From positions 1 to 30,598 of IMG/VR virus record IMGVR_UViG_3300031876_000239: 30,598 bases of DNA, one strand, 5' to 3'. How positions within the stretch are numbered: position 1 is the stretch's first letter; each line of letters starts with the position of its first letter. The position numbers and the translations under genes are program-made. The notes under the pieces were generated by a model that searched no databases, was not told where the DNA came from, and worked only from the letters and a program-made list of their open reading frames with translations. The stretch comes from a virus. Shown one piece after another: positions 1 through 30,598 of the stretch.

Positions 1-831
1 ATGGTCAAACTTAGTGGGAGAAACCAAATAGCTGGGTTCAGGCAGGTTGCTGAAAGGCTTGCTTCGAAGATGGATTCGTGTGAAGGTGTAATTGGAATCG
101 TTTTTTTAGGTGGGGTAGTAAGAGGTTTTGCAGATAAGTTCTCGGATTTGGACATTATAGTTTTTCTGGGTAAAATAGATGAGCAGCTTAGGAGGCAAGT
201 CTATGAGATAGGTTTGAATGAGGAAAAGCGGTCCAAAGTTGATATCGATCTTGAAGTTCATTTTCTCGAGGATTTTAAACGTTGGAGATGGGATGAAAAT
301 GATAGGTGGGATTTTTCTAGGGCTAAGATTGTTTTTGACCATGAAGGAGAGATTGGAAAGGTTTTTAGAGAGAAATTGAGGCTTCCCAAGGATTTTTGGG
401 TTAGACGTATTGTGTTGTGTGCTGAATATCTTAAATGGTATTGTTGTCCTCCGAGAGAAGAAGTTGGTACTATCGCTGAGGCTTGTATGGACAGAGGCGA
501 TTTGGTCGCGGCTCATTACTGTTTGAATTATGCTTTGGATTTGTTGCTTAGGTTAGTGTTTGCTTTGAATAAGGAGTTTTTGCCGTCGCCAAAGTGGAGG
601 GTATTCTACTCTTATGAGTTGGAGTGGCTGCCAAGGGATTATGAGAAGATGCTCAAAGAAGCCATAATTAATACAGAATTGTCAGCACAGGATTTTGGGC
701 GAAGGCTGAAGGCTGTAAGAAAGTTGTGGCCTGACACGCTGCATAGAATACAGGAAGAGACGGGGCTAACAGTTGACTTGATCTCTAAGTACTATGTCGA
801 AAAAGTACTTCACCAAACCAGTATCCCTTGA
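1..831 (+). CDS. Nucleotidyltransferase-fold protein (Pol beta superfamily)
   Basis: A 276-aa protein that probably transfers a nucleotide to a small molecule or protein; the substrate cannot be told from sequence. The N-terminal part has the nucleotidyltransferase signature: a G-G-V-V-R-G turn (residues 37-42) followed by S-D-L-D-I (48-52), whose two aspartates bind metal. A later acidic strand (V-D-I-D-L-E, about 80-85) could supply the third carboxylate. The remaining ~180 residues are helical and rich in Trp and Leu, as in the substrate-binding half of aminoglycoside/lincosamide-type enzymes. The window opens exactly on the ATG, so a longer upstream start cannot be excluded. It is separated from the viral genes by ~2.8 kb and is probably host or island cargo. 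The fold call is firm; the function is not. Confidence 0.75.
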   Translation: MVKLSGRNQIAGFRQVAERLASKMDSCEGVIGIVFLGGVVRGFADKFSDLDIIVFLGKIDEQLRRQVYEIGLNEEKRSKVDIDLEVHFLEDFKRWRWDENDRWDFSRAKIVFDHEGEIGKVFREKLRLPKDFWVRRIVLCAEYLKWYCCPPREEVGTIAEACMDRGDLVAAHYCLNYALDLLLRLVFALNKEFLPSPKWRVFYSYELEWLPRDYEKMLKEAIINTELSAQDFGRRLKAVRKLWPDTLHRIQEETGLTVDLISKYYVEKVLHQTSIP

Positions 832-1056
832 ACCGAAGACTACCTCACCACGAGTACAAGTGAAACTATCAGTTGACCATGAGTTCAATCATATATTCCT
901 TCCTTATACCGAATTCACAAACATTCCATACATAGAAAGAAAGATTCACAAATCATGTTTTCTTTAAGTAGGTAAAGAGAAAGAACTGTTTTGTTTATGC
1001 TACGTATTCGTATTCAATGAAAACAAAGTAAACAGTTAATGGATTTCGTGTGTTCT

Positions 1057-1451
1057 TCATTTTTCGAGTTGTTTCCACTCTTCCTTTTTGAGTACAAGTT
1101 TATGAACTGTGTAAGAGTCTAAATGCGTTTGAATTATGTTCCGAGGAATGCGAATCACTTTTCCTTCTTTCTGAACATCGTAGACACGATAAATCCAATA
1201 GTCAGAATTCTTCTTCATGGCTTCAAACTGACGAGGAAGAAGAGTTATATGAAGTCCTCCCTTGTTGGGTATATTTGCTTTAGTGGCTTTGACTTCAATT
1301 TTTTTGTCTATTGATTCAGATCATATCCCAATCTTTTCTCTCTAACGTCTTGTGGCTCTTTTCCTGTCTTTGATTTTTCCCACTTCTTGACAAATTCAAT
1401 GCCTTTGTCTTCAATAGTCACCATAGTCCAAGTCTCCACCACTTTTGCCAA
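1057..1451 (-). pseudogene. DUF3883-like domain protein remnant, frameshifted
   Basis: The minus strand encodes two blocks in different frames that together read as a DUF3883-type domain. Block one (from about 1451 or the ATG at 1424, down to ~1317) reads E-D-K-G-I-E-F-V-K-K-W-E-K and ends in L-G-Y-D-L, then hits TAG at 1308-1310. Block two (from ~1314 to the stop at 1057) reads S-I-D-K-K-I-E-V-K-A-T-K, then I-T-L-L and D-Y-W-I-Y-R-V-Y-D. G-Y-D-[IL]-x-S followed by I-E-V-K is the family hallmark. One missing base near 1312-1319 would join them. The N-terminus is also missing: an in-frame stop lies just upstream, next to the MITE-like element. DUF3883 domains are usual in restriction and defence proteins, so this may be the relic of a defence gene. 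An assembly error is the alternative. Confidence 0.65.
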
Positions 1452-1642
1452 ATGCTTTATCACTTGGTTACTTCATTTCAAGTTATATTAGCAATTTATG
1501 GAGAAATCTTCTATTTTATTGTTGGATTAGATGGATAATCTGTTCTGATATCCTATTGTTAGTGGAGTATGTTATTGTGCTAGTATATACGGGGGTGTAT
1601 ACCGGTTATTTAGAACGATATGCTTAGTAGATTCTTCTGAAG

Positions 1643-1657
1643 TTATACCTGGTATAA
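1643..1657. promoter_or_regulatory. 15-bp perfect dyad (possible operator)
   Basis: TTATACC-T-GGTATAA is a perfect 7+1+7 dyad, upstream of the TATA-like element and start of the secreted PKD-domain gene. A related half-site (TATACCGG) occurs at about 1598-1605. It could bind a dimeric repressor. It lies inside the MITE-like segment, so it may instead belong to that element. Confidence 0.3.
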
Positions 1658-1668
1658 TCAAATCTAGA

Positions 1669-1680
1669 GCTTAAATAAAT
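1669..1680 (+). promoter_or_regulatory. TATA-like element upstream of the PKD-domain gene
   Basis: GCTTAAATAAAT resembles an archaeal BRE/TATA region and would place transcription start near 1700, leaving a leader of about 85 nt before the ATG at 1787, which has its own ribosome-binding site (AAGGAGAAAGG). The long leader makes this a tentative call. Confidence 0.3.
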
Positions 1681-1786
1681 AGATTGACTGCCCAGAAACA
1701 TTGTATTTGCTTATAGAAGATTTCTCCATAAATCTTAAGTTAAATTCACAGGAATAAACTGTATTCGTTCAAAAGGAGAAAGGAAA

Positions 1787-3211
1787 ATGCTAAGAAAAGT
1801 AGTTTCTAGGATAATGCTGGCGATACTACTTTTGGCATTTACTTTTCCCATAAACCCCGCACATGCAGACGTTCAAAATGTTTCCCTGAATCTTGCTCAA
1901 ATAACTGTTCAAAACATTTCGATAACGTGGATAATTAACACAACGGATTATAAGGAGGCAATTTTGGAAGCGAGACTGAAAGAAGGAATTCTTAGATTCT
2001 ACTTTAAGGTTAATGTAATTCAAAATTGTTCGGAGACTTACTATAATATAACTATTGTGAATCCTGAAAGTTTGGAAACGTGGGTATTAGTAAGTGTACC
2101 AGATACGTTGTATGATGCACCATCAGGGGTAACAGTTGAGACTTGGCGTTTAGACATTCCATCATGGGTTGTTGACATATTAATACCAATTCTTCTGGTG
2201 ACTACGATTGTATTAGTAATCTATTTTGTTTACCAGCTTCTAACACCGTTGCTGAGTGGAGAATTACTGGAATTTATAAGTGGATTAGGAGGTTTTCTTT
2301 GGGCCTCAATTCCTTGGATTTTCTTAACATTATGCATGGATAAGAATCCGGACCGTTCACTCACACTTTATTTTCCTTACTCTCCCTCCGATTATGTTCT
2401 TGGTTTCCTGATGGAGAATCGATATGTACTTGCAACTGAACTTAATTGGTGGGAAATTGTCAAGAAGTCTTATACATTTTTATGGATTACTTTTACATGG
2501 TTTGAAGCAATTTGGTTATATTGGCGAATTCCTTCCCCACCTCCTCTCAATAGACCGCCTTCAGCTTCCTTCATATGGTGGCCAGAAGCACCTTTCATAT
2601 GGGAAAATGTTACATTCGTTTCTACATGTTTTGACCCTGATGGGCATATTGTAGATTTCTATTGGTGCTTCGGAGATGGTTATGAGGCTACAGGACAGAA
2701 TGTAACTCATCAATATATAAAAGCTGGAAAATATAATGTTACTCTTCAAGTTATAGATGATGGTGCGTTATCAACTACCATTTCCTCAACTATTACCGTC
2801 ATTGTTCCGGCTACGTTAGATGTTGACCCAACCAGTTTAAACTTGAGGAGTGAGGGCAAATGGATTACTGCCTACATTGAGCTTCCTGAAGGCTATGATG
2901 TAAATGATCTCAACGTTTCAACTATAATGTTGAATGGCACTGTTCTAGCGGAGTTAAGCCCTATCGCTATTGGAGACTACGATAATGATACTATTCCAGA
3001 CTTAATGGTCAAATTTAATAAAACAGAAGACATATCTTATATTCTCGCCAATGTTAACATGACAGAACTTATTGAAGAAAGATTCATGACATTAGCGTTG
3101 ACCATAACAGGCAAACTATACGATCGTACACCATTCCAAGGAAGCGACACAATCAAGATAATCTTGCCTATGCCAAGAAGATGCGATGGATGCAGAGCAT
3201 TCCCAATCTAA
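1787..3211 (+). CDS. Secreted/membrane-anchored protein with PKD domain
   Basis: A 474-aa extracytoplasmic protein of unknown specific role. A Sec signal peptide (1-27, ending A-H-A) is followed by an Asn-rich beta region with many N-x-S/T sequons, then two or three membrane-spanning stretches (about 127-152, 161-184 and perhaps 225-246). Residues 257-340 form a PKD domain (P-x-A-S-F-x-W, D-P-D-G-x-I-x-x-F-x-W-x-F-G-D-G, Y-x-x-A-G-K-Y-N-V-T-L). A C-terminal beta domain (~343-465; K-W-I-T-A-Y-I-E-L-P-E-G-Y-D and I-P-D-L-M-V-K-F) is of a type often attached to archaeal surface proteins. The RBS AAGGAGAAAGG supports the ATG. It is probably a host envelope protein rather than a virion protein, because it is on the opposite strand and has a separate leader. 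Membrane segments between the signal peptide and the PKD domain are unusual for this architecture. Confidence 0.75.
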   Translation: MLRKVVSRIMLAILLLAFTFPINPAHADVQNVSLNLAQITVQNISITWIINTTDYKEAILEARLKEGILRFYFKVNVIQNCSETYYNITIVNPESLETWVLVSVPDTLYDAPSGVTVETWRLDIPSWVVDILIPILLVTTIVLVIYFVYQLLTPLLSGELLEFISGLGGFLWASIPWIFLTLCMDKNPDRSLTLYFPYSPSDYVLGFLMENRYVLATELNWWEIVKKSYTFLWITFTWFEAIWLYWRIPSPPPLNRPPSASFIWWPEAPFIWENVTFVSTCFDPDGHIVDFYWCFGDGYEATGQNVTHQYIKAGKYNVTLQVIDDGALSTTISSTITVIVPATLDVDPTSLNLRSEGKWITAYIELPEGYDVNDLNVSTIMLNGTVLAELSPIAIGDYDNDTIPDLMVKFNKTEDISYILANVNMTELIEERFMTLALTITGKLYDRTPFQGSDTIKIILPMPRRCDGCRAFPI

Positions 3212-3218
3212 AACAAAC

Positions 3219-3257
3219 GTCTTACCTCTTTTATTTGAAGCATACTTTTATTTCTAT
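3219..3257 (+). terminator. T-rich termination region after the PKD gene
   Basis: Two T-rich tracts (CTCTTTTATTTG and CTTTTATTTC) follow the stop codon at 3211. Archaeal RNA polymerase terminates at such oligo-T runs without needing a hairpin. From here to 3390 I see only AT-rich sequence and no gene. Confidence 0.35.
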
Positions 3258-3389
3258 AAAATCTCTTGTTTCCAAGCTCTAATTAGCTAAATCTCTATAT
3301 TACATAGTTATAGTATAGTACTTACATGCTAATCTTCCTTATTTTGGAGAGAATGTAGTTTACGATTCAGCTAAGAAGGGTCTAATGTG

Positions 3390-3609
3390 AACTTTAGGTT
3401 TCAATCTATTTATAAGGGAGGGGGTCTAGTCAGCAAAGAGAACAGTTTTCGCTTACAACATAATAAGCCTAACCAGAAGTTGAATCTATATATAAGGGAG
3501 GGGTCTAGGCTCTCACAGAGCTCAGCCTTCACCAACAACACAACAATCTAACCAAAAGTTCAATCTATATATAAGGGGGGTCTAGACCAAACAGAGACTA
3601 AAAGCCCCA
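3390..3609 (+). repeat. Three imperfect ~79-bp direct repeats with a TATA-like core
   Basis: Copies begin near 3390, 3471 and 3550. Each has AACCA-like sequence, then AAGTT-C/G-AATCTATATATAAGGG (TATTTATAA in the first), a G-run of variable length and GTCTAG, followed by a CAGAG-containing A/C-rich tail. The G-rich spacer is 9, 8 and 6 nt in copies 1 to 3, so the array is not maintained as a reading frame. Copy 3 (3550-3590) matches 40 of 41 bases of an inverted copy inside the small terminase gene (6764-6804). The array could be a packaging or replication site, a promoter array, or duplicated terS fragments. No gene was found between 3211 and 3676. Confidence 0.75.
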
Positions 3610-3654
3610 AAAACCTTCTAACAATTCTTTACTACGCGCCACAACTTCACCACT

Positions 3655-3672
3655 CTTAAAAAACCAAAAATA
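3655..3672 (-). terminator. T-rich terminator of the packaging operon
   Basis: On the minus strand, directly after the stop codon of the ABC-GNAT gene, lie TTTTTGG and TTTTTTAAG runs, typical of archaeal intrinsic termination. It would end the operon that starts at 7426, before the 79-bp repeats. Confidence 0.45.
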
Positions 3673-3675
3673 CTC

Positions 3676-5136
3676 TCAACTTTCACCAAAGCGACCACCC
3701 CCATTTATCCGAGACCAAAACAAATAAACTTTCGACTGCGCCAAAAAAGCAAGCCTCTTCAAAGCAGCGGCCAAACCTTCCTCATCCAACCCTCTAACCT
3801 TCTCCACAAAATCCCTCTGGCTCGGATACACCCTTCCAGAACCCACAAGCCTTTTCCGCACAGAACCCTCCTTCCGCGACAGCTCCTCAAGAACCTCCAC
3901 CACCCTCCCTTTTCCAACAAGCTTAATCTTGCACAAGTTTTGACTCACACTCCCCAACATCACAGGATCAAAACCCAACCCCCGCAACAACTCAATAGCA
4001 CCCAACACATCCTCACTCGGCTTACTCTCCACCACCTTTCGCATACCAGCCTTCTCAAAAAAAGGATTATACCTCGCCATAACAGCCAACGTCTCAACAC
4101 ATGGCGTTCCAGCCAACGGCAAAGTTTCCTTAACAAGCTTTACACCCAGACCCGTTGACCTATACTTCGGATGCACAATAACCCTCGTTATCGTACTCAC
4201 CTCCCTCTGCAGACGTTCGAAATCACCCTTCCAAACCCTACTCCTACCAACCATAAAAGGCGGCGGACAACCATACACAATCACACCACAAACCTCATCT
4301 TTACGCATCAACCTGAAAATCTTACGCGGCGGCGAACACCTACTTCCCCTATAATGAAAAACACTAAGCCTCTTATAATCCGCAAAAACCCCTTCCTCAA
4401 CCCGCACATCCCTTACGAGACTACACTCCTCAGCCAAAACATTCGCAAAATAATTCACAATCACCTCCCTCCCAAAACGCTTATGAACATGCACACTAGG
4501 CCTAAAATCCTCAAAAAGATCCACATGAGTCGTAGCCGCAATCACAGCCTTTCCATCCCGCCTCGCAACCTTCTGAACATTAAAAGCCACAATCTTAGCC
4601 GTATCACGATCAAGCACAGAACAAAACTCATCCATAACCCACCACTGCCTACCAGACTCCATCAACTTGGCTAAACAGTAACGATATTTCTGTCCATCGC
4701 TCAGCTCGTTGTACCTTCTGAGAAACAGAAATGCATCATTTAGGCCCACTTTCGTTAATAGTTCAAGGGCTTTGTTGAACGTTTTGCCAATGGTGTCGAT
4801 TATCGATTTGTCTTCATCTACGCGCATTTCCATGCTGTCTAAGGCTTCTCGAGCTAGATCTTGCTTTATGGCTTTTAAAAGGACGCTTTTGCCTGAGCCT
4901 GAGTCGCCGGTTATGAGGATTATGTCTGTTGGTGCGATTTTAAGTTCGACGTTGTCGTATAAGATGAATTTTTGGGTTTGATCTATGCCTAAGCCGAAGG
5001 CTTCTGCGACGTTTTTTGTCCGTGGCGTTATGGTTGTCGTTGTTTCATAGGCTATGTTAAAGGTGAATTTGCCTGTTTTGCGGTTGTATGTTCTTGCAAG
5101 TTTTGTGATTTTGAAGTATTCGTGTCTGCGCGTCAT
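3676..5136 (-). CDS. ABC-type ATPase fused to GNAT acetyltransferase (COG2401 type)
   Basis: A 486-aa soluble ATPase-acetyltransferase fusion. The ATPase half has Walker A G-D-S-G-S-G-K-S (77-84), an ABC signature L-S-D-G-Q (145-149), Walker B W-W-V-M-D-E-F (165-171, with catalytic Glu170) and a switch His at about 204. The GNAT half (about 240-375) has V-I-V-H-P-K-Y-R-S-T-G-L-G, the acetyl-CoA pyrophosphate-binding turn, and F-F-E-K-A-G-M. No transmembrane segment is present, so it is not a transporter. The ATG overlaps the TerL stop by four bases (ATGA), so the two are translationally coupled. The reading frame is open far upstream of this ATG, but that part runs antisense to TerL and was discarded. 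The biochemical role is unknown; the context suggests DNA packaging or genome modification. Strand composition changes sharply near codon 150. Confidence 0.88.
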   Translation of the reverse strand: MTRRHEYFKITKLARTYNRKTGKFTFNIAYETTTTITPRTKNVAEAFGLGIDQTQKFILYDNVELKIAPTDIILITGDSGSGKSVLLKAIKQDLAREALDSMEMRVDEDKSIIDTIGKTFNKALELLTKVGLNDAFLFLRRYNELSDGQKYRYCLAKLMESGRQWWVMDEFCSVLDRDTAKIVAFNVQKVARRDGKAVIAATTHVDLFEDFRPSVHVHKRFGREVIVNYFANVLAEECSLVRDVRVEEGVFADYKRLSVFHYRGSRCSPPRKIFRLMRKDEVCGVIVYGCPPPFMVGRSRVWKGDFERLQREVSTITRVIVHPKYRSTGLGVKLVKETLPLAGTPCVETLAVMARYNPFFEKAGMRKVVESKPSEDVLGAIELLRGLGFDPVMLGSVSQNLCKIKLVGKGRVVEVLEELSRKEGSVRKRLVGSGRVYPSQRDFVEKVRGLDEEGLAAALKRLAFLAQSKVYLFWSRINGGGRFGES

Positions 5137-6509
5137 CTTGTCACGCCCGTTGTTTGGTGCTTTATGAGCTTTTTTCGAAGCTGTTGAAGCTTTGTTTTGC
5201 CTTTGCTTATTCTTGCGATGATCCAGAGGTTTGGTGTTGGTTCTGTTTTTGCTGCTGTTACGGCAAGCGCGAGTGCCCAGAGCATGTCGTCTTGAGCGTT
5301 TGGTGGGTGGGTGAATTGGATGTGGCCTGTTTTTGTGTATGTATATTGTTGTTGGTTTATTTGTTGGATTAGGCGTCTGTTGTATGGTATTGCGAGTTTT
5401 TGTTGTTCCATTGTTATTTTTAGGTTTGTGAGGAGTTGTTCTTTTGTTTGTGTTGTGAATTTTATGCCTTCTGCGTTGGTTATGTTTTGGTTTTGGATTT
5501 CTTCTAGTATGGGTTCGCCGATTCCTGTTTGGTCGATTAGGGTTTTTTGGAGGTTGAATTTTGTGTGTGCTCTTTTTAGGTGTCCGATTACTTCTGTGTA
5601 GGGTGTTTGGGTTGGGAATTCGTGGATGTAGACGAGTTTTGTTGTGTTTTCTTCTGTGTTTACGATTGCTATTGCGGTTTGGTCTTGTAGTTTTGCGAGG
5701 TCGATGCCTGCGTAGTGTTTGCCTTTTTGGATTTGTTGTTCTAGGTTTGTGTATGGTTCTAGTGTGAGTTTTTGGGCGAGTTCTATGCTTTTTCGGATTA
5801 GGTCTTGTGGGAAGTAGGTGTTTGTGTCTTCTGTGAATTCTGCTTCGTATTCGCGTTTGTAGGCTTCTTTTGTCATGTTTTGTTGCATTTCTTGTAGGAA
5901 TTGTTGTGGGATTAGTGGGTTTTCGTTTGATTTTGTTTTGTGGGTGCTGTATTGTGGGTTTGTGTAGGCTTTGTGGAAGAAGTGGTTTTGTCCCCAGGGT
6001 GTGCTTAGGAATATTGCTGTTCCTTTTGTTGTGCTTAGCATTGGGAATATTATTTCTGTTATGACGTTTTCTGGTATGAATGCTGCTTCGTCGCAGATTG
6101 TTAGGTTTGCTGTGTATCCGCGTAGTAGGTGTTCGCTGCATGGTAGTGCTATTATTTGGCTGTTGTTTGTGAGTTGGATTATTGTGCGTGTTTTGCGTGT
6201 TATGCTTTTTGTGAGGAGTGGGTTTTGGTGTGTTAGTGTGAGGATTTTGTCGAACATTATCATGCTTTGTCTGAGTGAGGGTGTGATTATGAGGGTTGTT
6301 GTGTTTGGGTTTGTGTATGCGTAGTGTATTGCTTTTGCGGCTATTGTTGTTGTTTTTCCTGTTTGTCTTCCCATGCATGCGATTATGCGGTTTGATTTGT
6401 CTGTGAGGAGTTTTTCTTGGTATGTGAAGGGTTTGAAGTTTAGGAGGAGTTGTGCGAATAGTGTTGGGTTTTCTTTGAGTTGTGTTAGTGCGCTTGTGTG
6501 GTTCTGCAT
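5133..6509 (-). CDS. terL: Terminase large subunit (TerL)
   Basis: A 458-aa packaging motor that pumps DNA through the portal with its N-terminal ATPase and cuts concatemers with its C-terminal RNase H-fold nuclease. Visible motifs: Walker A G-R-Q-T-G-K-T (47-53), Walker B L-T-I-C-D-E-A (136-142), the coupling motif S-T-P-W-G (169-173), and nuclease acidic residues in A-G-I-D-L-A (Asp270), L-I-D-Q-T-G-I-G-E (Asp326) and A-Q-D-D-M-L-W-A (Asp407/408). I chose the ATG at 6509, which overlaps terS by 25 nt, because upstream in-frame sequence is a shadow of terS. The sense strand is very rich in A and C, which shifts the protein toward Thr, Gln, Asn and Lys. The gene lies at the opposite end of the cluster from portal and capsid. 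Confidence 0.95.
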   Translation of the reverse strand: MQNHTSALTQLKENPTLFAQLLLNFKPFTYQEKLLTDKSNRIIACMGRQTGKTTTIAAKAIHYAYTNPNTTTLIITPSLRQSMIMFDKILTLTHQNPLLTKSITRKTRTIIQLTNNSQIIALPCSEHLLRGYTANLTICDEAAFIPENVITEIIFPMLSTTKGTAIFLSTPWGQNHFFHKAYTNPQYSTHKTKSNENPLIPQQFLQEMQQNMTKEAYKREYEAEFTEDTNTYFPQDLIRKSIELAQKLTLEPYTNLEQQIQKGKHYAGIDLAKLQDQTAIAIVNTEENTTKLVYIHEFPTQTPYTEVIGHLKRAHTKFNLQKTLIDQTGIGEPILEEIQNQNITNAEGIKFTTQTKEQLLTNLKITMEQQKLAIPYNRRLIQQINQQQYTYTKTGHIQFTHPPNAQDDMLWALALAVTAAKTEPTPNLWIIARISKGKTKLQQLRKKLIKHQTTGVTR

Positions 6510-6811
6510 TTTTTGAGCCTTTTTGCGAGTGTTTTTGCTTGGGTTTGGATTTGGCTTAGGAGTTTTGCTAGGTCTTGGGTTTGGTCTGGTTGTCCGTGGA
6601 GTTTGAGGAGCATTGATAATGTGCGTATGTGGCTTGCGAGGTTTTGGTAGTAGAAGGCTTTTTGTTTTTCGTAGCGGGCTTTTTCGGCGAGGTTTTGGAG
6701 TTTGTCTATGATTTTCCATTCGGTTTCGATTAGTTCTTTAGCGGTTCGGGTTTTGCTCTCTGCTTGGTCTAGACCCCCCTTATATATAGATTGAACTTGT
6801 GGTTCTGTCAT
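6485..6811 (-). CDS. Probable terminase small subunit
   Basis: A 108-aa, mostly helical, charged protein directly upstream of TerL and overlapping it by 25 nt. This is the usual place and size of a TerS DNA-recognition subunit. No known TerS fold is recognisable by eye, so the call rests on context. Residues ~20-90 form long helices suited to ring oligomerisation. I chose the ATG at 6811, five bases after the preceding stop; a longer reading frame upstream overlaps the membrane-protein gene. Codons 3-17 (P-Q-V-Q-S-I-Y-K-G-G-L-D-Q-A) are encoded by the 41-bp sequence that recurs in the 3390-3609 repeats. Packaging sites lie within terS in several headful phages. Confidence 0.6.
   Translation of the reverse strand: MTEPQVQSIYKGGLDQAESKTRTAKELIETEWKIIDKLQNLAEKARYEKQKAFYYQNLASHIRTLSMLLKLHGQPDQTQDLAKLLSQIQTQAKTLAKRLKKCRTTQAH
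6764..6804 (-). repeat. Inverted copy of the 79-bp repeat core, inside terS
   Basis: This 41-nt stretch on the minus strand matches 3550-3590 on the plus strand at 40 of 41 positions, and weaker similarity continues for about 20 nt more. The two copies are 3.2 kb apart, inverted, and enclose the TerL and ABC-GNAT genes. The core contains CTATATATAAGGGGGG. It is the best candidate in the window for a TerS recognition (pac-like) element. Confidence 0.6.
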
Positions 6812-6816
6812 GTGCT

Positions 6817-7047
6817 TCACGTTTTTTGTGTGATTAGGATGCCGCTTATTGTGCCTGTTAGGCCTGTTATTGCGGCGAAGATTTCGCTGTTCCACTTGCC
6901 TAGCAATGTCATGTGGGAGATTTCTAGTGCGGATAGGATTAGAGTCATGGTTACTGCGAATTTTACGCCTAGAACAAGCCTTTCGTCGGGTGGAATTTCG
7001 CGTTGTCTGATGTGTTTTGTTAGGGCTTTTTTAATCCAGTCTTTCAT
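6817..7047 (-). CDS. Small membrane protein, two TM segments
   Basis: A 76-aa protein with a basic, soluble N-terminus (1-24) and two hydrophobic helices (about 26-43 and 56-72) joined by a short polar loop. It overlaps the preceding gene by 17 nt and ends five bases before terS. Size and topology resemble small phage holins or holin-like proteins, but nothing specific is recognisable. A second holin-like gene lies at 24492-24731, so its role remains open. Confidence 0.6.
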   Translation of the reverse strand: MKDWIKKALTKHIRQREIPPDERLVLGVKFAVTMTLILSALEISHMTLLGKWNSEIFAAITGLTGTISGILITQKT

Positions 7048-7426
7048 GGTTTCTTAGCCTCTGTTGTTTTTTTCCGCGTATGCTGGTGCGTTTTCCGCCT
7101 GCTAGGAAGCTGTTTAGTAGGTTTGTGGCTTCTTGTGGTGGGACGTGGTTTTTGGTTATGGTTGTTATGTTGGTTGTCCATGCGACTGGAACAGCCGTAT
7201 AGTCTATGTCGTAGACGCCGTCTGAGTAGCGAAAGCTGTTTTGGGCTAGGATTATGTGCTTGTTCTTTTCGCCTAGAATGCCTAGGAATATGCCCCAGCT
7301 TTGGACTGGAACGTCTATGCCAGCTAAGCCGCCGCTGAGACTCTTGCCTATAGATGCGTCGAACCAGTCAACTCTGCATAGGTCGCCTGGGCTTAAGCCT
7401 TTAACTTGCTTAACAACCTCCTTCAT
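7031..7426 (-). CDS. Hypothetical protein, first gene of the packaging operon
   Basis: A 131-aa soluble protein of unknown function. The N-terminal half reads like a small beta-barrel: S-P-G-D-L-C-R-V-D-W-F-D-A-S, later W-G-I-F-L-G-I-L-G and H-I-I-L-A-Q-N-S, with alternating hydrophobics as in SH3-like folds. The last 30 residues are basic (G-G-K-R-T-S-I-R-G-K-K-Q-Q-R) and could bind nucleic acid. It is preceded by a TATA element and overlaps the next gene, so it opens the operon ending with TerL and the ABC-GNAT protein. Confidence 0.65.
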   Translation of the reverse strand: MKEVVKQVKGLSPGDLCRVDWFDASIGKSLSGGLAGIDVPVQSWGIFLGILGEKNKHIILAQNSFRYSDGVYDIDYTAVPVAWTTNITTITKNHVPPQEATNLLNSFLAGGKRTSIRGKKQQRLRNHERLD

Positions 7427-7459
7427 ACAACATCATCAAAAGAAAACGAGCACAAAAAG

Positions 7460-7470
7460 CCAATATAAAG
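7460..7470 (-). promoter_or_regulatory. TATA box of the packaging operon
   Basis: Minus-strand CTTTATATTGG lies about 35-45 nt before the ATG at 7426. Start of transcription would fall near 7440, giving a very short leader, as is common in archaea. The remaining intergenic DNA up to 7638 is AT-rich and also holds the start region of the divergent plus-strand gene. Confidence 0.5.
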
Positions 7471-7637
7471 AAGAGCGAAATTTACCAATTCATAAATTTA
7501 CAAACTTAAAAGGAGTTTCAGTTCTCTTAGACAAATAGACAAAACCTCTGCAAATCGATTCTTAACTCTGTAGGAAAAACTAGGAACCATAAATCATAAT
7601 AAGCTTTAGGACGAACAATTGAATGGAGTGAAATGCT

Positions 7638-7931
7638 TTGAAAATTCCAGGCCGTAATGTTACATATAAACACTCAGATGGTACAATCTTTACTGGGGAA
7701 GTCGTTGACTATGTAGAACTTGTTGAGAAACTCCCTGATCGGGAGTTTCTGGACCTAATTGAACTTATTCGTTGGGAGGACAAAAGTGAAAGCATAAGAT
7801 TCTGCTATTATGTAAGAAATAGAGGAGAAAGTGAGTGGCGATTTGCGAATCGTTCATTGTCTATAGGACCAGATGAACTTGCAGAGCTTTTGAAGAAAGC
7901 CAAATTAAAGAACTGGTTCCCTAAAGTTTGA
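7638..7931 (+). CDS. Small hypothetical protein (97 aa)
   Basis: A 97-aa soluble, acidic protein of unknown function. The first ~25 residues look like a beta-hairpin (V-T-Y-K-H-S-D-G-T-I-F-T-G-E-V-V-D-Y), and the C-terminus is a helix with a basic end (L-A-E-L-L-K-K-A-K-L-K-N-W-F). The start is TTG with GGAG nine nucleotides upstream; the nearby ATG runs straight into a stop. It is divergent from the packaging operon and is probably an accessory gene. Confidence 0.6.
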   Translation: MKIPGRNVTYKHSDGTIFTGEVVDYVELVEKLPDREFLDLIELIRWEDKSESIRFCYYVRNRGESEWRFANRSLSIGPDELAELLKKAKLKNWFPKV

Positions 7932-8033
7932 TAAGAAGCTGAAACTCACATTTTTCAAAGGTTAACTGCTAAGTTAACGTTCTTTGCCTTGCCCTAAGAC
8001 TCTCTGAGGTTTTGGGAGCATTGCCTACGTATA

Positions 8034-8043
8034 ATATTTATAT
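8034..8043 (+). promoter_or_regulatory. TATA box upstream of the 175-aa winged-helix protein
   Basis: ATATTTATAT lies about 50-59 nt before the TTG start at 8093. The predicted transcription start is near 8068. Upstream, 7931-8030 shows no gene. Confidence 0.45.
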
Positions 8044-8092
8044 TCATTTCCGTATGAAATAATCAATAGAAGTTAAAAAAGAGGTTGTAATA

Positions 8093-8620
8093 TTGGGCAA
8101 ATTTCGATTGACAATCAAAACCAGTTACGGAGAAGTCAGTGTAGAGAGTGAGTCCTCTGATGACCTAAAGGAAACACTCCTAAGCATCGGGGTTTCACAA
8201 GAAAGTATTGATGCTATTCTTGACACAATAAAAGAAAAACTTGAAGCACCTGTTCTGCCCAGCCCAGTGTCGGTTGCTCCATCGAAACCTGAAGTCGCAG
8301 GGGTAATTGAATATACAGCTGATGGTAATCCGCACCTCATAGTTCCTCCTGATAAATTGACTGCCAGAGAAGTGATAGGTCTCATCTTGTACGCCAAGAG
8401 TCCGAATGCAGTATCGATGAGTGAACTTACAGAACTCGTAGGTATCAATTGGAAAAGCGTAGGGATGCCTTACATTTCATCAAATTTGAGCCAGATGAGA
8501 GGATTCGTCATAAAGGAAGGTAGCCGAGGTTCTTATTCATACAAGTTATCAGGGTCTGGCAAGAATTGGGTTGAAAATGAACTACTTCCAAAATGGAAAG
8601 GATATGCTTCAAAAACATAA
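8093..8620 (+). CDS. Putative winged-helix protein (175 aa)
   Basis: The N-terminal ~60 residues form a beta-hairpin (F-R-L-T-I-K-T-S-Y-G-E-V-S-V-E) followed by two short helices. A Pro-rich linker (68-85) leads to a C-terminal domain (about 105-175) that reads like a winged helix: A-R-E-V-I-G-L-I-L-Y-A-K-S, S-M-S-E-L-T-E-L-V-G-I, a recognition-like helix, then the wing V-I-K-E-G-S-R-G-S-Y-S-Y-K-L. The start is TTG with GAGG about eight bases before it. The next gene begins 11 bp downstream, so they form an operon. It may regulate the accessory genes after it. No family assigned. Confidence 0.6.
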   Translation: MGKFRLTIKTSYGEVSVESESSDDLKETLLSIGVSQESIDAILDTIKEKLEAPVLPSPVSVAPSKPEVAGVIEYTADGNPHLIVPPDKLTAREVIGLILYAKSPNAVSMSELTELVGINWKSVGMPYISSNLSQMRGFVIKEGSRGSYSYKLSGSGKNWVENELLPKWKGYASKT

Positions 8621-8631
8621 AGGTGTGCTCG

Positions 8632-8925
8632 ATGGGTGATGCAGAGAGAGATATTTTCTGGTTAGGTACAGCGTTACAATCTCTGCTGACATTGGGCAAT
8701 ACAGGCGGGTTGGTGAAAGGAAGAGATAACATGCTTCAGATTCTAGGAGAAACCATAGCAACCCTTAGAAGGATTGAAATCTCGGGAAATCTGTTTACTG
8801 AGTTAGACACTTGGTCAAATTATTTCAGAGAGAATTATGCGGAGAATGAGCACTTAACGCACGATGACAAGGAGAAGTTCATCACAAGCTGCAAAGCTTG
8901 GATACAAACTCTCTCAGACAGATGA
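8632..8925 (+). CDS. Helical protein, possibly the N-terminal part of a split PLD-like gene
   Basis: A 97-aa, almost all-helical, acidic protein (D-I-F-W-L-G-T-A-L-Q-S-L and D-K-E-K-F-I-T-S-C-K-A-W-I-Q-T-L). The ATG has a Shine-Dalgarno AAAGGTG eight bases upstream. Its last codons (W-I-Q-T-L-S-D-R-stop) overlap the next frame, which continues D-E-I-L-L-T-G-Y-F-D-N as expected for a PLD-superfamily strand. One extra base near 8915-8922 would explain the break, giving an ancestral protein of about 215 aa. If the frameshift is not real, this is an independent small protein. Confidence 0.5.
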   Translation: MGDAERDIFWLGTALQSLLTLGNTGGLVKGRDNMLQILGETIATLRRIEISGNLFTELDTWSNYFRENYAENEHLTHDDKEKFITSCKAWIQTLSDR

Positions 8926-9283
8926 GATACTTCTGACTGGATATTTTGATAATGCACTAGTCGATAAATTAATTGGAGCTTTGAGAAGAGGGGTTCAAGT
9001 TCGGTTGATTGTCCCACCTTATCGACAAAATCAAACGGATAATATCGATGCAACAAGAAGAGTCAAAAGAGCTAATGGGCAAGTAAAACAGCATAATACA
9101 AATCATGCAAGATTAATGGTTTTTGGAAACAAAGCTACTTTAGTCTCCTCTGCTGACCCAAAAACAGATGGACTCGACCAGAATTATGAAGCCGGAATTT
9201 GGACAACTAATAGAACATTGGTTCAAAATTGTAGAGACTTTTTTGACATTTTATGGGCAGAGTCTACAGAGTGGAACATGTAG
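8864..9283 (+). pseudogene. PLD-superfamily domain with degenerate HKD motif, frame-disrupted
   Basis: From about residue 20 the frame reads like a phospholipase D/nuclease domain: D-E-I-L-L-T-G-Y-F-D-N, R-R-G-V-Q-V-R-L-I-V-P-P-Y, then N-H-A-R-L-M-V-F-G and A-T-L-V-S-S-A-D, N-Y-E-A-G-I. The canonical H-x-K-x4-D is H-A-R with Gly-Asn in place of the Asp, so activity is doubtful. The ATG at 8864 has no RBS and overlaps the previous gene by 62 nt; its first ~18 residues look out of frame. It is best read as the C-terminal part of a gene split near 8920. Such domains occur in nucleases and defence proteins. Alternatively it is a programmed shift or a sequencing error. Confidence 0.55.
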
Positions 9284-9393
9284 ACGCGGGCTGTCACCCC
9301 ATCTTAATTCCTGAAGAAAGAGTGCGTTAATACTGGAAGCGTGTAAAGGTTCAAGAGTGGACAAAGTCTACAGTGCGGTATGAACAATCTCGA

Positions 9394-9990
9394 TTACTCC
9401 TTTTTCCTCTCCATCTCCTTTATCCAATTTTTTGCATAAGTGAATTTTCGCCGTAACAAAGAATCATGTTTGTAATTAATTTCCTTGTCAAAATATACAG
9501 AAAATGATGATTGTGGAATTAGGTAGAGATGAACAGCATCTTCGTCTTGACTGTGAATGTCAATATTCATATAACTTTTTAAAAAAGGGATTTGAATACT
9601 GAGGAAATCCCATGTACCCTTTATATTTTGCTTAGTTTTCTTAACTATGTCTAATTTCTCTTGAGGAGCGCCGAACAAACCGACGACAAGGACCACATAC
9701 TCAACCCCATGACGGAAATAACATAAGGATTGTCCCAAACCTTTGTAGAATTCTGCAAGCGAAAAAGTATTGTTCTTTCTACTATATTTAGGAAATTTAA
9801 CTTCATAACCAATTACCTTCACATTACCGCTTTCGTTTATTTTTAGTAGGTCAATGTCAGGAGTTATTACATTTTCCTTACCCTTTGGAACTTCTGAAAC
9901 TTTTGGATAAACCTCTTCATTGTTATTTCGCTTTAGTTTATACAGCCAATAAAGTAAATCATCTTCATCTTTAATATCCATTAATCTCAC
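9394..9990 (-). CDS. Putative PD-(D/E)XK nuclease-like protein
   Basis: A 198-aa soluble protein with the spacing of a PD-(D/E)XK nuclease core: T-P-D-I-D-L-L (43-49, Asp45/47), a turn, then V-I-G-Y-E-V-K-F (59-66, Glu63 and Lys65), and a helix F-Y-K-G-L-G-Q-S-L-C-Y (81-91) with the conserved Gln seen in Holliday-junction-resolvase and restriction-type members. V-E-Y-V-V-L-V-V-G follows as the next core strand. It stands alone on the minus strand between accessory genes. The TATA box at 10001-10014 would start transcription near 9981, exactly the second Met (M-D-I-K), suggesting a leaderless start there rather than at 9990. It is likely a restriction or anti-element nuclease. Confidence 0.62.
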   Translation of the reverse strand: MRLMDIKDEDDLLYWLYKLKRNNNEEVYPKVSEVPKGKENVITPDIDLLKINESGNVKVIGYEVKFPKYSRKNNTFSLAEFYKGLGQSLCYFRHGVEYVVLVVGLFGAPQEKLDIVKKTKQNIKGTWDFLSIQIPFLKSYMNIDIHSQDEDAVHLYLIPQSSFSVYFDKEINYKHDSLLRRKFTYAKNWIKEMERKKE

Positions 9991-10000
9991 TGAATAACAC

Positions 10001-10014
10001 TAACTTTTAAGCCT
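10001..10014 (-). promoter_or_regulatory. BRE/TATA of the PD-(D/E)XK-like gene
   Basis: Minus-strand AGGCTTAAAAGTTA, about 25 nt upstream of the ATG at 9981, fits a leaderless archaeal promoter. The rest of 9990-10117 holds nothing recognisable. Confidence 0.45.
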
Positions 10015-10116
10015 AAAAACTTTGCGAGCAGTGTCCAAACCAATAACTTAGGTAAATCTTACGACACATCCATAGTAACTCCAGTCTCGCCCATTGAAAA
10101 TGGACAGAGAGTCTCC

Positions 10117-10538
10117 TTACTTCAGAGCGTCGACGGAATCCTCAGGCATCTAATAAAAAGTCCTCAAACCCAAAACACTTCCAGTCCTCCTTTCCAACCT
10201 CTCTCGAGAAAGAATATGTCAACAGTCAAAGGCGACTTGCCATCCTTAAACGTAACAATCCCATAACCAGACTTCAAAGCCGCATCAATCTTCCTCTCAT
10301 CAACCACTAATCCCGCATCCCTCAAAGCCGAAACAAGCTTAACCCGCCATCCTCTTCCAGAAACCGCAACAACAACATCAACATCCGTAGTGGTCCGAGC
10401 CCTACCATAATAACTCACAGCCAAAGCACCAGTAAACATATAATCTAACCCAACCGCATTAAAACAACCCACTACCCTTTTAATCAATCCTTCAAAAGCT
10501 TCCAAAACCCTAAACCCCACTTTTCCGCTTTTTGCCAA
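10117..10538 (-). pseudogene. MNT/AbiEii-like nucleotidyltransferase, decayed
   Basis: The first ~108 codons give a nucleotidyltransferase domain: Y-M-F-T-G-A-L-A-V-S-Y-Y-G-R (33-46), T-T-D-V-D-V-V-V (50-57) and L-T-V-D-I-F-F-L-E (103-111), the usual three-carboxylate arrangement. After L-E-R the frame changes and stops at 10164. The shifted frame continues as R-R-T-G-S-V-L-G-L-R-T-F-Y, a TAG at 10150-10152, then M-P-E-D-S-V-D-A-L-K to a stop at 10117, which is what the family usually has next. An extra AG in a GAGAGAG run (about 10199-10206) explains the shift. So there is one frameshift, one nonsense codon and loss of the C-terminal helices. It overlaps its upstream partner by 29 nt. Confidence 0.72.
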
Positions 10539-10740
10539 ACATCAGTCTTTCCCTAACACGCTCAATAAGCTCCTCCTCGCTGATGCCTGGATTCTGATCC
10601 CTAACACCATCAGCACAAACCCGAACACAAACATCAGACATGCCAATAGCCAAATTCACCCTCTCCTCAGGTTTAAGGCGCCCCAACCGCTCCACATCCT
10701 TATCCAAACCACGGAACACCTCTAACAAAGCAATTAGCAC
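10510..10740 (-). CDS. Small partner protein of the nucleotidyltransferase
   Basis: A 76-aa helical, charged protein upstream of and overlapping the decayed nucleotidyltransferase. It contains K-P-E-E-R-V-N-L-A-I-G-M-S-D-V-C and G-V-R-D-Q-N-P-G-I-S-E-E-E-L-I-E-R-V-R-E-R, a pattern I associate with small archaeal proteins paired with such enzymes. By analogy to two-gene nucleotidyltransferase toxin-antitoxin modules it could be a partner or antitoxin, but this is inference. Several GTG/TTG codons near the N-terminus could serve as the start. It appears intact although the downstream partner is broken. Confidence 0.6.
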   Translation of the reverse strand: MLIALLEVFRGLDKDVERLGRLKPEERVNLAIGMSDVCVRVCADGVRDQNPGISEEELIERVRERLMFGKKRKSGV

Positions 10741-10825
10741 AGCACAGCCTTAAGAAACATTTCCCTTCAACCACAGTGAAGCTTATGTAAAGTTCCACCT
10801 AACAAATAATCAAGGAGAAACAAAA

Positions 10826-11584
10826 ATGCCAAAGTGGGACGAGCACGCTCAGAGATATGACGAATGGTACAAAACCTTCAGAGGAGCAGTCGAACACCAC
10901 GTAGACTGGACACTGCTAAAAGGATACCTCCCAAAAAACAAAAAAGCAAAAATCCTAGACGCAGCAGGCGGCACAGGAAGAATAACGCTACCACTGGCAA
11001 AAATGGGATACTCTGTTACGCTCTGCGACATCTCACCCGCCATGCTAAACGTAGCAAAACAAAAACTACAAAAAGAAGGCCTCCTAAACAAAGTAAAAAT
11101 CTCAAAATGCGACGTACACAAACTCCGCTTCCCCGACGAAACCTTCGACTTCGTCATCTGCTGGGACGGAATGATAGAAGCCGCAAAAGAACTCATACGA
11201 GTAACAAAGAAACCAGGCAAAATCTCCATATTCCTAATAAACAAATGCGCAGCAGCCATCAGCAAATTTCACGAAGACCCAGAATCCGCTCTCGCCATAC
11301 TCAAATCAAAACCAAGCTACGTCTACAATGACAAAGAGAAACACATGGCTGTCAGCTCAGAAGAAGCAAAAAAACTCTTCGAGAAAGAAGGAATCAAAGT
11401 CATCGAAATCTACGCCGTCTGCGGCATGCTAGAATACCTCTCCATCCCAAAAAAAGTTCTAAAATCCCGTAGATGGAACAAAAAACTCTTCCAGCAAACG
11501 ACTGAAATACTACTAAGAATGAGCAAAGAACCCTCAGTCAAAGGATTATCAAGACACCTAGTCTTATACGGAGAGAAAACCTAA
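10826..11584 (+). CDS. Class I SAM-dependent methyltransferase
   Basis: A 252-aa cytoplasmic Rossmann-fold methyltransferase. Motif I is I-L-D-A-A-G-G-T-G-R-I-T (43-54), followed by V-T-L-C-D-I-S-P-A-M-L (motif II acidic position), K-C-D-V-H-K-L-R-F-P-D-E-T-F-D-F (motif III) and a motif IV-like V-I-C-W-D. The substrate is unknown. W-D-E-H-A-Q-R-Y-D-E-W-Y at the N-terminus resembles UbiE/type 11 family members. The ATG is preceded by AAGGAG. The coding strand is strongly A/C-rich, as in the next two genes, so these three look like one block with shared history. It could be host or island cargo rather than viral. Confidence 0.85.
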   Translation: MPKWDEHAQRYDEWYKTFRGAVEHHVDWTLLKGYLPKNKKAKILDAAGGTGRITLPLAKMGYSVTLCDISPAMLNVAKQKLQKEGLLNKVKISKCDVHKLRFPDETFDFVICWDGMIEAAKELIRVTKKPGKISIFLINKCAAAISKFHEDPESALAILKSKPSYVYNDKEKHMAVSSEEAKKLFEKEGIKVIEIYAVCGMLEYLSIPKKVLKSRRWNKKLFQQTTEILLRMSKEPSVKGLSRHLVLYGEKT

Positions 11585-11627
11585 GAGAAGAAAAGCAATT
11601 ATCCCAAAACAAACAACTAAGCACGAC

Positions 11628-12290
11628 GTGATAAAACTCATAATTTTCGACGCAGGCGGCGTACTCTACAAAGGAAGCATAAAAATAGTAGAAGAAGCTG
11701 TAAAAAAATTTCTCACAAAACATGGCATACACGACCTCAAGAAAAGCGACAAAATATGGTCCAAAATTGAAAAACTCGCCTCCACAGGAAAAATAACAGC
11801 ACAACAAGCCAACGAAAAATGGCTAGAAAACCTCGGCCTACTCAAAAAATTAACAACCGAATGGAATGAACTCGACAAAAAAGAAATATGGGCAAAATTC
11901 AAGGCAACACCAAGAATCAACAAAACACTAAAAAAACTCAAGAAAAACCAAAAACTCGCCGTCCTAAGCGACACAATCGACAGCAAACAAGAAAAAATCG
12001 AAAAAATGCAAATCGTCGGCGTAAACCATACGCTATTCGACGAAATCTACACATCACATGACTTAGGCGCCTACAAACCAAGCAAAAAAGCCTTCAACAC
12101 AGTCCTAAAAAAATTCGATGTCAAACCACAAGAAACACTCTTCATAAGCGACGCCTGCGACGAACTAAAAGGCGCAAGAAAAATCGGCATAATCACAGTC
12201 GGCTACAACTCCAAATGTGGACAACACAAAATCAAAAACCTAAACCAAATCCAAAAAATCATAGAAAAACACGCCCAGAATCCTAATTAA
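11628..12290 (+). CDS. HAD-superfamily hydrolase
   Basis: A 220-aa phosphatase-type protein. Motif I is I-I-F-D-A-G-G-V-L-Y (5-14); the nucleophile is Asp8, but the usual second Asp is Gly, as in some HAD subgroups. This may weaken phosphatase activity or change the reaction. Motif II V-L-S-D-T, motif III Lys in G-A-Y-K-P-S-K-K and motif IV F-I-S-D-A-C-D-E are present, with a helical cap between I and II. The start is GTG, 43 bp after the methyltransferase stop, so they are probably co-transcribed. Substrate unknown. Confidence 0.82.
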   Translation: MIKLIIFDAGGVLYKGSIKIVEEAVKKFLTKHGIHDLKKSDKIWSKIEKLASTGKITAQQANEKWLENLGLLKKLTTEWNELDKKEIWAKFKATPRINKTLKKLKKNQKLAVLSDTIDSKQEKIEKMQIVGVNHTLFDEIYTSHDLGAYKPSKKAFNTVLKKFDVKPQETLFISDACDELKGARKIGIITVGYNSKCGQHKIKNLNQIQKIIEKHAQNPN

Positions 12291-12368
12291 AACTACTTAT
12301 CACACGTAATATTTCGCAATTAACAAGATTTACGTACATGTTCAAAATCTAACACATTAGCGGTCAGA

Positions 12369-12782
12369 ATGGCCCACGTCAAAATAGAACTAGACTTCAG
12401 ACAGTACTTACACGAAAAAGCCCAACAATCCAGACAAAACGAAATCCAAGCCTGCCTCATGTTCCTAGCAGGAGACCTCTTCTTCGTCGGCGGCATAGTA
12501 ACAAACCTAGCATTAACAAGCATCCCCGAATGGCTCCTATTCATACCATACCACCCAAACCTAACAGCAGGAGCCGTCCTAGGACTAAGCCTAATAATAA
12601 GCGGCCTATCCCTAATGATACTAGGCATTGCAATAGGCGTACACTACCACCGCGACAGAATGTGGTACATGCAAGAACTACAGAAAGCCCACGAAAGCGC
12701 ACAACAAAAAACAAACCTCAAACAAAAGCCGACAACAAAAAACGCACCCAAAACACCAGTTCCAAGCAAAACAAAAAAATAA
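12369..12782 (+). CDS. Two-TM membrane protein with basic tail
   Basis: A 137-aa protein with an amphipathic N-terminal helix (1-25), TM1 (~27-47), a short Pro-containing loop, TM2 (~66-91) and a Lys/Gln/Thr/Pro-rich cytoplasmic tail (105-137). No family recognised. It ends in poly-A-rich DNA that also serves as the T-rich terminator of the convergent virion operon. The coding strand is A/C-rich like the two genes before it. Confidence 0.6.
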   Translation: MAHVKIELDFRQYLHEKAQQSRQNEIQACLMFLAGDLFFVGGIVTNLALTSIPEWLLFIPYHPNLTAGAVLGLSLIISGLSLMILGIAIGVHYHRDRMWYMQELQKAHESAQQKTNLKQKPTTKNAPKTPVPSKTKK

Positions 12783-12789
12783 GGAAAAA
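12768..12789 (-). terminator. T-rich terminator of the virion operon
   Basis: Read on the minus strand, the bases right after the RHH stop codon contain TTTTTCC, then seven T's and TTTTG. This is an archaeal-type terminator at the end of a ~17-kb operon and lies in the end of the convergent two-TM gene. Confidence 0.45.
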
Positions 12790-12969
12790 TCAGATTCGCA
12801 ACCTCTTTATTATCGCCTTCATCTTTTCATGCTCTTTCAACGCTTCCTCCAAAATCGCATTCGTCAACTCATAAATCCGCAGATCATTCAACAAAGCCAA
12901 CTTCCTAATCTCTCTATGCAAATCCTCACGAACCTCAACAACAGTCCTCTTAGCGTCAGCCCTGCCCAA
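12790..12969 (-). CDS. Small ribbon-helix-helix (CopG-like) protein, 59 aa
   Basis: A short gene at the 3' end of the virion operon, 23 bp after the fibre gene. The protein has a basic start (G-R-A-D-A-K), a beta-strand R-T-V-V-E-V-R, then two helices (D-L-H-R-E-I-R-K-L-A-L-L-N-D and I-Y-E-L-T-N-A-I-L-E-E-A-L-K-E-H). This is the ribbon-helix-helix plan of small DNA-binding dimers. The start is TTG with GGGGTGG seven bases upstream; an in-frame TGA just before it rules out a longer form. It could be a late repressor. The coding-like pattern and RBS support it despite the length. Confidence 0.65.
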   Translation of the reverse strand: MGRADAKRTVVEVREDLHREIRKLALLNDLRIYELTNAILEEALKEHEKMKAIIKRLRI

Positions 12970-12992
12970 GCCAAAACCACCCCTTCAAAACC

Positions 12993-15038
12993 CTAGTCAC
13001 CCGTGATCTGAACACATAAATCTCCAAGCATCAAAAACAACTTCGTAACCTTCACTTCACCCTCTTTCAAAACGCTTACTTCGGCAAACACCCTCACAAC
13101 CGCTTCTTGACTTAGATTAAATATGGATTGAATCGAAGGGTCTGAAACCGCTTTCAAAATCGTCTCCTTCGGAATCGTGAAGCCTAATTGAATTGAATGC
13201 GCTGCTGAACCAGCAATAATTGCATCCTTCAGAATTGACATCCCAAACAAAACACTGGCCAAAGCATGTGCAACTGCATCCTTCAAAACATTAAATCTCG
13301 TTTCAGCCGCTTCAAACGCTTCCAAAACAACCGACGAATCCTTCGCCATTTCAAAGGCGCACTTCTCCGCATGAAGACCTGAACATCCCGCAACAGAATC
13401 AACGAAAATCTCGTATGTTTGTCCTCCTGCCATTGTTAGGAAATCAAAGCGAATATTGTAAGGAGATGCGGTTTTAGTCATATAAATCAAGCCTATTTTT
13501 GCGGTGCAGCTTGTGTAGAAACATGTGAGTCTATCATTGCCGGTTAAGCTATCGCTTTCCGTAATCCAATCTGTGGGGTCCGTATCCCACGTTCCATTAA
13601 CGCGTTTCTTGTAATATATGTGCTTTGCAGTTGGTGAGCCCGCCCAGAAACAGTACAAATCATTATTAGCTGTGTTCCTGCTCAAAACTGGCCCTCCTGA
13701 AGAGCCTATGTTGCTTTGAACTGTTGTTTCTGAGCTGAAGGAATCTGAAGTGTAAACATATTCTGTATGAATTATAGGATAAGTTGAAACTTTACAAAAT
13801 ACTAAATGGACGTTATCGCCTTGAGCAACTGCAGAATGTCGCTGTCCATACACAATGGCTGAGGTAGTCGCCACTTCAGACCCCCATGATGAGCCATCCC
13901 ACCTTTTCGCTATTATTGTAGCACCTGAATAAGCGTATATGGCAAGCATCTTCGCTGATGTTAATGTAATAATGCTTACATGCCAATTATTGCTAGAAGT
14001 GGCACTGGTTAATTCATAAGGGAATCCTGAAGGTGTTGTTCCCCATGTCCCGTCATTGTTGCCTGACTTTGTTACGTATGGGTGATATGCTGCGTCATAA
14101 TGCAAGAAGCCAATCCATGCGTAGCCATTGCTATCAACTGTAACCGATGGATAAAAAACCCATTCGCCCGTCGCCTGATAAGCTGTTTGCTCGTCTGCAC
14201 TCCACGTTATTGTTCCGTCACTATTTGGAGTCCCGCGACGATATGTTAGGGCTCCGCCTGAAGTGCCTGTGGCATAAGCATAATGCACGTAAGTTCCATC
14301 AAAATATGTGCTGAAGTCTCGGCCTTCGCCTGCAGCTCTAACAGTTGTCGGGTCACTCCACGTTGACCCATCCGTGCTTGACCGGAAGACCATGTTTGAC
14401 CCGTCACCATAAAACACCCAAAAACGCCCGCTCGCATAAAACGACTTACGTTGAAATGCTGCCCATGTTGCACGGTCAGTTGTTGAAGTCCCGACTGTAC
14501 TAGGGTCGATGCTAAAAGTACGCTGAACATCAAAAACAACATCTTTGTTTACATCATCAAAACTCACGTTTACTGCAACGTCATTCCAATCAAAGCCGAC
14601 AGCACTTAGAAATTCTTCAGTGTTCCAATCATGTGTTCCAAACATAAGACATTTTGCTTTAAGAGAAAATGTTTTTGCGGATGTTAATGGAATCTTGAGT
14701 TTGCCCGCTGTAGGTATAGTGCCCTCGATTGAGATTTTCACTTTATATAGGTCGGCTCTAAACCTGAAATAGACCCATATTTCAACATCCTTAGCTGTAA
14801 TGTGGTAGGCGACAACATCGTTTTCAGAATCTTCGTAAAGCTCTATTTGAACTGTGACTCCGAATTTTGGCGGATTAATTGCAAAAGAGTCTTCCCATTC
14901 GTTAGAAACTTTGACGACGCCGTTAACGTCAAAAAAATGTCGAATGAACGTCATCTCGATTGATGGGATACCCATAAAAAGAGAGCGAGGTATCTGCTTA
15001 TCTTTCGTAATGGCAGAATACACACGCTCAAGCACCAA
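12993..15038 (-). CDS. Tail fibre / receptor-binding protein with sialidase-like beta-propeller
   Basis: A 681-aa protein at the distal end of the tail gene order, probably the adhesin. The N-terminal ~170 residues are beta-rich and may attach it to the baseplate. Residues ~180-530 form a beta-propeller: an Asp-box-like S-S-T-D-G-S-T-W (220-227) and repeated W-x-x-F/Y-x-G, Y-A-W-I-G-F and N-D-L-Y-C-F-W-A-G strands. The C-terminal ~110 residues are helical and Ala-rich, with several V-x-K-D-A/S-I-type repeats that could trimerise. Such propellers bind or cleave glycans; catalytic residues cannot be assigned by eye. The start is TTG (or GTG three bases on) with GGAGG eight bases upstream. Confidence 0.78.
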   Translation of the reverse strand: MVLERVYSAITKDKQIPRSLFMGIPSIEMTFIRHFFDVNGVVKVSNEWEDSFAINPPKFGVTVQIELYEDSENDVVAYHITAKDVEIWVYFRFRADLYKVKISIEGTIPTAGKLKIPLTSAKTFSLKAKCLMFGTHDWNTEEFLSAVGFDWNDVAVNVSFDDVNKDVVFDVQRTFSIDPSTVGTSTTDRATWAAFQRKSFYASGRFWVFYGDGSNMVFRSSTDGSTWSDPTTVRAAGEGRDFSTYFDGTYVHYAYATGTSGGALTYRRGTPNSDGTITWSADEQTAYQATGEWVFYPSVTVDSNGYAWIGFLHYDAAYHPYVTKSGNNDGTWGTTPSGFPYELTSATSSNNWHVSIITLTSAKMLAIYAYSGATIIAKRWDGSSWGSEVATTSAIVYGQRHSAVAQGDNVHLVFCKVSTYPIIHTEYVYTSDSFSSETTVQSNIGSSGGPVLSRNTANNDLYCFWAGSPTAKHIYYKKRVNGTWDTDPTDWITESDSLTGNDRLTCFYTSCTAKIGLIYMTKTASPYNIRFDFLTMAGGQTYEIFVDSVAGCSGLHAEKCAFEMAKDSSVVLEAFEAAETRFNVLKDAVAHALASVLFGMSILKDAIIAGSAAHSIQLGFTIPKETILKAVSDPSIQSIFNLSQEAVVRVFAEVSVLKEGEVKVTKLFLMLGDLCVQITGD

Positions 15039-15053
15039 AAGAAAAACCTCCTT

Positions 15054-15623
15054 TTATGCAGGTCTTTGGAATTTGGGCGTGTAATACACTTTGACTGTAT
15101 CGCCACTTTGGACATTTTTTGTTGTGTATGTGTCTCTGCAATGCATTGTTCCGCCAGAGCTTGCGTTGAAAAGTCCGCATTCATTTAGGGCATAGGTTGA
15201 CGTTATGTCGAAAGTTGCGTCCATGCTACACTCGCCTGTGGCGGCATCTTTTGTGTATGTTCCTTGAACCCGCATGACTTCAGCTCCCAGAGCAGTCTGA
15301 GAAGCGGCAGGAGCAGTGCTGTCAGTGCCTACAGCAACATAATTGAAAACTGCTGGTCTGCTTCCGCTTCCCTCGAAGGCTTGTCCGCAAAGTGCGTTTA
15401 ACCCTGCATCGACGACCAAATCGTCGAAGTTGATGAGCTTTTCATCAGTATTCACAAGAGCCATTTCCACGCCGTCAATGACCTCGAAGTTCAAAGAATC
15501 CATCATCTGCTTGGGCGTAAGGTTTTGAATTGGGCGCCAAGTCTCAATCCGTCTGTTTATGCCAGCCAAGCACAGTTGCCTGAATCTGCCATGTTCTTCG
15601 TGAACAGTTTTCCTCAAACTCAT
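15054..15623 (-). CDS. Tail appendage protein (fibre/baseplate)
   Basis: A 189-aa protein between hub and fibre. The N-terminus contains a helical stretch (R-K-T-V-H-E-E-H-G-R-F-R-Q-L-C-L-A-G). The C-terminal two thirds has the pattern V-A-V-G-T-D-S-T-A-P-A-A-S-Q-T-A-L-G (96-113), familiar from phage tail fibre and tail-appendage proteins, followed by beta-strands. Its start overlaps the previous stop by 4 nt. It probably connects the fibre to the baseplate. Confidence 0.65.
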   Translation of the reverse strand: MSLRKTVHEEHGRFRQLCLAGINRRIETWRPIQNLTPKQMMDSLNFEVIDGVEMALVNTDEKLINFDDLVVDAGLNALCGQAFEGSGSRPAVFNYVAVGTDSTAPAASQTALGAEVMRVQGTYTKDAATGECSMDATFDITSTYALNECGLFNASSGGTMHCRDTYTTKNVQSGDTVKVYYTPKFQRPA

Positions 15624-15856
15624 TTCTCAGTTTTTTCTCCCTCGCTTACAACCAGCGAATCTGAACAACCCGACCTAATAGGACAGCGCACAACCACTAT
15701 CCATCCGACCTCAACATCAAGAAAAATCCTAACCACAGAAACGTTCTCTTTGGTTTTGAACAGTTTTTTGCCCTCAGCGCGAGCTATGGCTAGGACATCC
15801 CCTAAGTCTTTGAATTTCGCTTTGTCGTCTCGAATAACTAAGGCTTTGTCAGGCAT
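15620..15856 (-). CDS. Small tail-region protein (78 aa)
   Basis: Encodes 78 residues with a helix (D-V-L-A-I-A-R-A-E-G-K-K-L-F-K) followed by beta-strands (V-S-V-V-R-I-F-L-D-V-E-V-G-W-I-V-V-V). It overlaps both neighbours by 4-8 nt, so it is translated with the tail genes. No family recognised; a baseplate component is likely from position. Confidence 0.55.
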   Translation of the reverse strand: MPDKALVIRDDKAKFKDLGDVLAIARAEGKKLFKTKENVSVVRIFLDVEVGWIVVVRCPIRSGCSDSLVVSEGEKTEK

Positions 15857-16094
15857 CGCTTCGTGTTACCTCCTTCAGAGTGCCGTCAGTATTCCAAGAG
15901 AAAGTCAGTGTGAACAGAAGAGTCTCACCATCGTAGGCTTCGAGCCTAGCTAAGGTTTTCTCAGAATTCCACATGAAACCAAGTTTCGTTATTCTTCTGC
16001 CACTCGGTGGAGATGCAATCTGCGACAAAGCACTGTGAATGGCTTTGAAGGCTTCTTCATATCGTCCGTAAGGAACAGTCCATGAGTCACTCAT
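15849..16094 (-). CDS. Small tail-region protein (81 aa)
   Basis: An 81-aa protein that starts at an ATG sharing bases with the hub stop codon (TGATG). A Trp/Tyr-containing N-terminus precedes a helix (Y-E-E-A-F-K-A-I-H-S-A-L-S-Q-I), then three beta-strands ending F-T-L-T-F-S-W-N-T-D-G-T-L-K-E-V. No known family. Its place just after the hub suggests a baseplate or fibre-attachment role. Confidence 0.55.
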   Translation of the reverse strand: MSDSWTVPYGRYEEAFKAIHSALSQIASPPSGRRITKLGFMWNSEKTLARLEAYDGETLLFTLTFSWNTDGTLKEVTRSDA

Positions 16095-17683
16095 CAAATC
16101 ACCGTCGCAACTTTGTGTCTGCTGAGATGGTCTGTTTTACTTCGCAGAGCGTATAGGTAATCAGCCAGAAGAGGCGTTTCCCTTCCCAGTTCCAAAGTTA
16201 TCTCAAGAGTTTGCGTGCTAGCATGTACGTGGTATTCTACGCTTAGAATGCGGAAGTCGGCGTCCACATTCTCGTTTGGAAGAACTACGTGAATCTTGCC
16301 TCCAGGCAGAATTGGAGTATTTCCGTAGTCGATTATTGTGCTTCGCACTGCTATGTGCTCGGCAGGGTTTTTAAGATGATTGAGAATCGCCTTCGCTCTG
16401 AGCGCACACTCATTATCTGTGTAAAGTTCCTCATCAACATCAACAAGCTCCCTTAATCCATAATCTGCTTGGCTCGCGCTGTCTTCTTCCGTTGCGCTGT
16501 AGCGTCTTCCACCGAAAAATAAACCGTCAATCCAGAAGTTTCCCGTGCCAGCTACGCTGAAATTACAGTCAAATCTTATTTTCTTTATGTTTGCCCAATC
16601 GAAACCACCCTGAACATTCCATGCATCTGCATTTGAGCTGCCAACTTTCAACTGTCTTTGGAACCATTCGTCAGCTCCTATAGTCAACACGTAAGCTGCG
16701 CTTTTGTCTGCAGTATCGTAGAGAGTCACTTGGACATTCCCATTGAAACTGCTTTCAAGCCTAAACCAAAAGCTCAAAACAGAATAAAGATTACAGTCGA
16801 CTTCCTTGCCACTGTTCAACGTTAATTGGCATGAAGCGTAATAAAGATTTTGAGCATACGTTTTGATGCTTCCACCGCCCTTCAGTTTTGTTGTTGTGTC
16901 GAGGCTTATTTCGCCTGAAACTGCACTCCAAGAACCGTCTGCGGGTATTAGGCTTTCAGTCCAAGCGTCCTTGTCTGATGGGACAGACTTGTCGGCAGCG
17001 CCATAAACTGTGACTTTGTTTCTCACGTTGTGAATGTCCTTACTGTATTCGCTGGCTTCAATTTTCTCGCTGAGAATCAAAGACGAAGTCTTGCTGTTCC
17101 GTGGGAAAAATTCAAATTTCCCATCAGGTGCAACACGAAAATCGAAGGCTATCACGCCAGCTTTGTCTGCGCTTCCAGCGACAAATTTCAAGATTTCGAA
17201 GACAGGCGTATTCTCGTATTCCAGTTGGGTGTAAGTCGTGTCCGTGTTTTCTATAAGCTCTGTTGAATCGCGAACATGGCTGAGACGCACGAAGTAGTCA
17301 ATCAAGTCTTTAACGATTTCTTCGCCTTTCCTGTTTTCGTAGGCTTCGGTCACAACCCTTCGGAAAAGGCGTTCGCCCCAACATCGTCCACTAACACGAA
17401 CATAGTGTTCAACTGGTGTCGACTCGTATTTGACGTTTTCAACATGGCACGTTATGATCTGCGGAACACTTGAGCCTCTTCCAATGTCTATGTGCCCGTC
17501 CATGCCAACAGCAATCGGATAAGACCCACCTTGGCTGTACTTCTCATCCCAATTTTGCAGAAGGCACTCAAAACTGCTCACTTCATTTGTGCAGCCCAAA
17601 TGCACATGCAAATCTACAACATCACCTTGAGGTGGAGCCACAGAGCCAAAAGCAATAGAAACTTTTGGAACTTCAACGCTCAC
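16094..17683 (-). CDS. Baseplate hub protein with inserted jelly-roll (CBM-like) domain
   Basis: A 529-aa protein of the gp27/XkdQ/gpD-type hub class that closes the tail tube and anchors the fibres. Residues 1-230 (V-D-L-H-V-H-L-G, C-H-V-E-N-V, V-R-V-S-G-R-C-W-G) and 400-529 (A-L-R-A-K-A-I-L, G-N-T-P-I-L-P-G-G-K-I-H-V-V, F-R-I-L-S-V-E-Y) fit the split hub fold. Between them, ~240-395 looks like a galactose-binding/CBM jelly roll: S-I-K-T-Y-A, L-S-F-W-F-R-L, V-Q-V-T-L-Y-D-T-A-D, F-W-I-D-G-L-F-F-G-G. The start is GTG, overlapping the previous stop by one base. The insertion suggests a glycan-binding surface on the baseplate. Confidence 0.78.
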   Translation of the reverse strand: MSVEVPKVSIAFGSVAPPQGDVVDLHVHLGCTNEVSSFECLLQNWDEKYSQGGSYPIAVGMDGHIDIGRGSSVPQIITCHVENVKYESTPVEHYVRVSGRCWGERLFRRVVTEAYENRKGEEIVKDLIDYFVRLSHVRDSTELIENTDTTYTQLEYENTPVFEILKFVAGSADKAGVIAFDFRVAPDGKFEFFPRNSKTSSLILSEKIEASEYSKDIHNVRNKVTVYGAADKSVPSDKDAWTESLIPADGSWSAVSGEISLDTTTKLKGGGSIKTYAQNLYYASCQLTLNSGKEVDCNLYSVLSFWFRLESSFNGNVQVTLYDTADKSAAYVLTIGADEWFQRQLKVGSSNADAWNVQGGFDWANIKKIRFDCNFSVAGTGNFWIDGLFFGGRRYSATEEDSASQADYGLRELVDVDEELYTDNECALRAKAILNHLKNPAEHIAVRSTIIDYGNTPILPGGKIHVVLPNENVDADFRILSVEYHVHASTQTLEITLELGRETPLLADYLYALRSKTDHLSRHKVATVI

Positions 17684-18228
17684 TATTCAACACCCCGCCT
17701 ATACATTGCTTCCTCCTCGCCACTCCGCCGAACACTACGACCATAAGTGGGTATCTCAGAAGCCACCTCATTGAAGCCTCTAACACTTGCGGTTGCCGCA
17801 TTCATTTGACTGGCAAAGTGCCACATCGCAGCAGCAGCCGCAATTATCACGCCTATACCTACGCCTGTCAGAGCAAGAAAAGTCGCATAACTGATGTTCA
17901 ATGCATTTTGAGCTGCAGCTGCAATCCAACAAGCAGCTGAATAAGCTTTCTGAGCCACGGCAACCCCCCAGCTTGTCCGCATAAACATGCCCATTACCGA
18001 GAGGATCATCATGGCTGAGTTGAACACTCGGGCTTGCTGATCGTTCAGTAAGCCAAATTGATGAGCTATGTGTCCAATAGCAGTGCCAGTGGCTCCCAAA
18101 CCAGCTATGGCTGCACCGACACTCTTAATTCGCACCGACAAGGCTTCAGCGTCGGACTGGATTCTTGCAAACTCATGGCTGGCACGATTAACAGCCCTTA
18201 TGGTGACCGCGATCTCACGGAAAGCCAC
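17683..18228 (-). CDS. Very short tape measure protein
   Basis: A 181-aa protein with typical tape measure features: an N-terminal helix containing V-N-R-A-S-H-E-F-A-R-I, an Ala/Gly-rich region, a F-G-L-L-N-D-Q-Q-A-R-V-F segment, and hydrophobic helices (about 68-86, 98-112 and 116-136) that would enter the host membrane at ejection. Its length is a small fraction of the 600-1500 aa usual in siphoviruses. At about 0.15 nm per residue it predicts a tail near 27 nm. The start is GTG, overlapping the previous stop codon by one base. Alternative: only the C-terminal module of a split gene, but the neighbours leave no room. Confidence 0.68.
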   Translation of the reverse strand: MAFREIAVTIRAVNRASHEFARIQSDAEALSVRIKSVGAAIAGLGATGTAIGHIAHQFGLLNDQQARVFNSAMMILSVMGMFMRTSWGVAVAQKAYSAACWIAAAAQNALNISYATFLALTGVGIGVIIAAAAAMWHFASQMNAATASVRGFNEVASEIPTYGRSVRRSGEEEAMYRRGVE

Positions 18229-18596
18229 TATGATCCAGCCTCCGCCTTAGCCATGTCAAGAGCCTCCAGTATTGTGTTCTCAAGTGTGGGCAAATACTTC
18301 TGGATTGCTGGGTAAAGGTAGGGGCGTGCCCTCACGTAGCGAGTGCCCATCTCAACAAACAAGGCATAAGCAGCTTCAGCACCAACCTCTGCAACCCACT
18401 CGCTAATTCTGGCGTAAATTGTACTCCTCAAGTGTCCTGTTCGCACAGGAACGATTTGCTTCGCCAAAGATTCAACATCTGCAGCCCAGCTTGCCAACTG
18501 TTGATGAACTTGTCTTTGCATGCTAGAATCGAGGTGCTCCATTGAAGCCTTGAACTCTTCAACGCCCTCAACATCACATTTTATCTCGATCGCCAC
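18228..18596 (-). CDS. HK97 gp10-like head-tail/tail completion protein
   Basis: A 122-aa protein with the family core V-P-V-R-T-G-H-L-R-S-T-I (50-61), a V-G-A-E-A-A-Y-A-L-F-V-E-M-G-T-R-Y (71-87) strand and R-A-R-P-Y-L-Y-P-A-I (89-98). HK97 gp10-type proteins complete the neck or tail end. Its usual place is before the tail tube, but here it sits after the chaperone and directly before the tape measure. The start is GTG; the -1 frameshift extension of the upstream gene ends 16 nt inside it. Confidence 0.85.
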   Translation of the reverse strand: MAIEIKCDVEGVEEFKASMEHLDSSMQRQVHQQLASWAADVESLAKQIVPVRTGHLRSTIYARISEWVAEVGAEAAYALFVEMGTRYVRARPYLYPAIQKYLPTLENTILEALDMAKAEAGS

Positions 18597-19116
18597 TTTG
18601 CCTCCCTCTCCGTTTTCAACCGTTCTTCCTCCGCTTGCCTGTCCATTTCATTCAAAATCAAAATGAACTGTTGGATGGTCTTGGCTGACTGTCTAGCAAG
18701 GTGTTCTGGTGTCCAGCCGAACTCTTTGCACAGCCTATATTCTGTGAGCGCTGGGTGTGGTCTTCCTCTCCGGATCGCTCCAATAAAAAACGTTGTTCTT
18801 CAACCGTTACGCTGTTAAGCCTATTCACGATTTCGCTGAATAGTTCGCCCAACTCTATGGGTACGCCGTCTTCGTCGCTTAGCAGCTTCTCTAGAGTGAT
18901 CGGTTTATGTTGAGGTTGCTGTTTCAGGCTCGCCCAGATGGTTTCAGCTTGAATAGCCACATAATCGCTGCTTTGAATGTGCCCTGTCATCTGGCTGTAT
19001 TTTGTGTATTTCTGAATTATTCGGCTGCGCTTAGCCCAAGATATCTCATGAAAAACGTAGCTTCCTGCATACTGCTTGCCAAACCGCTCATCGAGCTCTA
19101 GAACTTGCGTTCGCAT
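18581..19116 (-). CDS. Tail assembly chaperone, -1 frameshift product (gpGT-like)
   Basis: If ribosomes slip by -1 on TTTTTTA at 18784-18790, translation leaves the 152-aa frame after codon 111 and adds 67 residues, to TAA at 18581-18583 (178 aa total). The extension reads like a real folded segment: L-T-E-Y-R-L-C-K-E-F-G-W-T-P-E-H-L, then Q-Q-F-I-L-I-L-N-E-M-D-R-Q-A-E-E-E. T-E-x-R-L-C-x-E-F-G-W is common in C-terminal parts of tail chaperones. By contrast, the zero-frame tail after codon 111 is Ser/Gln-rich and featureless. The gene lies between tail tube and tape measure, the classic place of lambda G/GT. The long form would bring tape measure and tube together. Confidence 0.8.
18658..19116 (-). 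CDS. Tail assembly chaperone, zero-frame product (gpG-like)
   Basis: The 152-aa unshifted form. Residues 1-60 are mixed beta/helix (V-L-E-L-D-E-R-F-G, S-W-A-K-R-S-R-I-I-Q-K-Y) and 70-108 helical with an acidic patch. After codon 111 the sequence (S-G-E-E-D-H-T-Q-R-S-Q-N) is low-complexity. The ATG has an AGGAGG about eight bases upstream. In phages the short form is made in excess over the shifted form. The tail tube gene ends 11 bp upstream. Confidence 0.75.
   Translation of the reverse strand: MRTQVLELDERFGKQYAGSYVFHEISWAKRSRIIQKYTKYSQMTGHIQSSDYVAIQAETIWASLKQQPQHKPITLEKLLSDEDGVPIELGELFSEIVNRLNSVTVEEQRFLLERSGEEDHTQRSQNIGCAKSSAGHQNTLLDSQPRPSNSSF
18784..18790 (-). promoter_or_regulatory. TTTTTTA slippery heptamer (-1 programmed frameshift site)
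   Basis: On the minus strand the codons read CG-T TTT TTA TTG, so T-TTT-TTA is in exact X-XXY-YYZ register with the zero frame (codons 109-111). Both tRNAs can re-pair with TTT/TTT after a -1 slip. About 5 nt downstream GAGCG can pair with CGCTC across a ~26-nt loop, a possible weak stimulator. Confidence 0.78.
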
Positions 19117-19127
19117 GATTGAGCCTC

Positions 19128-19988
19128 CTAGCTAATCGTAACTGGACCCTTGGCTACAAAAGATGCCTTTAGCGCGATCAAATCTTCGATGCGTACTGGT
19201 GTAGACACATTTTCCCATTTACATTCAGTGAAAACGGCTTTGTTGGAGCCTCCGAGACCAAACTCTAAGTCAAAAGCGGTGTCGTTGACAACATCATCGA
19301 ATTCCTCTTTGCTCTCAAACTCGAAAGTCAGCTCGCCTGTTAGGCTTCTGTGGCGGTATGGCAAATACTTTAGAAGATGACCGTTTGTCGAGCGGATGAC
19401 AGGCACTTGTTTCAGGTTGTTTTCTATTGTGAATTTCCAGTCTGACACTCGGTCGAGAACGGTCGTTGCCTTTTTAACATAGCTTTCATTGAACACAACT
19501 GCTCCAGCATATTCTGCGTAGGTTGCTCCGGTGATCTTTGCCGTTCCCACTGTCATGTTTTGCCCAGTGAGTTCAGCATTCGCCTTAACAACATCTTCTA
19601 TGCTACATTCAACAGTTACTTTCTGGAATCTGCAGCCTGTGAAAAGAAGCGAAACAATGTCTGTGGCTGAAGCAAAGACTCCTTTGTAGTATAAGGCTTG
19701 GATGCTTAGAGACTTGTTCAGTTCAGCCTTTGCATATTGGAGAAAATTGATCGGCGCATCGCTTGGAAGCGGATAGGAAACTTTCAGGCTGGCATCTCTT
19801 AAGCCTTTCTTAACAGCTTGCAGGTCTATGTTGCCCAAGCCTCGAAGCCTAATGTTACTTGGGTTTACGGATGGTTCTATGCTTTCGGCTGGGATGCCAA
19901 GCATCGAGGGGTTTGTTGGAGTTGTGCCGTAAGCGGCTTCTTCCACGTAGTATATGCGGCTTTCGTGTGCACCATAGGTTTCAACCAT
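19128..19988 (-). CDS. Major tail (tube) protein
   Basis: A 286-aa protein, assigned by order (just before the chaperone and tape measure) and sequence. The N-terminus E-S-R-I-Y-Y-V-E-E-A-A-Y-G-T-T-P is typical of tail tube proteins. Alternating beta-strands follow (S-L-K-V-S-Y-P-L, K-V-T-V-E-C-S-I-E-D, W-K-F-T-I-E-N-N, G-E-L-T-F-E-F-E), as in the tube beta-sandwich. It forms hexameric rings stacked to the length set by the tape measure. A strong RBS (AAAGGAG) precedes the ATG. No contractile sheath gene was found, so a siphovirus-type tail is likely. Confidence 0.82.
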   Translation of the reverse strand: MVETYGAHESRIYYVEEAAYGTTPTNPSMLGIPAESIEPSVNPSNIRLRGLGNIDLQAVKKGLRDASLKVSYPLPSDAPINFLQYAKAELNKSLSIQALYYKGVFASATDIVSLLFTGCRFQKVTVECSIEDVVKANAELTGQNMTVGTAKITGATYAEYAGAVVFNESYVKKATTVLDRVSDWKFTIENNLKQVPVIRSTNGHLLKYLPYRHRSLTGELTFEFESKEEFDDVVNDTAFDLEFGLGGSNKAVFTECKWENVSTPVRIEDLIALKASFVAKGPVTIS

Positions 19989-20004
19989 TCTATTTCACTC
20001 CTTT

Positions 20005-20991
20005 TTAGAGCATTCCTCCTAAGTTTTCAAAGTACCATGATTTGAGAAAGAATTCAGTTCTAAAGATGAATGGTTTAACTCGCACTTCGTCAGCGTCTCG
20101 AAAACTTGCGATGTCAAGGTATGTTATGCCAATAACGGTGATTGTGCAACTCACGTAATCGCAGTAGAGTGTGGCTGCGGATGCTCCGTTGCTTGGATTT
20201 GTGGTTCTTGCTAGAAGCCAAACGTACCCTTCATTGTCTATGTAGTCTGGCAAGTCTGAAGCCAAAACAATCGTGATTGTCTCGTCTGCACCTGCAGTTC
20301 CAGATTGGGCGTTCTGCCAATCCTCTGCAGCATGGTTCCAGACCTTCACGGTTATTCCATTTCCAGCTGGAGCTGTGCCATAACCTTCAAAGGTTAAAAC
20401 AATTTTCTTAGCGGTTTGTTCTCGAGATTCAATTTTAAAGCAGAAAAGCGTAAGGGCATATTCCCCATCAACGGTATGGCTTTTGGAATAGCGACTTTCA
20501 TCGCTGTACCAGATCTTCTCATACTCAGCGTTTGTGAGCTCAGTCCATTCTGCGTGTCTAGGAGACAGCTCCGTTGATGCTCCAGCGTGAAACGCCTTGT
20601 GGCGGTTGTCTTCTAAGGAGCCTAAACCAGCAAAATCATATTCTGTCACGTTTGGTTTTTTACAGTTCTGCCTCACAACACGGTTTATCTCTTCAACGAT
20701 TTTGTTGCGCAGGAGTCTGCCTGAATCTGATGTTTCAGGTCTGTCGGTCGCCCAGACATTCAAACGCAAGGAGCCTAAACGCTTGCGGACTGTGCCAGAC
20801 ATTTCAATTTTCGTGTCTCTGCTTTCTACTAGGCCTACAGTAACTTGTCCATCATAAGTATTGAACAGTTCGCGGTTGCACCATTCTCTGCTTATGCAGA
20901 TTTTCGCAGTTGCACCGTCTTCTTTGATAACTTGCATTTTGTTGCTGAGAAGTCTAACAACTGTTGTCACGGGATCCTCAAGTTCACTCAT
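20005..20991 (-). CDS. Tail terminator/neck protein with jelly-roll insertion
   Basis: A 328-aa protein. Residues 1-130 resemble neck/tail-terminator proteins: D-P-V-T-T-V-V-R-L-L, K-I-C-I-S-R-E-W, T-V-G-L-V-E-S, V-R-K-R-L-G-S-L-R-L-N-V-W-A-T-D, then a helix R-N-K-I-V-E-E-I-N-R-V-V. Residues ~150-290 form a beta-sandwich (I-V-L-T-F-E-G-Y-G-T-A-P, V-K-V-W-N-H, Y-V-W-L-L-A-R-T-T) like carbohydrate-binding domains. The end (I-A-S-F-R-D-A-D-E-V, I-F-R-T-E-F) may rejoin the terminator fold. I chose the ATG at 20991, whose ATGA overlaps the previous stop; an upstream in-frame Met lies inside that gene. A plain terminator is ~130 aa, so the insertion is a clear addition. Confidence 0.65.
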   Translation of the reverse strand: MSELEDPVTTVVRLLSNKMQVIKEDGATAKICISREWCNRELFNTYDGQVTVGLVESRDTKIEMSGTVRKRLGSLRLNVWATDRPETSDSGRLLRNKIVEEINRVVRQNCKKPNVTEYDFAGLGSLEDNRHKAFHAGASTELSPRHAEWTELTNAEYEKIWYSDESRYSKSHTVDGEYALTLFCFKIESREQTAKKIVLTFEGYGTAPAGNGITVKVWNHAAEDWQNAQSGTAGADETITIVLASDLPDYIDNEGYVWLLARTTNPSNGASAATLYCDYVSCTITVIGITYLDIASFRDADEVRVKPFIFRTEFFLKSWYFENLGGML

Positions 20992-22379
20992 GTTCCCGTA
21001 AGCCTCCTGCACGAAGCCTTGAAGTAGGCTGTTTCGCCTTTGAAATCGAAGGCTTGAACGCCCAAAACCTCGTAATCTTGTCCTTTCCGTCTGATTCTGT
21101 CGTGCTGTCTCAAAGGAGTGAACGTGTAGACTGTGAGATAATCGTTTATCACATATCCAGGCTCCAACAAAACCTCATCCACGCGGACAGGAGAAACTTT
21201 GGCTAGAATGTCAATAGCCTCGCCATAAGTCACCTGGTCTCCTGTTTCGCGCACAGAGAAAAGAGTTACATTCTCGCCGAATTTACGCAAAATTTGCATT
21301 GTGCGAGTCAAGGGTACTTCGTAGTTGAGGTATAACAGACCGAGCCAGCAGACCGAAGCCATCGCCTGTTTATTTTCCACATAACTATAGTCGGCGTGTT
21401 TGATGCCCCAGAACATGAACTCGCTCTGGTGCTTGTCAATAATCTTCATACTGAACGTGAAGTTTGGCTTATCATGGTTTTTGCGAATTTTCCACAGAAT
21501 TCCAGCTGTAACTACATCATAGTAGTCGCAGGCTGCAGAACGTGAAATTACATCTATGTAGCCTGCCCAACAAATTGCAGGGTTGTATGCTGGGTATTGC
21601 GCAGATGCTCCGATGTTGTTTATGAAGTTGTAGGCTTTTTGAACTGTCAGACTCCAGCCTTCGTAATCGTATAGACCGACCAAAGCATAAGCGAATGGGT
21701 CGTCGTACACTTCATTTTCGGTCAAGCCGACACGATGCCAGCTTGAATCTGCAGGGTCGTAATGGAGCCAAATATTCTCAAAGCCTTCGCGAAGGAAACC
21801 AACAGCATTGGACATCATAGATTCGTACAAGCTTGCGTTTGCAGCATCGTACGTTTGAGCAAGCATTTTCAAGCCGACAACCCCGTACAAGCATTCAATG
21901 TCCATTTGAAGAAGCCACGCATCATCGATTGTGACGGCTCTTGCGAAGCCTCCGTAAGTCTGCTCGTCCTGCATTGTTTTCAGAAATGTCGCTCCTGCGA
22001 GTCTGGCGGAGTTCAGATAATCTGTATCATTGGTCAACTCGTAGGCTTTCAGAAGAGCGGGTATAACACGGCACGCGTCTACACTATAGTAGTATGTGCT
22101 TGTTTCGTTGCTCTTGAATGCGCCGTAGGCTTCTTTGGCGTTATCTGTGCACTGTTGAGTTAGAATCCAGTCTGCAAGCGACACAATCTTGCTGTAAATG
22201 GCATTTTTCCGATCTTCAAACTGTTTAGAAGAGTGGGCTTCATAAAGGAAGTCCATAGCGAAGGCTGCTGCGAAAGCAACTTTACCAAAAGTCGAATCAG
22301 GAGTGTTTGGCGGAATAACGTAAGCATAGGGCGCATAATCCATCACAAACTGATAATAGGCTTCCGGTACAGAGCCCAA
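20988..22379 (-). CDS. (alpha/alpha)-toroid enzyme-like domain fused to head closure protein
   Basis: A 463-aa fusion. Residues 1-355 look like an (alpha/alpha) toroid of the glycoside hydrolase / glucuronyl-epimerase type: repeated paired helices and loops (V-S-L-A-D-W-I-L-T-Q-Q, Y-Y-Y-S-V-D-A-C-R-V-I-P-A-L-L-K-A-Y, T-Y-G-G-F-A-R-A, G-L-K-M-L-A-Q-T-Y). Residues 356-463 resemble a phage head-tail joining (head closure) protein: I-L-R-K-F-G-E-N-V-T-L, then Q-H-D-R-I-R-R-K-G-Q-D-Y-E-V-L-G-V. The start is TTG with GGAG seven bases before it, just after the connector stop. It sits where a ~110-aa head closure gene is expected. The substrate and activity of the toroid are unknown. I do not know of such a fusion in described neck proteins. 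Confidence 0.68.
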   Translation of the reverse strand: MGSVPEAYYQFVMDYAPYAYVIPPNTPDSTFGKVAFAAAFAMDFLYEAHSSKQFEDRKNAIYSKIVSLADWILTQQCTDNAKEAYGAFKSNETSTYYYSVDACRVIPALLKAYELTNDTDYLNSARLAGATFLKTMQDEQTYGGFARAVTIDDAWLLQMDIECLYGVVGLKMLAQTYDAANASLYESMMSNAVGFLREGFENIWLHYDPADSSWHRVGLTENEVYDDPFAYALVGLYDYEGWSLTVQKAYNFINNIGASAQYPAYNPAICWAGYIDVISRSAACDYYDVVTAGILWKIRKNHDKPNFTFSMKIIDKHQSEFMFWGIKHADYSYVENKQAMASVCWLGLLYLNYEVPLTRTMQILRKFGENVTLFSVRETGDQVTYGEAIDILAKVSPVRVDEVLLEPGYVINDYLTVYTFTPLRQHDRIRRKGQDYEVLGVQAFDFKGETAYFKASCRRLTGT

Positions 22380-22381
22380 GG

Positions 22382-22735
22382 CTACACTCTCCTGACATGC
22401 GGCTGCTTCAAACCGCTCAAGATTCGGTCAAGCTCAGCTTGCAGAACCTCAAGAGGTGGAGCTTTGCCGAGCACGCTTACGTTTTGGTCTCCAATGCTGA
22501 AGTTTAAGCCAACAGCAGAGCCGCCAGTCAAATAGCAAATAGCATAAATAGCGGCCAAGACTGTGATGAACTCCTTTTCGGCATCCGTGCAGTTTTCATA
22601 TTCTACTTCCTTGCCAAGTTCAAGTTCTAAAGTGACTTCTGCACGTTTAATCATCTTCAAAATTTTCGCATCTGGAATCTCTACTGAACCAACATTTATT
22701 ACGTCGCGAACATCATCAGCAGATACGCTCGCCAA
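22382..22735 (-). CDS. Head-tail connector (gp6-like adaptor)
   Basis: A ~117-aa helical protein by the chosen TTG start at 22735 (GAGG four to five bases upstream). The helices S-A-D-D-V-R-D-V-I-N, D-A-K-I-L-K-M-I-K-R-A-E-V-T-L-E-L-E-L-G-K and E-K-E-F-I-T-V-L-A-A-I-Y-A-I-C-Y fit adaptor proteins that dock beneath the portal. The frame is open to an ATG at 22834, but that extra part is Cys-rich, unlike an adaptor, and lacks an RBS. It is followed directly by the head closure fusion. Confidence 0.65.
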   Translation of the reverse strand: MASVSADDVRDVINVGSVEIPDAKILKMIKRAEVTLELELGKEVEYENCTDAEKEFITVLAAIYAICYLTGGSAVGLNFSIGDQNVSVLGKAPPLEVLQAELDRILSGLKQPHVRRV

Positions 22736-22799
22736 ACAGCCTCGTCTCCAAGCACAAGAAGGAAAATAAGACAAATTTAAACAATTTTCACAATAAAAA

Positions 22800-22860
22800 A
22801 GGCATATTTTTGCCTGTTTAGCAGAAAATCCCATTTGAGGAAATATTTCTTAAAAATATT
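22800..22860 (-). promoter_or_regulatory. Possible internal promoter/leader before the connector-tail genes
   Basis: AT-rich DNA with a TATA-like TTTTTAAGAAAT (about 22846-22857, minus strand) and a small hairpin AGGCA/TGCCT at 22800-22815. It could give separate expression of the neck and tail genes. No gene seen in 22835-22956. Confidence 0.3.
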
Positions 22861-22956
22861 ATTATTATGCCATTATTGCAAAATACTTTACAGTTCCCAA
22901 GAACCTGCGAAGCTTATCCCAAAGTTCATTAAGAATGATATTCACAAGATGCTTTG

Positions 22957-23364
22957 TCACTTGTGTTTCTTCAGGTGTTCCTCTAGAAGCTCGCGATAAC
23001 TTTCACAGACTTTGCCGCAGACTTTACAGTGGAACGATTCAACAGTGACCGAGTTTCCGTCAGGATCAACGATAGTGGCGGCTCGACCACCCCAAGGTTG
23101 ATCTTTTGGCTCAGTAACAAACGTGGCTCCCTTATCTTTCAGACTTCGATAGGCCTTGTCAACATCATCAACAAGTAGGCAAATTTCCAGCTTTGCTTTC
23201 GTTTGCAAGCCCAGAGTTGCTCCAGCTACGTCAAAGATTGCATAGTCTTGCCATTCACCCAGCTTTTCTAGTCCAAGAACATCTTGATAGAAAGACACGG
23301 ACTTTTTCAGATCTGAAACGCCGATCGTGATATGTGGTATCTTTTTGATAAGACTACTCTTCAT
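22957..23364 (-). CDS. VOC/glyoxalase-fold protein with C-terminal C2H2 zinc finger
   Basis: A 135-aa protein by the ATG at 23364 (AGGTGG upstream; a GTG at 23376 is possible). The first ~110 residues form a vicinal-oxygen-chelate domain: P-H-I-T-I-G-V-S-D-L-K-K-S-V-S-F-Y-Q-D-V-L-G-L, then G-G-R-A-A-T-I-V-D-P-D-G-N-S-V-T-V-E. The metal site looks partial (His14, Glu in V-T-V-E). The last ~23 residues are a C2H2 finger (H-C-K-V-C-G ... E-E-H-L-K-K-H). A VOC domain could bind an antibiotic or metabolite; the finger could bind DNA or protein. It sits within the virion operon between phospholipase and connector genes, so it looks like a moron. The role is unknown. Confidence 0.75.
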   Translation of the reverse strand: MKSSLIKKIPHITIGVSDLKKSVSFYQDVLGLEKLGEWQDYAIFDVAGATLGLQTKAKLEICLLVDDVDKAYRSLKDKGATFVTEPKDQPWGGRAATIVDPDGNSVTVESFHCKVCGKVCESYRELLEEHLKKHK

Positions 23365-23522
23365 CACAATTCCCACCTAATTTCACGGTTACATTAACTA
23401 CTATAAATGCTAATAGTTTTGCATTGTTGCTAAGACAAGTTATCGTCGTTGCATTATTGATTTGAAATCGAGAAAAGCCTAAATTTGAATCTACTCCGAA
23501 CCAATAAAAACATTGGTTTGAG

Positions 23523-24398
23523 TCACCATCTTTTTCTTGGAATTCTTTTCTTCGTACATAAAATGACAAAAGTAGCAACAACAATGAGAAGAGGAAGTGT
23601 CAGTATCGACGGGAACTCTGGAATTATCTCTTCCATATAGAACGTATGAAGAACGTCAGCAATCAGATTTACGGCCAAGTTGAGTGATTCTCCACACCGG
23701 TTCTTGAACGTTGGATTGTTCCAGTCATAGTTTTGACTCATCCACACGCATGTCAAGTCTCCATCATCGTCGAAGGTTGTGTCAAAAGCAAGCTTTAGAG
23801 AAGCATTGTAAGCCGAAATTGTTTCTAAAACGCCGTCAAAGCTAAGGTAGACGTTAAAATCGTCACTGTAGCTTTCCGTTCGCCTGTCCACATAGCTTTC
23901 ATAATTGCCATGAACCGAATCATCTTCGCTTCCCCAAGCTGTTTCAGAACCCATCACGTGTCCATAAACCCCCAAGTCGCTAATGTAGTGACAAACCATA
24001 CCAAGTCTCCTCACGGCGCCTATTACGTCGCCAGCCCTGAGAAGATTCGATGCGTTGATGTATTCCTCTCTCGCTCTAACTGCAGAGTCATCTTCCTGCA
24101 CCGAGCCATTAGCGAAATAGTAAACATGATGTTTATCCTTGTCGCCAACGCCGTCTGGAATAGATCCGTTGTCAGGCAGCTCAGTCCCATACAAAAAACT
24201 TGCAAGATTGTCCAGAATGCACTGTTTCTCTTCATAAGGGAGCCAGTCCAAAGCATGGTGTGCAATCCAGTCATGCGTTCCATATTTAGGGTCAAACGGC
24301 TCACTGCTAGACCCGCCGTTGCTCCATCCATAAACAGAAACCGCATAGAACCTGAAAAGAAGCAAGACTGAAACTAGAAAAACAACTTTTTTTGGCAT
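23523..24398 (-). CDS. Secreted zinc-dependent phospholipase C-like protein, membrane-anchored
   Basis: A 291-aa protein of the zinc-dependent phospholipase C / S1-P1 nuclease fold. A signal peptide ends near 24, leaving Trp25 as the mature N-terminus, which in this family is a zinc ligand. Other ligands are visible: T-H-D-W-I-A-H-H (41-48), Y-G-T-E-L-P-D (70-76), K-H-H-V-Y-Y (89-94), C-H-Y-I-S-D-L (136-142), G-H-V (146-148) and H-G-N-Y-E (163-167). The C-terminus has I-P-E-F-P-S, a TM helix and K-K-R-I-P-R-K-R, an archaeal PEF-type sorting/anchoring tail. So it would act outside the cytoplasm on the lipid head groups or nucleic acids. Beside a holin-like gene inside the virion operon, a lysis role is plausible. 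Confidence 0.75.
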   Translation of the reverse strand: MPKKVVFLVSVLLLFRFYAVSVYGWSNGGSSSEPFDPKYGTHDWIAHHALDWLPYEEKQCILDNLASFLYGTELPDNGSIPDGVGDKDKHHVYYFANGSVQEDDSAVRAREEYINASNLLRAGDVIGAVRRLGMVCHYISDLGVYGHVMGSETAWGSEDDSVHGNYESYVDRRTESYSDDFNVYLSFDGVLETISAYNASLKLAFDTTFDDDGDLTCVWMSQNYDWNNPTFKNRCGESLNLAVNLIADVLHTFYMEEIIPEFPSILTLPLLIVVATFVILCTKKRIPRKRW

Positions 24399-24491
24399 TT
24401 TCCTTCTCTCTTGAAACCAGATAATTGAAAGATCAAATAAAACTTTGGATGCGATTGCCTTAAATGGTTACGAGTCAATTTCGCCATTGAT

Positions 24492-24731
24492 TCAAGATTT
24501 GGCTGTGTCAACTAGCTTTTGCACCCAAACTGTTATAGCTGTGGGACCAACCAAGGCAGAGTACACATCGAAGGTCATGCCAGCCATATCTAAGCCTAAC
24601 GCTGAAAACGTGCCAATCGCCACGGTGCGCAAGAATTTCTTCCAACTGAAAGCTTTTTCCTGTGAAGCATAGCCCAAGAAAGCATAGACTAAGGCTGCAC
24701 AAAATCCTAAACTAACATTTAGCAGATTCAT
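24492..24731 (-). CDS. Holin-like small membrane protein
   Basis: A 79-aa protein with a first TM helix (4-21), a Lys-rich turn (K-A-F-S-W-K-K-F), a second hydrophobic stretch (~35-52, Gly-rich) and perhaps a third (~58-70). The start has GGAGGTGAAGG nearby and GTGC before the ATG. It lies between portal and the phospholipase C-like gene. Size and topology fit a holin. The 115 bp between it and portal hold only a reading frame overlapping portal. Confidence 0.55.
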   Translation of the reverse strand: MNLLNVSLGFCAALVYAFLGYASQEKAFSWKKFLRTVAIGTFSALGLDMAGMTFDVYSALVGPTAITVWVQKLVDTAKS

Positions 24732-24845
24732 TTTGCACCTTCACCTCCTCTTCCCATTTTAGAAGCAGTTCCCGCCGCCTTTTCGAAAGTGCCAATTCGG
24801 GTTTGAAGAAAAGAGGAGAAAGGAGAGAAGAAAGTTCGCTTCACG

Positions 24846-26057
24846 TTAGCGCACCTTCCCGGCGGTTTCGGGTGCTTCTTCCCATAACTCCCAGCCGAAT
24901 CTTGCAGCATTTTTGCGAAACTCGTCTTGGCGAATCAGCCCTAACTCAGCGGCTTTCAACATGTCCGCTATACTTATCTCTGGAGTTTTTGGAGTTCCCC
25001 AGTTCAGACGAGCCTGAGCCTTTTCTGGTTCAAATCCAGCTTCAGTCAAAATTACGTTGAATATTTCTCTTTCAACTTGTCGCTTGATGTAGCGCTGAAT
25101 GGGTTTGATAAGCATGTTTTGCAGGTCTAAAGCTGCTTTTGCTGAGGCTTCAGTGAAGCCAGGCGTGCTGAAAAGCCTTGGCAGAGGTGTTTCGCATCCG
25201 AGGTAAAACTGGTTTATCAGATGGTCAACATAATATTCGAATCGAGCACGCGGGTCAAGTGTTACAGGGCGTATGTCGCCTTTCCCGCTATAAAACAGCC
25301 AAGCTCCTTCTTCAGAGCGACTCTTGATGGCTCTTTCAAACTTTTGAATAGTCTCCTCATCCGCCCTCTCCAGCAAGGCCAAAACGTCAGGACCAGCATA
25401 CTTCTCAAAAATTTTCGGCATTATACGCTCTATTTTGGCCTTCATCCATGCATAGGCAGGTCGCTTATCAGATTGAAAAGTAAGCGAGTGCAAAAGAACC
25501 TGCAAAACGCCAGTTCCGAAACCCGACAAGCCTACGGAGTTTATTCGCCAGTGGATCAAGGCTTCTGGTGAAAGGGTTTCTCCGCCGTAAGTTTGCCTTA
25601 GCTTGTATCCTTCGACCCTATAAGGAATCTTTAGGCTACTCTGTATGTAGCTTTGTTCAATGAGTTCAAGGGCTTCTATGGGAAGCCTATGCAGATTTGT
25701 CAGCCTTTCAGGTGTGATTTTGAGCCAGAAATCGTTTCCGCAGGCAACTAGAACTCGTGCCATGTCGCAAAGCATCGCATCCAAGTTCACTGTTTCATTA
25801 AATTGGTCTATGATACATTTAGCTTCAGCAGCCTGCTCGTATTGCCCACTGACCGTTGTGTAGAAGCCCGTGCCTACCGCCGAAGCTGCGAGCAGATCAA
25901 CGCTCGCCTTACACGTCGGGTCTCTTTCATAAAGCTTTAACACGTCAGCCAGTGGGATGCTTGGTGTTTCATAGATTACCGTTGCTTGCGGGAAGGCAAA
26001 GCCACTTCTCCTCTTGATGAAGAAAGCTTCAGCTAGATGTTTCAAAAAGCTGTTCAA
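24846..26057 (-). CDS. Portal protein
   Basis: A 403-aa portal of the HK97/SPP1 class: dodecameric ring at the capsid vertex for DNA entry and exit. Features are D-P-T-C-K-A-S-V-D-L-L-A-A-S-A-V-G (46-62), a wing (A-L-I-H-W-R-I-N, G-T-G-V-L-Q-V-L-L-H-S-L), the stem/crown helices around I-N-Q-F-Y-L-G-C-E-T-P-L-P-R-L-F (284-300) and T-E-A-S-A-K-A-A-L-D-L-Q-N-M-L. The C-terminus R-Q-D-E-F-R-K-N-A-A-R-F-G-W is typical. It is unusual that portal lies downstream of protease and capsid. Confidence 0.88.
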   Translation of the reverse strand: MNSFLKHLAEAFFIKRRSGFAFPQATVIYETPSIPLADVLKLYERDPTCKASVDLLAASAVGTGFYTTVSGQYEQAAEAKCIIDQFNETVNLDAMLCDMARVLVACGNDFWLKITPERLTNLHRLPIEALELIEQSYIQSSLKIPYRVEGYKLRQTYGGETLSPEALIHWRINSVGLSGFGTGVLQVLLHSLTFQSDKRPAYAWMKAKIERIMPKIFEKYAGPDVLALLERADEETIQKFERAIKSRSEEGAWLFYSGKGDIRPVTLDPRARFEYYVDHLINQFYLGCETPLPRLFSTPGFTEASAKAALDLQNMLIKPIQRYIKRQVEREIFNVILTEAGFEPEKAQARLNWGTPKTPEISIADMLKAAELGLIRQDEFRKNAARFGWELWEEAPETAGKVR

Positions 26058-26303
26058 CTATAGGCCCTCCAGTAGTTTAAGCCCCTTTTCAGTAATCACG
26101 TATGGAGAACGGTGTTTCGATTCGCTTTTCTGTACATAACCGTTTCTAACAAGATAGCGGAATATTCCTTCAAAAGTAGCGTGTGTGCCGCTTTTCCTGA
26201 CTGTTCTCTTTTCAAGTTCAGATCTGCCTAAAGATTGTCTTCTAAGCTCGTTCAGAACCGTTTTTGCCAAGCCTAATCGTTCATGCAATCTTCTCATGTG
26301 CAA
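26058..26303 (-). CDS. Winged-helix DNA-binding-like protein (81 aa)
   Basis: Encodes an 81-aa basic protein with a winged-helix pattern: helix N-E-L-R-R-Q-S-L-G-R-S-E-L-E-K-R, G-T-H-A-T-F-E-G-I-F-R-Y-L-V-R-N-G-Y-V and wing S-K-H-R-S-P-Y-V-I-T-E-K-G-L-K-L-L. The last motif is common in PadR/MarR-like regulators. It ends one base before portal and overlaps the zinc ribbon gene by 10 nt. It may regulate late genes or be a DNA-binding virion protein. Confidence 0.65.
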   Translation of the reverse strand: MHMRRLHERLGLAKTVLNELRRQSLGRSELEKRTVRKSGTHATFEGIFRYLVRNGYVQKSESKHRSPYVITEKGLKLLEGL

Positions 26304-26548
26304 ACGACCTCCGCGGGTTTTTGTGTGCTATAAAAAGGGGGAGAGTGACGGGTGCAAACCATCAGAATTTGCAGTTCTCTTTTGTCGTCTATGCCGTAGG
26401 TCTTAGGCGTTAAGTCAGCTGTATATGTCTGCATTTCGGCTCCGCATGTTTGGCAATATTGCCAACAGTCGCAGATGATAGTGTCGCCTTTGCAGTTCGA
26501 GTAATGTGATTTTCCGCAACTGGGACATTTTCCTTCGTACTTTGTCAT
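26294..26548 (-). CDS. Zinc-ribbon protein (84 aa)
   Basis: An 84-aa protein with four Cys pairs in the first 36 residues: C-P-S-C-G (8-12), C at 19, C-D-C (26-28), C-Q-T-C-G (32-36), making one or two zinc-binding knuckles. The C-terminal half has no clear motif. It lies between capsid and winged-helix genes. A role in transcription or DNA/RNA binding is possible; otherwise unknown. Confidence 0.6.
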   Translation of the reverse strand: MTKYEGKCPSCGKSHYSNCKGDTIICDCWQYCQTCGAEMQTYTADLTPKTYGIDDKRELQILMVCTRHSPPFYSTQKPAEVVCT

Positions 26549-26579
26549 TTCTATCTAACCAGACCTAAGGTGGTTGTGC

Positions 26580-27533
26580 CTACAACGATGTGCTTATGTT
26601 AGTCATTTTGGCGACCGCTTTACTTCGTAAGATCCCTAGACCAAATCTTGTTGTTGCCCTAACTCCGAACTCACTGGTTTTTGGGTCTTCCCAGTCTTCA
26701 ACCGTTACGTCTCTTCGCAGGAGCATGACTGCCGCCACGCGGGTATCTATGGCATAGGCTGTTCCATTGGGCACTAGGGTACTAGCCATAACCTTCATGC
26801 CAAGAACGCTACCGATAATGCCGCGTTCCAAGTCGACTTGTTCTGCTGGAAGGTATTGTGCATGGATGAATTTGTCGTCGCTCAGGAGTTGATGCAACTG
26901 AATCTCGTTTACTGCAAGAACTGTAGGACGCCAGTTTTCGCCTCTAACGGCATTATGAAGCTTAAGTAATCCTGTCCAGTTAAGGGCTGCTCCTGCATTG
27001 TCAATTGGCGCTCCGCCAGCCAAATCTGCGTTTGCAATTGCTCCATACAAGTCTAATATCTTGTTTGTTTCACTTTCCCCTAGGGCTATTCCAACCTTCT
27101 CTGTCATACTATCCATAACATTCCACGTGGCGTCCTCCAAGAACTCACGTGTCCAAACTTCAGCGGCTTCTGCTATGATATTTGTGTACACATCAACTGT
27201 GCTGATTTTCTTTCCACTTAATCTTGCAAATGCACCTTCGGCATAACGGTAGGCAACAGCCTTGTCGTCAAGAGGGAATCTCTCCATAGTCTCTGTTGTT
27301 GGCCTAACTGTAATAATGTCCCTCCCTATAATCTCTGGATTGGCAGCTTCCACAAGAGTGTCATGCATATGCCCTAATGCGCCAGCCATATCGCTGAACA
27401 AGTGTTCTTTAACGCCAGCTTCACAGTAGCGCTTCAGAAATGGGTGAGCAACTGCCTTGTGTTTTAGATTTTCCATGAACTGTCCGAATTCAAGGTCCGA
27501 CCGTATAAGGCTCTCAAAAAGCTTGGGCTTCAT
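26580..27533 (-). CDS. Major capsid protein, HK97 fold
   Basis: A 317-aa major capsid protein. Order (after protease and decoration protein) and features agree: an N-terminal helical arm (K-P-K-L-F-E-S-L-I-R-S-D), an E-loop-like region (I-I-G-R-D-I-I-T-V-R-P-T-T-E), the spine helix around A-E-A-A-E-V-W-T-R-E-F-L, A-domain strands (W-R-P-T-V-L-A-V-N-E-I-Q-L-H-Q-L-L) and the C-terminal G-V-R-A-T-T-R-F-G-L-G-I-L. I chose the ATG at 27533 (GGAAGTG upstream); a GTG at 27542 overlaps the previous stop. Confidence 0.85.
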   Translation of the reverse strand: MKPKLFESLIRSDLEFGQFMENLKHKAVAHPFLKRYCEAGVKEHLFSDMAGALGHMHDTLVEAANPEIIGRDIITVRPTTETMERFPLDDKAVAYRYAEGAFARLSGKKISTVDVYTNIIAEAAEVWTREFLEDATWNVMDSMTEKVGIALGESETNKILDLYGAIANADLAGGAPIDNAGAALNWTGLLKLHNAVRGENWRPTVLAVNEIQLHQLLSDDKFIHAQYLPAEQVDLERGIIGSVLGMKVMASTLVPNGTAYAIDTRVAAVMLLRRDVTVEDWEDPKTSEFGVRATTRFGLGILRSKAVAKMTNISTSL

Positions 27534-27538
27534 GCAGA

Positions 27539-27970
27539 TCACTTCCCTACCACAATGAAAATCAGATCGTCTGTAGCTGAAGCGGATTCAAGGGCTGTTC
27601 CAAGTTTGCGATTGTAGTAGATCGCGTATGTGCCTGTGCCGCCCTCGTTTACAGCTTGGTCTGTGAGCTGAAGTATCCTGTTGTTTGAGTCTGCACCGTA
27701 GACTGCTTTCCCTCGGGTTATATTGCCCCCAGCCTTAGCTTTGACCCTTCCACGAACCAGAACTGGACATGGGTCGCCAGACGCCACGCTTTTGACGGCT
27801 ATGCCTATGCAGTCTTGGGCTGAAGTTGCGGGGCTGACCTTGTCATCTGCTGGGAGGTACACGGGGTCACCCTTTGTGATAGCTGCGCCTGCTTCAATAG
27901 TTTCGATAATGGCGTTTGGGTCGTCAGTTTCGCCTATACTCATCCAAGTTTTGCCAGTGTTATCAGCCAT
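27539..27970 (-). CDS. Capsid decoration/DUF2190-like protein
   Basis: A 143-aa beta-rich protein next to the capsid gene. T-I-E-A-G-A-A-I-T-K-G-D-P-V-Y-L, then C-I-G-I-A-V-K-S-V-A-S-G-D-P-C-P-V-L-V-R-G-R-V and I-T-R-G-K-A-V-Y-G, is the pattern of DUF2190-type proteins, which decorate capsids. ATG chosen at 27970 with GAGGAG eight bases upstream. It may stabilise the shell. Confidence 0.8.
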   Translation of the reverse strand: MADNTGKTWMSIGETDDPNAIIETIEAGAAITKGDPVYLPADDKVSPATSAQDCIGIAVKSVASGDPCPVLVRGRVKAKAGGNITRGKAVYGADSNNRILQLTDQAVNEGGTGTYAIYYNRKLGTALESASATDDLIFIVVGK

Positions 27971-27975
27971 AAAAA

Positions 27976-28164
27976 TCACTCCTCATATTCTCTTTCGGGT
28001 TCAGCCAGTTCAGCCTGACTTACTTCCCAAGTCACACGGGGTGACAATGAAGCCTCGAGTTCGCGAACCCGCTCTTCGAGGTCAACGAGCCACTTCGTTA
28101 GCAATTCGTTCGAAAGGACATCTCTCTTAGCCAAGTCATAAGGATGCGTTTCTTCATCGCTCAT
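27976..28164 (-). CDS. Small coiled-coil protein (62 aa)
   Basis: A 62-aa acidic helical protein (N-E-L-L-T-K-W-L-V-D-L-E-E-R-V-R-E-L-E-A-S-L), probably a coiled coil. ATG at 28164 overlaps the protease gene by 11 nt; the longer frame upstream is antisense-like filler within that gene. It could assist scaffolding. No family recognised. Confidence 0.55.
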   Translation of the reverse strand: MSDEETHPYDLAKRDVLSNELLTKWLVDLEERVRELEASLSPRVTWEVSQAELAEPEREYEE

Positions 28165-29818
28165 TTTCCTCAATCTCCCCTCGCAGTTTAAAGATGACGC
28201 CTCGAAGTTCTTGGCAGAGCCTTTGAGGTCCGAAGCCCCAGCTTCGCTCAACCATTGGGCTTGGAAGAACATTTTGAATCATTCTGATGGCTTCAACAAC
28301 GGAAACTGTAGTTTTCGAATTTTTCACAATTCCCTCTGTGATGTTGCCGGTTTTTCCCTTGTAGCTGGTTTTCTCGAGTCTGTCAACACGGTTTGTTATT
28401 GTTTCAATAGTATCGTAGATTTGTTCTAAAACATCTTCAACGCTCGCGATAAGTTCATCTATGGTAGGTTCTGATGAAAACTCAAGCTTGACCGATGCTG
28501 TTTTGTCTTCTCCTTCCTGTTCAAGAAGTTTTTCCTCTTCCGTCGAAGTTCCTATCCCCAGTTTTCTTTTGTGTGTGGCAAGATGCCTCATTGCCCTTTG
28601 CTTGTACTCGGTTAGAACGTCGCTTTTTGGCAGTCGAGCGTTTGCGTTTCTCAGATGTGGCAGGTCAATGTTGCCATCTGCACTGTGGTGTGGAAACTTT
28701 CTGACAACTCTGTCATTCTCTTTATACACGATTGCGAAAGCCGAGTCTGGTAGGCTGCTAATATAGCTGCGCGTCCAAACGCGTTCGACAAGTTTTCTGT
28801 TGCTTATTTTCTCATGTTCTTCAAGCAGTGTCTGCAGGGAAGCAGAAACGCCTGTTGGAGTCATGTAGTGAGGATGCAGAAGAAGCCAGTCACGAATCTT
28901 GTTCTCATCCCACATTTTTTCCTTGGCAAAAAAGATGCTCTGAACCCTTTCAGCGTCAGGTTCAGCTCGCAACTTTCCAACAATTGCTAGGACACCGTCT
29001 TCCCTGTCAAGCCAGACTGTACTGAAATGCTCAGGCAGGAAAGCTGAAGCGTCTTGATAAAAGCCAAGGATGTACTCGCTGGCAGTTATAGGCTCAAAAG
29101 CCTGTTCTTTGCCTTGTAGTTTCTCCATTATTTGGATGTTTGCTTCTGGTATGCCAGGCACTGCAACAAGACTTAATTCTGCATTGTGAAGACCATGCGG
29201 TACTTTTCCGTTAAGAATGTCAACGGTCTCATAGTCTGCTCCAACGCTTACGTGCTTAATCAAGCCTTTTCGGATTTTCTCTGCTGTTTCTTCATCATCG
29301 ATTTCCGCTTCATACCAAAGGTTCCGACCATCCCAATCAGCCTTTACTATCCTCCCAGTAGCATTCGGAACAGCAACGTGCTCAACATAGACTGGCGCCG
29401 AAACAAGTCTTTTGGCGAACCCATGCAGTTCTTCAGGCGTGTAAATGTTGAAGTTTCGGCTTATGCCAGCAGTCAGGGCTATGCCGCGAATTCTTAGGGG
29501 TTTATCAACGATTTTTTCCAAGACGCGTAGAGGCAAGATAACTGAAAAGAGCTGATGCACGGCTTCACTTTTGTGGTGCTTTTCAAACCAAGCCTTAGCC
29601 TTGTCAACTGTCCAACCCTTATCCTTGCTGAAAAGATAACTCTGCACTTCCATACTGTCTTTGCCCTTGGATTTGCCAATGACCGCCTTAATGCCTTCTT
29701 CCTCGCTCAAAACAATAGTTCTCAAACTGTCAGGTCGAAACTCTTCTGGATCTCGATGTCCGCTGCGAATGTAAACCTCAGTTTCTTCCCATGGCAATTC
29801 TACACCAGCCTTGCACAA
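28154..29818 (-). CDS. Prohead protease/scaffold polyprotein with duplicated XkdF-like domains
   Basis: A 554-aa, multi-domain protein opening the virion operon. Residues 14-82 and 248-318 are two copies of an XkdF-like unit (Q-S-Y-L-F-S-K-D-K-G-W-T and Q-S-I-F-F-A-K-E-K-M-W-D). Between them, ~95-235, lies a prohead serine protease domain: A-P-V-Y-V-E-H-V (His147) and I-K-H-V-S-V-G-A-D-Y (Ser191), with H-N-A-E-L-S-L-V-A-V-P-G. Residues 350-423 hold a further module (S-L-P-D-S-A-F-A-I-V, L-P-H-L-R-N-A). Residues 440-554 are coiled coil and resemble scaffolding. The start is TTG, first after a stop codon. It would assemble and then digest the scaffold. Confidence 0.8.
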   Translation of the reverse strand: MCKAGVELPWEETEVYIRSGHRDPEEFRPDSLRTIVLSEEEGIKAVIGKSKGKDSMEVQSYLFSKDKGWTVDKAKAWFEKHHKSEAVHQLFSVILPLRVLEKIVDKPLRIRGIALTAGISRNFNIYTPEELHGFAKRLVSAPVYVEHVAVPNATGRIVKADWDGRNLWYEAEIDDEETAEKIRKGLIKHVSVGADYETVDILNGKVPHGLHNAELSLVAVPGIPEANIQIMEKLQGKEQAFEPITASEYILGFYQDASAFLPEHFSTVWLDREDGVLAIVGKLRAEPDAERVQSIFFAKEKMWDENKIRDWLLLHPHYMTPTGVSASLQTLLEEHEKISNRKLVERVWTRSYISSLPDSAFAIVYKENDRVVRKFPHHSADGNIDLPHLRNANARLPKSDVLTEYKQRAMRHLATHKRKLGIGTSTEEEKLLEQEGEDKTASVKLEFSSEPTIDELIASVEDVLEQIYDTIETITNRVDRLEKTSYKGKTGNITEGIVKNSKTTVSVVEAIRMIQNVLPSPMVERSWGFGPQRLCQELRGVIFKLRGEIEENER

Positions 29819-29935
29819 CTAACACCAACCTAATATGCGAGGAAAATGAAAAGCCGAATTGTACATCGCAGAAGCCGTTGGATATGCCCGCATGCTAGCC
29901 CTCAGAGTGGGCTAAACCCCAAAAAGTGGTTTGAG

Positions 29936-30115
29936 ATGCCTAGGAAATGCATAGTTAAAGTGATTCTGAGCAAGGAGCAGAAGGAAATTCTTGACGAGCT
30001 AGCGAGAAGGCTTGGGATCAGCGAGAGCGAAACCCTGCGAATGGCATTGATGGATTATGCAAAAGAACTTAGCTTAGTAGCCGAACGTATTCACAGAATC
30101 AGCAGCAAGGCTTGA
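29936..30115 (+). CDS. Ribbon-helix-helix transcription regulator
   Basis: A 59-aa RHH protein by the ATG at 29936: strand C-I-V-K-V-I-L-S-K, helix E-Q-K-E-I-L-D-E-L-A-R-R-L-G, turn I-S-E-S-E-T, helix L-R-M-A-L-M-D-Y-A-K-E-L. An ATG at 29846 adds 30 residues without an RBS or domain character, so I prefer the short form. It is divergent from the virion operon, with ~118 bp between starts, and is a candidate regulator of that operon. Confidence 0.75.
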   Translation: MPRKCIVKVILSKEQKEILDELARRLGISESETLRMALMDYAKELSLVAERIHRISSKA

Positions 30116-30204
30116 CCTCTTCAGTTTTTAGACGAAGACACTCTGATTCGAAGTTCAATTCGAAACAAACGCAATTGGGGATTAAATTTAAAAATTCATA
30201 AGGG

Positions 30205-30215
30205 ATTTATTTATA
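30205..30215 (+). promoter_or_regulatory. TATA box upstream of the last gene
   Basis: ATTTATTTATA lies about 50-60 nt before the TTG start at 30266, preceded by an A/T-rich region. Transcription would start near 30240. Confidence 0.5.
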
Positions 30216-30265
30216 CCATTACTAGCGTAGTTTGCTTGAGTGGAGCCTTTAGAGGAATCTAGAAG

Positions 30266-30598
30266 TTGGCAAAAAAAGCCTTCGAGAAAATCTTGCTTGA
30301 GGCAGTGGATGACGCATTACTTTCTCTAGGAGAATCTGCTAGACAGTCAATTTACTTCCACCTTGAAAGCAAATTCAAAATAGCGAAAAACGACATTCCT
30401 TATCACCTTGAAGATTTTGTGAAGGGACTTGAGAAGATTTTTGGCCTAGGAGCTAGATTCTTAGAGATTCTGATAATGAAAGAACTACATGAGAAGGTCG
30501 GGCAACCTCTCGAGTGGAACCAAAGCAAGGAGTTTGTGTTTGTCGAATACGTAGCGGCGGCAAAACAGACTCTCTCTAAGAGTAAAAAAGAAGCTTGA
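30266..30598 (+). CDS. Small helical archaeal protein (110 aa), unknown function
   Basis: Encodes 110 residues, nearly all helical. The ordering S-I-Y-F-H-L-E-S-K-F-K-I-A-K-N-D-I-P-Y-H-L-E-D-F (28-51) and K-I-F-G-L-G-A-R-F-L-E-I-L-I (57-70) resembles small stand-alone domains common in TACK archaea and like the NitrOD5-type output domain, but the match is from memory only. The TTG start has GGAATC nearby and a TATA box upstream. It ends exactly at the window's end with TGA. Probably host. Confidence 0.6.
   Translation: MAKKAFEKILLEAVDDALLSLGESARQSIYFHLESKFKIAKNDIPYHLEDFVKGLEKIFGLGARFLEILIMKELHEKVGQPLEWNQSKEFVFVEYVAAAKQTLSKSKKEA

Follow-up and report, generated by a model that had tools for sequence, protein, structure and literature searches.

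The window analysed here is the whole 30,598-nucleotide stretch of IMG/VR virus record IMGVR_UViG_3300031876_000239. Its minus strand carries a 152-codon gene directly downstream of a tail tube gene (Table 1), with AGGAGG seven bases 5' of the start ATG at 19116 and a stop at 18658. Codons 109-111 of this gene read CGT TTT TTA (18790-18784) and hold the heptamer T_TTT_TTA in exact X_XXY_YYZ register. The initial annotation had placed a slippery heptamer at these codons without naming a strand; re-reading of the gene bears out the register and gives the strand as minus. The -1 frame opens at 18799, five codons ahead of the slip site, and closes at a TAA (18583-18581), and the 67 open codons and the predicted 178-aa fusion stand as previously reported. 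The first codon of the -1 frame segment, the T domain, re-reads the last base of the heptamer. Frame 0 encodes 111 amino acids up to the slip site and then a 41-codon tail rich in serine and glutamine. Selection to maintain this tail was considered and rejected: frame 0 stays open for 42 codons against 25 in synonymous simulations, but the unused third frame behaves likewise (35 against 21).

Table 1. Features at the chaperone locus and in the adjoining genes of the window
Feature	Position	Strand	Basis
Tail tube gene, directly upstream of the chaperone gene	19128..19988	(-)	Phage_tube_2, E 2e-22
Frame-0 product, predicted G-type tail assembly chaperone, 152 aa	18658..19116	(-)	homologues in 101 further loci
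G domain, codons 1-111, common to both predicted products	18784..19116	(-)	conservation and fold
TGA shutting the -1 frame just 5' of the slip site	18800..18802	(-)	
Putative slippery heptamer T_TTT_TTA, frame-0 register	18784..18790	(-)	
T domain, -1 frame, 67 codons plus TAA	18581..18784	(-)	phrog_9001, wobble pattern, CKEFGWTP
Next gene, HK97-gp10-like/tail completion, GTG start	18228..18596	(-)	profile matches
181-aa ORF beyond the gp10-like gene, only tape-measure candidate	17683-18228		weak TMP and holin matches

A tail tube homologue is detected by tblastn in 96 loci, and the 181-aa ORF recurs as an ORF of 155-254 aa in 98. The match of this ORF to TMP_3 is weak and below the cut-off (E 0.009); it is a weak candidate for a tape measure and, if it were one, it would be very short, far below the usual length. 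The initial annotation had set the chaperone gene between tail tube and tape measure. The tail tube side of this placement stands, but on the other side the gp10-like gene intervenes and the tape measure is only a weak candidate. The final part of the T frame and the GTG start of the gp10-like gene overlap by 16 nt in the window (18581-18596), and 87 of 100 loci show an overlap of 4, 11 or 16 nt here. Because the T frame ends at this start codon, shifted ribosomes would stop at the start of the gp10-like gene. It is possible that the overlap couples translation of the gp10-like gene to shifted ribosomes; if so, the rate of slippage would set both the ratio of the two chaperone forms and the output of the tail completion protein.

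Identity of the G and T domains

By sequence, the G domain matches no significant family in Pfam, PHROG or NCBIfam, and its identity therefore rests on its fold. Two sequence matches were discarded: Pfam Cmr2_N (E 0.13) lies far below the cut-off, and 3lax, the sole match in the PDB, is unconvincing at E 0.021. The domain has a mean column identity of 76% and gives an AlphaFold model with a pLDDT of 92.9. With moderate scores in both cases, this model aligns with YqbN (3klu; Z 8.7, rmsd 3.1, 87 residues aligned), which is encoded in a phage-like (PBSX/skin) set of tail genes, and with the tail assembly chaperone of HK97 (2ob9; Z 6.9, rmsd 3.8, 83 aligned). These two structures rank above all other solved chains listed for the model. 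Comparison with viral models (BFVD) returns the tail assembly chaperones of HCTV-1, HHTV-2 and Bacillus phage Gemini. The modelled structure supports a tail assembly chaperone fold for the G part.

The T domain is recognizable by sequence. It matches the tail assembly chaperone family phrog_9001 (E 4.6e-14), is 36-49% identical to chaperones of that family from the Bacillus phages Riggi and Jayan, and conserves the motif CKEFGWTP, which supports its assignment as a T-type tail chaperone domain. The chaperone identity proposed at the outset is thus upheld by fold for one part and by sequence family for the other.

Conservation of the slip site in relatives

Within the window the heptamer is not an unusual sequence. 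TTTTTTA occurs 13 times where 15.7 occurrences are expected, and the larger minus-strand ORFs contain 31 in-register XXXYYYZ heptamers in 5854 codons. At such chance frequency the argument from the single sequence is weak by itself, and the case rests on relatives. These were gathered by scanning IMG/VR with the fusion protein, from which the best 80 of 225 encoding stretches were taken, and by scanning GTDB genomes with an alignment, which yielded 22 loci. The latter comprise 20 from Bathyarchaeota, one from another archaeon and one, a close relative (L102), from a MAG labelled as the bacterium Bipolaricaulis, where a binning error is possible. Because 20 of these 22 reference-genome matches carry the Bathyarchaeota label, Bathyarchaeia are supported as the host group of the virus, and the archaeal host presumed from the window is supported, its relatives sitting in Bathyarchaeota genomes. 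The T domain is found in 37 of 257 genomes of this class.

The initial annotation had suggested a nucleotide alignment of relatives. In this alignment all 102 members, the window and 101 relatives aligned over their full length, retain both frames and an in-register heptamer at the same place. The heptamer is TTTTTTA in 80, TTTTTTG in 13, AAAAAAC in eight and AAAAAAT in one. Further loci from an IMG/VR scan with the T domain, which overlaps the first set, and from the 257 Bathyarchaeia genomes agree. In the other archaeon (L103/L109) the G protein is a different one, yet T_TTT_TTA again stands in register, and the -1 frame opens three codons before it. The G and T parts were not found in one continuous frame, an arrangement named beforehand as one that would speak against frameshifting, in any relative examined.

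The nine members with an A6 run (L051, L057, L061, L080, L087-L090 and L101) keep the same phase as those with T6. When the slip residues are left out of the tree, seven of them group within the T6 members and L101, on a long branch, falls apart from these but nearby. The tree requires two changes of heptamer label under midpoint rooting, the only rooting applied, and the A6 site may have a single origin; the likeliest course suggested by this midpoint-rooted tree is that a T6 site gave way to an A6 site in the same phase. In six of the nine, frame 0 stops 0-4 codons past the heptamer, so that their conserved T part needs either a frame change or a new start. Early stops are also seen in a second, distant family of Bathyarchaeia chaperones (L222-L227): at each of the six loci examined, frame 0 stops directly or almost directly after A_AAA_AAA.

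A sequencing error or a pseudogene could in principle split one continuous frame in this way, as homopolymers are prone to errors and any one contig might be wrong. This explanation, which deserves practically no credence, is refuted by the conservation seen across independent assemblies: the shift recurs in Bathyarchaeota genome assemblies as well as in 80 IMG/VR contigs, and six A6 members end frame 0 right past the heptamer.

The slip site is also conserved beyond the level of its surroundings. In a T6 set dereplicated below 88% nucleotide identity (64 members), codon 110 is TTT in 64 of 64 against 51% TTT use across the gene, and codon 111 is TTA or TTG in 64 of 64 against a background of 40% of leucine codons, counts that are not phylogenetically independent and carry no p-value. 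Codon 109 varies among CGT, GCT, ACT, GTT, CTT, AAT and TCT in the same members, spanning seven amino acids and always ending in T. Synonymous conservation is highest at codon 110 among the 77 columns tested. A T6 set of 72 members has a median nucleotide identity of 68%. Pairwise variation 5' of the heptamer peaks at frame-0 position 3 (0.57-0.60), and from the heptamer on it peaks at frame-0 position 2, the wobble position of the -1 frame (0.43-0.55), while the first six bases of the heptamer are invariant. The wobble position switches from frame 0 to frame -1 at the heptamer in T6 and A6 members alike. Judged by these alignments, conservation of the slip site in relatives exceeds both chance and coding need.

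Possible routes into the T frame

The conservation in relatives supports the control proposed initially for this archaeal virus. The locus very probably holds a programmed -1 ribosomal frameshift in a lambda G/GT-type chaperone gene of a tailed virus of Bathyarchaeia, with predicted G and G-T products. Most ribosomes would read through T_TTT_TTA and make the 152-aa G-type protein. A minority, with tRNA-Phe and tRNA-Leu on TTT-TTA, would move back by one base, both tRNAs re-pairing with TTT, and would go on to make the 178-aa G-T fusion. If the proteins act as in lambda, G present in excess would bind the tape measure protein and G-T would bring in the tail tube subunit; the ratio of G to G-T would then depend on how often ribosomes slip.

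The same frames could be joined at the level of the transcript if RNA polymerase slipped on the T6 or A6 run, so that some mRNAs lose one base (or gain two) and the T frame is then read normally. All sites of the Bathyarchaeia families are indeed homopolymers of A or T, six or seven long, and longer A runs occur at the junction in more distant viral contigs. But the runs are mostly six long and so fall short of published slippage motifs (An with n>7, Tn with n>8, as cited in PMC3711429). Polymerase slippage also needs no codon phase, yet the X_XXY_YYZ phase is exact in every member and codon 109 keeps its wobble T. The strict phase, this wobble T and the short runs together favour the ribosome over RNA polymerase as the agent that slips, and transcriptional slippage is an improbable account of the family. 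It is more plausible in four distant viral contigs that share the T-type domain (L114-L117), where the A runs at the frame junction are longer.

Alternatively, the T part could be a separate gene, reached through an internal start or by termination-reinitiation. The A6 members offer an opening for this, with an ATG at T-frame codon +4 that, in at least one (L088), shares bases with the frame-0 stop (ATGA). Yet 80 of 102 members lack any ATG, GTG or TTG in the -1 frame at or before T residue 15, and in T6 members, the window among them, a start ahead of the conserved region is usually missing. A separate gene would also leave the absolute conservation of TTT, of TTA/TTG and of the wobble T unexplained, and the T-frame residues between the slip site and the A6 ATG are conserved too. 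Independent translation of the T part is accordingly very hard to sustain, and ribosomal frameshifting is retained as the preferred reading.

Stimulatory elements shared across the family were sought around the heptamer. Downstream of the heptamer, T6 members share no conserved RNA structure (the alifold score is -0.96, and shuffled columns give -0.34 +/- 0.62), and upstream of it no uniform Shine-Dalgarno-like element is present in 73 sequences. GAGG or AGGA does stand 6-7 nt 5' of the heptamer in about one third of these 73, but as a Shine-Dalgarno-like stimulator it was set aside: it is not uniform and plausibly reflects just glutamate codons. The nine A6 members have in common a candidate hairpin 6 nt past the heptamer. 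Its support is modest, with weak covariation (36 of 500 shuffles reach the score, overlapping coding constraint being left in). In the A6 lineages, the ATG at T-frame codon +4 and the shared candidate hairpin might each add to frameshifting or replace it. A broader scheme would combine a shift driven by the heptamer without conserved stimulators, coupling to the gp10-like gene, and replacement of the site in A6 lineages by one with a new hairpin and an early frame-0 stop; taken jointly, this combination is doubtful and is offered tentatively.

Relation to known frameshift systems

A frameshift in the tail chaperone gene is conserved in dsDNA phages, with G/GT of lambda as the model (Xu, Hendrix and Duda, 2004, as cited in PMC5009743 and PMC3711429). 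The window gene resembles lambda G/GT in lying just 3' of the tail tube gene, in having a predicted -1 shift near the end of G that adds a T domain, in the prediction of both products as tail chaperones, and in a G fold that resembles the HK97 chaperone. It differs in its archaeal host, in the heptamer T_TTT_TTA, in the 41-codon frame-0 tail after the slip site, in the HK97-gp10-like gene that comes next and in the very short putative tape measure. The Bacillus phages Riggi and Jayan have a homologous T domain and A_AAA_AAG in register at the homologous junction, but their hosts are bacterial, frame 0 stops immediately and each part is annotated as a gene of its own.

Archaeal precedents, which the initial annotation did not mention, come from haloarchaeal viruses. 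In PMC8211752 and PMC5009743, -1 shifts are given for HVTV-1 and HCTV-1, -2 and -5 and a +1 shift for HSTV-2, and Hardycor1 has the heptamer G_GGA_AAT (PMC7911831). Like the window virus, these are tailed viruses of archaea for which a -1 shift is predicted in the same gene. In HCTV-2 the heptamer is A_AAA_AAC, as in A6 lineages here, and the chaperone of HCTV-1 is a fold match to the G part. The other cited haloarchaeal sites are G_GGA_AAC, G_GGA_AAG and G_GGA_AAT, whereas sites in Bathyarchaeia viruses are all A/T homopolymers with T_TTT_TTA dominant. Chaperone frameshifting is therefore already known in haloarchaeal viruses, and the Bathyarchaeia viruses are a well-supported addition on comparative sequence grounds, one that would extend it to a further archaeal host group and in which the sequences give evidence that the slip site itself is under selection.

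Small tailed viruses of the same host class have been described, including Fuxiviridae and Kunpengviridae (PMC10848311) and 38 archaeal proviruses (PMC11705971). The provirus JAAKEZ010000002_pro of the latter study shares its assembly prefix with four loci of the present set (L082, L083, L085 and L096). Frameshifting goes unmentioned in the main texts of both papers. A literature search on frameshifting in Bathyarchaeia viruses, with most subscription papers outside its coverage and absence thus weak evidence, surfaced only PMC8211752. According to that 2021 review, cases of archaeal recoding are few: readthrough for selenocysteine and pyrrolysine, a -1 shift in a fucosidase gene and the haloviral cases. 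More than 100 natural variants at one place (T_TTT_TTA, T_TTT_TTG, A_AAA_AAC, A_AAA_AAT and A_AAA_AAA) would make the site preference of the archaeal ribosome testable, and annotations of these chaperone genes should join the two frames.

Three other genes of the window also gave domain matches. A 463-aa protein (20988-22379) has a borderline match to the C-terminus of D-glucuronyl C5-epimerase at residues 97-159 and the head-protein domain phrog_939 at its C-terminal end (residues 379-463), with homologues in 73 loci; it is apparently an enzyme-like domain fused to a head or connector protein. An ABC-type ATPase (3676-5100) that apparently includes a GNAT acetyltransferase domain adjoins the terminase large subunit and matches the phage ABC transporter families phrog_293 and phrog_886. 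A zinc-dependent phospholipase C-like protein (PF00882, E 7e-10) is encoded at 23523-24398, amid structural genes.

Follow-up and report, generated by a model that had tools for sequence, protein, structure and literature searches.

A probable glycan-acting toroid fused to the N-terminus of the head-closure protein of a bathyarchaeial tailed virus

The passage of archaeal tailed viruses through S-layers and surface glycans is a largely unknown field, and glycan-acting domains at the virus neck are very rarely reported. In bacteriophages, P22 gp4 acts as a lysozyme at the neck and the collar appendages formed by phi29 gp12 digest teichoic acid; according to a 2017 review, gp4 is the sole virion lysin at this site (PMC5380687, PMC9863714). 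In the haloarchaeal virus HFTV1, the capsid turrets carry predicted glycan-active domains; with these turrets the virus was proposed to attach to S-layer glycans and break them down, and to the authors' knowledge no carbohydrate-degrading domain had previously been predicted in a virion protein of an archaeal virus (PMC12494034). In SPP1, six gp16 stopper subunits lie under the adaptor ring with the N-terminus inserted in a crease of the ring (PMC9701221), and the stopper of R4C is likewise composed of six copies (PMC10276861). Among toroid enzymes, archaeal Agl32 functions in N-glycosylation and is built of one helical domain, to which AGE enzymes such as 3VW5 come closest in fold (PMC13308652).

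The window analysed here, i.e. the whole stretch of 30,598 nucleotides of the IMG/VR record IMGVR_UViG_3300031876_000239, encodes a protein in which a stopper and an (alpha/alpha) toroid are joined. Like SPP1 gp16 and lambda gpFII (PHROG 161, 939), this protein has a C-terminal beta domain and its gene follows that of the adaptor and precedes that of the tail terminator; however, these stoppers are proteins of about 110-120 aa, whereas the fusion adds a preceding toroid of 356 residues. P22 gp4 and phi29 gp12 are comparable in that they, too, act on carbohydrates from the neck or collar of a tailed phage, but neither is fused to a head-closure domain and gp4 acts on peptidoglycan; both are proteins of another kind, with folds presumably unrelated to the toroid. 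The HFTV1 turret protein (gp31) shares the setting of an archaeal tailed virus and a predicted carbohydrate-active virion domain, yet this domain is polysaccharide-deacetylase-like and resides on capsid turrets rather than at the neck. Agl32, which can be likened by fold alone, is also a single toroid with the same nearest AGE folds, but constitutes a cellular N-glycan enzyme. A first-pass annotation of this DNA had held that nothing similar was known, which goes too far with respect to neck enzymes, as P22 gp4 and phi29 gp12 set the precedent, whereas the architecture of toroid plus head closure does seem undescribed and was not found in the literature searched, which covered few subscription journals. 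The contig JAAKEZ010000002.1, from which Bathyarchaeia tailed provirus 1 was published, holds one fusion locus, and the terms "head closure", "neck" and "toroid" are absent from the main text of the provirus paper (PMC11705971). The features considered are as follows.

16094..17683, minus strand: tail hub (YQBQ and Prophage_tail matches)
17683..18228, minus strand: short tape-measure-like protein, 181 aa (position; weak TMP_3 match; similar length in most relatives)
18228..18596, minus strand: HK97 gp10-like tail completion protein (PF04883, phrog_5)
19128..19988, minus strand: tail tube protein (PF18906, E=2e-22)
20005..21012, minus strand: tail terminator gene, downstream neighbour overlapping the end of the fusion gene (gene order and alignment with insert-free homologues; assigned by position and inference)
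20128..20652, minus strand: terminator insert of about 175 residues (~121-295; beta-rich by inspection, weak phrog_5793 match)
20988..22379, minus strand: fusion gene, 463 aa, TTG start (PHROG, AF2, VIA and Foldseek evidence)
20991..21311, minus strand: head-closure (Hc1 / SPP1 gp16-like) beta domain, residues 357-463 (PHROG_939; BLASTP to the bare homologue L287; BFVD folds)
21312..22379, minus strand: (alpha/alpha) toroid of glycosidase/epimerase fold, residues 1-356 (AF2; VIA Z ~23 to 3vw5, 2zzr and 1vd5; PF06662 at 97-159)
22382..22834, minus strand: head-tail adaptor gene, upstream neighbour of the fusion (synteny, 135 homologous ORFs; assigned partly by position)
22389..22392, minus strand: GGAG Shine-Dalgarno-like motif of the fusion gene (sequence; similar core in relatives)
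24846..26057, minus strand: probable portal protein (weak portal PHROGs, order, synteny)
26580..27542, minus strand: HK97-fold major capsid protein (PF05065, phrog_267)

The fusion is neither a product of chance nor a frame artefact, given that internal stops are absent from the frame in all 52 inspected relatives and that both profiles fall into one frame at 275 of 297 loci, which comprise 153 distinct sequences. The remaining loci are mostly cut at contig ends, and at one locus (L248) the fusion is split by a frame change. Full or near-full relatives occur on 56 viral contigs. The GGAG motif precedes the TTG start by 9 nt, and a Shine-Dalgarno-like core is present at this start in 74 of 79 checkable relatives, as opposed to just 10 of 123 at the internal Met340, which is frequent among relatives. 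Separate expression of the head-closure part from Met340 was therefore rejected, and the signals at the two sites indicate that toroid and head-closure domain are most likely translated as a single chain.

Residues 357-463 constitute a head-closure domain of the Hc1, SPP1 gp16-like type by profile, fold and gene position. The PHROG profile phrog_939 ("head protein") matches residues 379-463 with E=1.8e-6. In the AF2 model of the fusion, which was built from 30 relatives and reached a mean pLDDT of 76.9 and a pTM of 0.81, helices extend up to about residue 367 and are followed by strands at 369-459; moreover, most top Foldseek matches in BFVD are phage proteins of 100-155 residues, and the hits of about 110-125 aa include several whose names refer to head-tail joining, a head-tail adaptor or a closure knob, as befits a beta-barrel stopper. 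The domain junction is fixed by the bare head-closure protein of a sister virus lineage (L287), whose first residue aligns to residue 357 of the fusion (BLASTP, E=9e-21) and which itself matches phrog_161 ("head closure Hc1", E=7.6e-4) as well as phrog_939.

The genes are arranged in the order protease, decoration, capsid, portal, (cargo), adaptor, fusion, terminator, tube, g18658, gp10, tape measure and hub. An adaptor homologue weakly matches the neck protein profile phrog_5223. The insert of the terminator is absent from the 146-155 aa homologues of five relatives (L108, L109, L104, L096, L101); it is missing in some relatives that keep the toroid fusion and varies independently of the toroid. 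The insert is a possible second neck decoration. Tape-measure proteins usually account for 0.15 nm of tail length per residue, so that the 181-residue protein of the window points to a tail that is probably short, roughly 27 nm.

The helical hairpins of residues 1-356 form a toroid according to the AF2 model, Foldseek and VIA. Compared with the PDB by Foldseek and VIA, model residues 1-354 yielded Z-scores of 20-23 over ~275-330 residues to AGE, GH88, GH105 and GH76 structures, with ~23 for cellobiose 2-epimerases and GH88 and 20-22 for GH105 and GH76; the cellobiose 2-epimerase 3VW5 is the joint top match (Z 23.0, 313 residues). Several loops, among them 77-96, 257-273 and 326-333, have a pLDDT below 50, and the loops on the presumed active face were modelled with low confidence. 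A PDB sequence search with the single fusion protein gave no match, and a search for relatives among annotated phages returned chance-level matches only. Taken together, the layout that the first-pass annotation had proposed, namely a glycosidase/epimerase-like toroid in residues 1-355 and a head-closure domain in one open frame at the normal place of a head-closure gene, holds in all these respects: the boundary of 355/356 is correct within about one residue, the gene lies between those of adaptor and terminator, and the same fusion recurs among relatives. Its suggestion of a whisker is unlikely, since the toroid is globular and carries a conserved set of residues on the pocket side.

This set comprises D101, R104, W214, R216, D226, D227, W271, Y274, Y286, Y287, D288 and W324, which are invariant in 39 of 39 divergent toroids, next to the partly kept D160 (33/39), E162 (34/39) and H215 (37/39). 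Toroid enzymes have their active sites in the loops before the inner helices or in the first turns of these helices, and in the AF2 model all of the above residues occupy these same places relative to the presumed inner helices. Among the invariants, those with polar or aromatic side chains are modestly over-represented on the presumed active face (19/70 versus 8/74, p=0.018), a result to be read with caution because the split by residue type was made after all invariant positions together had shown no enrichment on this pocket face (p=0.68).

Membership in the known toroid families was considered in turn. The sole Pfam match is C5-epim_C (PF06662), which covers residues 97-159 with E=4.7e-5 and 23.4 bits against a gathering cut-off of 23.3, spans only 59 of 188 profile positions and recurs at E<=0.1 in 24 of 30 relatives. 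D-glucuronyl C5-epimerase (GLCE), for which E499, Y500, N510, Y560 and Y578 are catalytic (PMC13308652), likewise has an (alpha/alpha) helical domain; however, its E499/Y500 (human numbering) align with R147/A148 of the toroid in an hmmsearch alignment to 6hzz, which is weak (E=0.009) and not beyond doubt, and membership was rejected on the loss of this pair. In the case of the unsaturated uronyl hydrolases of GH88 and GH105 (UGL, YteR), with fold Z-scores of ~20-23, the invariant D101 falls, in the alignment, on the first Asp of the catalytic pair (equivalent to YteR D88), but the second acid of the pair (YteR D143) is not invariant, with D160 and E162 as its counterparts, and PF07470 is found at E<=0.1 in only 2 of 30 members (best E=0.0031) and stays below its cut-off; these families were rejected as well. 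The AGE family (N-acylglucosamine and cellobiose 2-epimerases), despite the joint top fold match, was rejected on account of its catalytic set, H184, E187, H243 and H374 in 3VW5 (PMC13308652), as these histidines are missing from the toroid alignments and H215 is the single conserved His. With regard to GH76 (fold Z ~20-22), which has a catalytic Asp-Asp pair, the invariant D226-D227 of the toroid are candidates for the corresponding site. Since no catalytic set of C5-epimerase, GH88/GH105 or AGE is fully kept, the toroid is filed in none of these families. The hint of a C5-epimerase in the first-pass annotation rests on a real but weak profile match and does not extend to the GLCE active site, and the known catalytic residues of GH88/GH105 and AGE are not all retained either.

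The reading preferred here, and considered rather probable, is that of a glycan-acting toroid fused N-terminally to the head-closure protein of a bathyarchaeial tailed virus, where it would form a neck collar acting on host glycans. It starts from the two domains, their junction, the gene position, the conservation of the fusion and the invariant acidic/aromatic set, all of which are observed. The head-closure part would sit beneath the adaptor ring in the manner of the six-copy stoppers of SPP1 and R4C, and as a toroid of 40 kDa on the N-terminus hardly fits the channel, about six toroids would form a collar on the outside. Their pockets may bind, and probably process, acidic sugars in the glycans of the host S-layer or envelope, and the short tail would bring the neck near the cell surface. 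A glycan-acting collar is the most economical reading, in which catalysis is a prediction. The invariant acidic/aromatic set of the 39 divergent toroids and the strong conservation of the domain speak for a role in glycan binding or turnover, as do the precedents of Agl32 and the HFTV1 turrets; conversely, the incomplete catalytic sets, the lack of enrichment of all invariants together on the presumed active face and the low confidence of the modelled loops there count against this reading, and strong conservation would equally suit a structural role. In a tentative extension, which falls somewhat short of being probable, the toroid would belong to a hitherto undescribed family of enzymes that process glycans, its active site being made up of D101/D226/D227 together with R104/R216; it would be mounted on the head-closure ring, and the neck would open the envelope after the short tail has crossed the S-layer. 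On the preferred reading, the portal-proximal ring, usually viewed as a plug, would serve as a mount for a large functional domain. Moreover, a conserved fused toroid, coming from viruses of an archaeal class that is abundant but has hardly been cultivated, offers a tangible protein that can be expressed and whose residues of interest are defined.

Alternatively, the toroid may have retained the enzyme fold yet merely bind surface glycans, as a lectin for reversible first attachment devoid of catalysis. The variation of the second GH88/105 acid, the alignment of GLCE E499/Y500 with R147/A148 and the occurrence of binding modules on some phage necks and tail tubes (PMC9863714) are consistent with this, but the invariance of D101, D226, D227, R104 and R216 and the very strong conservation would exceed what most host-binding decorations display, which renders a pure lectin rather unlikely.

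Regarding selection, the pooled dN/dS of close pairs amounts to 0.09 for the toroid and 0.08 for the head-closure domain, which signifies strong purifying selection on both. In each of 138 relatives (138/138), the toroid is more identical to the window than the head-closure domain of the same protein is; compared with the capsid protein, this is the case in 45 of 64, and compared with the tube, in 99 of 131. A purely structural collar, which reinforces the neck or helps the preassembled tail to dock and has no sugar ligand, would account for a toroid that is fixed at one place, is conserved like core virion proteins and shows no overall enrichment of invariants on the pocket face; nevertheless, the polar and aromatic invariants favour the pocket side, and the sister lineage (L282, L287, L290), which is tied to the fusion viruses via adaptor, terminator and tube, possesses a bare head-closure gene of 112-122 aa, so that a fused toroid is unneeded for neck assembly there. 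A structural collar is hence regarded as improbable.

Between head closure and terminator, the sister lineage contains two extra genes of ~106-113 aa and 382-384 aa. For the 382-aa protein, neither a Pfam, PHROG or PDB match nor sequence kinship with the fused toroid was detectable (hhalign probability 3%). This two-gene cassette (~106-aa and 382-406-aa proteins; L287:5832-7307, L282:5709-7213, L290:4428-5900) lies at the neck in the sister lineage and at the tail hub in the L395/L397 lineage (L395:586-4188), in which the hub carries the small protein as a C-terminal fusion and the protein of the 382-aa type follows; the hub was identified by BLASTP to that of the window (33% over 451 residues, E=1e-67).

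The toroid profile matches 44 of 256 bathyarchaeial genomes (GTDB; the class of the A05DMB-2 bathyarchaeon), and the A05DMB-2 bathyarchaeon genome harbours six toroid copies. Cellular sequences weakly similar to the toroid are in part CAZyme-like, two of them residing beside glycosyltransferase-like genes. In addition, a contig of a Njordarchaeum MAG encodes a standalone toroid (L072:503-1822) that is 59% identical to that of the window, stops at the same junction without a head-closure part and bears a hydrophobic, signal-peptide-like leader. In a midpoint-rooted tree, which has no support values, it groups among viral sequences, hinting at a capture from a virus by a cell, although the contig measures only 4.4 kb and may be misbinned, which makes its cellular origin uncertain. 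That the toroid is cleaved from the chain or synthesised on its own and acts off the virion as a free secreted or cytoplasmic enzyme, for which the leader of this copy could be adduced, is very improbable in view of the single frame at 275 of 297 loci, the lack of a leader peptide on the viral fusion copies and the absence of a conserved internal start signal.

Several minor observations concern other parts of these genomes. At four loci (L135, L136, L140, L150), the capsid genes have diverged far more than those of adaptor, fusion and tube, with 37-47% identity for the capsid protein and, in L135 and L150, about 30% for the portal, which suggests that the head module was exchanged. The locus L342:3259-4670 was rejected as a toroid swap; it represents a decayed provirus in which a deletion joins the first ~103 toroid residues to a C-terminal part of the tail hub. 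By inspection, the tail hub of the window contains a CBM-like insert (residues ~238-388, window 16520-16972). A 900-aa minus-strand frame at 3676-6378 overlaps the terminase gene (5133-6719), and only its C-terminal part, with an ABC ATPase and a GNAT-like domain, resembles a real gene. Within the structural cluster, positions 22957-23376 encode a protein of the glyoxalase/bleomycin-resistance fold that ends in a C2H2-like motif. Finally, a zinc-dependent phospholipase C-like protein (23523-24398; PF00882, E=7e-10; weak PEF-CTERM match) is encoded between portal and adaptor, and its homologues in L103 and L148 are much larger (~710-720 aa).
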